64,000 bases of DNA from the NCBI GenBank assembly GCA_021803035.1, contig JAJZME010000047.1:1-64000 (forward strand), in the 5' to 3' direction. Shown piece after piece: positions 1 through 64,000 of this stretch. The stretch's first letter is position 1; each line of letters opens with the position of its first letter. Source of the stretch: Acidobacteriota bacterium. Lineage in GTDB: Bacteria > Acidobacteriota > Terriglobia > Terriglobales > Acidobacteriaceae. The position numbers were made by a program, and so were the translations under genes. A model generated the notes under the pieces. It did no database searches and was not told where the DNA came from. It saw only the letters and a program-made list of their open reading frames with translations.

Positions 1-573
1 TCGCTGTTCCCGGACTTCCATTTGCTTCCACGGCATCGCCTCTGCACCTCCGCGCTCCCTCCAGCGCGTACGGAAGTGTAAAGCATCTCCAGAGACAATG
101 TGTAAAGGATGTCATGGAACTGAACAGCGAGACCTGGGGCACCCAAAGGTGGTGGCCGAGCGCGCATCCCCAGACCCGGGCCACCCGCCGCTCAGCATGA
201 CAGCGCGTTATTGTCGGCAATGAGCGGTTATCCGGCGGTCGGGAGCCAATGACCGCCTAGTGTTCCTTATGCCAGGTTTTCGCCCCAAAGGCTTCTGGGG
301 AGTGAGGGATTACGCCAAAAAGACAACCGCGGATCCTTCGCTGCGCTCAGGATGACAGCTACTCTTTTGGAGGAAGCGGGCGAGTGACCGGCCAGTGGGA
401 TCTTTGCCGAGCCTTCGCGCTCTGGGAGGAATGGCCCGCGCAGGGTTTGACGAAGGCAGGAGGGGAGCGATCTTGTGAACTGATGCTCTTCAACTTGCGC
501 ACTGAATCTCTTCATGCGATTGCCTGGGGAAGGTCTGCCGCACATGGTGGCCGCTGATCTCCTATCATCAAAG
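1..573. other. Intergenic region, no gene supported
   Basis: I see no convincing coding region here. The reverse-strand open frame over 267-761 is mostly antisense to the downstream VWFA gene. The only recognisable item is a short dispersed-repeat-like tract at 331-358, listed separately. Confidence 0.5.
331..358. repeat. Dispersed repeat-like tract (ILSAAKDP type)
   Basis: This tract, read on the minus strand, translates to AVILSAAKDP. That spurious peptide is a familiar product of a short interspersed repeat in many soil-bacterial genomes. I noticed only one copy in this window, so the repeat assignment rests on recognition of the motif. Confidence 0.4.
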
Positions 574-1617
574 ATGGAGTCGATTCTGAACGTGAGATTG
601 CGGCCTGTTGTTCTCTTTTGTCTTGTTGTCTCGGCCTCACTGGCCGCGGCGGGGAAGGCCCGCGCGCAGAAGCTGCCGCCGGTCCAGCCGCCTGCGCCCA
701 TGCCCACGCGGGGGTCGACGCCGACTATCACCTCCATAACAAGAGAGGTTCTGGTACCCACGCTGGTGGAGCGGCACGGCCACGTGATCTACGACCTGCA
801 GCAGAAGGACTTCACGCTGGACGACAACGGCGTGCCGCAGAAGATCCACGTGCAGCGGTATATGGATACGGCGCCGGTGGCCATGGTGGTGGCCGTGGAG
901 CTGGGCGGGGCCAGCGTGCTGGAGTTCGGCAAGGTGGCGCAGATGGGGCCGCTGCTCAGCCTGTTTCTGACCGACCAGCGGAGCAAGGCGGCGCTGGTGG
1001 GCTTTGACTCTACGCAGCATCTGATCTGCGACTTCACGCACTCCGGCAGCAGGCTGAACCACGCCCTCGACAACCTGCAGCCTGGCGACGGCGGCGACGC
1101 CATTCTGGACACGGTGAGCTACGCCGTGAACCTGCTGGACACGGAACCGCAGTACTACCGCCGCGTGCTGCTGCTGATCAGCGAAGAGCGCGACCACGGC
1201 AGCAAGCACACCCGGATTGAGGACCTGATTCGCCAGATTGGGCGCTCGGACGTGCTGGTGCTGAGCGTGGCGTTTACTCCCGCGGAGGCCGAGCTGGCGC
1301 ACGACGTTACGACGTCGGGCAATGACCGGATGATGAATCTGCCATCGGCGCTGTTCATGCTGGTGCAGGCGTTCAAGAAGAATGTGGCCAAGGAGATTGC
1401 CGTGATGAGCGGGGGCGAATATACGCACTTCAGCGGCAACCGGCGCTTTCAGGAGCGGGTGGTGACCGCGGCCCGGGACATGCGCAATCGCTACCTGATC
1501 AGCTTCAGCCCGTCGAATCCCACGCCGGGCCTGCACACCATCAAGGTGAATACGGTGGAGGACTATGGCGCCAAGATCGTGGCGCGGACCAATTACTGGA
1601 TCGGCAAAGGGCCGTGA
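574..1617 (+). CDS. VWFA-related secreted protein
   Basis: This 347-residue protein resembles the VWFA-related family expanded in Acidobacteriota. The start at 574 puts a signal peptide at the N-terminus (hydrophobic VVLFCLVVSASLAAA, then ARAQ). An upstream ATG at 514 would place a 20-residue polar stretch before it. The family usually has an N-terminal immunoglobulin-like strand region (here DFTLDDNGVPQKI), a von Willebrand A-like fold and a C-terminal sheet (RYLISFSPSNPTPGLHTIKV). The canonical metal-binding DxSxS motif is not evident: the equivalent strand reads MVVAVELGG, so metal binding is doubtful. The function of the family is unknown. It sits alone upstream of rpsO, and no clear Shine-Dalgarno sequence precedes either start. 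Confidence 0.75.
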   Translation: MESILNVRLRPVVLFCLVVSASLAAAGKARAQKLPPVQPPAPMPTRGSTPTITSITREVLVPTLVERHGHVIYDLQQKDFTLDDNGVPQKIHVQRYMDTAPVAMVVAVELGGASVLEFGKVAQMGPLLSLFLTDQRSKAALVGFDSTQHLICDFTHSGSRLNHALDNLQPGDGGDAILDTVSYAVNLLDTEPQYYRRVLLLISEERDHGSKHTRIEDLIRQIGRSDVLVLSVAFTPAEAELAHDVTTSGNDRMMNLPSALFMLVQAFKKNVAKEIAVMSGGEYTHFSGNRRFQERVVTAARDMRNRYLISFSPSNPTPGLHTIKVNTVEDYGAKIVARTNYWIGKGP

Positions 1618-1688
1618 GCGCCGGCGGCCTGACCGCACCGCATTGAAAGCGATGAGGTTCGGCTGCGGCTTGTGCCCGGCGAGAGGCT

Positions 1689-1716
1689 TTGACGATGTGC
1701 CCGTTCATGGTAATCT
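1689..1716 (+). promoter_or_regulatory. Candidate sigma-70-type promoter for rpsO
   Basis: TTGACG at 1689-1694 and TAATCT at 1711-1716 are separated by 16 bp. They lie about 55 bp upstream of the rpsO start. This is seen in sequence only; no start-site data are available. Confidence 0.4.
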
Positions 1717-1770
1717 CACTGTAGACACTTAAAGAGTGGACCTGAGAAGACAAGAGGAGTAACACCCGCC

Positions 1771-2037
1771 GTGCTGGCGACTGCCAAGAAAACAGACCTC
1801 ATCGAACGCTTCCGCACCCACGATTCGGACACCGGCTCGCCGGAGGTTCAGATCGCGATTCTGAGTCAGCGGATTGGAGACTTGACTGAACACTTCAAGA
1901 CCCACACGAAAGATCACGCTTCCCGCCGTGGGTTGTTGATGTTGGTCAGCAAGCGCCGCCGCCTGCTGGATTACCTGAAGACGCACGATTCGGACCGCTA
2001 CCGCGCGGTGATCGGCAAACTGGGTATCCGCAAGTAA
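1771..2037 (+). CDS. rpsO: 30S ribosomal protein S15
   Basis: This 88-residue protein is full length for S15, a primary 16S rRNA-binding protein that nucleates the platform of the small subunit. Family hallmarks are visible: the early [13 protein letters not shown] segment, the HxxDHxSRRGL(L)[13 protein letters not shown] helix and the C-terminal [13 protein letters not shown]. It starts with GTG, preceded by AGGAG about 12 bases upstream. It lies just upstream of pnp, the classic rpsO-pnp order, separated here by a 288-base gap. A promoter-like pair lies upstream. The S15 autoregulatory structure could not be confirmed by eye. Confidence 0.97.
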
Positions 2038-2325
2038 TCAGAAAGCAAACGTTGAATCGGAAGCGCCCAGACCGGACATGGGTCATGGTTCCCGTTCCAC
2101 CCAGAATGTGGAGCCATGCTGTAACCGGCAAAGCATCCAAGCCGCCGGTGCATACGCCGAGCTATCGCCGGGCCACCGGGCATGCTCACAAGCGCAGCCA
2201 GTCGCGGCGCATTCCGCAGGAGAGCGCGTTGTTGCTTGAACCTTCAAGCCAGCGCCGCTACCGCGGTCTATTCGCGTATCTTCCCCCACAAGTTTCCCAA
2301 ACGAACAAAACGAAACGAGGACACT

Positions 2326-4761
2326 ATGTCTACCAAGCATGAAGTAGCCGTCGAACTCTCGGGCGGCAAGCGGATGGTCTTCGAGACCGGCCGCATGGCC
2401 AAGCAGGCCTCCGGGGCCGCGCTGGTGAGCACGGGCGAAACCGTTGTTCTGGCCACCGCAGTGGCTTCACCCGACCCGAGGGAAGGCATCGATTTCTTCC
2501 CCCTGACCGTGGATTACCGCGAGTACACCTACGCTGGCGGGCGCATTCCGGGCGGCTTTATCAAGCGTGAAGGCCGGCCCAGCGAGAAAGAGATTCTGAC
2601 CTCCCGGCAGATCGACCGCCCGATCCGTCCGCTTTTCCCGGAGGGCTTCCGCAATGAAACGCAGATCATCGCGCTGGTCTTCTCCGCGGACAAGGAAAAC
2701 GACCCCGACGTTGTGAGCATTAACGCCGCCGCGGCGGCCCTGGCGATCTCCGACGTTCCCTTCGGCGCCACGGTGGGCGCGGTGCGTATCGGCCGCGTCA
2801 ACGGCGAGTTCGTGGTCAACCCGACGTATGCCGAGCGCGCCGCCACCACGGTGAACATCATGGTGGTGGGGCACAAAGACGGCATCGTGATGATTGAAGC
2901 GGGGGCGAAAGAAGAGAGCGAAGAGGTGGTCCTGGCGGCCATCGAGTTTGCGCACGCGGAGATCAAGAAGATCGTGGCGGCGATAGAGGAACTGGTGGCG
3001 AAGGCCGGCAAGCCCAAGCAGAAGTTCGCCGCGCCCGAGGTCGACGAGACCTACTACAACGAGCTGAAGGCCAAGATCGGCGCGCGGCTCAGCGACGCGC
3101 TCGACACCAAGACCCACGGCAAGACCGAAAGCTATGCGCTCATCAAGCAGATCAAGGACGAGCTGGCCGCCGAGTTGCCGGGCGACGACGCGGAGGCCAA
3201 GAAAAAGCTGGCGCGGTACTACGAACTGATGCGCGAGCGGCTGTTCCGCGAGCAGGTGACAAAGGACCGCATCCGGCCCGACCGGCGCGCCTTCGACGAG
3301 ATACGTCCCATCTCCATCGAGACCAGCGTTCTGCCCCGCACGCACGGATCGGCGCTGTTCACGCGCGGCGAAACGCAGGCCCTGGTGACGGCCACGCTGG
3401 GGACCGCGGATGAAAGCCAGCGGCTGGAGAGCTACGAAGGCGAGCAGAAGAAGAACTTCATGCTCCATTACAACTTCCCGCCGTTCAGCGTGGGCGAGAC
3501 GGGCCGCATGGGCGGCGTGGGCCGCCGCGAGGTGGGTCACGGGGCACTGGCCGAGCGTGCCATTTCGGCGGTTCTGCCCGCCCCGGAAGAGTCGCCCTAC
3601 TCCATTCGCGTTGTCTCCGACATTCTGGAATCCAACGGCTCTTCGTCGATGGCCTCGGTGTGCGGCGCCAGCCTGGCGCTCTACGATGCGGGCATCCCGC
3701 TGCGCGGCGCGGTGGCGGGAGTCGCCATGGGCCTGGTGAAGGAAGGCGATGACTACGCCATCCTCACCGACATTGCCGGCGCGGAAGACCACTACGGCGA
3801 CATGGACTTCAAGGTGGCGGGCACGCGCAAGGGCATCACCGCCCTGCAAATGGACATCAAGATCGGCGGCCTGACGCGGGAAATCCTGGAGCAGGCCATG
3901 GAGCAGGCGCGCCGCGGACGGCTGTTCCTGCTCGACAAGATGGATGGCGAGCTGGCGGGCCCGCGCCAGGAGCGCTCGCAATACGCGCCTCGCATCGAAA
4001 CCGTGCAGATCCCGACGGACAAGATTCGCGACCTGATCGGCAAGGGTGGCGCCACCATTCGCGGCATCGTCGAGCAGACGGGCGCCAAGATCGACGTGGA
4101 CGACACCGGCCGCGTCAGCGTGGCCTCCAGCGACGCCGACGGCCTGAAGAGGGCGCTAGCGATGATCAGCGACATCACCGCTGTTCCCGAGGTGGGCAAG
4201 ACCTATCTTGGCAAGGTGGTCCGTCTGGCCGAGTTCGGCGCTTTTGTGGAGCTCTTCCCGGGCACCGACGGCCTGCTGCACATCTCCGAGATTGCCGAGC
4301 ACCGCGTGAAGGAAGTCAAGGACGAGCTGCGCGAGGGCGATCAGGTGATGGTGAAGGTGCTGGCCATCGAGGGCAATCGCATCAAGCTCAGCCGCAAGGC
4401 GCTTATCAGGGAACAGAAGGCAAAGATGGCGCAGGCAGCGCCGGCCGAAGCCGAGGAGGTTGCCGAAGAGGTTTCCGCCGAAGCTCCTGCTGCGGCGGCC
4501 AGGCCCCACCACGAGTTTGAGGAGCGGCAGCCGAAGTTCAACCAGAGCACGATCCTTATCGAAAGCGACGACTTCGAGGCGGAGGAAGAAGGGGAAGAAT
4601 TCGATGAGCAGAGCGAACCCAACTTCAATCGCGCCGAAGGCGCCCCGGTCCACACCAGTCAGTCACTCGGCTCAAAGCGTCCGCAGGGTGGCGACAATCG
4701 CCGCCGGCGCCGCCGGCGTCCAGGCGGAGGCCGCGGTCCGGGCAACGGCGGAAGCCATTGA
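2326..4761 (+). CDS. pnp: Polyribonucleotide nucleotidyltransferase (PNPase)
   Basis: This 811-residue 3'-to-5' phosphorolytic exoribonuclease uses phosphate to release nucleoside diphosphates and acts in the RNA degradosome. Two RNase PH domains are present (first around TVDYREYTYAGGRIPGGF, second around NGSSSMASVCGASLALYDAG). They are followed by a KH domain with the GKGGATIRGI loop and an S1 domain (GKVVRLAEFGAFVELFPGTDGLLHISE). After S1 there is an unusual tail of about 115 residues, first acidic (EEEGEEFDEQ), then ending in a run of arginines and a glycine-rich stretch. The tail may be a degradosome-partner or RNA-binding tail. The start at 2326 was chosen because an alternative at 2182 adds 48 atypical residues, and because GAGG lies just upstream of 2326. 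Confidence 0.96.
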   Translation: MSTKHEVAVELSGGKRMVFETGRMAKQASGAALVSTGETVVLATAVASPDPREGIDFFPLTVDYREYTYAGGRIPGGFIKREGRPSEKEILTSRQIDRPIRPLFPEGFRNETQIIALVFSADKENDPDVVSINAAAAALAISDVPFGATVGAVRIGRVNGEFVVNPTYAERAATTVNIMVVGHKDGIVMIEAGAKEESEEVVLAAIEFAHAEIKKIVAAIEELVAKAGKPKQKFAAPEVDETYYNELKAKIGARLSDALDTKTHGKTESYALIKQIKDELAAELPGDDAEAKKKLARYYELMRERLFREQVTKDRIRPDRRAFDEIRPISIETSVLPRTHGSALFTRGETQALVTATLGTADESQRLESYEGEQKKNFMLHYNFPPFSVGETGRMGGVGRREVGHGALAERAISAVLPAPEESPYSIRVVSDILESNGSSSMASVCGASLALYDAGIPLRGAVAGVAMGLVKEGDDYAILTDIAGAEDHYGDMDFKVAGTRKGITALQMDIKIGGLTREILEQAMEQARRGRLFLLDKMDGELAGPRQERSQYAPRIETVQIPTDKIRDLIGKGGATIRGIVEQTGAKIDVDDTGRVSVASSDADGLKRALAMISDITAVPEVGKTYLGKVVRLAEFGAFVELFPGTDGLLHISEIAEHRVKEVKDELREGDQVMVKVLAIEGNRIKLSRKALIREQKAKMAQAAPAEAEEVAEEVSAEAPAAAARPHHEFEERQPKFNQSTILIESDDFEAEEEGEEFDEQSEPNFNRAEGAPVHTSQSLGSKRPQGGDNRRRRRRRPGGGRGPGNGGSH

Positions 4762-4791
4762 TGGACACTGAGGAGAGCGACACACAGAAGG

Positions 4792-4823
4792 AGGCCCGGA
4801 TGGTCAATCCGGGCCTTCTTTAT
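4792..4823 (+). terminator. Rho-independent terminator of pnp
   Basis: GGCCCGGAT (4793-4801) pairs with ATCCGGGCC (4807-4815) around a 5-base loop and is followed by TTCTTTATT. It lies 31 bases after the pnp stop and separates it from the convergent diguanylate cyclase gene. Confidence 0.85.
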
Positions 4824-4930
4824 TCATGGTGCGCTTTTCATGGCGCGTTTTCCGCTGCGTCCAGAACCTGCCGGCGCGGTCCCCTGGAGGTCAGCAACCG
4901 GGATTGCAGTGTTGGGACTGGATAGCGGAG

Positions 4931-6379
4931 CTATTGCAGGGAAAGGATTGTCTTGCCGCTTCGCCGGGAGAGGTGCTTTGCGCTGTACATCTGTACATCA
5001 GCCACAACACATAAAGCTTCCATGTCCCCGGCATCGTCGGGATAAATCGCCAGCCCCACACTGGCGCCAACCTTCACCTTGCAATTGTCCAGATCCAATG
5101 GCGCATCGAGCAATTGCATCAGCGAACGGCATACGCGCTCGGCGTCCGCGCGCGAGGCTGGCTCCTCCAAAACAATGGAAAACTCGTCGCCGCCGGTCCG
5201 CGCCACGGTGTCGGAGCGGCGCACTCGCCCGCTGAGAATCGCCCCCACGCGCTTGAGCACGCTGTCTCCTGTGGGATGGCCGAAGGTGTCATTCACCTGC
5301 TTGAAGTGGTCAAGATCGACCAGCATGAGCGCCACCTGCGTTCCCGTGCGGCGCGCGCGTTCCAGCGCGCTTGCCAGGCGGTCCTGGAAGAGCCTGCGGT
5401 TGGGCAGGCCGGTCAACTCGTCATGCAGCGCCAAATACTTGTTGTGCTCGATCTGATCCTCCAGAAGCAGCAGAATCATGCCCACGGCGACGACATACTT
5501 GGGCAGATTCCACACCTCGTCCTGCACGCGCAGATCCGGCAAATACAGAGCCAGCATTGGAGCCGTTACAAATACCCCCGCCCAGCCGAAAAAGCCAAAG
5601 ATCGTGATGCACGCTCCCGCCGTGGCGCGCCGGTAGGCATACCAGAAATGGATGCCGCAGTCGAGGAAGATATTGCAGAAAAGCGCATCCACCGCAAGAT
5701 TGAGGCCATCTCCGGGCCGGTACTGCAACGTCAGAACCAAGATGGACAGCGCGCAATACAGAGCCACGGTCGCCCACCGCTGAAGACGGTTGACGTCGCG
5801 AACGCTGACCAGAGCGACCGCCAGCGGCAGCGCGCCCAGCAGCACTGCCGATGCCGTCAGAGCCCAGAATGAATGGGACGCGAAGATGGCGGCACCTAAA
5901 TAAAGTGTGTTCCCTGCCACGATGGCGCCAACCATCCATCGGCTCGATCGCTCCATGCGAAAAGGAACCGCGGCCCACATGAAAAGGATGCCGGCGCTAG
6001 CGAGAGCCGAGAGAGCCACGAAATCCGCCACTGCACCGCTGCTTCCAGCAGAAGGCATAAACATGTAGGCGGTGAAGTGCAGGACGATCATCAGCCAGCC
6101 GACGAGCCACAGGCCGGAGACAGATGATTGGCCGCGACGCGCCACCGACGCGAATGCCCACGTCAGCAGCACGACAGCAACAACATCCGGCAGCTTGCTC
6201 CAGTCCACCTGGCCCACCTCGGCAACAAAAAGACCTGTCAGAATAATGAGTAGCAATGGTTGTGCGTCTATTTTATGACCATAGTTTTTTTCAGACCATA
6301 TTTCTTTGGTAGTACGCACAACGTACACATCGGTAATCAAGCCGCTCTCATGGACCCAGCCAGCACGCTCCAAGAGCAA
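4931..6379 (-). CDS. Membrane-bound diguanylate cyclase (GGDEF)
   Basis: This 482-residue protein is predicted to make cyclic di-GMP from two GTP at the inner membrane. The N-terminal 300 residues contain about eight hydrophobic segments (for example PLLLIILTGLFVAEV and AVLLGALPLAVALV) and no recognised sensor domain. A GGDEF domain follows from about residue 320 (HDELTGLPNRRLF). The active-site motif is intact as GGDEF at 396-400. The inhibitory site RRSD (387-390) sits exactly five residues before it, so product feedback inhibition is likely. No EAL domain is present. It faces the pnp terminator and lies downstream of the GvpF/L-type gene on the same strand, 126 bases away, with a hairpin between them. 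Confidence 0.93.
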   Translation of the reverse strand: MLLERAGWVHESGLITDVYVVRTTKEIWSEKNYGHKIDAQPLLLIILTGLFVAEVGQVDWSKLPDVVAVVLLTWAFASVARRGQSSVSGLWLVGWLMIVLHFTAYMFMPSAGSSGAVADFVALSALASAGILFMWAAVPFRMERSSRWMVGAIVAGNTLYLGAAIFASHSFWALTASAVLLGALPLAVALVSVRDVNRLQRWATVALYCALSILVLTLQYRPGDGLNLAVDALFCNIFLDCGIHFWYAYRRATAGACITIFGFFGWAGVFVTAPMLALYLPDLRVQDEVWNLPKYVVAVGMILLLLEDQIEHNKYLALHDELTGLPNRRLFQDRLASALERARRTGTQVALMLVDLDHFKQVNDTFGHPTGDSVLKRVGAILSGRVRRSDTVARTGGDEFSIVLEEPASRADAERVCRSLMQLLDAPLDLDNCKVKVGASVGLAIYPDDAGDMEALCVVADVQMYSAKHLSRRSGKTILSLQ

Positions 6380-6450
6380 TATTGCCGGGCGCGGAGTTTT
6401 ACCACGAGGACAATCAATCCTGCTCTGGAATTGGCATCAGAAAGCCGAAC

Positions 6451-6472
6451 AAGCGCCCCGGCTGGGGCGCTT
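6451..6472 (-). terminator. Hairpin terminator after the GvpF/L gene
   Basis: AAGCGCCCC (6451-6459) and GGGGCGCTT (6464-6472) form a perfect 9-bp stem with a 4-base loop, 34 bases past the stop of the GvpF/L-type gene. The U-tract is weak. It probably separates that gene from the diguanylate cyclase downstream. Confidence 0.55.
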
Positions 6473-6505
6473 GTCTGACTTCGAAGTTCCTTCCGGTCAA
6501 ACGCG

Positions 6506-7321
6506 CTATACGAGAGCCGTAACCGGTTCCAGGATGCTCAGGGCGGGCGTCGCCTCGGCAGGCGCGGGCTTGGCCGGCGCGGACGGCTGCGCGTGCACCG
6601 GGCGCGTCAAACGATGAACGAAGTGATAGGGCGGCCAGGGACCGGAAAGCTGCATCTGGCACTGCCGCATGGCCGCGCTGGTGGTGGCGAACTTGTTCTG
6701 GTAGCGTTCCACGCACTTGCGCTCGATCAGATGGGCGACGTCAAGCACCATTCTGCCGTTATCCATCAGCCGGCAGCTTATCTCTTCATCCAGGGGCAAA
6801 AACAGCCGGTGCATCTGGAAGCTGACGGCGCGCGCGCGGGTTTGCCGCTCACGGGTGCGGGTCGCGTTTTCGCGCAGGCTGGTCAGGTATTCGCGCCCTG
6901 CGCTTTCGGCCGCAAAGTGATGCTCCAGCTCCCGGCTCGTGCAATCTTCGACGAAGATCTTCAGATGCATCTCGGTTTTGCCGCGCAGCTTTTCAATATT
7001 TGACACAAACTGACGCTGATTGGACCGGATAGATTTGCGCAGGCACTCGTCGTCGCCGAAGACCGTTCCGAAACGGAACGGAAGCACGGTGGAGTGCTGG
7101 AAACAGTCGGCGATAACACGGGCGTGATCCACCCCCGCCCTCTGGTTGAGGGTATCCTGCGGGTTGTGTTCGCTGACTACGACGGCAAGATCGCTGGCAG
7201 GATAAAGAAAGACTTGATTACCGCTCACGCCATGTACTGATTCCAAGGGAACAGGTTTGCGATGCCGGGCCAATTCTGGAAAAGCTTCTTTTTCACCGAT
7301 GCAGTAGGCATACCATGCCAT
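6506..7321 (-). CDS. GvpL/GvpF-family gas vesicle protein
   Basis: This 271-residue protein matches the GvpL/GvpF family of accessory gas vesicle proteins, thought to help nucleate assembly of the GvpA shell. Visible hallmarks are the N-terminal WYAYCIGE strand, the SDLAVVVSEH strand, PFRFGTVF at 81-88 and the C-terminal SGPWPPYHF at 226-234. The last 35 residues are a proline- and alanine-rich extension. No GvpA, GvpN, GvpK or other gas vesicle gene appears nearby, so this is an orphan copy in this window. Its neighbours are a diguanylate cyclase downstream and a divergent asparagine synthetase. Its role without shell proteins is unknown. Confidence 0.85.
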   Translation of the reverse strand: MAWYAYCIGEKEAFPELARHRKPVPLESVHGVSGNQVFLYPASDLAVVVSEHNPQDTLNQRAGVDHARVIADCFQHSTVLPFRFGTVFGDDECLRKSIRSNQRQFVSNIEKLRGKTEMHLKIFVEDCTSRELEHHFAAESAGREYLTSLRENATRTRERQTRARAVSFQMHRLFLPLDEEISCRLMDNGRMVLDVAHLIERKCVERYQNKFATTSAAMRQCQMQLSGPWPPYHFVHRLTRPVHAQPSAPAKPAPAEATPALSILEPVTALV

Positions 7322-7741
7322 GGCAAATCACTCCATTTGCGTGCGCCGGTAAGCGCCGCCGGTTGGTGAAGCACTTTGAACTTGGGAAAAAAACTGCATA
7401 GTGGTCATCGAGCAGGGCTACGAGTGGTCAGCCCAATTGAACTATCCGGATACTAGCCCGGCTAAAAGACGACTGGCAACCCCTTGCAGGGAAAAGTTGC
7501 CAAAAGTTAGCAGGTTTAAGTCAATTTGATTTGATTAGGGTAAAAGACACTTTGCAATGGCGAAAATGCCGCTTCAGGAGGGAATGATCTCCCCGGTACC
7601 GGAAAGCGGCCATCTGATTATTTTTCACACACTTAATCCAGCAACGGGGCGATTTATCATATTAACTGGCTGCGATTTTGCCCACTCATTGCTCGCCTGA
7701 TTGTGTTCGAGTCACCGGTTGAACAGGAGTCAAACAAATAT
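7322..7741. other. Divergent intergenic region with a strong hairpin
   Basis: This region separates the leftward GvpF/L gene from the rightward asnB and must hold both promoters. I could not assign a confident promoter. It contains a nested stem-loop at 7474-7502 and an AT-rich stretch at 7500-7560 that contrasts with its surroundings. Confidence 0.5.
7474..7502. promoter_or_regulatory. Nested stem-loop in the asnB / GvpF/L divergent region
   Basis: TGGCAAC (7474-7480) pairs with GTTGCCA (7496-7502). Inside it CCCT (481-484 of the 7 kb block) pairs with AGGG (488-491). There is no U-tract, so it is not an obvious terminator. It could be an RNA leader element or a DNA-level operator. No known riboswitch class was recognised. 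Confidence 0.35.
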
Positions 7742-9592
7742 ATGTGCGGGATTGCAGGCATTTGTTGCCTGGCTGGCCCACTTCGACCTGATTTTCGCGA
7801 GCTGCTGAATGCCGTTTCCATGAGCCTGGCAGTCCGGGGTCCGGACGCGCACGGGAGCTGGGTCTCCAAGGGAGGCGGAGCGGCCATGGTGCATCGGCGG
7901 CTGTCGATTCTCGACGTGGATGCGCGCTCCGATCAGCCCATGCGGTCGGCCGACGGCCGGTATGCTCTGGCATTCAATGGAGAAATATACAACTACGCCG
8001 AATTGCGCGCGGAGCTGGAGCGGCGGGGACGCACCTTTTCGACCACGGGCGACACGGAAGTGCTGCTGCAGATGTACATCGAGTACGGAACGGCGATGTT
8101 GAACCGTTTGCGTGGGATGTACGCATTTGCCATCTGGGATGAAGCCGAGCGGAAGCTGGTGCTGGCGCGCGACCCGTTCGGAATCAAGCCGCTCTACTAT
8201 GCCACCGGTGAGGGGCAGTTCCATTTCGCGTCGCAGGTTCGGGCGTTGTGCAGTATTCCGGGACTGGATCTGCGCAAGGAACCGGCGGGACACGTGGGAT
8301 TTCTTGTATGGGGATCGGTTCCGGAGCCGTATACGCTGTACCGCGGCATTCGCTGCCTGCCGAGCGGCAGCTATTTGACGGTGGCCAACGGGCGCGTTGC
8401 ATCGCCGAAGAAGTTTGCATCACCGGCCCAGGAATTTGCCTGTTTCGACGCGGCCGAGATGCCCAAGTCGGAGGGAGAGAGCTACGAGCGGCTGCACGAT
8501 GCGCTGAAGGAAAGCGTGCGCATGCATCTGATCGCGGATGTGCCGGTCTCGCTGTTTCTTTCCGCGGGGCTCGACTCGGGGATGGTTACGGCGCTTGCGG
8601 CGGAGGCGCATGGCGGGCTGGAGGGCTTGACGCTGGGCTTTGACCGCATGAAGGGCACGCTGGCAGACGAAACGCAGACGGCGGCGAAGGTGGCGAAGCA
8701 ATACGGGGTTCGCCATCACGCCCGGTATGTGGAGAAGAAGACATTTTCAGCACACCGGCAGCGGCTGCTGGAGCGGATGGATCAGCCGACGGTTGATGGC
8801 GTGAACACCTACTTTGTGAGCCTGCTGGCGCGAGAGCGCGGTTACAAGGTTGCGCTGAGCGGCCTGGGCGGCGATGAGCTCTTTGGAGGCTATCCGAGCT
8901 TTCAGCAGGTGCCAGCGCTGGTGCGCCGGCTGGGCGCCTGGACGCAGTTCCCTCGTCTTGGCGCGGGGCTGCGCGCGATTGCGGCTCCGGTGCTGTCGAA
9001 GATGACTTCTCCGAAATACGCGAGCCTCTTCGAATACGGGGGAAGCTGGGGCGGCGCATATCTGCTGCGGCGCGGGCTGTTCATGCCCTGGGAGCTGACC
9101 GGGATTCTGGGCGCAGAGATGGCGCGGGAGGGCTGGGAAGAACTTGCATCGATCCGGGAGATGAATGCGCTGGCGAGCGGAGTTGGCGATCACAAGATGA
9201 CGGGGCAAGCGGACTTCCTGCGCGTCTCCGCGCTGGAAATGCACTACTATATGCGGACGCAGTTGCTTCGCGACACGGACTGGGCGGGGATGGCTCACTC
9301 GCTGGAGATTCGCGTGCCGCTGGTGGACATGGTCCTTTTACGGCAGATTGCCGCGTTGCGCGCCAGCCCGTTTCCGCCCAAAAAGCCGCAGATTGTGAAG
9401 GCGCTGCAGACACCGCTGCCCGAGGAGGTCGCCAACCGGGAGAAGAGCGGATTCGTGGCACCGGTACGCGAGTGGATGCAGGAAGAGGCGGAAGGAGCAC
9501 CGAGGCGCGGCCTGCGGAACTGGGCGCTGTACATCTACCGGTACTTTGATGGGCTGCATTCGGGGGAAGTGGCCCCGCGGTACGCGGCGTGA
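7742..9592 (+). CDS. asnB: Asparagine synthetase (glutamine-hydrolysing)
   Basis: This 616-residue enzyme is predicted to convert aspartate, glutamine and ATP to asparagine. The start at 7742 is fixed by MCGIAG, which places the catalytic cysteine at position 2. The N-terminal class II glutaminase domain contains AVRGPD, MVHRRLSILD and FNGEIYNY. The C-terminal synthetase domain has the ATP pyrophosphatase loop near residue 274, in the form LSAGLDSG rather than the usual SGGLDSS. It also has SGLGGDELFGGY. AGGAG lies about 12 bases upstream. It is a single gene, convergent with the threonine aldolase. Paralogues of this type often amidate surface polymers, so a role in cell-envelope synthesis rather than amino-acid supply is possible. 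Confidence 0.9.
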   Translation: MCGIAGICCLAGPLRPDFRELLNAVSMSLAVRGPDAHGSWVSKGGGAAMVHRRLSILDVDARSDQPMRSADGRYALAFNGEIYNYAELRAELERRGRTFSTTGDTEVLLQMYIEYGTAMLNRLRGMYAFAIWDEAERKLVLARDPFGIKPLYYATGEGQFHFASQVRALCSIPGLDLRKEPAGHVGFLVWGSVPEPYTLYRGIRCLPSGSYLTVANGRVASPKKFASPAQEFACFDAAEMPKSEGESYERLHDALKESVRMHLIADVPVSLFLSAGLDSGMVTALAAEAHGGLEGLTLGFDRMKGTLADETQTAAKVAKQYGVRHHARYVEKKTFSAHRQRLLERMDQPTVDGVNTYFVSLLARERGYKVALSGLGGDELFGGYPSFQQVPALVRRLGAWTQFPRLGAGLRAIAAPVLSKMTSPKYASLFEYGGSWGGAYLLRRGLFMPWELTGILGAEMAREGWEELASIREMNALASGVGDHKMTGQADFLRVSALEMHYYMRTQLLRDTDWAGMAHSLEIRVPLVDMVLLRQIAALRASPFPPKKPQIVKALQTPLPEEVANREKSGFVAPVREWMQEEAEGAPRRGLRNWALYIYRYFDGLHSGEVAPRYAA

Positions 9593-9605
9593 GGGAAGTT
9601 TCACG

Positions 9606-9620
9606 GGCGCCGGCGGCGCC
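9606..9620. terminator. Short GC hairpin between convergent genes
   Basis: GGCGCC (9606-9611) and GGCGCC (9615-9620) flank a 3-base loop between the stops of asnB and the threonine aldolase. No U-tract follows, so its activity as a terminator is uncertain. Confidence 0.35.
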
Positions 9621-9622
9621 TC

Positions 9623-10660
9623 TCAGAGGGCGGCATCGATCTCTTCCGCAAGGATCTGGGCAGCAGCGAGACAGGCGGCGCGGTTGACGTCAAGGTGGGT
9701 AACGAGGCGCATGGCGCCGGGCGCAATGGCGTTGGCCAGGACCCCCCGGGCCTTGAGCCGCTGGGAGAGTTCGGGCGCGGTGAGGCGGCCGGTGAGGCGA
9801 AAAATAACGATGTTGGTCTCGACGGAGTCGAGGTCGATGGCAACGCCTTTGCAGGGAGCCAGCGTCTCGGCCAGCAGGCGGGCATTGGCGTGGTCTTCGT
9901 GCAGGCGAGCGGGCATCTGTTCGAGGGCGATGAGCCCAGCGGCGGCGAGGATGCCGGCCTGACGCATGCCTCCGCCGAGGGCCTTGCGGAAGATGCGCGC
10001 CTGCGCAATCAGTTCCGCCGAAGCCACCAGCATGGAGCCTACGGGCGCACCCAGGCCCTTTGACAGACAGAACATGACGGAGTCAAAGCCGCGGGTGAGC
10101 GTTTTCACGTCCAGGCCCAGGGCGGTGGCCGCATTGAAGATGCGCGCGCCATCCAGGTGGACGGGGAGCTTGCGTTCCTTTGCGTTACCCCATATCTCTT
10201 CCAGAATCTGCAGGTTGTAGACACGTCCGCCGGCCAGATTGACGGTATTTTCGATCGCAATCAACCCGGTGGCGGCGTGGATGGAGCTTCGACCGTAGAT
10301 CACCGGCTCGATGTGACGCCAGGTCAGGATGCCATGCTCGCTGGGAACGGCACGGATGAGGCAGCCGGAGAAGACGGCCGTGGTGGCCATCTCGTAATCG
10401 AGGATGTGCGCGCGCGATTCGGCGATGACTTCCTGGCCGGGCTGCGTATGCAGGCGGATGGCGATCTGGTTGCCCATGGTGCCGGAGGGCACAAAGAGCG
10501 CGGCCTCGCGGCCAAAGATTTCCGCGGCGCGGCGCTCCAGCAGGTTGATAGTGGGATCTTCGCCGTAGACGTCGTCTCCCACTTCGGCCGCGGCCATCGC
10601 AGCGCGCATTTCGAGTGTGGGACGAGTCACGGTGTCGGAACGCAGGTCGATCAGGGCCAT
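9623..10660 (-). CDS. ltaE: Low-specificity L-threonine aldolase
   Basis: This 345-residue PLP-dependent enzyme is predicted to cleave threonine or allo-threonine to glycine and acetaldehyde. It is full length. The N-terminus [12 protein letters not shown] is diagnostic. The cofactor lysine is K201 in [11 protein letters not shown], and [10 protein letters not shown] at 168-177 carries the PLP aspartate. Its start overlaps the end of the upstream fkbM-type gene by 10 bases, and AGGAG lies about 6 bases before the ATG, so the two are probably co-translated. Whether the pairing has a shared pathway is unclear. Confidence 0.93.
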
Positions 10661-11385
10661 CGTGCTCCTTCAGGGACAAGCTTGCCGCAGACAAACACCG
10701 CATTCCAATACAGGAGCACCTGTTTGCCGTATTCCCGAAACTGTTCGTAGACGCCAAAGGCGCAATAGCCGTACTTCGTCAGAAAGTCTGCCACCTCAGA
10801 AAAGCTTGCATATTCCCTGGTGCGAACGACCGGCTCGCATTCGCATTGCACGAAGTGGATCCGCTGCTGCGCGAGGAGCGGGACGGCTCCGGCCAAAACA
10901 TCGAGATCGAAGCCTTCCGTATCGATCTTGAGAAAATCGACGCTTTGCAGCTTTTGCTCTTCCGCGAAGGCTGCGATGGTGCTCAGCGTGATGGTCTCGG
11001 GACGATCCTCGGGACGCGCCAATTTGAGAGAGCTTCTCTGCGACTCGGGATTAACATGAATCGTCGTCTGGCAGGCCTCCGGCCCAAAGCCCAGATTATA
11101 AGCGTGAATCCGCGGAAACCGCCTGGTATTCGCTACGAGCTTTTCATACGTTGCCGCAACCGGCTCGAAGCTGTAGATCTCGGCGCGCGGATATTCGCGC
11201 AGATAAGAAATTGCCGATTGTCCGATGTTGGCGCCGACGTCAAGGAGGATCCTCACGCCATTACGCCCGAGCGTCTTTTCGATATCGAAGGAGCATATTG
11301 TCCCGTTGGGCAGGGTGTTCCGATAGATTCTGCAGCCGGTAATTTGCTCAACGGCTGTTTTGATGCCCTTAATGACTGGAAGCAT
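10651..11385 (-). CDS. FkbM-family SAM-dependent methyltransferase
   Basis: This 244-residue protein has the FkbM-type fold. The SAM-binding motif is [15 protein letters not shown] (about 47-61), followed by the acidic strand end EIYSFEPV. The later [16 protein letters not shown] segment is a family signature. FkbM proteins O-methylate sugars or secondary metabolites; the substrate here is unknown. It overlaps the ltaE start by 10 bases and is followed by no other biosynthetic gene, so it looks like a two-gene transcript. AAGGT sits about 10 bases before the ATG. Confidence 0.87.
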
Positions 11386-11482
11386 TCCGTTCGTACCTTT
11401 AGGGACTGCACAATGATCAAGACAGAGCCAAAGAATATTCTGGACCGGGGGATGACAAATCGTAATCCCCCTAACGCGCCAT

Positions 11483-12466
11483 TTAAGGTATCTGCGCCAT
11501 CGGCAATTCGATAATTGGCGTCATCTTGCCGTGATTTTCGGCAACAGCCCAAAGGCCGTGGAAGTTCTCTCTGAGCCCCGGCTGGGCCTTCAGCAGCGCG
11601 CTGAGCACGGCCACCGCTTCGGTGTGCAGGGCCGCGGGAGCCGTGACGCCGGTGGACTCGTAAGTCACCGCCAGATCAGGCTCATGCAGCACTGAATTGA
11701 CGTGAATGGACAAGATCTTCCAGGTGCGCGCGCCGTCCTTGATCGAATAAGGGAAGGCGTTTTTGGGTGAGTTCTGGATCTGGCCCTGTTCGGTATCGAG
11801 TTTCTGCAAATTAGGTGACGAGAGGAAATCGACCGGCAGGAGCATATAGCGCGCCATGGAGTAGCAATACCAGGCGCTCCAGGGGTCTGAATTGGCGAGG
11901 ACTCGGCCGCGCGCCCAGTACCAGTCGCCGTCATGCCCGGCGAAGGCGCCCTGGTGCACCGACAGGCCGGCCAGTTTCCAGCCACCCGTGGGCCCCGCTT
12001 CCCAGGCCAGGATCAATCCAAACTGTCCGGCCAGCGGGGCGCCGGCTGCGTCGCCGAGAATGATCGCATACTTTCCAGGCGGCAAATTGGGCATATTGAT
12101 GGTTACAGTCAGCGACCCGCTGGCGTTCGAGCAGAAAAACTCGGTATCGGCGGGCGCGGTAAGGCTGGTGGCGTCGAGCAGGTAGGCATTCCGCAACTGG
12201 ATCTTCCCGCCCTGCATGAGCGGCTGGGCATTTTCCACGGCGGCGCGAATATTGGTCCACTCCCCGGCTTCCGGGGAAAACAGCGCCGCCTGAAGCGCGG
12301 GATAATTCTGCGTCATGATGGCTTGCGCCAATTGTTCGCTGATAATGGACAGGGTCGAGCGGAGAAGCGGCGACAACTGCGCCTGCGAGGTGCAGCTGGT
12401 GGCCCAACTCACCGCCGGCACAAACAGCATCACCGCACTGGCCGCAAGCTTCCAACCGAGGCGCAT
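11483..12466 (-). CDS. Secreted protein of unknown function
   Basis: This 327-residue protein has a clear signal peptide (KLAASAVMLFVPAVSWA, cleavage probably after ATSC or just before it). No enzymatic motif is recognised. The middle contains paired strands (SLTVTINMPNLPPGKYAIIL) and a tryptophan- and tyrosine-rich segment (DWYWARGRVLANSDPWSAWYCYSMARYML). This suggests a globular beta-rich periplasmic or extracellular protein. The start has a strong AGGAGGAAT ribosome binding site. I believe it is a lineage-restricted acidobacterial family. Its promoter region is shared with the divergent gene at 12617. Confidence 0.75.
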   Translation of the reverse strand: MRLGWKLAASAVMLFVPAVSWATSCTSQAQLSPLLRSTLSIISEQLAQAIMTQNYPALQAALFSPEAGEWTNIRAAVENAQPLMQGGKIQLRNAYLLDATSLTAPADTEFFCSNASGSLTVTINMPNLPPGKYAIILGDAAGAPLAGQFGLILAWEAGPTGGWKLAGLSVHQGAFAGHDGDWYWARGRVLANSDPWSAWYCYSMARYMLLPVDFLSSPNLQKLDTEQGQIQNSPKNAFPYSIKDGARTWKILSIHVNSVLHEPDLAVTYESTGVTAPAALHTEAVAVLSALLKAQPGLRENFHGLWAVAENHGKMTPIIELPMAQIP

Positions 12467-12616
12467 CGCGTAATTATTCCTCCTGGGACCGCCCGGACGC
12501 CTTTGAGCGCGGACAGGCCACTGTTAGTCTAGTACACAGTGGAGCGGCTTCGCACTGGCGCCCGCCACGGCGCGGATTGCCGGGCAAAGCTCCCGGAGCC
12601 TGATCGGAAGGGACAG

Positions 12617-13369
12617 ATGGTCGCACTGCGAGTTGCGGTTTCGCCACGCCGGACCGCGCCAAGGACACCTGGCCGGCATCACTGCGCTCGCCTGCTCATC
12701 TCAGCCCTGCCGGCCGTATTGCTGGCACCGCCCCTGTTCGCCGCCCAGGCATTGCCGGCCACGCACCCGACAGTTCGCTCCGGCAAGCCCCTTCCGGCAC
12801 ACCAACGATCCATTGCCGCCGAGATGAAAAAGCCGGTCTCTGAACCGGCGGTTCCACCCGCGGCCCCAACGCCGCTGTGGCCCATCAACGCCCCACCCAG
12901 GAAGCCTTCCGTACACTGGAACGGCCACGTGCTCAGTATCGACGCCATGAACTCCAGCCTGCAGCAAATTTTGCAGGACGTCGTGTCCCAAACAGGCGCG
13001 CAGATCCAGGGCCTGAGAGCGGATCAGCGTGTCTTCGGCGTGTACGGGCCGGGAAAACCCCGCAAAGTGCTTGCGCAACTGCTTGAAGGCACCAGCTATA
13101 ACTTCCTCATTGTGGGAGACCTGGCGCGCGGAGAGCCGCTGAAAATCATCCTGAGCGTGCGCCCCAAGGGCGGAATGCAACCGAACGCGCCGGTTTCAGA
13201 GTCGGGATACGCGCCCATGCCCCAGGGCTATGTGCCTCCACCTGCACTGAGCCGCCCTCAGCCACAGCGTACTCCGCAGCAGATTTTGCAGCAGATGCAA
13301 CAGCGCGAACAGCTGCTCCGCGAGCAGCAGATGCGCCTTGAACAGATGCGCCAGCAAAACCACCAGTAG
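12617..13369 (+). CDS. Secreted protein with STN-like domain and Q-rich tail
   Basis: This 250-residue protein starts at 12617, where GGAAGGG precedes the ATG; an upstream start at 12539 is less likely. A signal-like hydrophobic stretch (LLISALPAVLLAPPLFAAQ) is followed by a proline-rich linker. The segment from about residue 105 (HVLSIDAMNSSLQQILQDVVSQTGAQI through YNFLIVGD) resembles the short secretin/TonB N-terminal domain (STN), an amphipathic helix between beta strands. The C-terminus is proline-rich and then a glutamine-rich helix (QQILQQMQQREQLLREQQMR) likely to form a coiled coil. The STN call is an inference from pattern. It may dock to a secretin or a signalling receptor. Confidence 0.65.
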   Translation: MVALRVAVSPRRTAPRTPGRHHCARLLISALPAVLLAPPLFAAQALPATHPTVRSGKPLPAHQRSIAAEMKKPVSEPAVPPAAPTPLWPINAPPRKPSVHWNGHVLSIDAMNSSLQQILQDVVSQTGAQIQGLRADQRVFGVYGPGKPRKVLAQLLEGTSYNFLIVGDLARGEPLKIILSVRPKGGMQPNAPVSESGYAPMPQGYVPPPALSRPQPQRTPQQILQQMQQREQLLREQQMRLEQMRQQNHQ

Positions 13370-13390
13370 TAACTGGCGCGGCGCCGGACC

Positions 13391-13561
13391 TCAGCCCTGC
13401 GGCACGCGCGCTACTGCCCGGCCCGGTTGCACCGCGGGGCGTCTTGCCGGAGCGATGAGCGCAAAACCGGCGCGCAAAATTGCATAGGCCGCCAGAATTC
13501 CAAACGCCATCGAGCCCACGGAAGCGCAAACCAACATTGCCAGATTCAGTAAATTTGCCAC
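13391..13561 (-). CDS. Small membrane protein, one predicted TM helix pair
   Basis: This 56-residue open frame starts with GTG at 13561, with an alternative ATG at 13537. Its sequence is strongly hydrophobic (LVCASVGSMAFGILAAYAILRAGFALIA) and ends in a basic, proline-containing tail (PARRPAVQPGRAVARV). The frame remains open upstream to a stop at 13688, with an acidic stretch there that has no canonical start. The composition looks like a genuine small membrane protein, but the short length and the weak start signal limit confidence. It converges on the STN-like gene. Confidence 0.4.
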   Translation of the reverse strand: MANLLNLAMLVCASVGSMAFGILAAYAILRAGFALIAPARRPAVQPGRAVARVPQG

Positions 13562-13789
13562 CCAAAACCGCCCTGGTCCAACACCCTGGGCCTTGATTTC
13601 GTCCGAGTCAGGCAGTAGATCGCTTTTCCCGGAACCGTTCCCAGGTTCTAATTTGTCATTCTCGCAGAAGAATGCCCGCGTTGACCCTTATTTCTGTTGC
13701 CTCTTAGAATACCCCCAGGGCAGTTGCACAGGCAATAAAGGACGCAGCAGCTCCCAAAAGCGCCCGCCTCCTCAATCCACCAGCCGGCC

Positions 13790-16627
13790 ATGACCATTAC
13801 CCACATCTCGGTGCGAGGGGCGCGGCAGCACAATCTGCGCGACATCAATGTGCGCATTCCCCGCAACAGCCTGACGGTCGTTACCGGCCTGTCCGGTTCG
13901 GGGAAAAGCTCCCTGGCCTTCGATACCATCTATGCGGAAGGCCAGCGGCGCTACGTTGAAACGCTTTCGGCCTATGCGCGGCAGTTTCTTGACCAGATCG
14001 AGCGGCCCGACGTGGACTCTATCGAGGGGCTGAGTCCGGCCATCTCCATCGAGCAAAAGACCACCAGCCGCAGCCCGCGATCCACGGTAGGAACCATTAC
14101 CGAGATTTACGATTACCTGCGTCTTCTCTACGCCTCCGTGGGCACGCCGCACTGCCCGAATTGCGGACGGCCCATCGCGCGGCAGACCGCAGACCAGATG
14201 GTGCAGCGGATTCTGGAGCTTGCCGCCGGCGAGCGGGTCACGATCATGGCGCCCATCGTCCGCGGGCGCAAAGGCGAGTTCAAGGACCTGCTCGACCAGC
14301 TCGATCAGCAGGGTTTTCGCGCTCGCGTGGATGGCGAAGTCCGCGACCTCTCCGAGCCGTTATCGCTCGACCGGCGCAAGAACCACACTATTGAAGCGGT
14401 CATCGACCGCATCCTGGTAAAACCTGCCGGGGAGGCCCCGGCTCCCGCGGCGGGAACATGGGCGGGAATTGGGCCGGGTGTCAGCTCTGGCAAGCCCTCC
14501 GCTGAAAAGCGGCTGGAACAGGCCGTCTCCAAAGCGTTGCAACTGGCCAACGGCCTCATCCTGGTAGCCATCGCCGGCCGCGAGGAGCAACTGTTCTCCT
14601 CGTCAATGGCCTGCCCGGATTGCGGTCTCGATGTTCCCAAACTGGAACCGCGCAGTTTCAGTTTCAATTCGACCTTCGGCGCCTGCCCGGAGTGCCACGG
14701 CCTGGGCTCGCTGTACGATCTAGATCCCGCAAAGGTGATTACCGACTGGTCCAAGCCGCTGCTGGACGGCGGATTGGGCCCCGGCTCGGCCTCGCAATAT
14801 CTCCTCCGGCTCGTCCGGCTGGCCGCGGACCGCTACGGCATTGACCTGAAGACACCGTTTGAGGATCTGCCGCCGCGCCAGCAGCACATCCTGGTCTACG
14901 GCCCGCCCAAGAGCGAGGCACCGCGCACCGGCTTTCACGGCATTCTGGCCTACCTGCGCGAAACCATTGAAGAAGCCCGCAGCGACGCCTACCGCGAGTA
15001 CATGATGGGCTACATGTCGGCGGCGCCGTGCCCCGTCTGCCGCGGCCAACGCCTACGCCCCGAGTCGCTGGCGGTGAAGATCGGCGGGCTCTCCATTGCC
15101 GACTTCACTGCCCTGCCCTTGAATCGCGCGCTTTCAGCCGCCATCAACCTCAAATTCACGGCGCGTGAGGCGCTGGTGGCCGAGCGCATCCGGCGCGAGA
15201 TTGTGGAGCGGCTGGAGTTTCTCTGCGCGGTGGGCCTCAGCTATCTCTCTCTGGACCGCAACGCCACCACGATCTCTGGCGGCGAGAGCCAGCGCATCCG
15301 TCTGGCCACGCAGATCGGCTCGCGGCTGCGCGGCGTGCTCTACGTGCTCGATGAGCCTTCCATCGGCCTGCACCAGCGCGATAACAACCGGCTGATTGAC
15401 GCCCTCAAACAACTGCGCGACCTCGGCAACACCGTTCTGGTCGTGGAGCACGACGAGGACACCATCCGCCACGCCGACTATGTGGTCGATCTCGGTCCCG
15501 GCGCGGGCCGCCTGGGCGGGCAGGTGGTGGCCGAAGGCACGCCCGCCGAGATCATGGCCGCGCCTGTTTCGCTCACCGGCCGCTACCTGTCCGGCGCGGC
15601 AACCATGCTGCAGCGTGCCCGGCCGCGGCCGCTCACCGGGAAGTGGCTGGTCGTCGCCGGAGCGCGCGAGCACAACCTGCAGGACATCACCATTCGCATT
15701 CCGCTGGGCGTCATCACGGTGGTCACGGGCGTCAGCGGCAGCGGCAAGAGCACGCTGGTCAACGACATTCTCTACCGCTCGCTGGCGAAGATCATCTACG
15801 GTTCGCGCGAGGAGCCGGGCGCGCACGACGCACTGGAAGGCGCCGAGATGATCGACAAGGTGGTGCGCATCGATCAGTCGCCCATCGGGCGCACGCCGCG
15901 CTCCAATCCGGCCACCTACACGCAGGTCTTCTCGCCGATCCGCGACCTGTTCGCCATGCTGCCCGAATCGCGCGAACGCGGCTACAAGCCGGGGCGCTTC
16001 AGCTTCAACGTCTCTGGCGGCCGCTGCGAAGCCTGCCAGGGCGACGGCCAGCGGCGCATCGAAATGAACTTTATGCCCGATGTCTACGTCCAGTGCGAGG
16101 TGTGCAACGGGCGCCGCTACAACCAGGAAACGCTGGCCGTGAAGTTTCACGGCTACTCCATCGCCGACATTCTCGATCTCACCATTGAAGACGCGCTTCC
16201 GGTACTGGCCGACGTGCCGCAGGTGCGGCAGAAGCTGCAAACGCTGGCGGATGTCGGCCTGGGCTACGTGCATCTGGGCCAGAGCGCGACCACTCTTTCC
16301 GGCGGCGAGGCGCAGCGCATGAAGCTGGCGCGCGAGTTGTCAAAGCGGCAGACGGGCCGCACGCTTTACCTGCTCGATGAGCCCACCACCGGACTGCACT
16401 TCGACGACGTGCGCAAGCTGCTTGAAGTGCTGCACCGGCTCGCCGACCTGGGCAATTCGGTCATCATCATCGAGCACAATCTTGACGTGATCCGCAACGC
16501 CGACTGGGTGATCGATCTGGGCCCCGAAGGCGGTGAAGGCGGAGGCCGCGTGGTGGGCGAAGGCAGGCCCGCGCGTATCGCCGCCACCCCCGGCTCGTAT
16601 ACCGGACAGTTCCTCACCCGTTTTTAG
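13790..16627 (+). CDS. uvrA: Excinuclease ABC subunit A
   Basis: This 945-residue protein is the damage-recognition ATPase of nucleotide excision repair, which loads UvrB. Two ABC modules are visible. The first Walker A is GLSGSGKSS at 33-41 with signature [16 protein letters not shown]. The second Walker A is GVSGSGKST near 647 with signature [14 protein letters not shown]. Zinc-finger cysteines are present in CPDCG...CPECHG (about 275-303) and in CEACQGDG...CEVCNGRRY (about 745-775). The start at 13790 matches the typical N-terminus [17 protein letters not shown]. The C-terminus [10 protein letters not shown] is normal. The same reading frame stays open after the TAG stop for a further 64 codons (see findings). 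Confidence 0.97.
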
Positions 16628-16672
16628 GCTTCCAGTGATGGTCATCCGATTCCTGCCGAACTCGACGAAGAG

Positions 16673-16822
16673 ATGCCGCCGACGCCGGCCGGCGGAGCAT
16701 CCAATGGAAGGGAACCCGCGGCCGATCCGTTGCCGAAGGCTGCTGCGCCGCGATCGAAAGGAAAGCCTGCGGTACGCAAATCCATCCTTAAAAAAAGGAA
16801 GAAGAAAGCGGTGACTGAATGA
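16673..16822 (+). CDS. Possible small basic protein between uvrA and the CPBP gene
   Basis: This 49-residue frame begins with MPPTPAGG and ends in a lysine- and arginine-rich tail (SILKKRKKKAVTE). Its TGA overlaps the ATG of the CPBP protease gene (ATGA), a common coupling arrangement. GAAGAG directly abuts the start, closer than usual. The frame is the same as that of uvrA and is open from the uvrA stop codon onward. It could therefore be a separate small gene, a lost C-terminal extension of UvrA, or a chance open frame in GC-rich DNA. Confidence 0.3.
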   Translation: MPPTPAGGASNGREPAADPLPKAAAPRSKGKPAVRKSILKKRKKKAVTE

Positions 16823-18123
16823 GCGGAGTGCCGGAGCACGATCCGTTACATCCCGAACGCGCCGGCACGCCGGAGGAGAGCAGCAGCACAAGCCCTCAAT
16901 CTCCGCGGCTGGAACAAGCTGAGAGCGCGGTCGAACCTGCGTTGCCTTTGCAGAGCGCGCAACCGGAGCAAACCGGGCCGCCAGCGCAACCGGCAGACGC
17001 CGCACAGCCGGAAGAGGTCCCCGAACCCGGGCAGTCCGGACCGCCCGCGTCATGGTCCGCGCCGGAAGCGGCGGACGGCTCCGCGCAATCGGCCGAAGCC
17101 CCGGCCCAGCCTGCTGAACCGCCGGCGCAATGGGGGCAACCCTATCCGTGGTCTGCGCCGTACCCCGCGGCGCGAAACCCGTCGTCCTATTCCTCCGCGC
17201 AATATCCATCCACGCCATTTTCATCGGCGCCATACACTGCTGCGCAGCCTCAGAATGCGGCGCCTCCGCCGGCCCCGATCTTCTCGAACTATGCGTTTCA
17301 GACCGCGCCCAAACCGTCACGCACTCCGCATCTGGGCCATCTATTGCTTCTGGCGCTACTCATGCTTTTCGTTTGGGTAGGCTTGATGATTGGCCTTGTC
17401 CTGGCGGCGAACTTGCATCTGTTCGGTTTCTCCCAGATCAATCAGCTCAAGACCGATGCCGGTTTTCTTGTCGGCAGCGAGGCAATGATTTATCTGGTCA
17501 CCTTCGGCGCATGTCTGCTCATCTTTCCTCTTGTCTGGCGCAAGGGCCTGATGGAGGGGCTGCAGTGGAACGGCGGCAGGGCGCTGCACCGCTACAAACT
17601 CCTGATCGGCTCGGCTTTTGCCTGCTTTCTGCTGGCTCTGCTCAGCGAATATGTCATGCCCGGCCCGTCGAATGCGCCCATCGACAAGATCTTCCGCGCT
17701 CCCGGCGCGCCGTGGATCATGTTCGCATTCGGCGTCACCTTTGCCCCGTTCTTTGAGGAAATGGTGTTCCGCGGCTTTATGCTGCCCGCTTTCTGCACGG
17801 CCTGTGACTGGATTGCGGAAAAAATCCGCAACGAAGATCCACCGCCGCTGTATGAAGACGGCCATCCGCATTGGTCGTTTGGCGCCATGGTCTTTGCCTC
17901 GCTGGCCACCAGCATTCCCTTTGCGTTGCTGCACGCTCCGCAAACCGGCTACTCGGTCGGTCCGTTTGTCCTGCTCGTGACCGTCAGCCTGGTGCTGTGC
18001 TGGGCACGGCTCAGTTCCCGCTCGCTGGCGGCCAGCGTCATGCTCCACGCCAGCTACAACTTCATGCTCTTCGCGCTGATGATGATCGGCACCGGAGGTT
18101 TCAAGCATCTGCACGGAATGTGA
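16819..18123 (+). CDS. CPBP-family intramembrane metalloprotease
   Basis: This 434-residue protein has a C-terminal CPBP (CAAX-like protease, ABI) domain. The three family motifs are present: EEMVFRG (EExxxR, near 313-318), FALLHAP (near 370) and HASYNF (near 411). Several transmembrane helices surround them, beginning with LLLLALLMLFVWVGLMIGLVLAA. The first 165 residues are a low-complexity region rich in proline, alanine, glutamine and serine, predicted disordered and cytoplasmic. That tail is unusually long for the family. The start overlaps the small ORF by ATGA. The substrate is unknown. Confidence 0.88.
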   Translation: MSGVPEHDPLHPERAGTPEESSSTSPQSPRLEQAESAVEPALPLQSAQPEQTGPPAQPADAAQPEEVPEPGQSGPPASWSAPEAADGSAQSAEAPAQPAEPPAQWGQPYPWSAPYPAARNPSSYSSAQYPSTPFSSAPYTAAQPQNAAPPPAPIFSNYAFQTAPKPSRTPHLGHLLLLALLMLFVWVGLMIGLVLAANLHLFGFSQINQLKTDAGFLVGSEAMIYLVTFGACLLIFPLVWRKGLMEGLQWNGGRALHRYKLLIGSAFACFLLALLSEYVMPGPSNAPIDKIFRAPGAPWIMFAFGVTFAPFFEEMVFRGFMLPAFCTACDWIAEKIRNEDPPPLYEDGHPHWSFGAMVFASLATSIPFALLHAPQTGYSVGPFVLLVTVSLVLCWARLSSRSLAASVMLHASYNFMLFALMMIGTGGFKHLHGM

Positions 18124-18131
18124 AAGGGCAG

Positions 18132-18180
18132 TTCTCAGCTTTCGGCTTTTGGCTGAAGGCTGAGAGCTAAAAAGCTGTTT
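18132..18180. terminator. Imperfect hairpin between CPBP gene and pyrE
   Basis: TCTCAGC (18133-18139) pairs with GCTGAGA (18159-18165). The inner arms TTTCGGC and GGCTGAAG continue the stem imperfectly, and AAAAAGCTGTTTT follows. It is compatible with a terminator for the CPBP gene just upstream of pyrE. Confidence 0.45.
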
Positions 18181-18202
18181 TCCCCCATTACAATCAACCT
18201 TG

Positions 18203-18817
18203 ATGACCACTCCGACCCACTCCCAACAACTTCTCTCGCTCGTCGCCCGTCTCAGCTTTCGCCTCGGCCAGTTCAAACTCTCCGCGGGCGGCACCAGCGA
18301 CTACTACATCGACTGCCGCATCACCACGCTCCACGCCGAAGGGGGACGGCTAACGGGGCACGCGATCCTCGATCTGCTGGAGGCACACGGCATCGAGGCG
18401 GAGGCTGTCGGCGGGCTGACCATGGGCGCCGATCCCATCGTCTCCAATGTGGCCACGGCCAGCGCATGGCGCGCCATCTCGCGCCCCGGCGCGCCGCTGT
18501 TGCACGGGTTTCTGGTCCGCAAGGCGGAAAAGACACACGGCACATCGCGCCGTATCGAAGGCCACTGCCGCGAAGGCGCGCGCGTCGTGATCGTCGACGA
18601 CGTCTGCACCACCGGTGCTTCCACCATTGCCGCGGTTGAGGCGGCGCGCGAAGCCGGCATGACAGTGGCTGCCGTGGTCTGCATTGTCGAGCGCGAAGAA
18701 GCCAACGGCCGCCCCGCGGTCGAGGCCGCCGCGGCCGGCGCGCCGTTTCTGCGCCTGTTCACCGCCAAAGAGGTGCGCGCGGAACACGAAAAGCAGCTCC
18801 AGGCCGCCGGCGCTTAG
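18203..18817 (+). CDS. pyrE: Orotate phosphoribosyltransferase
   Basis: This 204-residue enzyme converts orotate and PRPP to orotidine monophosphate in pyrimidine synthesis. The PRPP-binding motif VVIVDDVCTTGAS lies at 128-140. The N-terminal FKLSAGGTSDYYIDCR is the orotate-site signature, and the catalytic-loop lysines are in VRKAEKTHGT. A TTG at 18200 directly precedes the ATG at 18203; the ATG is preferred. It is convergent with the flavoprotein gene, 23 bases away. No other pyr gene is in the window. Confidence 0.95.
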   Translation: MTTPTHSQQLLSLVARLSFRLGQFKLSAGGTSDYYIDCRITTLHAEGGRLTGHAILDLLEAHGIEAEAVGGLTMGADPIVSNVATASAWRAISRPGAPLLHGFLVRKAEKTHGTSRRIEGHCREGARVVIVDDVCTTGASTIAAVEAAREAGMTVAAVVCIVEREEANGRPAVEAAAAGAPFLRLFTAKEVRAEHEKQLQAAGA

Positions 18818-18840
18818 ACCGCTGATCTTGCGCGGTGGCG

Positions 18841-20868
18841 CTACCAGGCGCTGCCGTGCTTCACTTCGACGTCTTCCTTGATGGTGCACAGGGCGTGGTT
18901 CCATACGACATCATGCACAAACTCAGGGAACAGGAGCCTGCCGGTCTTCCACAGCGCGCGGCTGACAATGCCCTTCCCTTTCTTGTAGTCGAACGCCGCG
19001 TATACTGCCAGCCTGCGGTTTTCGTCCCTGGTGGGAGCAATGTCGAAGATGAGTTTCCCGTGCTGCACAAGCTTCTCATCGGCCTCATACAGCAAGGTCT
19101 CGGAGCCGACCCTCCGCGTCAATCGCAGTTCCGCACCCAACTTTGCAAACGGCACCCTGTACCGGATCACCGCCCCAACCTGGTTGGGCGTACCCTGAAT
19201 CTGCCGCAGGTCGATGAATCGCGGCTTGACGAATCTTGCATCGGGCCGGCCATACCGGGCGAGTTCCTTCATGATCTCTTCATTGGAGCCGTGAATCTTG
19301 ATCTCGTACATCCGTTCGAAGTCCGGCGATTGGCCCAGTTCCATTTCCAGGCTTGAGGCCAGATGCTGCCTGAGCCCGTCGCGCTTTTCCTTGACCACGA
19401 CTGCCGGATAGCGGCCGTAATCGCCCCAGCGAACCCCCAACAACATCTCGCAGATCATGTTTCTCAGCGTGACAGCCGCGCCGACCACGACCGACCGCAG
19501 CACCTTGTAGCCGCACATCTCGCAGAGCACCTCGCGATAGTCGGACATGCCGCTGGCGATCTTCCAGAGCATGGAGCTGAGAGGACGGCTCCGTTGATCG
19601 TGCACCTTATATTCGGTGGCGAACGCCTGGTACACAATGCGGCTCAACAAAGGCGTGCTGAATGCAGCCCTGCTTACGGCAAATACGATTCGTCCGAAGC
19701 GATTGTCGGCAACCAGCCATTTGACTGTCTTTCCGTAGCCCCGGGCAAGCGATCGTTCGTCGATTCCTTCATGGAGCACGGTAAGTGCGAGCTGACTTGC
19801 GGTCGCATGCGCCGAGTAGAGGCCGTCCTTGTTCAATCGCGAACCGACCGCGTCGCCGATGATGGCAAACCGGTTTCCGAAAGGAGAGATGGCTGTGGTC
19901 ACGGTCATTCGGGGAGCGCAGGCACAGGCCAGCGGAGCAGCCGCAATGCCCGGCAGGATGCGGTCAACCTGCGGAAGCGTGAGAAATGCCTGGATGATCT
20001 GGCGGCTGTCCTGCGGCAGGACGGCGTGGTCGGCAAAATTCCCAATCATCGCCACAGTCAGGAACCTGCCCTTGGGAATGAGCGCCGTATGTTCCAGCGC
20101 GAGATCCCTGGAACCGTACTCGATGAAATAAATCTCCCGGTTCATATTGCGTTTGAGAAAGTCCTCGCCCACATCCAGTTCAAAGATGAGCGTGCGCCGG
20201 GATTTTCCGGAAACGAACGATGGATTCATTCGCTTGATGGATGCGATGAAGCCGTCGGCGCGATCATCGAAGCCATAATGCGAATTGATGCCGGATGCGA
20301 TGCCGACAAAGCTTGCTTCGAGCAGGAAGATTTCTCCCGATGGCCGCTTGATGGACACAACCGGCAGGCCCGATGGGTTGTAAGCGATGCTCTGAGCTTC
20401 TCCATATTGAATCCGCGCGCCCGCCCTGACCGCTTCCCCCAGTAAGAATCCGTCGAAGCCCGCTGGCCTGCCGGTCTTTCTGCCGGGCAGCGAGCCCCTG
20501 TACACGGAGTACATTCTCTTGTCGTCAGGCACGCGCAGGCGCACATTCTTCCACTGGCCGTGAATCCACACGTAATCGATGTGCCCCTGGATAATCTCGT
20601 CTGGAACGGTGAGCCCGCAGCCGTCGAGGATTTCGTTCAGCCTGGGCGAGACAATGCCCGCGCAGAAGTTGCACCCTCTGCATTGAAAGCCTTCGAAATT
20701 CGGTTCAGCCGGGCCGCGCTTCTCAACAATGACAACGTCAATCTGGCGGTCGAGCTGTCTGGCTTCGCGAAGAAGATGGATGGCAAAAAAGGAACCGGCC
20801 GGTCCGCCGCCGATGATGGCTACGCGATCACCATTCTTGAGGCTCGTCGATTGAGCCGGAGCTTTCAT
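18841..20868 (-). CDS. FAD-dependent oxidoreductase with C-terminal extra domain
   Basis: This 675-residue protein starts with a Rossmann FAD motif (VAIIGGGPAGSFFA, 16-29). The second FAD motif, FAIIGDAVGSRLNKDG, is of the geranylgeranyl-reductase/halogenase-like type. A CxxCxxC triad lies at C63, C66 and C69 (FQCRGCNFCAG), close to the FAD site. Another cysteine pair (LCEMCGY) occurs in the middle, so a metal or Fe-S site is possible. The last 200 residues (from about SLEMELGQSP) lie outside the flavin domain and have an alternating strand pattern that could be START-like; that is inference. GGAAAAGAG precedes the ATG. The substrate is unknown; lipid or isoprenoid reduction is the best guess. 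Confidence 0.75.
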   Translation of the reverse strand: MKAPAQSTSLKNGDRVAIIGGGPAGSFFAIHLLREARQLDRQIDVVIVEKRGPAEPNFEGFQCRGCNFCAGIVSPRLNEILDGCGLTVPDEIIQGHIDYVWIHGQWKNVRLRVPDDKRMYSVYRGSLPGRKTGRPAGFDGFLLGEAVRAGARIQYGEAQSIAYNPSGLPVVSIKRPSGEIFLLEASFVGIASGINSHYGFDDRADGFIASIKRMNPSFVSGKSRRTLIFELDVGEDFLKRNMNREIYFIEYGSRDLALEHTALIPKGRFLTVAMIGNFADHAVLPQDSRQIIQAFLTLPQVDRILPGIAAAPLACACAPRMTVTTAISPFGNRFAIIGDAVGSRLNKDGLYSAHATASQLALTVLHEGIDERSLARGYGKTVKWLVADNRFGRIVFAVSRAAFSTPLLSRIVYQAFATEYKVHDQRSRPLSSMLWKIASGMSDYREVLCEMCGYKVLRSVVVGAAVTLRNMICEMLLGVRWGDYGRYPAVVVKEKRDGLRQHLASSLEMELGQSPDFERMYEIKIHGSNEEIMKELARYGRPDARFVKPRFIDLRQIQGTPNQVGAVIRYRVPFAKLGAELRLTRRVGSETLLYEADEKLVQHGKLIFDIAPTRDENRRLAVYAAFDYKKGKGIVSRALWKTGRLLFPEFVHDVVWNHALCTIKEDVEVKHGSAW

Positions 20869-21206
20869 TCTCTTTTCCGTGCCAGAGAACGCACCTATCC
20901 GCTTGCCCAGTTCCGCAGCATGGAAACCCGGCAGCCAGACCTGGCGCCCTCGTGATGGTGTACTTCAGAACTATGGCCCAGCTTATGCGCGCAATGCAAC
21001 ACATTCTTGCTGCATCCCGCGCATCGTTCAAGGGCGCCGCCTGCGCGAACGCCCAAGAGAAACCTTTGCCGGAAGCTATCCCGACAAACTCCCCGCGCGG
21101 CCGAACGGCGCAAGGCCCATGAGCCGGACCACAGCATCAAAGCGCTTGACACCAATGTCTTTTCCCAATTAACTAACACTGTTACACATCGCGTGCCGGA
21201 AAACCC
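20869..21206. other. Divergent intergenic region
   Basis: The region separates the leftward flavoprotein from the rightward esterase-like gene. Short open frames here are not supported by ribosome binding sites or by composition. I see no recognisable operator. Confidence 0.45.
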
Positions 21207-23210
21207 ATGAGACCCAAATTTCTGCTCCCCGCATTCCTGCTTCTTGCCAGCACAGTTGCCGTGGCCCAAACCGTTCCCGGGACCATCAACCAGTTTCTGC
21301 CGCAGCAACTGCAATCCTCGCAGGTTGTCACGTACCAGATGCAGCAGTACCTGATGGCGCGGGTGCCCAAGCTTCCACATCCCGCCAGTGCCGCGCAATG
21401 GACCGCCGAGGCACAGCAGATCCGGCAGCACATTTTGAATCACGTCATCTATCACGGGTGGCCGAAGGCCTGGATTGATTCTCCGCCCAAGTTTGAAGAC
21501 GTGGGCCCGGCGCCTGTTCCAGCCGGGGCCGGCTACCGCGCGGAGAAATTCCGCTACGAGATTGTTCCGGGTTTCTACTCCACCGCCGTTCTCTACGAGC
21601 CGGCGCATCTCACGGGCAAGGTTCCGGCGGTGCTCGATGTACTGGGCCACTATCCAACGGGAAAGTCGATGCCCTTCCAGCAGAAGCTGTGCATCAACGA
21701 GGCGCTGCGCGGCATGATCGCTTTGAGCCTGGCCTTCGTCAACGAAGGCGAGATGCAAAACCAGTGGAATGGGCACTACTTCGGAGCGGACCTGGACCTG
21801 GTTGGAACGAGCGGCGTGGGCCTGTTCTACATCGCGATGCGCCGCGGCCTCGACTATCTGTATGACGATCCGCATGTGGACAGAAACCGCATTGCCATGA
21901 CGGGCCAGTCAGGCGGAGGCTGGCAAACCATCTTACTCAGCTCGCTTGATCCGAGGGTGACGGTATCGATCCCCGTGGCGGGCTTTGCATCGCTTCAAGG
22001 CCGTTTTGAGCGGATCCCCGGAGAGCCGGGTGATTACGAGCAGTTGGCGCCGGATCTGATGAAAGGCTACGGCTACCAGACCCTGGTTGCGCTGCGCGCG
22101 CCAAGGCCGACGCTGGAACTGAACAACGCCGAGGACTCCTGCTGCTTCCGCGCGCCGCTGGTCAAGCCTTACATCTACGACGAAATCAAACCCTTCTTCG
22201 CGCTCTACGGCAAGCAGGATGCTTTCAGCTTCCACGCCGATACGCAGGTGCTGGCGCACAATTACGATCATGACAACCGGCAGCAGGCCTACCGCTTCCT
22301 CGACAAATGGTTCAACCTGCCCAACAAGCCGGATGAAATCCCCGTGGGTCAGGACATCGATAGTTATAGCCAGCTCGCCGCGGGAGTACCGGCCAATAAT
22401 CAGACCATTCTGGGACTGGCCAAGCAGTTCGCGTCGAAACTTCAGCATCCGGCGGCTCCAACCGCCCCCGCGGCCCGGACAGCGTGGACAAAGACCGAAC
22501 GCGCCCAGCTCGTCAAGGTGGTCAATTATCAGCCGGTCACGGTGGAGCATCCATGGTACATGACCGACACGGACCACAACACCGTCAAATCCATTTCCTT
22601 CCGCTTTGCCATGAGCAACGGATTGAGCGCAACCGGCGTATGGATCAAATCAGCCTGGACGCCGAAGGGCGCGCCGCTGACGGTAATCATCAATGACGGC
22701 GGCCGGGCAGCCGCGGACCACGAGGTGTGGGATCACTATCCCGCGGTCGGTTACAGTGTTGAGAGCGGGCACCAGGTGCTGGTGCTCTCCATTCTCTTTA
22801 CCGGCGACGCCAATCCGATCCACCGCGATATCGACAGCTTTGGCTACATGATGGGTTCCGTGGGCACACCGCCGCTGGGACTGGAAGCGGCGCAGTTGAT
22901 CGGCATTGCGCGCTGGGCCCAGCAGCGCTGGCATCCGTCGCGCGTCACGCTGGAAAGCACAGGCTACCGGATGCAGGTGGTTTCGCTGGTGGCAGGCGCG
23001 CTGGAGCCGCAACTGTTCAAGAGCATCACCATTTATCAGGGGATGCGCAGTCTCAACTATCTTCTGGATAAGCCGGTGCTTTCTTCCAGGGTTCCCGACA
23101 TGTTCTGCCGCGATTTCTACAAGGACTTCGATTTGAATATGCTGAAGGCCATGGCGGAGCCCGCGGCGGTGACCGAACTGGATTACGTGCAGGCTACGCC
23201 CGCCCAATAG
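21207..23210 (+). CDS. Secreted alpha/beta-hydrolase (esterase-like)
   Basis: This 667-residue protein has a signal peptide (LLPAFLLLASTVAVAQ). The first half is an alpha/beta-hydrolase with nucleophile elbow GQSGGG (S235) and a preceding oxyanion-type strand (VPAVLDVLGHYP). This resembles acetyl-xylan or glucuronoyl esterase-like enzymes. A histidine such as that in QVLAHNYDHDN may complete the triad. The second half (from about residue 430) again looks hydrolase-like (PLTVIINDGG, HQVLVLSILFTGD) but lacks a serine elbow, so it may be a degenerate duplicate domain. It is convergent with a GH92 mannosidase, consistent with glycan breakdown outside the cell. Confidence 0.78.
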   Translation: MRPKFLLPAFLLLASTVAVAQTVPGTINQFLPQQLQSSQVVTYQMQQYLMARVPKLPHPASAAQWTAEAQQIRQHILNHVIYHGWPKAWIDSPPKFEDVGPAPVPAGAGYRAEKFRYEIVPGFYSTAVLYEPAHLTGKVPAVLDVLGHYPTGKSMPFQQKLCINEALRGMIALSLAFVNEGEMQNQWNGHYFGADLDLVGTSGVGLFYIAMRRGLDYLYDDPHVDRNRIAMTGQSGGGWQTILLSSLDPRVTVSIPVAGFASLQGRFERIPGEPGDYEQLAPDLMKGYGYQTLVALRAPRPTLELNNAEDSCCFRAPLVKPYIYDEIKPFFALYGKQDAFSFHADTQVLAHNYDHDNRQQAYRFLDKWFNLPNKPDEIPVGQDIDSYSQLAAGVPANNQTILGLAKQFASKLQHPAAPTAPAARTAWTKTERAQLVKVVNYQPVTVEHPWYMTDTDHNTVKSISFRFAMSNGLSATGVWIKSAWTPKGAPLTVIINDGGRAAADHEVWDHYPAVGYSVESGHQVLVLSILFTGDANPIHRDIDSFGYMMGSVGTPPLGLEAAQLIGIARWAQQRWHPSRVTLESTGYRMQVVSLVAGALEPQLFKSITIYQGMRSLNYLLDKPVLSSRVPDMFCRDFYKDFDLNMLKAMAEPAAVTELDYVQATPAQ

Positions 23211-23248
23211 CGCTTGCGCAACAGCGGCTTGCAACGCTATAGCGCGTG

Positions 23249-23279
23249 GATGGCTGAAGACGAGAGATCTTCAGCCATC
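23249..23279. terminator. Perfect 12-bp hairpin between convergent genes
   Basis: GATGGCTGAAGA (23249-23260) and TCTTCAGCCATC (23268-23279) form an uninterrupted stem with a 7-base loop. It lies between the stop of the esterase-like gene and that of the GH92 gene, suggesting a bidirectional terminator. There is no U-tract. Confidence 0.5.
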
Positions 23280-23377
23280 ACGCTGCTTGCCCGCGGTTGC
23301 ATGGAACGGCTCCACTTCCTTCGCGAACGCACATCAGCAAATCTGTTTCGCGCATATCACTCCCTGGGCAAACGCGA

Positions 23378-25843
23378 TCACGGCTTCTCGTTGTTCAATG
23401 ACGGCGGCGCATCTTTCGGCGCCGAGGCCCAGGATTTGTCCGGCTTTGCACTGACCGCAAAGCTGAGCGTGCCGCCATCGGCAATCGAATGGAAGGAGAT
23501 CCAGTTCCGCTTGTACGCTTTGCCGTTGAGCCGCACGCTCTGAATGTACGGCTCGTTTGCGGGAGTGCCATGCGCCTCAATCGTGAATGTTTGCCCCGCG
23601 TAGGGAGCATGGAGACGAATCACGACCTTGGGAAAGTCCGGGCCCACCAATTCGTAAGCCAGGCTGGCCGGATCCACACTGTAGATCCCCATCATGCTCA
23701 TCACGGCCCACGATGACATCTCGCCGCAGTCGTCGTTGCCGGGTATGCCATTGGGCGCATCGGTGTAATTTTCGTCGAGCACGCGGCGCACGACACGCTG
23801 CGATTCCCACGGCATGCCGGAGAAATTGAACTCGAACGGCGCTTCCAGATCGGTTTCGTTGTAAGGGTTGTAGTACTGGGCGTACCAGCCCGGTGTCTTG
23901 TAATCAAAAAACTTCGTGAGCCGCTGATTAAACAGATCCGGCCCCATGGCATGGATTACCCAGGCCAGATCCGCCGGCTCAAGCCACTGATAATGCCAGC
24001 CGCTGCCTTCGATAAAGCCGTGATTGCTCTGGAGTGGATCGAAGTTCGGCACCCATTGGCCGTCGGAATAACGCGGCCGGAAGAAGCGGTCCTGCTTGTC
24101 GAACACATTGCGATAGTAGAGGGCGCGGTTATAAAGAATTTTGGCGTCCGCCGTCTTGCCCAAATTCTTGGCGAGTTGGTAAAGCGAAGCATAAGCAATG
24201 GCGTCTTCCTGCAGTTGCGAGACGGAGCCGTAGGAGACCTTGTCGTAGGGCACGTAATGAAGCTTGTTGATCCATTTAATTCCCGCCTCACCGGTATAAG
24301 GATGGCCTGGCGGCGCAGCCTGCGTGGCGTCCTTGAACATGCCATCCCAGGCGGCTTTCATATCGAATCCGTGCAGACCGTCAAGCCAGGCGGTGGCAAC
24401 AACCACGCTTAGCGGGCTGCCTGCCATGACGTTGGTATAGAGATTGATCTGCGGCCAGCGGCCGATCCATCCGCCCTGCTGGTACATGAGCGCGATGGAT
24501 TGGGCCATGTCCTCCATGCGCTGCGGCTCGATCATGGCCAACAGCGGCATTTCGCTTCGATAGATGTCCCAGCCCGAGTAGTTAGCGTAAACCAGATGCC
24601 CGGGGGCAACACGGTGAATCTTGCCGTCGAAGCCGGGATAGCGCCCATCGGCATCGCTGAAGATGCTGGGCATCAGCAGACTGTGATAAAGAGCCGTATA
24701 GAAGACCGTGCGCCGGCCGGCGCTGCCGCCGGAGACATGAATGACATTCAACGCCTTATTCCATGCCGCCTGGGCTGCACTGCGAATCTGCGAGAAGTCT
24801 TTGCCGGCAGCCTCTGTCTTGAGATTGTTCTCCGCACCTTCGGCATCTACATAGGAGATAGCGATCCTGGCAGTGATGGTCTGCGGGCGCGCCTCGGACG
24901 CCCATGTTGCGTAGGCGCCAGTCCACCCCTCGTGCGACAACTGCTGTGCCGCGCGGCTGCCGGCAGTGATGGCTCCCGGTCCTCCGTATTTTGCGCCGCT
25001 CCAGGTTCCGAAAGAAGAAAACGGCCGGCTGAAGGTCATCACAAAGTAGACTTTGTAAGTCTGCCTGTTGCTGCAGAAGGCGCGATCCTCGACAAAGCCC
25101 GCAATCTGGCGATCGCCTGTTATATGCACCGCAGCGGCTGTCGTGTAGTTCAGCGTGCGACTGATGGGAACCAGAATGTTGGCGGCCTTGCCGGCGGGAA
25201 ATGTAAATCGCGCAATGCCGGTGCGGTCGGTGGCGCTCAATTCAGCGTTGATATGCCATTGCAGCAGGCGCACCTGGTAGTAACCGGGGGCAGCCGTCTC
25301 CATTTTGTGCGAATAAGGCGATTGGAAGTCGTCGACCTGCGTCAGCACTGGTCCGGTGGTTGCGGTGAAGAACACATCGCCTTCGTTGGCGCAGCCGGGG
25401 CCGCTCATGTGCGTCATGCTGAAGCCCTGGATAGCGGTGTCCGCATAGTGATAACCATAGCCGTGACTTTCCGTGTCGGGGCTGAGCTGAACCATGCCGA
25501 AAGGCATTGCCGCTCCAGGGAAAAGGTTGATCCCGCCGCCCGGCCCGCTGCCAGTGCCAATGAACGGATTCACGTAGGCAATGGGTCCGGCTGCCGGCGA
25601 TGGCTGCGCCGTCATCGAGCACGCAGCCAGCGATGCAAGGCCGCATAACACGGCAGTACGTTTCACAAGCCGGAACGATTCAGCGCCCTTTCGTAGCGTG
25701 CGATGCGCAGAACGCCGGGATTTGAGTTGCTCGGGCTGCGGCGATTCACAAGGCGGTTGTGCGGAGGCTGTTGGGGGAAAATCCGGCTTCAAGAAACGCT
25801 TCGCAAGAGTTAGCCAGCATGCTGGATACCTTTTTAGACGCAT
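23378..25843 (-). CDS. GH92-family alpha-mannosidase
   Basis: This 821-residue protein is a glycoside hydrolase family 92 enzyme. These are calcium-dependent exo-acting alpha-mannosidases. Family signatures are NLFPGAAMPFGMVQLSPDT, YGYHYADTAIQGFSMTHMSGPGC and, near 700, GNDDCGEMSSW, which carries the catalytic acidic residues. A lipobox-like LAAC with a hydrophobic stretch lies at residues 63-75. That would fit a lipoprotein signal starting from the GTG at 25666. However, the ATG at 25843 has a far better ribosome binding site (GAGGAGAGGAT), so I keep the longer form. The 59-residue leader before the signal is odd. Confidence 0.88.
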   Translation of the reverse strand: MRLKRYPACWLTLAKRFLKPDFPPTASAQPPCESPQPEQLKSRRSAHRTLRKGAESFRLVKRTAVLCGLASLAACSMTAQPSPAAGPIAYVNPFIGTGSGPGGGINLFPGAAMPFGMVQLSPDTESHGYGYHYADTAIQGFSMTHMSGPGCANEGDVFFTATTGPVLTQVDDFQSPYSHKMETAAPGYYQVRLLQWHINAELSATDRTGIARFTFPAGKAANILVPISRTLNYTTAAAVHITGDRQIAGFVEDRAFCSNRQTYKVYFVMTFSRPFSSFGTWSGAKYGGPGAITAGSRAAQQLSHEGWTGAYATWASEARPQTITARIAISYVDAEGAENNLKTEAAGKDFSQIRSAAQAAWNKALNVIHVSGGSAGRRTVFYTALYHSLLMPSIFSDADGRYPGFDGKIHRVAPGHLVYANYSGWDIYRSEMPLLAMIEPQRMEDMAQSIALMYQQGGWIGRWPQINLYTNVMAGSPLSVVVATAWLDGLHGFDMKAAWDGMFKDATQAAPPGHPYTGEAGIKWINKLHYVPYDKVSYGSVSQLQEDAIAYASLYQLAKNLGKTADAKILYNRALYYRNVFDKQDRFFRPRYSDGQWVPNFDPLQSNHGFIEGSGWHYQWLEPADLAWVIHAMGPDLFNQRLTKFFDYKTPGWYAQYYNPYNETDLEAPFEFNFSGMPWESQRVVRRVLDENYTDAPNGIPGNDDCGEMSSWAVMSMMGIYSVDPASLAYELVGPDFPKVVIRLHAPYAGQTFTIEAHGTPANEPYIQSVRLNGKAYKRNWISFHSIADGGTLSFAVSAKPDKSWASAPKDAPPSLNNEKP

Positions 25844-25854
25844 ATCCTCTCCTC
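25844..25854 (-). promoter_or_regulatory. Strong ribosome binding site for the GH92 gene
   Basis: On the minus strand the bases read GAGGAGAGGAT directly before the ATG at 25843. This favours the long start over the internal GTG at 25666, although the apparent export signal begins only at the latter. Confidence 0.5.
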
Positions 25855-26050
25855 GCGGCTTTCGATCCGATTGTAACGCCTAAGCCTGCCCTGCCTAACC
25901 ATGTCGCAGCCAATATCGCGGGAGCGATGGATGGTCCATAACTGTACGACCAGATACCTGGATTGATCCGGCTATTCTTGGACAGCAATGTGACATGACA
26001 GGGTTGATTCACCTATGCAGAAGACAACAAACGCGCGCCGGGCATCTCAG

Positions 26051-26185
26051 TTATTGGCAACCGCTCTCGTCCGGGAAGGGAAAGAACCGCGATAGGTTCT
26101 CTGCGAGCGTGTCGGAGTAACTGTCGAACGCGGCATATTTTTCGCGGACGGGCGCTTCTGCGTTCGTTCCGGTGGCGGTCGGCAT
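26051..26185 (-). CDS. Short ORF downstream of transposase remnant
   Basis: This is a 44-residue open frame starting MPTATGTNAE and ending FPFPDESGCQ. It lies just downstream of the transposase remnant in a different frame, and a stop lies five codons before the ATG. It could be the frameshifted end of the element or noise. No function is assigned. Confidence 0.2.
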   Translation of the reverse strand: MPTATGTNAEAPVREKYAAFDSYSDTLAENLSRFFPFPDESGCQ

Positions 26186-26207
26186 TGCTGAGGCTGATTT
26201 TCACTTG

Positions 26208-26423
26208 TCAACCACCATCTCCGGCCGATGTTTCGGTGTACGAACCTCGGTTCGCCACGCGAACCCGGTACAGCTTCAGCAGGTTATAGGTCGCGCAGAC
26301 CAGCGCCCATTCACCTTGAACCTTTTCATAGCCGCGCGGCAGGAACTTGCGCAAGCCATGCGCGTCTTTGCTCTGCCCGCAGGCCGGCTCGACGATGGTT
26401 GGGCACAGACAGCCATTCTTCAA
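26208..26423 (-). pseudogene. Transposase C-terminal remnant (IS1182-like)
   Basis: The translation includes CPTIVEPACGQSKDAHGLRKF and then LPRGYEKVQGEWALVCATYNLLKLYRV in the same frame. This matches the conserved C-terminal end of IS1182-type transposases (usually VEPVFGQIK...RGFRRF...KV.GEW.L.C..HNLLKL). The rest of the protein is missing: the frame closes upstream within about 25 codons. There is no intact ATG (the frame opens at TTG) and no inverted repeat was recognised. It is a dead fragment between the GH92 gene and the VWFA/TonB operon. Confidence 0.7.
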
Positions 26424-26537
26424 TCGCTTTCCGCAATCAGAAGGTGCTTACTCAGACACGCCTGCGGGACGATTCGGAGGATGCGCAGTACGGCGACATT
26501 GGCAAATCGAACCTTCGTGCCGTACCGGGCAAATCCA

Positions 26538-28658
26538 TCATTGCACTAGCTTGATCGGCGCGCGCCAGAAGCTGGCTTTCTTCGCCGCCGGATCGAGGAC
26601 GGTGACCTGGCACTCGTATTTGCCCGGAGCAAGCAGCCTGACTCCCAGACTGAAGCGTAGCGGCATGGTTCCCAGCTCGCTTGCCGGATTCGGCACCACG
26701 GATTCAGGCCGCGTCTGAAACATCCGCTTCCCCTTGCGATAAAGGCTCACAAAGGCAAAGAGCGGCTGCGTTGCGGGCCTGGGCGCCTGCTTGTAGGCCT
26801 GAAAGTAGACATAGATCAAGCGCCCACGGTTGAAGACGCGCGTCACGCTCGGGATCAGCTTCTCTCCATTCCGTACGAGAGGATTGGCAGCGTTGTTTTT
26901 TTGCTGCTGCTTACGCTTGGCGGCATTGTAGATGGCGTTACCCAGTTTCACGCGCTGGCTGCTGAGCACCACAGAGCTCATGGCGACGTGGTTGCCGGTC
27001 TTGTCCAGGTTGGGAATGGTGAACGTGGCCTGAAAGGTGCCAATGCGCCCGGTTTCGTTGTCGCGCGCCAGAAACTTGATCATGTAAGTGCCCGGCAGCA
27101 GCGTGAAGCCGGTGTCGTATTCGATGGGTCTGCGAGCAAGTTCGGCTGCGGTTTCGTCAGAGAGCTTGATGTTGACGTCGTCGCGGACATTGCTGACCGT
27201 GAAGCCGCCCACCGCGTCCTTGATTTCGCCGATGAAGTCGATAAGTGTATGGTCCGCGCCCCGGCGCTTGGCCAGCGCCAACTCGCTGCCGGGAATCTTC
27301 ACAATGACCGGCACATAATACTCGGCGCGGTCGAGCTGGAAGTAATCGATCTCCATGGCGATGGTGAGTTGGGTAATGGGATCGGGAAGCATGAGCGCAT
27401 CCTCAAGCTGGCGCTCCTTGTCGGCGGCGTTGAATTTGGCGAAGACCTTGCTCGCATAGTAGCCGCGCCGATAATCGAGCTTGAGGGCCAGGCCGTTGGT
27501 CAGCGAAATCCTGATACGGCGGAAGCGGCCGTTCTGCGCGGTGTTGGTGGTGTAGTAGCCGAGCAGGTAGTAGCTGGAAACGGCCTGCTGCGCGCGCACG
27601 ATGCCCAGGGTCAGATCGTTGTCGTCAAAGAACGCCTTGCCTCCGGTGTCTCCGGCGAGCGCGAAGAGCGTGTCCTGCGATTTCTGAAAGTCCGTCGTGA
27701 CGGCCAGCGCCGCGGCACCGGTGTACATGCCCTCATTGCCCTGTGAGCCTTGCGTGGCGGCGCCCAGCGGCGCCTCCGCCACTAAGCCGCGCGCATCAAT
27801 GGGCCAAAAGGTCACGCCGGCTTTAATGGCCGCATCGATGGTGGCGTGGAACTGCGCCTGGTTGTCGATGCCGTTCAAACGCAATCCGCTGGCAAAGTAG
27901 AGCAGCGATTTCTTTCCGGGCACGTTGGCCAGCATATCCGATGCGGTTTGCAGCGCGGAAAGCTGGCGGTCGGTGTTGAAGATGTTGAACTCGCTGTTGT
28001 CCTGGCCGAAGGCCGCGCCGGTGTCCGCGCTGCTGGCGTCGTCCGTGGTGCCGCCGGAGTTCTGGCCTTCCCCCACGATCATGGTTTCCAGAATGCTCAG
28101 CAGCAGGTTGCGGTTCGAGGTGAAATCCTGCAGGATGTCGACGGAACCGCCCTGGTAGCGCATCAAAGCGATCAGATCGGCCGACGTCATCCTGGTGCGG
28201 ATAAATGTCTCCGCCGCGCTAAGCGCGCGAAGCTGGCCCTCCGGCCCCATGGTGGTCATGTCGAAGTAAAACACCAGCAGGCGATGGTCTTTGTAATGAT
28301 TCTTCTGAAGCGACTCCGGCGCAATCTGCTCGCGCGCCAACCGGTTGTAGATTGTGATGTTCTCACTATTCCGCGTGAGCACCGGAAGCGGCTTTGCCTC
28401 CTTGCTCAAGTCTTCGTACTGGAAGTAGCGCACGGTTTGCGGCACGCCATCCTCGGTCACCGCAAAGTCCTTGGCTGTGAGCCCGCGAATGAAGTGGCCC
28501 TGCTTGTCTTTGGCGGTTACCGCTTCGAGAACAAGCTGCGATTGCACGGTGAGCGTATAGCCCGGCGACTGGCCGGGCATGGCATTCTGGCCGACCACCT
28601 GCGCCCCGGCGCTTGCGGCGCAGGCAAAAAGAAACGCGGCTGCAATCACGGTTCGCAT
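26538..28658 (-). CDS. VWFA-related secreted protein (acidobacterial type)
   Basis: This 706-residue protein has a signal peptide (TVIAAAFLFACAASAGAQ). An N-terminal strand region (FIRGLTAKDFAVTEDGVPQ) and a VWFA-like domain follow. The strand LLVFYFDMTTMG occupies the usual metal-site position, with DMTTM where DxSxS is expected. GKKSLLYFASGL and VTFWPIDARGL continue the fold. A distal beta-rich region begins at about residue 400. It is the last gene of an operon: it starts 4 bases after the stop of the TonB receptor. Its function is unknown; close linkage to a receptor suggests the two act together at the envelope. Confidence 0.85.
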   Translation of the reverse strand: MRTVIAAAFLFACAASAGAQVVGQNAMPGQSPGYTLTVQSQLVLEAVTAKDKQGHFIRGLTAKDFAVTEDGVPQTVRYFQYEDLSKEAKPLPVLTRNSENITIYNRLAREQIAPESLQKNHYKDHRLLVFYFDMTTMGPEGQLRALSAAETFIRTRMTSADLIALMRYQGGSVDILQDFTSNRNLLLSILETMIVGEGQNSGGTTDDASSADTGAAFGQDNSEFNIFNTDRQLSALQTASDMLANVPGKKSLLYFASGLRLNGIDNQAQFHATIDAAIKAGVTFWPIDARGLVAEAPLGAATQGSQGNEGMYTGAAALAVTTDFQKSQDTLFALAGDTGGKAFFDDNDLTLGIVRAQQAVSSYYLLGYYTTNTAQNGRFRRIRISLTNGLALKLDYRRGYYASKVFAKFNAADKERQLEDALMLPDPITQLTIAMEIDYFQLDRAEYYVPVIVKIPGSELALAKRRGADHTLIDFIGEIKDAVGGFTVSNVRDDVNIKLSDETAAELARRPIEYDTGFTLLPGTYMIKFLARDNETGRIGTFQATFTIPNLDKTGNHVAMSSVVLSSQRVKLGNAIYNAAKRKQQQKNNAANPLVRNGEKLIPSVTRVFNRGRLIYVYFQAYKQAPRPATQPLFAFVSLYRKGKRMFQTRPESVVPNPASELGTMPLRFSLGVRLLAPGKYECQVTVLDPAAKKASFWRAPIKLVQ

Positions 28659-28662
28659 GGTC

Positions 28663-31600
28663 TTAGAACCTCAGGCGCACAATGGTTTGCAGGCTGCGCA
28701 TGGCGCCCGCGGAAACCGGCAGCCCGAACTGCGCGTTGCCTACCACGCGATTCCAGCTTGTGAACGTCGCGTGGTTGAGCAGATTCGTTGCGTCCACCTG
28801 CAGGTCGAGAGAAAGCTTTCCATGCAGGGGAAACGTGCGCTGCATGGAGCTGTTGAGTGTGAACTGGTTCGGCCCGGTGATCGAATTCCGGCCCGCCGTT
28901 CCCCACTGGCCTGCAACGGGCGCCGTGTAGGCCGCGGCGTTCAGGTGCCGGCTCGCACTTGCATTGTAGATCGAAGCGCCGGTCAGGTCAGGCCGGATCG
29001 TGTTGTTGAATCCAGTGCCCGGCACGGTGGCCGGATAGATCGGCGTCTCCGGGAATCCGGTGCCGGCGCTGATGGTCGTCGTGAGCGTCCACTGGCTCAG
29101 CATGCGTCTCTTCCATCCGCGCATCAATGCTCCGCCGTGCAGCCCTTCGCCGCTGGTGTATTGCGCTGTCACGTTCAGAATCTGGCGTTGATCGAACGAC
29201 GAAAGCGAGCGCTCAGCCTCCGGATCGAGCCAGTTCTGCGCGATGTGTCCATAGCCGCTGGCCGCCGCTGTTGGGGCCTGTCCCGGGCCGCCGGCTTCAA
29301 CGTGGCCCGCGCCGCCCAGATACGCGTCGTCATCGATCGACTTCGAGTAGGTGTACATGATCGAGGCGGCAAATCCATTCATCAGCCGGCGCCGCAACTG
29401 CAGCTCGCCGGCTTCGCGGGTTGAGTTGCCGCCCGAGGTCTCGTACACAAATCCCGATGGGCAGTCCGGGCAGGGATTGGCTTCGCCGATGGGATAGCTG
29501 TTGGGCAAAATCTCCTGCGGGCCATGCGTACCCTTGATGCCCAGATACGTCACCGTCATCTGCATGGCGAAAGGCAGGTCGCGCTGAATGCTCATATCCC
29601 ACGTTTGCGCATAACCAATCAGGAAGTTCGGATTGACCGCAAATTGATCGCTGGTGGTGGTGGAGCAGGCCGGAAAACCATCGGCCAGCGTCAACGGGCA
29701 CGCCGAGCTGTTCTGCACGTTCAGGCTCTTGGAGAGCGGCGCCTGCTGGGCCATCAGGCTGTCGATTCGGAAATAGACCGCAGTGTCGTAATAAATGCCG
29801 TAGCCGGCGCGCACCACCACGGATGAAGCCGCGAACGGCCGCCACGCAATGCCGATGCGCGGCTCGAACTCCTTCCAGTCCGGCCGCATCAGCGAGGCGG
29901 GGAAATGCTGCCCGGTAATCGCTCCCACCGGATCGCTGCCCAGCACCGGCGCCGCCGCGGTGAAGCCATTGGCAATGTCGAGATTCACCAGCCGCCCATG
30001 CAGTTCGGTCATCGGCGCGCTGTAGCGCCAGCGTAGTCCGCCGTTGATGGTGAAAGCCGGCGCCACGCGCCAGTCGTCGTTGAAGTAAGCGTCGAAGATA
30101 GGCTCGCGGAAGTACTTATCCGCGTTGCCGAAGGCGATGGCGCTGTCGTCGGGCACGCCAATAAGAAAGTCGGCCAGATCGGAACCGCTGCCCTTTTCCA
30201 CCCGGCCTGTGGCCGAAGTAGCTGCGCCGGTAAAAGTAAACTGGCCGCGCGGATCCGCCTGGTAGCTCTCGTTGTCGTCCAGCTTGGTAAAGTCGAAGCC
30301 CAATGAGAAGTTGTGGTTCCCATGATAGAGATAGGCATCGACAGAGATCGCATCGGTGCGGTTGCGGTCAAATGAGCTGGTTGCATCGCTCAGTGGGTAA
30401 ATGCCGCTGGTGAAGCTGAGCGATGGCGGACCCCAGTTCGCCGCATCCTGATCGTTGCCGGTAATTCCGGCGTTGCCGGAGATATTCGTCCGCTTCTCGA
30501 AATATGGCGTCACCTGCGTGCGCAGCCGGCTGAAGCTGTAGCTGGTGGTGATGAAGAAATGCGTGCCATAGCGGTGCAGCCAGTGAAGATTGGCATCCAT
30601 GCCCAGTGTATCGGTGGCGTCCAGAAAGCCGAATAGGTTCACATTGTCGGCTGCCGTGTTCTGGTAATTGTAGTTGCCATAGATGTGGTCCCGGCGCCCG
30701 ATATTCTTGCTCAGCCGCAATTGCAGCACGTTCTGGTGCAGATCGTTCAGCACTGGCGCCTGATAGTTGTAGCCCGACGCGCTGGAGATATTGGAATCAG
30801 GCAGCGGGTAAAGCTTCAGCAGCGCCTGTGCCTGCGGGCTTACGGGAACCTGGTTCTTGGCGTATGGCAATCCGGTGGCCGGATCGTAGATCGTCACCGG
30901 CAGGCTGGACAGATTGCCGCTGCGCTCGGCCAGCGTGGGCACCAGCCCAGTGTTGATGATCGCGCTGTTGTCCTGTGACCACTCGTAGCCCAGGAAAAAG
31001 ATCGGCCCGCGCGGCATCAGGCGCGGAATGTTGAGCGGCCCGCCAAACTGAAAGGCTGTGGTGACATGCGTGTAGTTGTCCTTCGGCGCTTCCACGCCGC
31101 TCACCGCAAACGGCCGCGCGTCCAGCGCCGAGTTATCCACGATGGTCGCAAAGCCGCCGTTGTACAGGCTCCGCATCGTCGCGCGGGAGTTACCGAAGGC
31201 CGGGTTGGTGGAGTAGACCGACGTGGCCGCGTTGTTTTCGCTGCCGTTGACCAGGAATCCGTTTGCGCTCAGCTGCTTCTCTCTGGTTGGCGGCGGTGGT
31301 TCGGGCACATTAGCCTCTGCACGATGCCGCGCCTGCGGCCTCGTCAAATGCACGGCGCTTGCCGCCGGCGCGTTCGCCTCCTTCCGCGCCCGCGCCGCCA
31401 ACTGATTCATGGGCAGCGGCGTCAGCTTCCAGGCGCTCACCGGCGTCTTCGGCCCTACGATGACCTGCGCGTGGATCGCGGAAAACATCTGCATCTGCAC
31501 GGCGATCTTCCACACGCCGTCTGCGAGGTTGGAAAACTGGTACACGCCGCCCAGATTGGTGACGGCCGTGAACTTCTGCCCATCCCGTGTTGCCGTGATG

Positions 31601-31731
31601 GTTGCGCCGGGAACCGGCATCCCGTTGTAAGTCACTCTGCCGTAATAGGGCGCGGCAGCGGCAGGCAGCACAGAGCAGAGCCACGCAATAGTGCAGAGAG
31701 CGAAAATGCGGGCAAGGCGCCGCCAAGACAT
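28663..31731 (-). CDS. TonB-dependent receptor, Oar-like
   Basis: This is a 1022-residue outer-membrane receptor. The start at 31731 gives a signal peptide (IFALCTIAWLCSVLPAAAA) and has GGAGACAAGG upstream; the upstream ATG at 31782 is rejected. A carboxypeptidase regulatory-like domain (YYGRVTYNGMPVPGATITATRDG) comes first. A plug region and a long beta barrel with typical Oar segments follow (HVTTAFQFGGPLNIP, GGLRWRYSAPMTELHGR, VVRAGYGIYYD). It ends with a terminal strand LQTIVRLRF. The substrate is unknown, possibly a peptide or glycan. It is the middle gene between the TIGR03435 gene (19-base gap) and the VWFA gene (4-base gap). Confidence 0.88.
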   Translation of the reverse strand: MSWRRLARIFALCTIAWLCSVLPAAAAPYYGRVTYNGMPVPGATITATRDGQKFTAVTNLGGVYQFSNLADGVWKIAVQMQMFSAIHAQVIVGPKTPVSAWKLTPLPMNQLAARARKEANAPAASAVHLTRPQARHRAEANVPEPPPPTREKQLSANGFLVNGSENNAATSVYSTNPAFGNSRATMRSLYNGGFATIVDNSALDARPFAVSGVEAPKDNYTHVTTAFQFGGPLNIPRLMPRGPIFFLGYEWSQDNSAIINTGLVPTLAERSGNLSSLPVTIYDPATGLPYAKNQVPVSPQAQALLKLYPLPDSNISSASGYNYQAPVLNDLHQNVLQLRLSKNIGRRDHIYGNYNYQNTAADNVNLFGFLDATDTLGMDANLHWLHRYGTHFFITTSYSFSRLRTQVTPYFEKRTNISGNAGITGNDQDAANWGPPSLSFTSGIYPLSDATSSFDRNRTDAISVDAYLYHGNHNFSLGFDFTKLDDNESYQADPRGQFTFTGAATSATGRVEKGSGSDLADFLIGVPDDSAIAFGNADKYFREPIFDAYFNDDWRVAPAFTINGGLRWRYSAPMTELHGRLVNLDIANGFTAAAPVLGSDPVGAITGQHFPASLMRPDWKEFEPRIGIAWRPFAASSVVVRAGYGIYYDTAVYFRIDSLMAQQAPLSKSLNVQNSSACPLTLADGFPACSTTTSDQFAVNPNFLIGYAQTWDMSIQRDLPFAMQMTVTYLGIKGTHGPQEILPNSYPIGEANPCPDCPSGFVYETSGGNSTREAGELQLRRRLMNGFAASIMYTYSKSIDDDAYLGGAGHVEAGGPGQAPTAAASGYGHIAQNWLDPEAERSLSSFDQRQILNVTAQYTSGEGLHGGALMRGWKRRMLSQWTLTTTISAGTGFPETPIYPATVPGTGFNNTIRPDLTGASIYNASASRHLNAAAYTAPVAGQWGTAGRNSITGPNQFTLNSSMQRTFPLHGKLSLDLQVDATNLLNHATFTSWNRVVGNAQFGLPVSAGAMRSLQTIVRLRF

Positions 31732-31750
31732 CCTTGTCTCCAATGATGCC

Positions 31751-32974
31751 TCAGTTCGGCGAAGGATGAGCCACTTTATCAATCACCATGACCTCGGCAG
31801 GTGCTTTCGTAGCCTCGAGTTTCAATCCGATTTGCTCTTTGATTGCAGTATAGAGTCCAGGAGGCTGGTTCGCGGCATTGCTTGGCGGAGGAACATGAAC
31901 CCCCATGTTCACAAACTGCGAGGAGTCCGGCGTCCATTTCAGAACAAAGTCGTATTTGCCCTTAAGTCCGGTCTTATCCAGTACAGGGCGGTCGAGTACG
32001 GCGCTCTGCATCAGATCTGCGAACTGTTGCATGGTCGCATTGCGAACATATAACTTGCCAAGTCCACGGAAAAATAGCCCCGGCAGCCCGTTAGGGTTGC
32101 TCGTATCCAGGGTCATCGTTGGCCCACCTTTCGCAACGGCCAACACATACACGGGAAGTACCTTTTTATCATGATGAAATTTGAGACTGAAGCGATTCGC
32201 AATTAGCTTTTGGAGCATGGTCTTCCATTGCGCTGAACTGGGTGTGCCGGTGCCGTTCGGCTCGGCCAGAATATCGTACTTGTCGGTTGTAGCCCATTGT
32301 GGCAGGCCTATGATCTGCTTGGGCTGAACGTCGTAGGCGAAGCAGATTATGGCGCTCAACGGGGTGTTGATGGTCAAGAAGCGCCCGCCCCGCACCAGGA
32401 ATGCCCGGCCCGGCTGTCCGGGCTTGCTTGGCTTGATGGTGGCCACTTCAAAAGAGGGGTCTGCGTTCTTGGCCATCGGCGGAATGGGCGGCGGAGGTTT
32501 GGGAATCGTCCAGGCCGTCTCCGGCGTGGCCCGCGCCAGCATCAGCGGCAGCGAGTGCCCAAACTGCGTCCATGTTCCGTCAATCGAGTTACCGTCCGAG
32601 GACATTTTGCCGTCATAACTTCCATTGATCATCGTGATCGCGAACTTGAATACCCGATTCTGGAAGCTTGCGGAGTTTGCGGCAATCGGTCCGCCGCCCT
32701 GGTCAATGCTGTAGAGCACGACCTTATAGCCGTCTTTCGCGTCCTTTGTCACCTTGACGACGGTGCGCAAATCGCGCCCCGCATGCAGCGTCCCCTGCCA
32801 TGTGCCCACGATGCCCGTCGCAGTGCTCGCTGCCGCGGCAGGCCCGCTCGCCGCATCTGCCGGCCGCACGCAAACCAGGACTGTCAGAGAGCCTAAGCCA
32901 ACACACGCCAGCCCCAAGAGAGACTTCCGCATGAAACGCCGTCTGCTCCCGACATGCTGTAACATAATTCTCAT
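31751..32974 (-). CDS. TIGR03435-family protein
   Basis: This 407-residue protein matches the TIGR03435 family, known from Acidobacteria and other soil bacteria, of unknown function. Diagnostic segments are FEVATIKPSKP, the LSAIICFAYDVQPKQIIGLPQW strand-helix and YDILAEPNG. It also has the distal MQQFADLMQSAVLDRPVLDKTGLKGKYDF segment. The first 150 residues hold an extra beta-rich domain (GTWQGTLHAG...DLRTVVKV). The start at 32974 has GGGAGGAAAGG upstream. A hydrophobic stretch (LLGLACVGLGSLTVLVCV) serves as a signal or anchor. It leads the operon with the TonB receptor and VWFA gene. Confidence 0.87.
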   Translation of the reverse strand: MRIMLQHVGSRRRFMRKSLLGLACVGLGSLTVLVCVRPADAASGPAAAASTATGIVGTWQGTLHAGRDLRTVVKVTKDAKDGYKVVLYSIDQGGGPIAANSASFQNRVFKFAITMINGSYDGKMSSDGNSIDGTWTQFGHSLPLMLARATPETAWTIPKPPPPIPPMAKNADPSFEVATIKPSKPGQPGRAFLVRGGRFLTINTPLSAIICFAYDVQPKQIIGLPQWATTDKYDILAEPNGTGTPSSAQWKTMLQKLIANRFSLKFHHDKKVLPVYVLAVAKGGPTMTLDTSNPNGLPGLFFRGLGKLYVRNATMQQFADLMQSAVLDRPVLDKTGLKGKYDFVLKWTPDSSQFVNMGVHVPPPSNAANQPPGLYTAIKEQIGLKLEATKAPAEVMVIDKVAHPSPN

Positions 32975-33484
32975 CCTTTCCTCCCAAGCGATGCCGCGAA
33001 TGATCAGAGACGCGGGCAAGCGCAACTCTTGTTGATACGAGAAGAATATACCCACGGAACGTAGTTGCACTTATCTATCTTGTTTCCGGGCACGATTTTG
33101 TTGTTCCATTTACAGTTCCTAACTTGTGCGCCGCGTTAGTTTGGCTAACAGCCGGTGGTGAAAGTCGAAAGCTGGAGAAACCCATCGCTCAGGGGCGGAA
33201 GCCCGATTGATTTTGCGCCACTTACGGAACGACTTAAGTCGTGCCCTTTCAAAACAGGACTTTTGCCGCAGGCTACGAAGGTTGCCGAATGTGGCCGATG
33301 ACTAACACTTCGACAGGAGCACTTTGCGCCACCCGCTTCAGAACGAGTTATTTCCAAAATGCCGCCTTAAGCCGCCTGCTCGCTGCGATACACACAAATG
33401 CCGGATTGCTGCAGGAACCTTACTCCCGTCCGCAATGCTTTCCGCGGCGTGCAAACCCTGCCGGTATCGTCCTTGATCCTCGAA
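32975..33484. other. Intergenic region upstream of TIGR03435 operon
   Basis: About 500 bases lie between the operon start and the stop of the membrane regulator gene. No credible gene is visible. It contains the 14-bp palindrome at 33229-33242 and must hold the operon promoter. Confidence 0.45.
33229..33242. promoter_or_regulatory. Perfect 14-bp palindrome, candidate operator
   Basis: ACGACTTAAGTCGT is a perfect palindrome about 255 bases upstream of the TIGR03435 start. It is the size of a dimeric regulator half-site pair. There is no evidence for a binding protein. Confidence 0.3.
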
Positions 33485-34810
33485 TCACCAGGTATGTACG
33501 GCAAGAATCGACGGCGCGCCGGTCTTTCCATCGATGACTTTGACCTTCATGACCACTTCGATATTCTGGCTGCCGAGATCCTGCCCGATGCGATGCCTAA
33601 GCTGTTCCATGTAATGAGGGCTGACCGCGAACTGAGCCGCGGCTTCTGTCCCATTGCGGCCCAGGCCGGCAAGCGCCACCACCCACCCATCAATCGTTGG
33701 ATCGCGAAACCGCGCCAACAGGGCGTAATCGTCCGCGCCGGAATAAGGAAGCGAATGGTTGCGGCTCCACCGTAACTTCGGATGCGCCTGGTCCACAATG
33801 GCCTCGACCGGTTCCTGGGAAAAGTGAAAACGCAAAGGCTGCAACAGGCGAAGGGTCCACTCATTGTTATAAGCACCCAGCAATGTCACCGAATGTTCCC
33901 GCAGTTCGGTCACCGGCTCGTATGCCGAGAATACCAGTTTGGTGGTCGCTCCAGATCTCTCCAACAGGCCGTTGATTTCGGCCAGCGCGGAGGCATTTTG
34001 CATGGAAACAAACGCGTAGTCGTCTGCCTTGCCGGCCGTAACGACGCCCGAGAAATTGTTCTTTGCAAAGACAACAGCCCCCGTACAAACCACAACTGGC
34101 CGCTGATTGCGGAGAACAGGCGCCCAGAATTCGCTTACCGGCGATTGAGACTGCACGGTGCGATGGCGCCACGCCACAGCCACAACCACCGCAAGCATCA
34201 CGGTCACTACCAGGGTCCCCAGCCACCACACGCGCCTGCGGGGCGCCGATGCATGATCGGTTGACGGATCGGCGACTTCCCTGGTCTCCGCGCCCGGGCC
34301 AGCCAATCCATTTCCCGCCACGTATGCACCGAGGCCCTCCTGTAGCTGTGCCTCGAACTCTGAATGCGAATTGCCATCCTTGGGAGGGTTCAGGCCTGGA
34401 AGGCTTAGCCGCTCTCCGTTCTCATCGGGAGGCACTCCATCAACGAGAAACTCCGGAATATAGGAGCCCAGGGGAAGCGAGATGCGAACGGTCGCATTAC
34501 GGCCTTCGCCGGAATAGTAGAGCGCAAGGCGCTTGCGCACTTCACCCACGGTGTACCGCACGATCGAATCCGAGGTCATGTCGTGGCTGGCCGGCCGCTC
34601 GAAGACCTCCGTGCTCAGAGTGCGTTCCTTCAGAAGATCCGCCCTGCCCGCCAATGTGTTCTCCACAAGGTATCGGAGCAGTGCGGGATAGCGCCTGCTA
34701 TGGCAAAAATACCGGCTGGCTAGAATCGCACGCAGTTCATCACGAATTGCATCGATGTACTCTTTGGTCCCTGGATGCCCTGCATCCCGGCTTGGATTCC
34801 CGTTGTCCAT
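33485..34810 (-). CDS. Membrane protein with N-terminal DNA-binding-like domain
   Basis: This is a 441-residue single-pass membrane protein. The start at 34810 was chosen because the upstream residues look non-coding. The first 130 residues (LLRYLVENTLAGRADLLKERTLSTEVFERP, DSIVRYTVGEVRKRLALYY and RISLPLGSYIPEF, read as separate segments) resemble a winged-helix-like head. It is seen in many acidobacterial proteins and in some cyclase N-termini. A linker leads to a TM helix (LGTLVVTVMLAVVVAVAW, about 197-214). The distal part is probably periplasmic, and its sequence shows no enzyme motif. It is divergent from the second TonB receptor and may act as a one-component membrane regulator; this is inference. 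Confidence 0.72.
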   Translation of the reverse strand: MDNGNPSRDAGHPGTKEYIDAIRDELRAILASRYFCHSRRYPALLRYLVENTLAGRADLLKERTLSTEVFERPASHDMTSDSIVRYTVGEVRKRLALYYSGEGRNATVRISLPLGSYIPEFLVDGVPPDENGERLSLPGLNPPKDGNSHSEFEAQLQEGLGAYVAGNGLAGPGAETREVADPSTDHASAPRRRVWWLGTLVVTVMLAVVVAVAWRHRTVQSQSPVSEFWAPVLRNQRPVVVCTGAVVFAKNNFSGVVTAGKADDYAFVSMQNASALAEINGLLERSGATTKLVFSAYEPVTELREHSVTLLGAYNNEWTLRLLQPLRFHFSQEPVEAIVDQAHPKLRWSRNHSLPYSGADDYALLARFRDPTIDGWVVALAGLGRNGTEAAAQFAVSPHYMEQLRHRIGQDLGSQNIEVVMKVKVIDGKTGAPSILAVHTW

Positions 34811-35400
34811 CTGATTTTTCCCGGATGATACTCGTCTGTCCCCATGACGCGCAAGGATGTTTGATACAAAAACAAACATCTGTGCATCTACATGATTCCG
34901 TGCCTCTTACTTCCGCCAGCATGAAAGCAATCCGTTAGTCACTTGTCATCGCGCAAAAGCCGGGAAGACAATCCGGGATATCCATGCAGCCTGTTCGGGC
35001 GACAGCGGCCAACGCGTGCGGGTTCGTGCGGCAGCGCTCTGACGGTGCTGCTACGGGAGTGCTCCTTTGCTCGAGTTGCCGCTTCCGCGATTGAAACTGG
35101 CGGATTTCCTACCCGCCCCAGGAGATTTCATTCCTTGCTGCAGGCGCCCGGGCGCTATAAGACGCGAGAATCGGACGGTTCACAGCACAAGCGAGCCGAG
35201 ACCGCGGATGGCGGTTACAGGGCAGCGGCTCGGACCGCATGAACCAGCCAAGGTGATTCGACCAGAGGATTCGCCTATGAGAGAAGTCAAGAGCACCGTC
35301 TGCTCCCAGAATCAATCCCAGCAACGATACAAGCAGCCATGGACGCGCGCGGTCAGGAATGCGTCAGCGCCACAAACCAGAAGCTAAGGAGAGCCAAATC
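34811..35400. other. Divergent intergenic region before second TonB receptor
   Basis: This 590-base stretch lies between the membrane regulator and the second TonB receptor. It holds no supported gene. The receptor's ribosome binding site AAGGAGAG lies near its right end. No confident promoter or operator was found by eye. Confidence 0.45.
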
Positions 35401-38400
35401 ATGGACACCCCCAAAATGCTGTTTCGGACTGCCTGCTGTGTTGTCGCCCTGATTGCCGCATCCATTGCCGCTTCAGGCCAGTTATCTACCGCAACGGCAT
35501 CCGGCACTGTCGCCGATCCGACCGGCGCCGCCGTGCCGAATGCAACCGTGGTCTTTACTCAAACCGCGACAAATTTCACGCGCACAACGACAACCGACAG
35601 CCAGGGTGCGTATCAAGCGCCGTTCCTGCCTATCGGCCCTTATAGGGTCAAGGTGGACGCTGCCGGCTTCAAATCCATGGTGCAATCGGGCATTGTGTTC
35701 ACGGTCAACCAACAGGCGACGCTGAATTTCACGCTTCAGATCGGCATGCAGACGGTCGCAGTTCAGGTCACCGGACAAGTTCCTTTACTCAATCAGCAAA
35801 ATTCCGTAATGGGCGGGACGGTCGACAATCACCAGATCGAGAATCTGCCTCTGGTAGGCCGCAACGTATACGATCTCCTCAACATCACACCCGGCGTGCA
35901 GAATGTCCAAAGCGAGAACTCCATCGGCCTGCCGATGGAGCACGTGATCATCAACGGTTCCACTGACAATATGGTCGGTCAGGTCACCTACTACCTGGAT
36001 GGCGGCCTCAATATGACTGGCGTGCGCGATACCGGCAATGTGCTGCCCAATCCGGACGCCATCGACCAATTCAACGTTCAGACCAATAACTTCAGCGCCG
36101 AATACGGCCGCACCGGCGCTGGCGTGGTGTCGGTTGTAACCAAGTCCGGAACAAACACCGTCCACGGATCTCTCTTCGAATTTCATCAGGAGACAAACTT
36201 CAACGCCACAAACTATCTTCAAACCACCAAGACGCCCGAACACATCAACCGCTTCGGCGCCACCCTGGGCGGTCCCGCTCTGAAGAACAAGATCTTCTTT
36301 TTCGGCAGCTATGGCGGCCTGCGCCAGATCAGCCCGCATAACTTCAATACCGTGGTTCCTGATGCGCTGCAGCGGCAAGGCAACTTCTCTGAAAACGACT
36401 GTACGGGTAAAACAACGAGCCACGGTGGATGCTTCACCGTCTACGACCCGGTGACCAATAAGCCGGTGCCCGGGAATCGGCTTGATCTCGATCCAAACTT
36501 CCATCCCGATCCGGTGGCCGCCGCGGTATTGCAAAAGAACGTGCCTTTGCCCACGGCGGGCCGCATCGATAACCGTTTTATCGGCAACGAGGGTCTTCCC
36601 AATCAGACAGACGAGTTCCTGATCAAGGGCGATTTTCAGCTCGTCTCCAACCATCGCGCAACGCTTCAATACTTCCAGTCTGCCGGCAGTCAGACCGTTT
36701 TTCCCGGAGGAAACCTGCCCGGGTGGGCGCTTTCGAATTACGACTACAGACAACAGAGTGCCAACGCCAGCGATGTTTGGACGCTCTCACCGCGCTCCGT
36801 AAACCAGTTCTGGCTGACCTACTCGCGCATGGCGGCAGGCCGCATCAGCACTCCCGCCACTTCTCTGGCGGCCTACGGCTCCGATCTCAACGTACAGGGT
36901 GCGCCGTCTCTGCCGCAGATCAGCGTGGCCAACTTCTTCACGCTTGGGCAATCCATCACCGGGCCCCAGGCTGGCGACAATGTGTACGGCGTCCGCGACG
37001 TGTACAGCACCACCAGGGGAACGCACACGCTTTACGCGGGCGGCGAGCTGTATCTTGAAAAGGATGTTCTCGTGACGCTGCTCAACAACTATGGCGTCTT
37101 CACCTTCAGCAACTCCAACTCCGGAACGCACAACGCCATTTCCGACCTGCTCATCGGCAAGCCCGCCCAGATGAGCCAGGACTCGCCCGACAACGCCAAT
37201 GAAAATTACTGGAACTATGGCCTGTTTCTGCAGGATGATTGGCACCTGCTTCCCAATTTGACGGTGAATCTGGGTCTGCGCTACGACGTGCAGACCCCGC
37301 CAACCGACACGCAGCGCCGCATTGCCGTATTCGATCCCGGTGTGCAGTCCACGGTCTCGCCGCACGCCATGCTCGGGCAGCTCTTCCCGGGCGATCCCGG
37401 AGTGCCGGACGGCGGCGTGAACACGAACTATAACCACTTTGCGCCTCGCATTGGCTTTGCCTACAGCCCCTATCGCGATGGCAAAACCGTGTTCCATGGC
37501 GGCGCCGGCCTGTTCTTCGACACGATCTCAGGAAACGAGTGGATGCTCTCGCAGAACTTCCAGCCCTTTGCCGTCCGCATGACCAATGCATTTACGCACG
37601 TAGTCAGTCTGCAACACATCTATTCCACAGACCCCACGGACTTCGCTGGCAGCGTTTCGCCCTTCCCGTATTACTACAGCAAAACGAATCCGCGCTATGT
37701 CTCTCCTGCGCAGTTAGTATTCGTGCAGAAAGGAATGCGCTGGCCCTATAACTACCAGGCCAACTTCGGCGTGCAGCAGCAAATCACATCGAACCTGGCG
37801 TTCGGCATCAGCTATGTAGGTGACTTCACGCGCAAGCTGCCCCTTTACATCGACCAGAATTATCCCATTTACAACACCGCCATTCCGGCTTCCAATACCA
37901 CCGGCGATGTCAATTGCCGCCGTCCCTACGATGCCGTTCCTTTCAAGGCTGGCTCCACAACCGCCTGCGCCGCGCCAACCGCCGGATCGAAGTACATGAG
38001 CAACGGCTACGTGATCACAGATAACCAGACGGCAAACTACAACGGCCTGCAGGTCGTGGTCGAAAAGCGGTTGAGCCAGGACTTCAGTATCAACGGCTTC
38101 TACATCTGGAGCAAAGCGCTGGCGAGCGCCAATATGCAAACGACCGGCAACATCGGCAACAGCGCCGGGACCGAGCCAGAGGACTATCGCGCCATGTATC
38201 TCGAGCGTCAGCGCGAGTCCAATGACATGCGCAACCAGGCCGTCATCTCGTTTGTCTGGAATCCCAACTACTTCGGTGGCTTTAACCGGGCTACACGAAC
38301 CATTCTGAACGGCTGGTCGCTTGCATCTACGATCACAATGAACAGCGGCAAGCCCTTCACAATCACCAGCGGGAAGGACGACAATGTGGACGGCAACAAT

Positions 38401-38799
38401 AACGATCGTCCCAACCTTCTGCCCGGCAAAACCGAACGCCTGCTCGGCGCGCACAGATCGCGGCAGGCAGAAATGGCGCAGTGGTTCGACACCAGCGCGT
38501 ATTGCGAGGTTGGAAAAGCCGGCTGCCCGGCAGGCGCCGGCGTCTCTGGCCTCGATGGAACAGTTCGGCCCGATTCCATGGATGCGCCCGGATACAAGAA
38601 CGTGAATGCTTCGCTGTTCCGGACCTTCAATATCTACGAGCGTGTCAGGTTTCAGTTCCGCGGCGAAGCCACCAATGTGTTTAACTTCGTCAACCTCAAC
38701 GCGCCCGGAGGCAACCTTACCAGCCCCAGCTCTTTCGGGATTATCTCAGGCGCCGGCGCCATGCGCGTCATTCAGGTCGGCGGCCGGCTGCTGTTCTAG
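35401..38799 (+). CDS. TonB-dependent receptor, Oar-like
   Basis: This 1132-residue receptor starts at 35401, where AAGGAGAG precedes the ATG; the upstream ATG at 35359 is rejected. A signal peptide (CCVVALIAASIAASGQ) is followed by a carboxypeptidase-like domain (ASGTVADPTGAAVPNATVVFTQ). The plug has VTKSGTNTVHGSLFEFHQET, typical of Oar receptors. A barrel with many YxxxFGVQQQ-type strands comes next. It ends AMRVIQVGGRLLF with a terminal aromatic residue, as expected for outer-membrane insertion. The substrate is unknown. It is divergent from the membrane regulator and followed by 430 bases without a gene. Confidence 0.9.
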   Translation: MDTPKMLFRTACCVVALIAASIAASGQLSTATASGTVADPTGAAVPNATVVFTQTATNFTRTTTTDSQGAYQAPFLPIGPYRVKVDAAGFKSMVQSGIVFTVNQQATLNFTLQIGMQTVAVQVTGQVPLLNQQNSVMGGTVDNHQIENLPLVGRNVYDLLNITPGVQNVQSENSIGLPMEHVIINGSTDNMVGQVTYYLDGGLNMTGVRDTGNVLPNPDAIDQFNVQTNNFSAEYGRTGAGVVSVVTKSGTNTVHGSLFEFHQETNFNATNYLQTTKTPEHINRFGATLGGPALKNKIFFFGSYGGLRQISPHNFNTVVPDALQRQGNFSENDCTGKTTSHGGCFTVYDPVTNKPVPGNRLDLDPNFHPDPVAAAVLQKNVPLPTAGRIDNRFIGNEGLPNQTDEFLIKGDFQLVSNHRATLQYFQSAGSQTVFPGGNLPGWALSNYDYRQQSANASDVWTLSPRSVNQFWLTYSRMAAGRISTPATSLAAYGSDLNVQGAPSLPQISVANFFTLGQSITGPQAGDNVYGVRDVYSTTRGTHTLYAGGELYLEKDVLVTLLNNYGVFTFSNSNSGTHNAISDLLIGKPAQMSQDSPDNANENYWNYGLFLQDDWHLLPNLTVNLGLRYDVQTPPTDTQRRIAVFDPGVQSTVSPHAMLGQLFPGDPGVPDGGVNTNYNHFAPRIGFAYSPYRDGKTVFHGGAGLFFDTISGNEWMLSQNFQPFAVRMTNAFTHVVSLQHIYSTDPTDFAGSVSPFPYYYSKTNPRYVSPAQLVFVQKGMRWPYNYQANFGVQQQITSNLAFGISYVGDFTRKLPLYIDQNYPIYNTAIPASNTTGDVNCRRPYDAVPFKAGSTTACAAPTAGSKYMSNGYVITDNQTANYNGLQVVVEKRLSQDFSINGFYIWSKALASANMQTTGNIGNSAGTEPEDYRAMYLERQRESNDMRNQAVISFVWNPNYFGGFNRATRTILNGWSLASTITMNSGKPFTITSGKDDNVDGNNNDRPNLLPGKTERLLGAHRSRQAEMAQWFDTSAYCEVGKAGCPAGAGVSGLDGTVRPDSMDAPGYKNVNASLFRTFNIYERVRFQFRGEATNVFNFVNLNAPGGNLTSPSSFGIISGAGAMRVIQVGGRLLF

Positions 38800-39230
38800 T
38801 GTTCTGTTTGACGAGCGAACCGCGGCCAGGCGCTGTCCTGGAATGAAATACGAGCGTCAGACGGGCAGCTTTGCTGGGCTGCCTGTCCGGCGCTATTGCG
38901 CTCATCGAGTTCAAACGGTAAGCGAAGGTCGAAATCAGCAAGCGCCAATACCGCCGAAAATAGCCGGCTGGAATCTCTTGCGCCACGGCATCATGAACAC
39001 CCAAGCTACAGTAACTCCGCATTCCGAGTCACGGGATAAACAAACTCGAGGAACGGCAGACAATGCAATGTCACGTCATGTTCGGTGCCGTCATCTCCAA
39101 AGCTACCAGCTCCGCCAACACAGCCGGCTCCGCTGTTCCAACGAGATTTTTGGCGCCTACCCTGACAGCCGAGCGGCTGGGATCGTTTCCGACGCCAGCC
39201 GCTCAATAGCAAAGGAACAAGAGCTGTAAT
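38800..39230. other. Intergenic region between convergent genes
   Basis: No supported gene, repeat or terminator was found between the TonB receptor and the convergent cytochrome b gene. Open frames here lack ribosome binding sites and look like composition noise. Confidence 0.45.
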
Positions 39231-42200
39231 TTAGCGGTTATATCTCAATGAACGAATATAGGCGATCAGTGCATTGAGATCCGAGTTGCTCACACTAATC
39301 GCGGGCATGCCGGCAGCCTGCATGGCAGCCGAAGGATGCAGCAGAAGATGCTTGATCACGGCCGGCGGCAACTCGGAGGCCGTCGCAGTGAGTGAGGGTG
39401 CGGCAGCCGTTCCTTCCATGCTGCCCGCACCGTGGCAGGTGGAACATCTGACTCGCTCATAGACGCGCTTGCCGGCCGCTTCTTCCGGAGTTAGCTTGTG
39501 CGGCGGCGCGTGATGGACCGCTGCCCCCGCGGCACTGCTCTTCGCCGCGGCAGTCGCGTGCTGCAGCGTACCCAGGTAGGCCAGCAGCCCCGCCATTTGT
39601 GGATCCGTGTACGTAAAGGTTGGCATCCCTCCACCCTTCATCTTGGCATTGGGATGACGGATCAGGTTGGCGAGTGCCGCAGGAGAGAACTTGTGCGTCA
39701 CGCCGATAAGCGATATCGCCAAAGGCGTTCCCTGGCCGTTTTCGCCGTGGCAGCCAATGCAGCCATGCGACACAAAGATCTGCCGGCCAATCGCTGCCGG
39801 GCCACTCAGCGCAGCCTGAGCCGCCGTCGGCGCCGCCGCAGGTGCCGGCGCAGCTGGAGCCGGCGCTGATGCAGGTGCCGCCGCGCGTGCAGCAGTTGGA
39901 GGAGCCGCACGCGTTGCCGGAGCAGACTTCTGCGCTTTGGGAAGTGGTACAGTCGTCACCGCGTTCGGAGGTATGGGCAGCGATTTCAGAAAAGCCCAAA
40001 TCTCGCGCGTCTGCGCCGCTGACACCGTTGCGGGCGGCATGCCCTTGGCGGTCATCGGCGGAGTCGGGTGATGAATCAGCATGTTGAAAGTTGGTTCGGA
40101 GATAAGCCGCCACAATCCTCCTAGCGGAGGTGCGATCGCTGTCCCCTGCGCCATAGGTCCATGGCACGCCTGGCACGGTTGATGTTGGAAAATAAATCGC
40201 CCCTGGGCCACTTCACTTGCCTCGGCAGCGCTTGTTGACGCCGTGGTGGCGTGATGCGAAACAGTCTTCCTCACCACGGCTGGAATCGGGGTGGGCGGCT
40301 GTGAATGCCCCGAAACAGGAGTAGCCGCCCGTGAAGGGGCCGGCGCAGGAGCATGTGGTTGTGGATGTGGCTGCATCGCCACGTTGGTTACCGGAGGCGT
40401 ACCCGGCAGCCCGTATATCTTGCTCGGAGCCGGCAGGCTCTTCAGAAAGGCAATGAGTGCATTAAGCTGACTCGGGGGCAGATTGTGCGGCATCATCCCC
40501 TTGGCCTGCATGGCCGCAGTGGGATGCGTAATGTGCATCCGGAGGACAGAAGCGGGGGTTTTTGCGGCCCACCCTGCCAGCGTTGGCGCCCGTGGCGTTC
40601 CCTTCGCCATGTTGCCATGACAGGCAAAACAAGCCTGTGCCTGGAAGATCTGATGTCCCTGCGCAATCAGCGCGCCCGCGCTTCCAGGAGCAGCCGCCGA
40701 AACCGGCGTGGCCCCAGAAGTGGTTTGCGCTGCGGCAGAGGCCGCTGACGACGTGCTGGAGGATGCCGACAGAGGAGTTGTGAGCGGTTGCACATTTTCT
40801 TCCGGGGTACCGAGCGCATTCAGATAGGAAACCAGTTCCGTCACCTGTTTGGTTGTCATATCGAAATGGGCAGGCATGCCAGCCGCATGCATGGCGGCCG
40901 TTGGATGCTCAATCAACGACATCACCTTGGGGTGCCCCAGATTCTTCACAATTCCCACCAGCGAAGGTCCAATCGCTCCTCGGCCTCTTATCCCATGACA
41001 GCCCGAGCAACCCTGCTGAGAGAACAGCGCCTTTCCGCGTGCGACCATCGGATTGTACTTAGCCGGCTGCAACATGCTCAGAGAGCCCGGGGCCTGCATA
41101 TACGGCTTGAATGGCCTCTTGTCGTAAGCCTTCTCCTGAGCATCCTGCAACGCGAGCTGCTTCCGCACGGCCGGTTGTTCCATGTCCTGATGATGGCTCA
41201 GCAGGCCCAGATAAATCATACCCAGGAGCACAATCGAAACTGACAGAAGCGGAACTGGACGGCGCCATGGACGCCGCTCCAGCTTGTGGTCGAGAAACGG
41301 CAATAAGAAGAACAAAGCCGCAAGCGCTCCGGGAATAAGGACCACGCCGAAGATTGTGCGGGGGCCCTCCCAGAACTTGAGCCACTCGAAGGCCGGCAGG
41401 AAATACCATTCAGGCCGTGGCAGGTAAGTCGTTGAGGCAGGATTGGCCCGCGGCCCAAGTCCCACCGGATGGATGATGGCCAGTAATCCCAGCACGCTCA
41501 TGAGCACCATGGCAAAAGCCATGTCCATCAGCACCTGCTTTGGATAAAAGCTCTCTGGGGGTAATTTTGGTTTGACTGGATCTTCCGATATCGGGCCGGC
41601 CGCGCCCGCTTGCCTGAACAGGTAGATATGGACCGCGATGAGCCCGAAGATACACGCTGGAATCAGGATGACGTGGGCTATGTAGAAACGCGATAGAGTC
41701 AGCGTGCCGATCGTATCTCCGCCACGCATGAACTCCTCAAGCCATTGGCCAATGAATGGAACTTTCGAAACCAGGTTTGTTCCAACCGCGGTAGCGAAAT
41801 ATGCCCTCTGATCCCAGGGAAGCAGATAGCCGGTAAATGCCATGCCCGTAACCAGCAGGGCCAGTGTACCGCCCGATATCCACAACAACTCGCGCCGCCC
41901 CTTGTACGCACCATAGAGAAATGTCTGCAAAAAGTGGAGCAGCAGCACGATCACCATGGCGCTGGAGCCGTAATAATGCAAGCTACGCAGGAAATCGCCT
42001 GCAGCAACCTCCTTGGTAATATAAGCCACACTCACATGCGCGTTTTGTGCCGACGGCACATAATAGACTGCCAGACAGATGCCGGTAATGACCTGGGAAA
42101 TAAAAAGGAAGAGAAGCCCGGAGCCGAAGACATAGGCCCAGCGTGCCCCTCCGGGAATCGGCTCATCGAGGGATACCTTAAGGATTGTATCTAGCCCTGT

Positions 42201-42263
42201 ACGCTTGTCGATCCAGCGGAACAGCCGTCCGAGACGCGTAGCAGGCACATCTTGTTTTTCCAT
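39231..42263 (-). CDS. Cytochrome b fused to five mono-heme cytochrome c domains
   Basis: This 1010-residue membrane protein is predicted to be the quinol-cytochrome b subunit of a bc-type complex. Residues 1-360 form a multi-helix cytochrome b. Heme-b histidines are H96/H110 (13 between) and H197/H212 (14 between); the second spacing is the b6-type pattern. The quinol-site PEWY motif lies at 284-287. After it come five CxxCH hemes: CSGCH 419-423, CFACH 545-549, CQACH 697-701, CIGCH 835-839 and CSTCH 940-944. Each is followed by a GMP- or GMM-type methionine (GGMP in the fourth) that could be the axial ligand. Alanine- and proline-rich linkers separate the domains. The start has AAGGAGACACG upstream. 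It is last in the operon after the Rieske gene. Confidence 0.93.
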   Translation of the reverse strand: MEKQDVPATRLGRLFRWIDKRTGLDTILKVSLDEPIPGGARWAYVFGSGLLFLFISQVITGICLAVYYVPSAQNAHVSVAYITKEVAAGDFLRSLHYYGSSAMVIVLLLHFLQTFLYGAYKGRRELLWISGGTLALLVTGMAFTGYLLPWDQRAYFATAVGTNLVSKVPFIGQWLEEFMRGGDTIGTLTLSRFYIAHVILIPACIFGLIAVHIYLFRQAGAAGPISEDPVKPKLPPESFYPKQVLMDMAFAMVLMSVLGLLAIIHPVGLGPRANPASTTYLPRPEWYFLPAFEWLKFWEGPRTIFGVVLIPGALAALFFLLPFLDHKLERRPWRRPVPLLSVSIVLLGMIYLGLLSHHQDMEQPAVRKQLALQDAQEKAYDKRPFKPYMQAPGSLSMLQPAKYNPMVARGKALFSQQGCSGCHGIRGRGAIGPSLVGIVKNLGHPKVMSLIEHPTAAMHAAGMPAHFDMTTKQVTELVSYLNALGTPEENVQPLTTPLSASSSTSSAASAAAQTTSGATPVSAAAPGSAGALIAQGHQIFQAQACFACHGNMAKGTPRAPTLAGWAAKTPASVLRMHITHPTAAMQAKGMMPHNLPPSQLNALIAFLKSLPAPSKIYGLPGTPPVTNVAMQPHPQPHAPAPAPSRAATPVSGHSQPPTPIPAVVRKTVSHHATTASTSAAEASEVAQGRFIFQHQPCQACHGPMAQGTAIAPPLGGLWRLISEPTFNMLIHHPTPPMTAKGMPPATVSAAQTREIWAFLKSLPIPPNAVTTVPLPKAQKSAPATRAAPPTAARAAAPASAPAPAAPAPAAAPTAAQAALSGPAAIGRQIFVSHGCIGCHGENGQGTPLAISLIGVTHKFSPAALANLIRHPNAKMKGGGMPTFTYTDPQMAGLLAYLGTLQHATAAAKSSAAGAAVHHAPPHKLTPEEAAGKRVYERVRCSTCHGAGSMEGTAAAPSLTATASELPPAVIKHLLLHPSAAMQAAGMPAISVSNSDLNALIAYIRSLRYNR

Positions 42264-42287
42264 CGTGTCTCCTTGAGAAGCGCCAGC

Positions 42288-42854
42288 TTAGGCCTGGCCG
42301 ATGATTTCGCGGTAAGGAACATCTTCGCGGAAATACTCGAAATGAACCATCAGGTTCCCATCTTGCACTTCCGTCGGCAGTGGGTCCATTCCGCGAGGCG
42401 CGGGACCAGCAACGTGCTTCCCATCCTTGCTGTAGACGCTTCCGTGGCAGGGACAATAAAAGCGCTCCCGATTAGCCTGCCATTGTACCGTGCATCCCAA
42501 ATGCGGACAGATGGAAGACAATACCTGTGTCTCTCCCGAGGGTAGTGTTTCCGCATACACTCCTTCGGTCGTCACAACTTCGCGCCAACCATCCTGCTGA
42601 TTGAAAGTAATGTCCTTGAGCACTGGATCTGTGCTGGCTGAAGGCACCGCTTTATGCGGCATTACCTTCGACCACCACGTCCCTGTGCTCTTGGCATACA
42701 GCGGGTAAAGCATATAGCGCAAAACCGGCACCGCCAGCATTGCGCCCATCGCCGCCGTGCCGATTCCAAGCAGCGCCCCGAAAAAGGAGCGGCGGCTGAT
42801 GACAATTACATCTGCACCCGATTCTGTATGCTGAACCGGCTCATCGTGTTTCAT
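42288..42854 (-). CDS. Rieske iron-sulfur protein
   Basis: This 188-residue protein carries the 2Fe-2S Rieske motifs CPHLGC (116-121) and CPCHGS (134-139). It is the electron acceptor from quinol in bc-type complexes. A twin-arginine sequence SRRSFFGALLG (20-30) followed by a hydrophobic segment makes it a Tat-translocated, N-terminally anchored protein. The start at 42854 is supported by AGGAGACGAG, while the longer frame from 42950 is not. It sits 24 bases before the cytochrome b fusion and 28 bases after the Cyc2-like gene, so all three are likely co-transcribed. A separate cytochrome c1 or f is not encoded in the operon. Confidence 0.96.
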   Translation of the reverse strand: MKHDEPVQHTESGADVIVISRRSFFGALLGIGTAAMGAMLAVPVLRYMLYPLYAKSTGTWWSKVMPHKAVPSASTDPVLKDITFNQQDGWREVVTTEGVYAETLPSGETQVLSSICPHLGCTVQWQANRERFYCPCHGSVYSKDGKHVAGPAPRGMDPLPTEVQDGNLMVHFEYFREDVPYREIIGQA

Positions 42855-42882
42855 TGACTCGTCTCCTGTGATTGTGTACAGG

Positions 42883-44202
42883 TCAATAGTTGAACCATAG
42901 GGCTGCGTAAAGCGTGTTGTTGGCGGACGCGTTGCGGCCTGATCCGTCATAGTTCACGCCAGAGCCGTTGAAGTGGCTGAAACCGTAGTATGACAGCGAT
43001 AGATCGATATTCTCGTCCGGCCAATAACTGGCCTGGAGAATGTACCCGCTGGTATTCGGACTGCCCGTGCGGCTTCCCGTCACCGGCGCCGGCGCATATA
43101 ACGTGGCATCGTTGCTTCCTACCATATTGAAGTAAGATGCGGTAACGTTGTACTTGTTTCCCCAGTAGTACGTCGCATCCATGCGCCCGAGATCGAGCGT
43201 GTGGTCGGGCATCGCCGCTCCACCTTGCTGGTACGTTGCCGCCAGATGCGAACTCTCATGAATATAGGTGCCGTGCACGCTCACCGTATCGGCTCCGATG
43301 GGACGCTCGAAGCTGAAATCGAAGGACGGATCGATATACCGATCCGCGACGCCGCTCACATCGTTGGGGATAGAGCGCATAAAGATTCCGTAGGTTCCGA
43401 ATTCCAGGTAGTTCTTGCCGGCATATTGCTGCCAGGCAAAGCGCCAATAGGGTGCGGCGCCAACGATGTTGTAAGTAAACCCGTTACCATCCGCGGGCGC
43501 GGGACCACCGGCATGCTCTGAGCGATACACAGAGAGATCTCCATAGAGATGGTCATTCCACATGGCATAGCCGCCGGCACCGGCTACATCCTGCCCCAGA
43601 GTTCCGTCAATAACCGGCGCGGCAATCGACCCCGGAGTCTGATCCGGCGAGATATACGGATAGCCCCAGGCCGGTGTGCTATTCCACAGGTCTTCGACGG
43701 TGGGGTTATTGTTCAGATCCACCCCATAGGTCAGATCCTTGCCGTTGATCGTGGCGTGGTTCGCGTAACGAATGTCGGTGTTGTCCATGGTGAAATGATC
43801 ACTCTGGTGGTCGTAGGTCGTTTGCGCCATCACCCCAAAGTGCTTGGCCATCTCTCCGGCCAGGAACAAACTGAACTGCTGCGGAAATTCCACGGTTCCG
43901 TTCTGGGTCTCCGGCTGCTTCTTCTGCGTCTCCGTATCGGAGAGAAGGAGCATGACCGACACCGGCAAATTGCGCATCAACTGCAGCGTATTGCCATTGC
44001 TGATCGTCGTTTCCTTCGGGTTGCCGACCAGGGTGTAGCCATTCAGCTTGAACTGCCGCCCGAACGGCGTCAGTTCGGGGGGATCATAGTGGCATACGTT
44101 GCAGCTAAGCCCCGTCTGCCGTGCAAAAGCCGGTACAGCCCACGCCGGGACGGCCCATCTTACCAGGAATGCGATCACTGCCAGTCTGACAATCAATTTC
44201 AT
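42883..44202 (-). CDS. Cyc2-like outer-membrane cytochrome-porin
   Basis: This 439-residue protein has a signal peptide (VIAFLVRWAVPAWA). A short cytochrome segment with a single CNVCH heme motif at 34-38 lies within ARQTGLSCNVCHYDPPELT. The next stretch, FGRQFKLNGYTL, is typical of Cyc2. The remaining 380 residues alternate strands and aromatic ends (for example YNVTASYFNMVGS, ENIDLSLSYYGFSHF) and end in ALWFNY, indicating an outer-membrane barrel. Cyc2 proteins are heme-porin fusions that take electrons from Fe(II) at the cell surface in iron oxidisers. Many related acidobacterial proteins have no tested function. The ATG at 44202 is preferred over the TTG at 44211. Confidence 0.82.
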   Translation of the reverse strand: MKLIVRLAVIAFLVRWAVPAWAVPAFARQTGLSCNVCHYDPPELTPFGRQFKLNGYTLVGNPKETTISNGNTLQLMRNLPVSVMLLLSDTETQKKQPETQNGTVEFPQQFSLFLAGEMAKHFGVMAQTTYDHQSDHFTMDNTDIRYANHATINGKDLTYGVDLNNNPTVEDLWNSTPAWGYPYISPDQTPGSIAAPVIDGTLGQDVAGAGGYAMWNDHLYGDLSVYRSEHAGGPAPADGNGFTYNIVGAAPYWRFAWQQYAGKNYLEFGTYGIFMRSIPNDVSGVADRYIDPSFDFSFERPIGADTVSVHGTYIHESSHLAATYQQGGAAMPDHTLDLGRMDATYYWGNKYNVTASYFNMVGSNDATLYAPAPVTGSRTGSPNTSGYILQASYWPDENIDLSLSYYGFSHFNGSGVNYDGSGRNASANNTLYAALWFNY

Positions 44203-44217
44203 CTGTGCCAATTACCT

Positions 44218-44349
44218 CTACTGCGGAAGAATCCACAAACCGGTCCGATTTGCTTTCTCGTTCTGGCCCACCCAAAACAGATGAACTGCAAGGACGCACG
44301 ACCGTATCCACATCCCAGCCAGAACCAGGGGCGTACAGATGACGAACAT
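44218..44349 (-). CDS. Possible small membrane protein upstream of the Cyc2-like gene
   Basis: This 43-residue frame begins MFVICTPLVLAGMWIRS and is hydrophobic at the N-terminus. GAGG lies five bases before the ATG. The TAG stop is 15 bases before the Cyc2-like start, with the next ribosome binding site between them. The frame is open further upstream to 44448 but with a TTG start. It may be a real first gene of the operon or a leader ORF. It is too short to be sure. Confidence 0.38.
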   Translation of the reverse strand: MFVICTPLVLAGMWIRSCVLAVHLFWVGQNEKANRTGLWILPQ

Positions 44350-44484
44350 TACAACCTCGTCATCTTGGTGGTATTTCGGTTTTCTTACTCGATTCGCCGC
44401 TAATTTTGGGTCTTTCGTGTTTTCTATGGGAAAGCGGCGCTCTCGCAAACTCGGGCAATTCAGCCCAACGAATTTACAGCTTGG

Positions 44485-44490
44485 ATACTA
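44485..44490 (-). promoter_or_regulatory. Candidate -10 box of the electron-transfer operon
   Basis: The minus strand reads TAGTAT here (4 of 6 to the sigma-70 -10 consensus). With a start near 44478, the first CRP-type site is centred at about -42.5, replacing a -35 element. This is inferred from geometry only. Confidence 0.4.
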
Positions 44491-44512
44491 AACAATGGAG
44501 TATCGCAAAGCG

Positions 44513-44528
44513 TGTGACAAAGATCACA
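44513..44528 (-). promoter_or_regulatory. CRP-type binding site 1
   Basis: TGTGACAAAGATCACA is a perfect TGTGA-N6-TCACA palindrome, the consensus of CRP-family regulators. It lies 164 bases upstream of the small ORF and about 311 bases upstream of the Cyc2-like start, inside an otherwise non-coding stretch. Confidence 0.6.
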
Positions 44529-44564
44529 GCCTACTTGCCAAGATTTGCCGTAGCGGGACAGCTA

Positions 44565-44580
44565 TGTGATACATATCACA
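44565..44580 (-). promoter_or_regulatory. CRP-type binding site 2
   Basis: TGTGATACATATCACA is a second perfect TGTGA-N6-TCACA site, 52 bases centre to centre from site 1, about five helical turns. Such spacing lets two dimers act on one promoter face. Confidence 0.6.
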
Positions 44581-44951
44581 TCCATGCCCGCTGCTGAACG
44601 GTGTGATCAACAAAATTTGCACCGTCGTTTACAGCGCCCAAGCACCTGGAATACTTGGCCTCACCGTCGCACAACAAGCGGAAACGCGACCGGAAAGCGC
44701 CCCCCGAGGATATAACTGGCTGCACTTCAATGTCTTACAACATCGCTTGCGCGGTACAACGCATTGCCGGGAACAACCAGACGGATCGCAGGGACACTGG
44801 AGAATACCCTCCGCCTTGACCATTCGGGGGAGTGAAAAAAGATGCACCGAAAGATGCTGGACAAGGTAAACCCGGATCTGACTGGCAAGGCTATAGCACC
44901 TCCAGCGACTCCCGCTCGCACGCGAAATGGGGAAACCGGGCGGAAAGCGCA

Positions 44952-44990
44952 AGAAAAGAATCACCCACACGGTGACTCTCGTTCTTTTCT
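44952..44990 (-). terminator. Terminator-like hairpin downstream of tRNA remnant
   Basis: TCACC (44961-44965) pairs with GGTGA (44971-44975). The outer arms AGAAAAGAA (44952-44960) and TTCTTTTCT (44982-44990) are complementary. On the minus strand the hairpin is followed by TTCTTTTCTT, a U-rich tract, as expected at the end of a stable RNA transcript. Confidence 0.6.
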
Positions 44991-45018
44991 GTCTCTAACC
45001 CGCCTTAACAACCGGCAA

Positions 45019-45035
45019 CAACACGCACCGTGTTG
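45019..45035 (-). terminator. Short hairpin just 3' of the tRNA remnant
   Basis: CAACAC (45019-45024) pairs with GTGTTG (45030-45035) around a 5-base loop. It lies 7 bases beyond the CCA end of the tRNA-like sequence. It may be a processing or termination hairpin. Confidence 0.35.
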
Positions 45036-45042
45036 AGCCGAT

Positions 45043-45118
45043 TGGTTGCGGGGGCGGATTTCAACCGCCAGTCCTGGGGTTATGAGAGCTGAAAGAATGC
45101 AATTTCAAATAGTTCGCA
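45043..45118 (-). pseudogene. tRNA-Met(CAT)-like remnant
   Basis: On the minus strand the last 46 bases match a tRNA-fMet 3' half. CTCATAACCC has the CAT anticodon at 45082-45084. A T-arm GGCGG-TTGAAAT-CCGCC and a CCCCGCA acceptor end with encoded ACCA follow. The 5' half does not fold: the first seven bases TGCGAAC match only TGCG of the needed TGCGGGG, and the D-arm lacks GG. The total length of 76 and the anticodon position (35-37) fit a tRNA. It is either a decayed tRNA or an attachment-site-like copy of a tRNA 3' end left by an integrated element. Confidence 0.55.
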
Positions 45119-45472
45119 GATGTCGTTGATCGCCCCACATACGCCGCCGCAGCGGCGCACGGGTCAATCGGCCGCAACAACCATGAGAATGGGGACCCCG
45201 GATGCACGTCTGCTGTCGCACCACTGTCAGATTATAGAACATGCCGAATACTTGTTCGACTCTCTATACGGCTGAATTCAAGATGCGATTGCCCACCGCC
45301 GCGCATTCTGCTTATACCGGCTCAACGAACCTGCGTCCAGCCGGATTCAGCGCCCCACCGGCTGCGCCAAGCAGGCGAAACCCGCTTCCGCTGGAAGGTA
45401 CTGCGTAGTTTGGCAACAAAGCTATCACCGCGCGGTGACCGGCGCGGGTTCACCCTGCCAATTGGAGCGTTT

Positions 45473-45507
45473 CATCCCCAGCGCACAAAGAACGTGCGTT
45501 GGGGATG
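45473..45507. terminator. Long hairpin downstream of the MmgE/PrpD gene
   Basis: CATCCCCAGCGCAC (45473-45486) pairs with GTGCGTTGGGGATG (45494-45507) over 14 positions with one G-T wobble and a 7-base loop. It lies 36 bases after the stop of the PrpD-type gene. There is no U-tract, so termination activity is uncertain. Confidence 0.45.
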
Positions 45508-45542
45508 ATCGCGATTCGGAATTTCCAATTGCTCAGGCGCAG

Positions 45543-47045
45543 CTATGCTTTTTCCATGCTCAAGAGCGAAGTCAATTGCCGAATGTCGGACATTGATTCC
45601 AGTGTGTGCACCGCATCAATGATTTTTTCGCTCTTATCCTTGGGCCAATGCGCATATTCGGCGCAGCCGCGAAACTTGTCCGCTACCTGTTCGTAACTCA
45701 TGGGGTGTTGCGGACTACCGAGGGCGTACTCCGCTTGGCCGGAAATGGTGCGGCCATCCTTCAGGTGGATATGAATGATCGTATTCATCGTATTCAGGCC
45801 CGCGGACGCCGCGGCGGAACTGCCGTGATAATGAATGCGGTGGATCATCGCCTGCACGTCAGGCCGGTTGACGACCGCGTCCGTGAACTGATTCAAGCCT
45901 GCCTTGCGTTCAAGCAGGAGAATTGCCAAGCAAAATTCCATGCTGAACTTTGCCTGGAGACCGGTGTGCGGATCGTGGTGAATCAGTGATTGCAGAGCAA
46001 TCTTGTTGGTTGCGACATCCACGCTCTCCACTTCTTGCGCCGTGATGTTGTATTTGTGAATCAGTCGCAACATCTCATCCATGCCGGGATGCGTCAGCGA
46101 CCCGCATGGAAAAGGCTTAATGGAAACGCCCGGGCTGGCAAAGACCCAAGGATTGCCGAGTTGCTTGGTCAGAAAGTCGGGCTCAAATTCGAAGGGACCA
46201 CCATAGGCGTTGAAGAACCCTCCGGTGTCTTCCAGCACCGTGTGCGAAGCGGTCCAGCCCAAAGCGGCCAAACCCACTGCCACCAGTCCGCCTTCGGCCG
46301 CATGCCCCGCCTGGAACGGCTTGGTCATCGTGCCGAAGTTCGCTCGCAGGCCGCCGCCCGCCGTAGCCGCCACACCGAAGGCATTCAGGCTTTGGACCTC
46401 GTTGAGTTTCTGCAGCTTGATGCCAGCCGCCGCCGAGCCGAACGGGCCACAGATACCCGTGATATGGAAATGGTAGCTGCGAGGCGAAATCGCCAGCGCG
46501 ATCTTGCACTCCACTTCGACGCCAACGTGATAGGCCAGCATCAATTCCTTGCCGGAAACGCCCGCGAGCTCACCTGCCGCAAGGGCCGGGGGCAAGGCCG
46601 TTACCGTCGGATGCATCAGGACCCCATACACGCGGCCCGGGCCGACAACCAGTTGTGTGTCGTCGAAGTCGAAAGCATGGATTGAAACTCCATTCAGGAA
46701 AGCGGCGAACCGCGGCGGAGCTTTCATGGCTGTTCCCGACACGGTAGAGCTGCCGCCGCACAGATTCGAATTACGAATAAATTCGCGGGAGATGTGCCCC
46801 GATGCGGCCACGGAGCCGGCTAAGGACAATCCAATGCCGTCGAGAATCGACTTCTTGCCTAGTTCGATGACATCGGCCGGAATGTCCTCGTAGTTGGTCT
46901 TGAGGATGAAGTCAACAACTTCGCGGGTTAAACCCTTCACTATGGGAAACGTTGGTTGCGAAGCCGTGCTGCTTTGAGCCGCCGCGGGGAGACCCGGAGC
47001 CAGACTCGAAGCCAAAGCGAGTTCAAGGAATTCACGTCGTAGCAT
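45543..47045 (-). CDS. MmgE/PrpD-family protein, exported
   Basis: This 500-residue protein belongs to the MmgE/PrpD family, which includes 2-methylcitrate dehydratase and related dehydratases or epimerases. Family segments include the ILDGIGLSLAGS helix, AFLNGVSIHAFDFDDT and the VGVEVECKIALA helix. The start at 47045 is preferred over 47069 because GAGGG lies upstream and it gives a twin-arginine leader (MLRREFLELALASSLAPGLPAAA). Export by Tat is unusual for PrpD, a cytosolic propionate-pathway enzyme, so another substrate is likely. No prpB or prpC gene is present, which argues against the methylcitrate cycle. It stands alone. Confidence 0.85.
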   Translation of the reverse strand: MLRREFLELALASSLAPGLPAAAQSSTASQPTFPIVKGLTREVVDFILKTNYEDIPADVIELGKKSILDGIGLSLAGSVAASGHISREFIRNSNLCGGSSTVSGTAMKAPPRFAAFLNGVSIHAFDFDDTQLVVGPGRVYGVLMHPTVTALPPALAAGELAGVSGKELMLAYHVGVEVECKIALAISPRSYHFHITGICGPFGSAAAGIKLQKLNEVQSLNAFGVAATAGGGLRANFGTMTKPFQAGHAAEGGLVAVGLAALGWTASHTVLEDTGGFFNAYGGPFEFEPDFLTKQLGNPWVFASPGVSIKPFPCGSLTHPGMDEMLRLIHKYNITAQEVESVDVATNKIALQSLIHHDPHTGLQAKFSMEFCLAILLLERKAGLNQFTDAVVNRPDVQAMIHRIHYHGSSAAASAGLNTMNTIIHIHLKDGRTISGQAEYALGSPQHPMSYEQVADKFRGCAEYAHWPKDKSEKIIDAVHTLESMSDIRQLTSLLSMEKA

Positions 47046-47960
47046 TGTAGATATTTCCCTCAGCTTCATTAGTGAAATGACAGTTCGCGGAACACTTACG
47101 GATTGTCCTCGGATGAGACGTTGGGCCTGTTAGATCCTCGCCGTGATCTTCGCGCCCGGAACCAGGCTCTCTTGCCGTTCAAAAGCCATCCAAATTGCTG
47201 AGCGAGGCATCCCAAAATGTCTCTATCTAAGGAGAGAATGCCCAAAAATAACAGCTTTAGGGTCAAGCACAACAGATCCCTCAAAGTAGTTATTTAAGCT
47301 ATTACATTAAATTCTGTTCAAATTGCAGACTTACAGAAGCCCATTTGGACAAGAGAGAGCCTACCCCCTTTAAACTAAGTTAGTCAACCCCGCGTCAAAC
47401 CGATAACTTATGCATCACGGTGGTGATGGCAGTGTCAACGACACTTATAGGAACGCAAGGTCGGGTGCGCGCCAGCGGAATGACGTCTAAAAACATCAGA
47501 TGGATTCTTGATAATCCTGAAGCTGATGCACCAGCTCCCTGTCACAATTACCAGTAAAAGGAATCTATTCCCGGCGCGCTCCTGAACTTAGGCAAGTAGA
47601 TCGGCCAGTGTTTCTGGGCCTATTGCTCAGGAGGACAAAGAAGTTTGCCTTCCGTGCCCTCCGATAAGCCCCGGCAGTCCATACCCCGCTTTTCGGGGCC
47701 AAAGATGAAGAGAAAATGAACGCGACAATTCCGATGGTTGGGGAAGCGGTGGCCGCACAGAGATGAGCGTGGCTACGCAGCGCGTACTCTACCGCCGCAG
47801 GAGGGGCCGCTATCGGCACGCCAGGCCGGCACGCTCTTTGAAATACTGCCGCCCCGGGAGCTGGAGGCTTCTCCACTTGCTAAAGTGCCCTGCCTTCGCC
47901 GGCGTTCACGCATCGGCGAAGGCGGAGCATCAATATAAGTCACAATTGAACCTTCGATAG
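47046..47960. other. Intergenic region, no gene supported
   Basis: This is about 900 bases of lower-GC sequence. Short open frames such as 47096-47284 (minus) lack ribosome binding sites. Small hairpins occur at 47431-47445 and 47684-47698. I could not identify any gene or mobile element. Confidence 0.5.
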
Positions 47961-50102
47961 CTACTCTTCTTCTTCCTCGACGGGCCGTTTCGCGTTAGCC
48001 AGAATCTTTTCGGCTACAGGTTGCGGTACCACGTCGTAGTGGTCCATCTCCATGTGGTAGCTGGCCTTGCCCTGCGTCATGGAGGTGAGTTGCGTGCCGT
48101 AAGTGAGCATCTCAGCCATGGGCACCTCGGCGTTGATGATCGTCGTGCGGCCCCTGGTCTCCATGCCCTGCACGCGGCCTCGGCGGCTGTTCAGATCGCC
48201 CATCAGCGTACCGGCAAAGTCGTCGGGCGACTCGATCTCCACCTTCATGATGGGCTCAAGAAGCACAGGCTTGGCCTGCTCCATGCACTTGCGGAAGGCA
48301 ATGCGGCCGGCCATCTTGAAGGAGAGTTCATTGGAGTCCACTTCGTGGTAGCTGCCGTCGTAGAGAACCACCCTGAAGTCCACCACCGGGTAGCCGGCCA
48401 GATAGCCGCGCGCGGCCGACTCCTGAATGCCCTTTTCTACCGCAGGGATAAAGCCTTTGGGAATAGCCCCGCCAAAGATATCGTTGACAAACTCAAAGCC
48501 CGTCCCGCGCGGCAGAGGCTCCATGCGGATCTTGCAATCGCCGAACTGCCCGTGACCACCCGTCTGCTTCTTGTGCCGGCCCTGCGCTTCGGCCTTGCCG
48601 CGAATGGTTTCGCGATAGGGCACCTTGGGCGCCTTGAGCGTAACTTCAGCGTGGTAGCGTTTCTTAAGCCGGCTCACGATGGCTTCAATGTGCGGTTGGC
48701 CGGCGCCGGCAATGAGAAACTCATTCGTCTGCGGGTCGCGGAAGAAGCGAATGAGCAGATCCTCTTCCATCAGCTTGTGAATGGCCGGGGCAAGCTTATC
48801 CTCGTCGGCGCGCGTTTTCGGCTCGATGGCATATGTCATCGCAGGCTCGGGCACCGGAGTCAGATCCACCTGGATGTCGGCGCCCTTCTGTCCCAGCGTG
48901 TCGCCGGTCAGTGTCTCGCGCAGCTTGGCCACCGCGCCCAGGTCGCCGGCGTGCAATTCTGCAACCTCGGTCGACTTGCGCCCCTGCATCACACTCAGGT
49001 GCGAGAATTTTTCCTGGCCGCGGCGGGTGTAGTTCTCGAGGGTCGCATCATTGTTGATCACCCCGCTGACCACCTTAAAGAAACTGATGCGGCCGGCAAA
49101 GGGATCGCTCATGGTCTTGAAGACCACAACTGCAGCCGGCTCGTTGTCGTCCACCTTGCGGAAACTTGCGGCGGAGCCGGCAGTCTCTCCTTCTCCCGCA
49201 ACCGCCATCTCGGCTGCGGGAAGCCGAACCGGAATGGCCCCGCGCTCGACAGGCGCGGGCGCATAAACCTTGAGGAAATCAAGCAGATGGTCGGTAGCGA
49301 CATTCATCCCGCCGCTGGTAAACAGCACAGGGAAGATGCGATCTTCGCGAATCGCCTCGTGCAGCGCGGCGACAAGATGCTCTTCGGGAATGGTGCCCTT
49401 CTCGAAAAACTCTTCCATCAGCTCGTCTTTGCCTTCCGCGACCAGTTCCACCAGAGCTTCATGCGCGGCCTTGGCCTGCGCAGCCAGGGCGGCAGGCATC
49501 TCGCCGGTTTTGCCGCGGCCGTCACCGCCGGGCGTGTAGAAATAGGAAGTCATGGTAACCAGGTCCACCACGCCGTGGAAGCCGTCGGCGTCAGCGATGG
49601 GCAACTGGACGGGAACACAGTTGCGGCCCCAGCGGTCGTGTAGATCTTCAATGAGCGCGCTCAGACCGCCCCCGCCGCCGGCCTTGGGGTGGTCCATCTG
49701 GTTAACGACCACAACGCGAGGAACCTGCGCCTCTTCGGCGAAGCGCCATACGCGCTCGGTCACCGCCTCTACGCCGTTCTGCGCGTTCACCAGGATGATG
49801 GCCGACTCGACGGGCAGCAGCGCGGCGCGGGCTTCGTGCGTGAACATGTGAAAACCGGGCGTATCGACAAAGTTGATCTTTACGCCCTGCCACTCAGCGA
49901 AAGCCAGGGCGTTCTGCATGGTCAAGCCGCGGGCAACCTCCTCCTCATCGTATGCGGTAACGGCCGAGCCATCGGCGACGCGGCCCTGGGTTGGCGTCAT
50001 TTTTGCGGCATGCAGCAGCGCGGCAATCAAAGTGGTCTTGCCGCTTTGCGCATGCCCCACTACAGCTACGTTGCGGATCTCACTTCCCTGGTACGTTTTC
50101 AT
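47961..50102 (-). CDS. Elongation factor G paralogue (EF-G2-like GTPase)
   Basis: This 713-residue translational GTPase has EF-G domain order. The P-loop is GHAQSGKTT (about 15-23), then VDTPG and G4 motif NQMD, which differs from the common NKMD. Domains II-V follow, including GRHKKQTGGHGQFGDC and the C-terminal RRGRVQGMETRG. The start at 50102 has GAGGAGAAGC upstream; the frame runs further to 50294 but without good signals. The short divergence in motifs and the solitary location suggest a second EF-G rather than the str-operon copy. Such paralogues can act in recycling or have altered GTPase activity. It ends in a run of glutamates. Confidence 0.9.
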   Translation of the reverse strand: MKTYQGSEIRNVAVVGHAQSGKTTLIAALLHAAKMTPTQGRVADGSAVTAYDEEEVARGLTMQNALAFAEWQGVKINFVDTPGFHMFTHEARAALLPVESAIILVNAQNGVEAVTERVWRFAEEAQVPRVVVVNQMDHPKAGGGGGLSALIEDLHDRWGRNCVPVQLPIADADGFHGVVDLVTMTSYFYTPGGDGRGKTGEMPAALAAQAKAAHEALVELVAEGKDELMEEFFEKGTIPEEHLVAALHEAIREDRIFPVLFTSGGMNVATDHLLDFLKVYAPAPVERGAIPVRLPAAEMAVAGEGETAGSAASFRKVDDNEPAAVVVFKTMSDPFAGRISFFKVVSGVINNDATLENYTRRGQEKFSHLSVMQGRKSTEVAELHAGDLGAVAKLRETLTGDTLGQKGADIQVDLTPVPEPAMTYAIEPKTRADEDKLAPAIHKLMEEDLLIRFFRDPQTNEFLIAGAGQPHIEAIVSRLKKRYHAEVTLKAPKVPYRETIRGKAEAQGRHKKQTGGHGQFGDCKIRMEPLPRGTGFEFVNDIFGGAIPKGFIPAVEKGIQESAARGYLAGYPVVDFRVVLYDGSYHEVDSNELSFKMAGRIAFRKCMEQAKPVLLEPIMKVEIESPDDFAGTLMGDLNSRRGRVQGMETRGRTTIINAEVPMAEMLTYGTQLTSMTQGKASYHMEMDHYDVVPQPVAEKILANAKRPVEEEEE

Positions 50103-51352
50103 CAGGCTTCTCCTCGGTGGGTACAAAACTGTGCAGGGCCGCTTGCGGCCGTGTGTTTTGGATTGCGGGGCGATACGTGAGCCAATGCGGCGGGTGCGGG
50201 AACGAAAGTCGCGCCATGGCCTCGCAGGTAGAAAGAAATAGGTGGGCACAGGGAACCCATACGGGCGTCCATCAGGGCGTCGAAGTGGCCGCATTCACAG
50301 GCCACGAGACCCGGTCTGCCGTCTTCCTCGTCCATGTCGAGGGGTGCCGACCGGCGCCGGCGAACAGGGATTAAGAGCCTGCCCGGCAGGCGTCAATCGC
50401 TCAAGAAGCGGATGCTATCACAGCGGGAGTGCGAACGTCTTGTGACTCGCCGCACAAAGACATGGCCTGAGACCTAAAGGTCGGAAACGGCGGTCCGTTG
50501 CGCATCGCAAAGGGCGGGACCGGGCGGCGAACATCAATATTTAATGCTCTGCCGCCCGGCGTCTGGGGTGGGCTGTCCTAGCGGGTTTACTTTAAAGAGA
50601 ACTGTGCAATGCGCGGGTCGTTCTGCGATCTGGAAATGGTTCCATAGCATTGGACACGAAGAGCTGCCGAGGCGCAGACATCGAACGCCGTGGCGGACGT
50701 CACCGGCGCCTTGACAAGAGACCTGCGCATAAACAGCAAATTCCTCGATTTCATGGCGAGTCAGTTTGCTCCTTCCTCTCCCAGGTTCGAAGAAATTCCG
50801 CGTACTTACTTTCCAGTGCGGCGGCCCGCGGACTCCCGAGTCGCTTTCCCTCCGCGTGCCAACCGATACATCACGCGCGGAGACTGTCCCTACCTGCCCA
50901 GCCGGGCGTCACACACTTCCAACTTTGCTGCGTAGCTCTGCAATCCATAGAGCACGCTGGGGGCCACTCTCGCTGCAATGCTCCAGCGCAGTGGTTGACA
51001 GATCGGCATCCCTGCAGGAAATGCACGCCCGGCATTCGAACGGCGGCGTCAGAAGCGGAGCATTCCCGCCTCTTACATTGATTCGCCACCTATCAATTCT
51101 GGCGAATATCGAAAGATCAGAGAGAATTATGGGCCTGGGCGCAAGGATCTGTCGGCAAAGAATTCGTCGAAATCTCTTGACGGATGTCCAATACTTTCGA
51201 CGGAAATTACTTTTGCTGTGTACGATCGGAGCGAAAGATACTGCGAGACCTCAGGTCCCCGCCGAAGCGCGAAATTGTTTGCTGCTTGGGCGCATCGAGG
51301 CGTTCTGCACGTGGTGAGCGCAAAGGCGTTTCATTCTTCGTTGCAGGAGAAA
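50103..51352. other. Intergenic region with structured hairpins
   Basis: This 1250-base region separates purF from the EF-G paralogue, both on the minus strand. No convincing gene was found. It holds the overlapping hairpins at 50491-50559 and further GC-rich stems. A 77-residue frame ending on the EF-G start was considered and rejected. Confidence 0.5.
50491..50559 (-). ncRNA. Possible structured leader with overlapping hairpins
   Basis: CGGTCC (50491-50496) pairs with GGACCG (50517-50522), enclosing TTGCG/CGCAA (50498-50510). CCGGGCGGC (50520-50528) pairs with GCCGCCCGG (50551-50559). The two stems share bases 50520-50522, so they are mutually exclusive. This could be an attenuator or riboswitch-like leader about 400 bases upstream of the EF-G paralogue. 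No known class was recognised. Confidence 0.3.
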
Positions 51353-52866
51353 TTACGAGATTGCCGCGGCGGGTAGAATCTCTTCCACATCGAGCCATTG
51401 GGTGGGATAGTTGCCCGTATAGCAGGCAGTGCAAAAGCTGTTGCCTTCGCCGCCATCGCAGCTCTTCAACATGCCTTCAAGAGATAAATAGGCAAGCGAA
51501 TCAGCCTCGATGAAGCGGCGAATTTCCTCGATGGACTGGTTGGCGGCGATCAGTTCGCGCTTGTTGGGCGTATCCACGCCGTAAAAGCACGGAGAAACCG
51601 TGGGCGGGCAGCTAATGCGGAGATGGACCTCGGTTGCACCCGCGCCGCGCACCATGCGCACAATCTTGCGGCTTGTTGTCCCGCGGATGATGGAATCGTC
51701 GATCAGCACCACGCGTTTACCGGCCAGCAGATTATGGACGGGGTTGAGCTTGAGGCGGACGCCAAAGTCGCGCACACGCTGCTCTGGCTCAATAAAAGTG
51801 CGGCCCACATAGTGGTTGCGGATCAGGCCGAAACGGAACGGCAGCCCCGCTTCTTCCGCGTATCCCAACGCGGCTGTCACGCCGGAGTCGGGCACGGGCA
51901 CAACTACATCGGCGGACACGCCCGATTCGCGAGCCAGTTGGCGGCCCATCTGGTCGCGGCTCTCCTGCACCCAGCGGCCAAAGATGCGCGAGTCGGGCCG
52001 CGCAAAGTACACATGCTCGAAGATGCAGCTTGCCTGGGGAATGCCGGAAGCGAACTGGCGGCTGGTCACGCCGTCGTCGCTGACCATGATCAGCTCGCCG
52101 GGATGCACGTCGCGAAGGAATTCGGCGCGGAGCAGGTCGAAGGCGCAGCTTTCGCTGGCAAAAACAATCGCGTCGGAACCGTCAGGATTCTTCATGCGGC
52201 CCATGGAAAGCGGCCGGAAGCCGCGCGGATCGCGGGCGGCGAAGATGCGGTCGCGCGTCATCATCACGATGGAAAACGCGCCTTCCACCTGCGCCAGTGA
52301 GCCGGCAATGGCATCAACCAGCGTGCCGGCCTGCGAGTGCGCGATGAGCTGAACGATGATCTCGGAGTCGGAGGTCGTCTGAAAATAAGCGCCTTCGCGT
52401 TCCAGGCGAGCGCGCAGATTGCCCAGGTTTACCAGGTTGCCGTTGTGGGCAATGGCGATAAGGCCTTTGGTCGAATCCACGCGGATGGGCTGGGCATTCA
52501 GCAGCGCCGAGTCGCCGGTGGTCGAGTAGCGCGTGTGGCCGATGGCCATACGGCCGGGCAGCTTGGCAATCACGTCGTCGGTGAAGATTTCAGAGACCAG
52601 CCCCATGCCCTTGATATTGGCCAGCCGCTGGCCGTCGGCCGTGGCGATGCCGGCCGACTCCTGCCCGCGATGCTGCAGAGCATAGAGCGCCAGATAGGCC
52701 TGCCGGGCAGCATCTGCATAGTTATGCACAGCTACTACGCCGCACTCTTCATGGAGCTTGTCATCGCCCTCATCTCTAACCGGGCGTCCCACCCCCGCCG
52801 CGCAGTTTGCAACAAGGCTTGCAGTTTGATCCAAAATTCCGCTCACGCCCTGATAGAGCCGCTGCG

Positions 52867-52870
<4 letters not shown>
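51353..52870 (-). CDS. purF: Amidophosphoribosyltransferase
   Basis: This 505-residue enzyme makes phosphoribosylamine from PRPP and glutamine, the first step of purine synthesis. The nucleophile is C43 in HEECGVVAV, so the first 42 residues are a propeptide that must be removed, as in Bacillus-type PurF. The PRPP motif [14 protein letters not shown] lies at 387-400. Cysteines FCTAC at 480-483 match the Fe-S ligands of the Bacillus type. The ATG at 52870 overlaps the purL stop (ATGA), so the pair is translationally coupled. The residues before 52870 do not look coding. Confidence 0.96.
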
Positions 52871-55353
<2,483 letters not shown>

Positions 55354-55579
55354 TGTCGCATGGTATTCACAAATCCGGGATGGGTCGGCGGGCCGGAAAA
55401 GGCCAAATCGCGCTGCTGGCTGGCCAGCGAGACCGAAGCGGCGTGGAGTACCGCCATTCAGGAAAAGGCCGGGATTTCCAGGATCGGTTTGCGGGCTGCC
55501 GATTGGACCGAGCACACTTTATTCTCGGGGCAAGGACGACTTGCAGTTCGCACCGTGAAGACGAACTACCGCGCACCGG

Positions 55580-55966
55580 CTACGCGGCTTGTTCGAGGAG
55601 GCTGGCCACAGCTTTGGGGTTGCGGGCGATGACGGTGAGGTAAGCGCGAGCGGGCGCTTCAGGGCGCTTGCGGCCCTGTTCCCAGTCGCGCAGAGTGCCA
55701 ATCGGGATGCGATACGCGGCAGCAAAGGCTTCCTGGGTCATGCCGATGCGCTCACGAAGTTTTTTGACATTGGGGATGCGGATGAGGCCGAGCTTTGCCA
55801 ACTCCTCATCTGTGCCGCGAGGAAGTGGTTGCGCATCGGGATCGGCGAGCGCGGCGGCGTGAACCTCCTCATCGGTAAGCGCTTCAACGGCGGTCCAATC
55901 GGTATTCGTCCCGATCGGCGGGTCGCCGGGATTATGCACAACTGAAACCATATTTTTCGATTTCAT
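55580..55966 (-). CDS. HTH (XRE-type) antitoxin of a BrnT pair
   Basis: This 128-residue protein has a helix-turn-helix near residues 70-110 (KKLRERIGMTQEAFAAAYRIPIGTLRDWEQGRK). It matches the xenobiotic-response fold common in antitoxins, here followed by a short helix-rich tail. It starts inside the end of the BrnT toxin gene (35-base overlap), with AGGCGGAACCCC before the ATG. Translation is therefore probably coupled. The usual BrnA antitoxin has a different DNA-binding fold, so the partner type differs from the textbook pair. Confidence 0.82.
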   Translation of the reverse strand: MKSKNMVSVVHNPGDPPIGTNTDWTAVEALTDEEVHAAALADPDAQPLPRGTDEELAKLGLIRIPNVKKLRERIGMTQEAFAAAYRIPIGTLRDWEQGRKRPEAPARAYLTVIARNPKAVASLLEQAA

Positions 55967-56210
55967 GGGGTTCCGCCTTCCTGACCGAGATGATCCGCGT
56001 TGTCTCTTCATCTGGCTCAACTGTCGCTACGTACAACAGATTCATTTGGCCCATGCCGAGAGTAGCAATTCTCTCCTCGCCATAGTCGAAGCGATCATCA
56101 ATCCAGCTCATGCGATCCGGATCTTCGAGGGCCGGTATTCCATCTGCGAGTGAGAGACCGTGCTTGCGCCGGTTGAAGGCATCTTTCGCCAGATCCCACA
56201 CGTAGCGCAT
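55932..56210 (-). CDS. brnT: BrnT-family toxin
   Basis: This 92-residue protein matches BrnT, a RelE-like ribosome-dependent or RNase toxin. The N-terminal WDLAKDAFNRRKHGLS, the central EERIATLGMG and the C-terminal TRIISVRKAEPHEIEKY are family signatures; histidine and arginine residues in these segments are candidate catalytic sites. It overlaps the downstream antitoxin by 35 bases. Toxin-first order is normal for BrnT systems. It sits between purL and dnaE. Confidence 0.88.
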   Translation of the reverse strand: MRYVWDLAKDAFNRRKHGLSLADGIPALEDPDRMSWIDDRFDYGEERIATLGMGQMNLLYVATVEPDEETTRIISVRKAEPHEIEKYGFSCA

Positions 56211-56353
56211 GACAATATGGTACGGCTAGGCCGTAGTCGGGTCAAGTGCCGCCCGCCCCCTTTTTTCTTTCTTATTGGACCTCTGGCACCCGCCCATTTC
56301 GACTTACGCCGATTTTGCTTCCGGATCATAGGTCATCGAAAAGAGGAGGGGGT

Positions 56354-56632
56354 ATGAGTCACAGCTGGAGGATGTCCATCAAGACAGCGGAATTATATCC
56401 GACGTCCTTGCACAAGTGGGAAGCCTTGGAAGTCTGGACGGCCCCGTTACGTTTACCTACGTTTACCATCGAAAACATAGAAACCGGCGAGACGCGCGAA
56501 GTGACAGCGTGGAATCGTCAGGAGGTTGGAGGGAGAATCGCGGACGGCATAGCAAGATCACCATGCAAGGCCCTCATTTTCGGTTCTCACCACTTCGCAG
56601 TTCGATCGGCTGATGAAGAAGCTCGCGCCTAA
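56354..56632 (+). CDS. Short ORF upstream of decayed toxin, possible antitoxin remnant
   Basis: This 92-residue frame (MSHSWRMSIKTAELYP...GRIADGIARSPCKAL) runs into the toxin-like sequence in another frame. No recognised domain is visible. It could be the broken antitoxin of the adjacent pseudogene or a chance frame. The first residue is uncertain: frames open from 56246. Confidence 0.25.
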   Translation: MSHSWRMSIKTAELYPTSLHKWEALEVWTAPLRLPTFTIENIETGETREVTAWNRQEVGGRIADGIARSPCKALIFGSHHFAVRSADEEARA

Positions 56633-56857
56633 GCACCCCGAGCTTGTGGGCCGATTCGAAGAGGCGATAGCGATCCTTTCAGCGGACCCTTAAAACAAGA
56701 GCCTCGGGCATCCGATAAAAAACTCGAAGGAGTTTCGGCCGGCGAGGGTCGGTACCGGCTCCGTTCGCGCCGGCCCCGGCTCCGCTACGACTACGACATT
56801 GGAGAGTCGGAAGTGGTGCTGCTTTATTGCGGGTTGCGTCGCGAGGATACGTATCGA
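56563..56857 (+). pseudogene. Decayed RelE/ParE-superfamily toxin
   Basis: Two out-of-frame pieces together resemble a RelE-like toxin. The first, TTSQFDRLMKKLAPKHPELV and on through LSADP, ends at a TAA at 56691. The second reads KKLEGVSAGEGRYRLRS and ends LLYCGLRREDTYR at 56854. They join at CCGATAAAAAACTC (56711-56724), where one base of an A-run appears lost. The start is also frameshifted: the frame opens at 56553 and the only nearby ATG (56563) is out of frame. It is a dead copy beside a live BrnT pair. Confidence 0.6.
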
Positions 56858-57016
56858 GCGCCGAGGCCCCCCATTGTTGCCTCCTTGAAGCTCTGGATCA
56901 TGCCCGATCTGAATATAACGCCGCGTCTACGCAAAGTTGCATAAAAAGCCCGAAAACAGCGGCGGAGCAGACGGCACAAACCACCCTTCCTCAAACGTCT
57001 AAAATCAGGATGAGCC

Positions 57017-60000
57017 ATGTCCGAATTCACACACTTGCATTTGCACACGGAGTACTCGCTGCTCGACGGGGCTTGTGACCTGACCAAGCTGGCCGAGCGG
57101 GTGGCGGCGATGGGACAGAAGGCCGTCGCCATGACGGACCACGGCAACATCTTTGGCGCGGTCCACTTCTTCAATGCGGCCAAGGCAGCCGGCGTCAAGC
57201 CCATCCTGGGGTGCGAGCTGTATGTGTGCAAGAACGAGGACCATCGCGCGCCGGCGCAGGGAGACGACTATAACCACCTGCTGGTGCTGGCCCAGGACGA
57301 GGAGGGCTACAGGAACCTGGTGCGCATCACCTCCGAGGCTTCGCTGCACGGCTTCTATCGCAAGCCGCGCATCAGCAAGCGCTACCTGGCCGAGCACGCC
57401 AGGGGGCTGATCGGCTTCTCCGGCTGCCTCAGCGGCGAGCTGTGCGAGGAGCTGATGGCCGGCCACTACGACAAGGCCAGGGCCGTGGCAACCCAGTACC
57501 AGGACATCTTCGGGCGCGGCAATTTCTACCTGGAGATTCAGGACCAGGGCTTGGAGCAGGAGCGGAAGATCCAGGCCGATCTCTTCCGGCTGGAACGAGA
57601 GCTGGAGATTCCGCTGGTGCTCACCAACGACTCGCACTACCTGTGCGGCGAGGACAGCCACGCGCACGACGTGATGCTGTGCGTGCAGACGGGCGCCAAG
57701 ATTCACGACACCGACCGCTTCCGCTTTGACAGCGACCAGTTTTTTGTGAAGAGCGCCGAGGAGATGGCGCGGCTGTTCCCGGACAATCCCGGCGTGCTGG
57801 CGCGCACCATGGAAGTGGCCGAGCGGTGCAACTTCAAGCTGCATCCGGTCGAAAATCCGTTCCCCGAGTTTGCCGTGCCGGACGGACACACCATCGACAG
57901 CTACTTCGAGCAGGTGTGCCGGCAGGGACTGAAGAAGCGGCTGGAGACATCCGTGCGGCAACTGGAGCTGCGGGGCGTGCGGCGCGCCCGGCCCGAAGAC
58001 TATGAGACCCGGCTCAACTACGAGATCGGGATCATCAAGCAGATGAAGTATTCGGGATATTTCCTGATTGTGTGGGACTTCATCAAGTACGCGCGCGATC
58101 ATGAGATTCCGGTGGGGCCGGGACGCGGCTCGGCGACGGGGTCGCTGGTGGCGTATGCGATGGAGATCACCAATATCGATCCCATGCAGAACGTGCTGCT
58201 GTTCGAACGGTTCCTCAATCCGGAGCGCGTGTCGATGCCCGATATCGACGTGGACTTCTGCATGAACCGGCGCGGCGAAGTGATCGACTACGTGACGCGC
58301 AAGTACGGGCGCGAGCAGGTGGCGCAGATCATCACCTTCAACACCATGGCGGCCAAGGCGGCGATCAAGGACTGCGGGCGGGCGATGGACATGCCGTATG
58401 GCGACGTGGACCGGATTGCGAAGCTGGTTCCGGCCACCGTGGGGATGACGCTGGACCGGGCGCTGGAAGAGAGTCCCGATTTGCGCAAGGCCTACGACAA
58501 CGACGCGCAGATCAAGGAGCTGATCGACACGGCGAAGAAGCTGGAAGGGCTGGTGCGCGGCGCGGGCGTGCACGCCTCGGCGGTGGTGATTGCGCCGCGG
58601 CCGCTGACCGAGCTGGTGCCGGTGAACCGGACCAAGAACGACGAAATTGTGACCGCCTACGACATGCTGGCCGTGGAGAAGATGGGCCTGCTGAAGATGG
58701 ACTTCCTGGGGCTGGCCACGCTGACGGTGATTACCGACGCGGTAAAGCTGATTGAGCAGACGCGCGGCGAAAAGCTGGACATCGAGGCAATCCCAATCGA
58801 CGATCCGGAGACGTTCGCGAAGGTGTTTCATACGGCGCTGACGTCGGGGGTGTTTCAGTTCGAGTCGTCGGGAATGCGGGACATTCTGCGGCGCTACAAA
58901 CCGGACACGGTGGAAGAGCTGACGCAGTTGAACGCGCTTTACCGGCCTGGGCCGATGGACATGATCGATGACTTCATCGAGCGCAAGTGGGGGCGCAAGA
59001 AGGTGGAGTATCTGCTGCCGGCGCTGGAAGGAATCCTGAAGGACTCGCTGGGCGTGATCGTGTATCAGGAACAGGTGATGCGGATTGCGAACGTGCTGGC
59101 GAGCTACTCGCTGGGCGAAGCCGACCTGCTGCGGCGCGCGATGGGAAAAAAGAACGCGCAGGCGATGGCCGAACAGCGGGAGCGATTCGCGAAAGGCGCG
59201 GCGGAGCTGGGCCACGCGAAGGCTCCGGCGGAAGAGATCTTCGAGCAGATGGCGAAGTTCTCCGGCTACGGCTTCAACAAGTCGCACTCGGCGGCGTATG
59301 CGTGGGTAGCTTACCAGACGGCATATTTGAAGACGCACTATCCGGTGGAGTTCATGGCGGCGCTGCTGACCTCGGAAACATCGAAGCCGGACAATGTGGT
59401 GAAGTATATCGGCGAATGCCATGAGCTGGGCATACGCGTGGAACCACCGGACGTGCAGGTGAGCCGCGCGCAGTTTACGCCGCACATCACGGAATCGGGA
59501 GAGGCGATCCGCTTTGGGCTGGCCGCGGTGAAGAACGTGGGCGGCAATGCGATTGAGTCAATTCTGAAGGCGCGCGCGGAGGCCGGCGGGCGGTTCAAGA
59601 GCTTCTGGGAGTTCTGCGAAAAGGTCGATCTGCGGGTGATGAACAAGCGCGTGATTGAGTCGCTGATCAAGGCCGGCGCGCTGGACTCGCTGGGCAAGCG
59701 CGGGCAGCTTTGGGCCGCGGTGGACAAGGCGATCGAGCGCGCGCAAAAGGCGCAGAAGGACGCGGAGCAGGGACAGACGGGGCTATTCGGGCTGTTCGAT
59801 GAAACGCCGGCGCGCGGCGGGCGCAGCGGCGACGATCTTCCGCACGTAGCCGACTGGGAAGAGAGCGAACGGCTGGCTAACGAAAAAGAGGTGCTGGGAT
59901 TTTTCGTTTCCGGGCATCCGCTGGACAAGTATGCGGAGAAGATTCGCAATTTGCCGGGCGTGATTACAACGGCCGAAGCGCTGGAGCGCAAGCCGCCGGA

Positions 60001-60535
60001 GCGGCGCTGGGGCGGGCAGACCGATCCGGCGGACGAGATTCAGGTGGCCGGGATGCTCGTCGGCGTGCAGGTGCGAAAGAGCAAGAAGGATCAGAAGCTG
60101 TACGTGACCGGCGCGATCGAAGATACGACGGGAAAGATTGATGTGATCTGCTTTGCGCGGGACTACGAGCGGCTGCAGGCGCAGTTGCGCATTGAGGCGC
60201 CGGTGCTGGTGCGCGGCGTGCTGATGGGCGACGACGACGCGGCGTCGAAGATTGCGGTGAGCCAGGTACAGGCGCTGGAAGGCGTGCCGGTAAAGCTGCC
60301 CGAGGCGGTGCGCATCCGCATGAATCTGGACCGCGCCACCGAAGAGATGTTTGCCGCGCTGAAGGGCGCCGCCGATGCCGCGCCGGGGCCGGGCAAGGTG
60401 ATGCTGCACCTGAAAAAAGAGGGTGAGTACGAAGTGATTCTGGAGCCGGAAGGCATGAGCGTAGCGGCCGACCGCGGCTGGATGGAACGCGTGGAGGAAT
60501 TGCTGGGCAAAGGCGCCGTGCAGGCGCTGGGGTAA
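57017..60535 (+). CDS. dnaE: DNA polymerase III subunit alpha
   Basis: This 1172-residue replicative polymerase begins with a PHP domain (HLHLHTEYSLLDGA at 6-19). It continues into the Pol III catalytic palm with PDIDVDF (about 409-415) and QEQVMRIANV. A helix-hairpin-helix and an OB-fold (IQVAGMLVGVQVRKSK, about 1010) come near the C-terminus. The histidines of HLHLHTE and the later DHGN motif are intact, so metal binding or proofreading by the PHP domain is possible. The ATG at 57017 is preceded by AGGATGA. It is a DnaE1-type enzyme by length and layout; no imuB or other partner is in the window. Confidence 0.96.
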   Translation: MSEFTHLHLHTEYSLLDGACDLTKLAERVAAMGQKAVAMTDHGNIFGAVHFFNAAKAAGVKPILGCELYVCKNEDHRAPAQGDDYNHLLVLAQDEEGYRNLVRITSEASLHGFYRKPRISKRYLAEHARGLIGFSGCLSGELCEELMAGHYDKARAVATQYQDIFGRGNFYLEIQDQGLEQERKIQADLFRLERELEIPLVLTNDSHYLCGEDSHAHDVMLCVQTGAKIHDTDRFRFDSDQFFVKSAEEMARLFPDNPGVLARTMEVAERCNFKLHPVENPFPEFAVPDGHTIDSYFEQVCRQGLKKRLETSVRQLELRGVRRARPEDYETRLNYEIGIIKQMKYSGYFLIVWDFIKYARDHEIPVGPGRGSATGSLVAYAMEITNIDPMQNVLLFERFLNPERVSMPDIDVDFCMNRRGEVIDYVTRKYGREQVAQIITFNTMAAKAAIKDCGRAMDMPYGDVDRIAKLVPATVGMTLDRALEESPDLRKAYDNDAQIKELIDTAKKLEGLVRGAGVHASAVVIAPRPLTELVPVNRTKNDEIVTAYDMLAVEKMGLLKMDFLGLATLTVITDAVKLIEQTRGEKLDIEAIPIDDPETFAKVFHTALTSGVFQFESSGMRDILRRYKPDTVEELTQLNALYRPGPMDMIDDFIERKWGRKKVEYLLPALEGILKDSLGVIVYQEQVMRIANVLASYSLGEADLLRRAMGKKNAQAMAEQRERFAKGAAELGHAKAPAEEIFEQMAKFSGYGFNKSHSAAYAWVAYQTAYLKTHYPVEFMAALLTSETSKPDNVVKYIGECHELGIRVEPPDVQVSRAQFTPHITESGEAIRFGLAAVKNVGGNAIESILKARAEAGGRFKSFWEFCEKVDLRVMNKRVIESLIKAGALDSLGKRGQLWAAVDKAIERAQKAQKDAEQGQTGLFGLFDETPARGGRSGDDLPHVADWEESERLANEKEVLGFFVSGHPLDKYAEKIRNLPGVITTAEALERKPPERRWGGQTDPADEIQVAGMLVGVQVRKSKKDQKLYVTGAIEDTTGKIDVICFARDYERLQAQLRIEAPVLVRGVLMGDDDAASKIAVSQVQALEGVPVKLPEAVRIRMNLDRATEEMFAALKGAADAAPGPGKVMLHLKKEGEYEVILEPEGMSVAADRGWMERVEELLGKGAVQALG

Positions 60536-60597
60536 GGCGACCGCGCAGATGCTTGTGTTGAATTTCGTTCAGCCGCATGACACCGCAAGGAGAAAAG

Positions 60598-61572
60598 ATG
60601 CTCTATCGCCGGCTTGGCCGTGGGCCACTCGAAGTTTCCGGACTTAGTTTTGGAACCTGGCTGACCGTGGCCGGCGGCATCGGGCGTGAGCAGGCGATTC
60701 GCTGCATTCATGCGGCGGTGGACTGCGGCATCACGCTCTTCGACACGGCCAACCAGTATGGCGCGGGCGAGGCGGAGCGGGTGCTGGGCGAGGCGCTGCG
60801 CAGTTATCCGCGCGATAAGTACCTGCTCGCCACAAAGCTCTATTTTCCCGTGGGCGACGAGCCGGATCACGGGCTGTCTGCCGCGCAGATTGAGAAGCAG
60901 TTGAACCGCTCGCTGGAGCGGCTGGGCGTGGAGACCATCGACCTCTACCAATGCCACCGCTTCGACAAGGAAGCGCCGCTGGAAGAGACGCTGGCGGCGC
61001 TGGACCGGGCCGTGAAAGCAGGCAAAGTGCGGGCCATTGGCTTCAGCGAGTGGACGGCGGAGCAGATTGATGCGGCGGCGGCCATTGCCGGGACGAACGG
61101 CCTGATTCCCTTCTCTGCCAGCCAGCCGCAGTACTCCATGCTGTGGCGCAAGCCGGAAGCAAAGGTCTTCGCGGCGTGTGCGCGGCACGGCATTGGGAAC
61201 CTGGCGTTTTCGCCGCTGGCGCACGGCGTGCTGACGGGCAAGTATGCGCCGGGCCAACCGCCTCCGCCGGGAAGCCGTGCGGCCAGCGAGGAAATGAACC
61301 GCTTCATGGAGACGGCGGGCCGCCATTACCGCTCCGATTATCTTTTGCAGGCCGTCGCCCAACTGAAGCCGATTGCCGCGGATCTTGGCTTGACAATGGT
61401 GGAGATGGCACTGGCCTGGGTGCTGCGGCGGCCGGAGGTGGCTTCGGCCATCATCGGCGCCTCGCGGCCGGAGCAGGTGGAGGCCAATGTGCGCGCGGCG
61501 GGCGTCAAGCTGCCCGAGGAGGCGCTGCGGCGGATCGATGAGGCCATTGGCAACGTGGTGGTGTGGGAGTGA
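60598..61572 (+). CDS. Aldo/keto reductase
   Basis: This 324-residue NADPH-dependent reductase has a TIM-barrel fold of the potassium-channel beta-subunit-like type. The catalytic tetrad is visible in part: D in LFDTANQYGAG with Y, K in LATKLYF and H in YQCHRFD. AIIGASRPEQVEANV near the C-terminus binds cofactor. The start at 60598 is preferred over 60577 because AAGGAGAAAAG lies directly before it. The substrate is unknown. It sits 62 bases after dnaE and may form a transcript with it. Confidence 0.9.
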   Translation: MLYRRLGRGPLEVSGLSFGTWLTVAGGIGREQAIRCIHAAVDCGITLFDTANQYGAGEAERVLGEALRSYPRDKYLLATKLYFPVGDEPDHGLSAAQIEKQLNRSLERLGVETIDLYQCHRFDKEAPLEETLAALDRAVKAGKVRAIGFSEWTAEQIDAAAAIAGTNGLIPFSASQPQYSMLWRKPEAKVFAACARHGIGNLAFSPLAHGVLTGKYAPGQPPPPGSRAASEEMNRFMETAGRHYRSDYLLQAVAQLKPIAADLGLTMVEMALAWVLRRPEVASAIIGASRPEQVEANVRAAGVKLPEEALRRIDEAIGNVVVWE

Positions 61573-61745
61573 GTTCTCGCCATCAAGCCGCGCCCACACG
61601 CGGCGACGGCGGCACGGCGCATCGCGGCATCTGGCGCATGAAGCTCTCGCCGCCTGAATCCGCTTGAAAGAATGCCTTAAAATGTAGATTGCATTGCCTG
61701 ACAATTTGCCTGCATTCGGGGTGAGTTGCAGACGGGCGACCCACC

Positions 61746-63893
61746 ATGACCGAACAGGCTCCGACAGCAAACCGCTACTATCTGACCACGCCCATCTACT
61801 ACGTGAATGCGCGGCCGCACCTGGGGCACGCCTACTCCACCATCGTGTGCGACGCCATTGCGCGGCGCAAGCGGGCGCTGGGCGTGGAGACGCGCTTCCT
61901 GACCGGCACCGACGAGCACGGGCAGAAGATCGAGCGCTCAGCTAAGCTGGCCGGATGCACGCCGCGGGAGTTTGCCGACACCATTGCCGGCGAGTTTCGC
62001 GGGCTTTGGGACCGGCTGGGCATCAGCTACGACGACTTCATCCGCACCACCGAGGAACGGCACAAACGCGGCGTGCAGCATCTGTTCGCCAAGCTGCGCG
62101 AACGCGGCTTCATTTACAAGGGACGGTACACGGGCCAATATTGCGTCTCCTGCGAAGCCTACGTGGACGGGCCGCCGGGCACGCTCTGCCCCGACTGCGG
62201 CCGGCCCACGGAAACCGTGAGCGAGGAAAACTACTACTTCAAGCTCTCGGCCTTCGAGCGCAGGCTGCTGGAGTTTTACGAAGAAAACCCCGAGTTCATG
62301 GGGCCGGAGTCGACGCGGCGCGAGGTGATCTCGTTTGTGCGCGGCGGATTGCGCGACCTGTCGGTGAGCCGCACCAGTTTTTCCTGGGGCATTCCCGTGC
62401 CCGGCGACGAAAAGCATGTGATCTACGTATGGCTGGACGCGCTGGCCAACTACATCACCGCGCTCGGCTACGGTTCGGACAAGCCCGAAGACAAGGCGCG
62501 CTTCGCAAAATTCTGGCCCGCGGACATGCACCTCATCGGCAAGGAGATCAGCCGCTTCCACTGCGTCTACTGGCCGGCATTCCTCATGGCGGCCGGCGTT
62601 GAGCCGCCCAGATCAGTGCGCGCCAACGGCTGGCTGCTCTTCGACCAGGGCAAGATGTCGAAGTCGCGGGGCAACATTGTGCGCGCCGAAACCGTGGACG
62701 AGGTGCTGGGCGCCGACGCCTTGCGCTATTTCCTGCTGCGCGAGATTCCCTTCGGCCAGGACGGCAACTTCAGCTTCGATGCGCTGGTGCAGCGCTACAA
62801 CGGCGACCTGGCCAACGGCTACGGCAACCTGGTGAGCCGCGTCGTGAACATGGTGCACAAGTACTTCGGTGGCGTCTTGCCGGAAGCAGGAGCTGCGACC
62901 GAGGCTGAGACGGCGCTGCGCGCGCACGCCGAGGCCGCCATCGCCGCCTTCGGTCCTGCATTCGATGCATTGAACTTCTCCGATGCGTTGAAGGCTCTTT
63001 GGGGCCTGGTGGCCGCAACCGACATCTACCTGACCGCCAATGCGCCGTGGAAGAAACCCGCCGGCCGTGCGGATGCAGATCACGAAGCGCTGCAAGCGCG
63101 GGTGCTGGCGACCGCAGCCGAGTCCATCCGCATCATCACCGCGCTTGCGTATCCCATCCTGCCCGATGCGGCGGCCAAAGTCTGGCGCCAGCTTGGGCTG
63201 GGAGAGATCAGCGAAGCGGCGCGGCAGGCATTTTTGACCAATCTTGCGTGGGGCGGCCTGAAAGCCGGCACCAGGTTCGGCGAGCCGGCGCCGCTGTTCC
63301 CGCGCGCGGAAAAGGACGCAATCGAACGTATGCAGAATCTTGAGGACGCAAACAATCGCAGCGCCGTGGAAGCAGCCGGCGGGCAAGCGCAGAATGAAAC
63401 CAAAGCCGCTCCGGCGGAAGTTGCAGCCGCCGCGCCCGCCAAGGCGCCTGTGCCTCTGGCTCCGCCAGCGCCATCGGTGGCAACTGCGGCTGCAGTTCCC
63501 GCACCTGCCGCCGCAGCTCCAGCCGCTGCCGCGCCTGCAACGCCCGCCGCGCAGCCTGAAGCGGCGCAGCACATTACCATCGACGACTTTGCCAAGGTGG
63601 AACTGCGCGTGGCCCAGGTGCTGGTGGCCGAGCGCGTGCCCAAGGCCGACAAGCTGCTGCGCCTGGAGGTGGATCTGGGCTACGAGAAGCGGCAGATTCT
63701 GGCCGGCATTGCCCAGTATTACGAGCCGGAAAAGCTGATCGGGCGGAAGATTGTCGTCGTGGCCAATCTGGCGCCGCGCAAGATGCGCGGTCTGGAGTCG
63801 AACGGCATGCTGCTGGCGGCTTCGCTGGAAGGCGGCGCGCCCGTGCTGACCGGATTCCTGGAAGACGTGCCGCTGGGGGCGCGGCTGAAGTAA
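61746..63893 (+). CDS. metG: Methionine-tRNA ligase
   Basis: This 715-residue class I synthetase charges tRNA-Met. The HIGH-type motif is HLGH at 25-28 and KMSKS lies near 303. Zinc-knuckle cysteines CVSC...CPDC fall near 134-155. The anticodon-binding helices follow. After an alanine- and proline-rich linker (about residues 555-605) there is a C-terminal EMAP/Trbp111-type tRNA-binding domain (DDFAKVELRVAQVL to GAPVLTGFLEDVPLGARLK). No T-box or riboswitch leader is apparent upstream. Confidence 0.96.
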   Translation: MTEQAPTANRYYLTTPIYYVNARPHLGHAYSTIVCDAIARRKRALGVETRFLTGTDEHGQKIERSAKLAGCTPREFADTIAGEFRGLWDRLGISYDDFIRTTEERHKRGVQHLFAKLRERGFIYKGRYTGQYCVSCEAYVDGPPGTLCPDCGRPTETVSEENYYFKLSAFERRLLEFYEENPEFMGPESTRREVISFVRGGLRDLSVSRTSFSWGIPVPGDEKHVIYVWLDALANYITALGYGSDKPEDKARFAKFWPADMHLIGKEISRFHCVYWPAFLMAAGVEPPRSVRANGWLLFDQGKMSKSRGNIVRAETVDEVLGADALRYFLLREIPFGQDGNFSFDALVQRYNGDLANGYGNLVSRVVNMVHKYFGGVLPEAGAATEAETALRAHAEAAIAAFGPAFDALNFSDALKALWGLVAATDIYLTANAPWKKPAGRADADHEALQARVLATAAESIRIITALAYPILPDAAAKVWRQLGLGEISEAARQAFLTNLAWGGLKAGTRFGEPAPLFPRAEKDAIERMQNLEDANNRSAVEAAGGQAQNETKAAPAEVAAAAPAKAPVPLAPPAPSVATAAAVPAPAAAAPAAAAPATPAAQPEAAQHITIDDFAKVELRVAQVLVAERVPKADKLLRLEVDLGYEKRQILAGIAQYYEPEKLIGRKIVVVANLAPRKMRGLESNGMLLAASLEGGAPVLTGFLEDVPLGARLK

Positions 63894-63973
63894 CGATTGC
63901 GCTGGGGTTTGGCAAAGCCGCTTTGTTCCCCTGGATTGGCTGCGGCTTTGCATTGCGCGCCGGAGGTTTCTGT

Positions 63974-64000
63974 TTGCTCATCGATTCCCACGCTCACCTG
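63974..64000 (+). CDS. tatD: TatD-family deoxyribonuclease, N-terminal start (partial)
   Basis: The window ends after nine codons reading (M)LIDSHAHL from a TTG start, with GGAGG about 7 bases upstream. DSHAHL is the metal-binding start of TatD-type nucleases. The rest is outside the window, so the assignment rests on this motif and the metG neighbour; tatD often follows metG. Confidence 0.6.

Follow-up and report, generated by a model that had tools for sequence, protein, structure and literature searches.

The porin considered here comes closest to the Cyc2 family, whose members in Acidithiobacillus, Mariprofundus and Leptospirillum (Cyt572) share with it a sequence motif, a single CXXCH, PXL and a predicted 16-strand barrel. 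Their partners are a soluble c cytochrome, a cupredoxin or an oxidase, while the porin of the present locus is encoded next to a Rieske/cytochrome b complex with a heme tail. Soluble carriers are the usual explanation for the passage of electrons from quinone pool to Cyc2 porin, or back, through the periplasm. The published signs of a Cyc2 protein are the motif AXPXFAR[Q/K][T/Y], one CXXCH, PXL, a length of at least 365 aa and a 16-strand barrel (PMC8406198; all papers are cited here from excerpts of their text). The literature treats the characterised members as oxidases of ferrous iron (PMC8406198, PMC7029218), and some sequences of the family come from organisms not known as iron oxidisers (PMC7029218). 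Cyc2 genes have previously been reported in Acidobacteriota (PMC9671151, PMC10367259), and a protein network from the literature places acidobacterial homologues beside Leptospirillum Cyc572 (PMC10654088).

The window, that is, the whole stretch of 64,000 nucleotides that was analysed (positions 1 to 64,000 of contig JAJZME010000047.1, assembly GCA_021803035.1, Acidobacteriaceae), contains the following features:

42883 to 44202, minus strand: gene for the Cyc2-like cytochrome-porin, 439 aa, with a signal-like start, AVPAFARQT, one CXXCH (residues 34-38), PEL and a predicted 16-strand beta barrel
42288 to 42854, minus strand: gene for the Rieske iron-sulfur protein, 188 aa
39231 to 42263, minus strand: gene for cytochrome b with a c-heme tail, 1010 aa, with five C-terminal CXXCH
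39234 to 41045, minus strand: the five-heme tail, with CXXCH at residues 419, 545, 697, 835 and 940
44513 to 44528, no strand assigned: Crp/Fnr-type palindrome TGTGA-N6-TCACA, exact, 326 bp upstream of the porin start
44565 to 44580, no strand assigned: second exact TGTGA-N6-TCACA palindrome, 378 bp upstream of the porin start

The porin, Rieske and cytochrome b genes are present in this order and form one predicted minus-strand operon, with gaps of 28 bases between the first two and 24 bases between the last two. Coordinates, motifs and Pfam domains thus agree with the earlier note on this DNA, which had described three minus-strand genes with these spacings. It had also let the operon extend to 44349, and this end has to be given up, because the porin reading frame is closed between 44349 and 44211. 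The first start codon after the stop is TTG at 44211, and the likely start of the gene is the ATG at 44202. Ten flanking reading frames were scanned against Pfam. The matches are to a PrpD-like protein, EF-G, two purine-type genes, DnaE, a DUF3738 protein and a TonB-type receptor, with three frames giving no match, and none of the matches is to a respiratory gene, an oxidase, a rusticyanin or an NAD(P) oxidoreductase.

We now turn to the porin. AVPAFARQT, at residues 22-30, matches AXPXFAR[Q/K][T/Y], and the heme site CNVCH is the sole CXXCH of the protein and is followed by YDP-PEL, which contains PXL. The motif ends three residues before C34, where the published description (PMC8406198) has "5 amino acids upstream", although the counting convention may differ. 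With its 439 aa the protein also exceeds the published minimum length, and the AF2 model has 16 strands at moderate confidence (pLDDT 64.3, pTM 0.69) and matches OmpC, OmpF and OprO (Foldseek; VIA-align Z about 20). The 50 VIA-align matches listed are all porin-type barrels with no cytochrome-porin among them, which excludes nothing. In sequence searches there is no Pfam match at E 1, just two NCBIfam matches at E 0.07-0.11, and nothing credible in the PDB. Relatives of the porin are found in records titled Acidobacteria and similar. Among 20 aligned rows, the window porin included, a single CXXCH and the shorter pattern [FY]xR[QK][TY] occur in all, and the full motif in 11. Every published Cyc2 sequence sign that could be looked for here is found, and both the Cyc2-like assignment and the beta barrel that had been proposed for this protein are borne out at the level of sequence and predicted fold.

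The second protein carries a twin-arginine-like signal, SRRSFF, for which the NCBIfam Tat model gives just E 0.14, and the cluster motif CPHLGC...CPCHGSVY (Pfam Rieske, E 5.6e-10). The cytochrome b core comprises residues 1 to about 380 (Pfam Cytochrome_B, E 5.3e-47), with His pairs at 96/110 and 197/212 and PEWY at 284, so that the three marks of a Rieske/cytochrome b complex, namely the cluster motif, the two His pairs and PEWY, are all present. We have also considered whether the serine of high-potential Rieske proteins is tied to the multiheme tail. This idea was dropped, as the serine is present in 15 of the 32 complete loci with 4-5 hemes and absent in 17.

Pfam recognises five cytochrome c stretches in the tail. 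In the structure model of the whole cytochrome b protein, which has a pLDDT of 59, these domains reach block means of 55-92, and the linkers at residues 496-527, 614-680, 767-817 and 904-920 lie under 50. Ala, Pro, Ser and Thr together make up 62-82% of three linkers and 50% of the short last one (904-920). An MP pair follows the CXXCH at a distance of 30-75 residues in 128 of 132 cases in the complete 4-5-heme tails, a broad pattern that fits a Met heme ligand. With generic scaling constants, the reach of the tail can be roughly estimated at 13 nm rms, and about 80 nm when fully stretched, while a single domain would give 4 and 9 nm. The periplasm is some 20 nm wide, and with a reach of 13 versus 4 nm five domains could therefore bridge it and one hardly could.

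To see how general the arrangement is, we surveyed 298 genomes drawn from the order, with thresholds of E <=1e-90 for cytochrome b and E <=1e-40 for Cyc2-like proteins. Cytochrome b genes of the window type number 69, in 65 genomes, and a Cyc2-like gene occurs in 79 genomes. A Cyc2-like gene lies within 3 kb on the same strand for 46 of the 69 cytochrome b genes, upstream in 45 cases and downstream in one. Counted by genome, 50 have both genes, 15 only cytochrome b, 29 only Cyc2 and 204 neither (Fisher values on this tally ignore kinship). The linkage is conserved and, judged from these gene positions, is no accident; the trio as a whole likewise appears to be beyond chance, because the identical order recurs in many genera. 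The proposed complex beside the Cyc2-like gene is thus supported both by its motifs and by the recurrence of the pairing across the order.

For a closer comparison of tail length and gene content, the 69 loci of the order and one from another order (G052) were taken together as 70 rows, of which 10 cut or broken ones were dropped, and genes were counted by script in the 60 complete loci that remain. All 31 loci with 4-5 tail hemes have an adjacent Cyc2-like gene, which sits downstream of cytochrome b in just one of them (L032), and in every case the 1 kb upstream is free of a small single-heme c gene. Among the 29 loci with 1-2 tail hemes, the small c gene is found in 23 and the Cyc2-like gene in 9. 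Since the long tail thus goes with Cyc2 and without the small c gene, the tail may be a tethered chain that replaces a soluble carrier. Two loci run against the pattern: L057 (G039) and L047 (G052) have Cyc2, about 1 kb downstream in L047, with one heme and no small c gene. A further four, L073, L086, L105 and L151, with 1-2 hemes, have neither gene.

It should be pointed out that these loci are related to each other. On the tree the multiheme rows need three changes and nearly all group together, and an independent-contrast test of tail against Cyc2 finds only two independent pairs, on starred branches, so that the association cannot reach significance once kinship is counted. Nested in the multiheme rows are G159, with 4 hemes and Cyc2, and its close relatives G075 (2 hemes) and G008 (1 heme), which have no Cyc2 beside the operon. 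The G075 genome has no Cyc2-like match reaching E 1e-40. A distant motif-bearing porin is encoded elsewhere in the G008 genome (L072). Such close relatives, short-tailed and without Cyc2, are ready comparisons.

Relatives of the porin, at 31-39% identity over at least 80% of its length, were also found in nine proteobacterial plasmid records, including Acidiphilium and Caballeronia. Seven of these loci were fetched, two of which are near copies. All seven have an annotated c-type cytochrome gene near the Cyc2-like gene, as the next gene downstream in six, and no Rieske or cytochrome b gene is annotated in their 6-8 kb flanks, for which the gene table is incomplete. In Acetobacteraceae, Cyc2 often adjoins a mono- or diheme cytochrome gene (PMC10715153). 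Both observations fit with the acidobacterial tail being a substitute for a soluble carrier.

The rest of the genome bears on how the complex would be used. The sole COX1 match lies in a caa3-type cluster that has its own Rieske, cytochrome b and c subunits, and the window complex, as a second one, therefore looks dedicated. A PF00016 match was at one stage regarded as a hint of autotrophy, and this was dropped as an argument for inward flow, as the protein resembles a rubisco-like protein: such a protein is its best PDB match, and the best NCBIfam matches, OiaX for the protein itself and OiaK for the one encoded next to it, are both under the cut-off. The PF00016 profile search, which covers the RuBisCO route only, identified no carboxylating RuBisCO in the genome. 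PF00016 matches occur in 5 of 26 operon-bearing genomes, this one included, four of them at 227-230 bits (just the present one identified individually) and one a fragment. With a hit that looks rubisco-like, there is no evident reason why quinone would have to be reduced uphill. The host is presumed to be a heterotroph living at low pH.

The two palindromes listed above are the only exact copies of TGTGA-N6-TCACA in the window, where 0.05 would be expected, and both precede the porin gene. Across the 3.86 Mb of the genome the exact palindrome occurs at 13 places; inspected by eye, the others reveal no clear set of respiratory genes. One of the genomic palindromes has a Crp/Fnr gene and a Usp-like gene in its vicinity. 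We have also examined 57 stretches of 600 bp upstream of Cyc2-like genes, lone ones and one gene split in two included. At least one exact site is present in 19 of them, a count inflated by near-copies, against about 0.12 expected at the genome's rate, and 38 have none. Crp-type HTH matches number six in the genome, five of them over the cut-off. Three of these five have an RETVxR helix and two of the three also CX2CX8C, a combination that may mark redox sensors with a CRP-like choice of DNA. A promoter scan gave nothing above shuffles.

On this basis a mechanism can be proposed. In the inner membrane, quinol would be the electron partner of the Rieske protein and cytochrome b, and the five c domains on their flexible linkers would cross the periplasm and reach the one heme of the Cyc2-like porin, which would make a soluble cytochrome unnecessary. 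When oxygen is scarce, electrons would probably flow outward from quinol via Rieske, c tail and porin heme to soluble ferric iron, with energy conserved through the Q cycle. The surface path probably exchanges electrons with dissolved iron, and it could be reversible. The outward direction is favoured because the searches identified no carboxylating RuBisCO, the genome has a bc-caa3 cluster apart from this operon, and the porin gene is preceded by two Crp/Fnr-type palindromes. The sites in 19 of 57 Cyc2 upstream stretches and the two regulators with CX2CX8C are counted on the same side. As the ferric/ferrous couple lies high at low pH, electrons would pass downhill from quinol to ferric iron. 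Low-oxygen reduction of ferric iron has been described for Acidobacterium capsulatum and for Acidicapsa strains, and a part in ferric reduction has been proposed for Cyc2 together with bc1 in Acidithiobacillus (both in excerpts of PMC8790237) and in acidophiles (PMC10715153). We hold the complete reading, a fused heme-chain wiring that probably runs outward to ferric iron in a presumed heterotroph, with middling confidence.

The opposite direction had been suggested in the earlier note, with electrons passing from ferrous iron through the porin and a Rieske/cytochrome b complex run in reverse to yield quinol for biosynthesis. The sequence itself fixes no direction, and the RuBisCO-like hit turned out to resemble a rubisco-like protein, so the suggestion does not stand as a result. 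As an explanation it draws on the Cyc2 motif of the porin, on Acidithiobacillus, where electrons from Cyc2 are described as entering bc1 in the uphill direction (PMC8790237), and on other Rieske/b clusters near Cyc2-like genes of the order, which carry an NAD(P)-type oxidoreductase. That Cyc2 proteins are best known for oxidising ferrous iron likewise speaks for inward and against outward flow. However, with no carboxylating RuBisCO identified, PF00016 matches in just 5 of 26 genomes, and neither oxidase nor rusticyanin in the ten scanned frames, we consider inward flow rather unlikely.

Another option is that the path serves iron oxidation in the forward direction only, from the porin via the c tail to the caa3 oxidase, with cytochrome b feeding quinol electrons into the same tail. 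The single COX1 match, in a caa3-type cluster, and the MP pair of the tail domains, placed where a heme-binding methionine would lie, speak for this possibility. But the caa3 oxidase already has its own Rieske/cytochrome b and c subunits, and it is cytochrome b that recurs beside the porin, with no oxidase among the ten scanned frames around the window operon, which makes this scenario very doubtful. It is also conceivable that the porin shares just the Cyc2 fold and motif and that its extracellular partner is something other than iron, for example manganese, a different metal or metalloid, or humic quinones. Cyc2 does occur in organisms not known to oxidise iron (PMC7029218), and in Geobacter the reduction of selenite and tellurite is influenced by a porin whose gene clusters with those for Rieske and cytochrome b (PMC5877670). 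That porin, ExtI, has no heme motif, though, while one CXXCH is found in 20 of 20 aligned porins here, and a partner other than iron is in our judgement improbable.

The window type is not the only Rieske/b complex found near Cyc2-like genes. Twelve other loci have a different set of Rieske, b6 and subunit IV genes together with a GltD-like NAD(P)-type oxidoreductase. A multiheme c protein is present in 11 of them (L081 is cut by the contig end), and a Cyc2-like or distant motif-bearing gene lies beside 11 (L070 has a weak match), a link that is conditional, because these loci were picked for their Cyc2 matches. This suggests that Cyc2 is repeatedly paired with Rieske/b complexes in this group of bacteria. 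One can speculate that the Acidobacteriales have a distinct surface respiration, in which the Cyc2 porin is hard-wired to several Rieske/b lineages, the tail of the window type spanning the periplasm and two others being NAD(P)-linked. If so, which we regard as unlikely, surface electrons would make, or come from, NAD(P)H directly via a bc complex and without complex I.

Among the matches listed from the open-licence PMC literature, as far as their excerpts go, there is no description of a Cyc2 porin wired to a Rieske/b complex with a heme tail. The earlier note's idea of a previously undescribed arrangement can thus be kept for this wiring, while Cyc2 in Acidobacteriota was already known. The gene content predicts that a fused heme tail substitutes for the carrier, a prediction of interest for what Cyc2 does in bacteria that are not autotrophic iron oxidisers. 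Since acid soils, peat and mine waters all harbour abundant acidobacteria, a surface path for electrons that is conserved in this group would be relevant to iron cycling there.

Finally, the locus can be compared with three known systems, again as excerpted. The anammox Rieske/b complexes also combine a Rieske/b core with extra c hemes and are proposed to make NAD(P)H (PMC12954380). They go with an NAD(P) oxidoreductase, which the window operon lacks, and no Cyc2 partner is mentioned for them in the excerpts of that paper; it is the acidobacterial GltD-type clusters that resemble these NAD(P)-linked complexes. In the Geobacter cluster extHIJKLMNOPQS, an outer membrane porin, Rieske, cytochrome b and c hemes are also encoded together, but the multiheme cytochromes are separate proteins and ExtI is heme-free, whereas the window porin has a CXXCH. 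Membership in the Ext group was considered and rejected, since ExtI is heme-free and the NCBIfam matches, ExtP for cytochrome b and ExtS for the tail, fall below the cut-off; no Ext-type NCBIfam model matches the porin at E 1, in a set that may lack an ExtI model. The gene order of rus (cyc2, cyc1, cupredoxin, cox genes, rusticyanin) is not that of the window, where the porin is followed by Rieske and cytochrome b. With the rus and pet operons of Acidithiobacillus ferrooxidans there is nevertheless a functional likeness, as Cyc2 and Rieske/cytochrome b are likewise proposed to exchange electrons there, in both directions. In that organism the two operons are separate and joined by soluble rusticyanin and c4 cytochromes, while in the window a single operon encodes the porin, the complex and a fused chain of hemes.

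Three features of the source genome (G000) lie outside the operon itself:
Window 35359-38799, strand opposite to the adjoining operon: large TonB-type outer membrane protein (OMP_b-brl_4)
G000:C34:28269 (fetched as L167 474-2385): exact Crp/Fnr-type palindrome
G000:C37:39159-40004 (fetched as L080 7856-10479): rubisco-like protein, adjoining an OiaK-like kinase

The palindrome lies next to a Usp-like gene and the gene of a Crp/Fnr-type regulator with CX2CX8C. The rubisco-like protein and the kinase both fall below the NCBIfam cut-offs, and as a pair they resemble isoapionate catabolism, not carbon fixation.

We now turn to Cyc2-like genes at other fetched loci, two of which occur without Rieske/cytochrome b, close to multiheme reading frames that are possible further partner types:
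L054 6598-8636: Cyc2-like gene close to a frame with 5 CXXCH
L056 1131-6489: Cyc2-like gene close to a frame with 3 CXXCH

The Cyc2-like region is almost identical on the Acidiphilium cryptum plasmid NC_009469.1 (L088) and on CP084173.1 (L090), a plasmid recorded as Acidithiobacillus ferrooxidans, which may reflect recent transfer or a mixed culture.

Elsewhere, the neighbour is a GltD-like NAD(P)-type oxidoreductase cluster:
L061, L064, L065, L081-L084: adjoining the Cyc2-like gene
L066-L070: cluster of the same kind, porins more distantly related

These clusters also encode a Rieske protein, cytochrome b6 and subunit IV, together with a c protein of the octaheme or hexaheme type and frequently a cupredoxin-like protein. 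They would correspond to an anammox-like complex, here combined with a surface porin.
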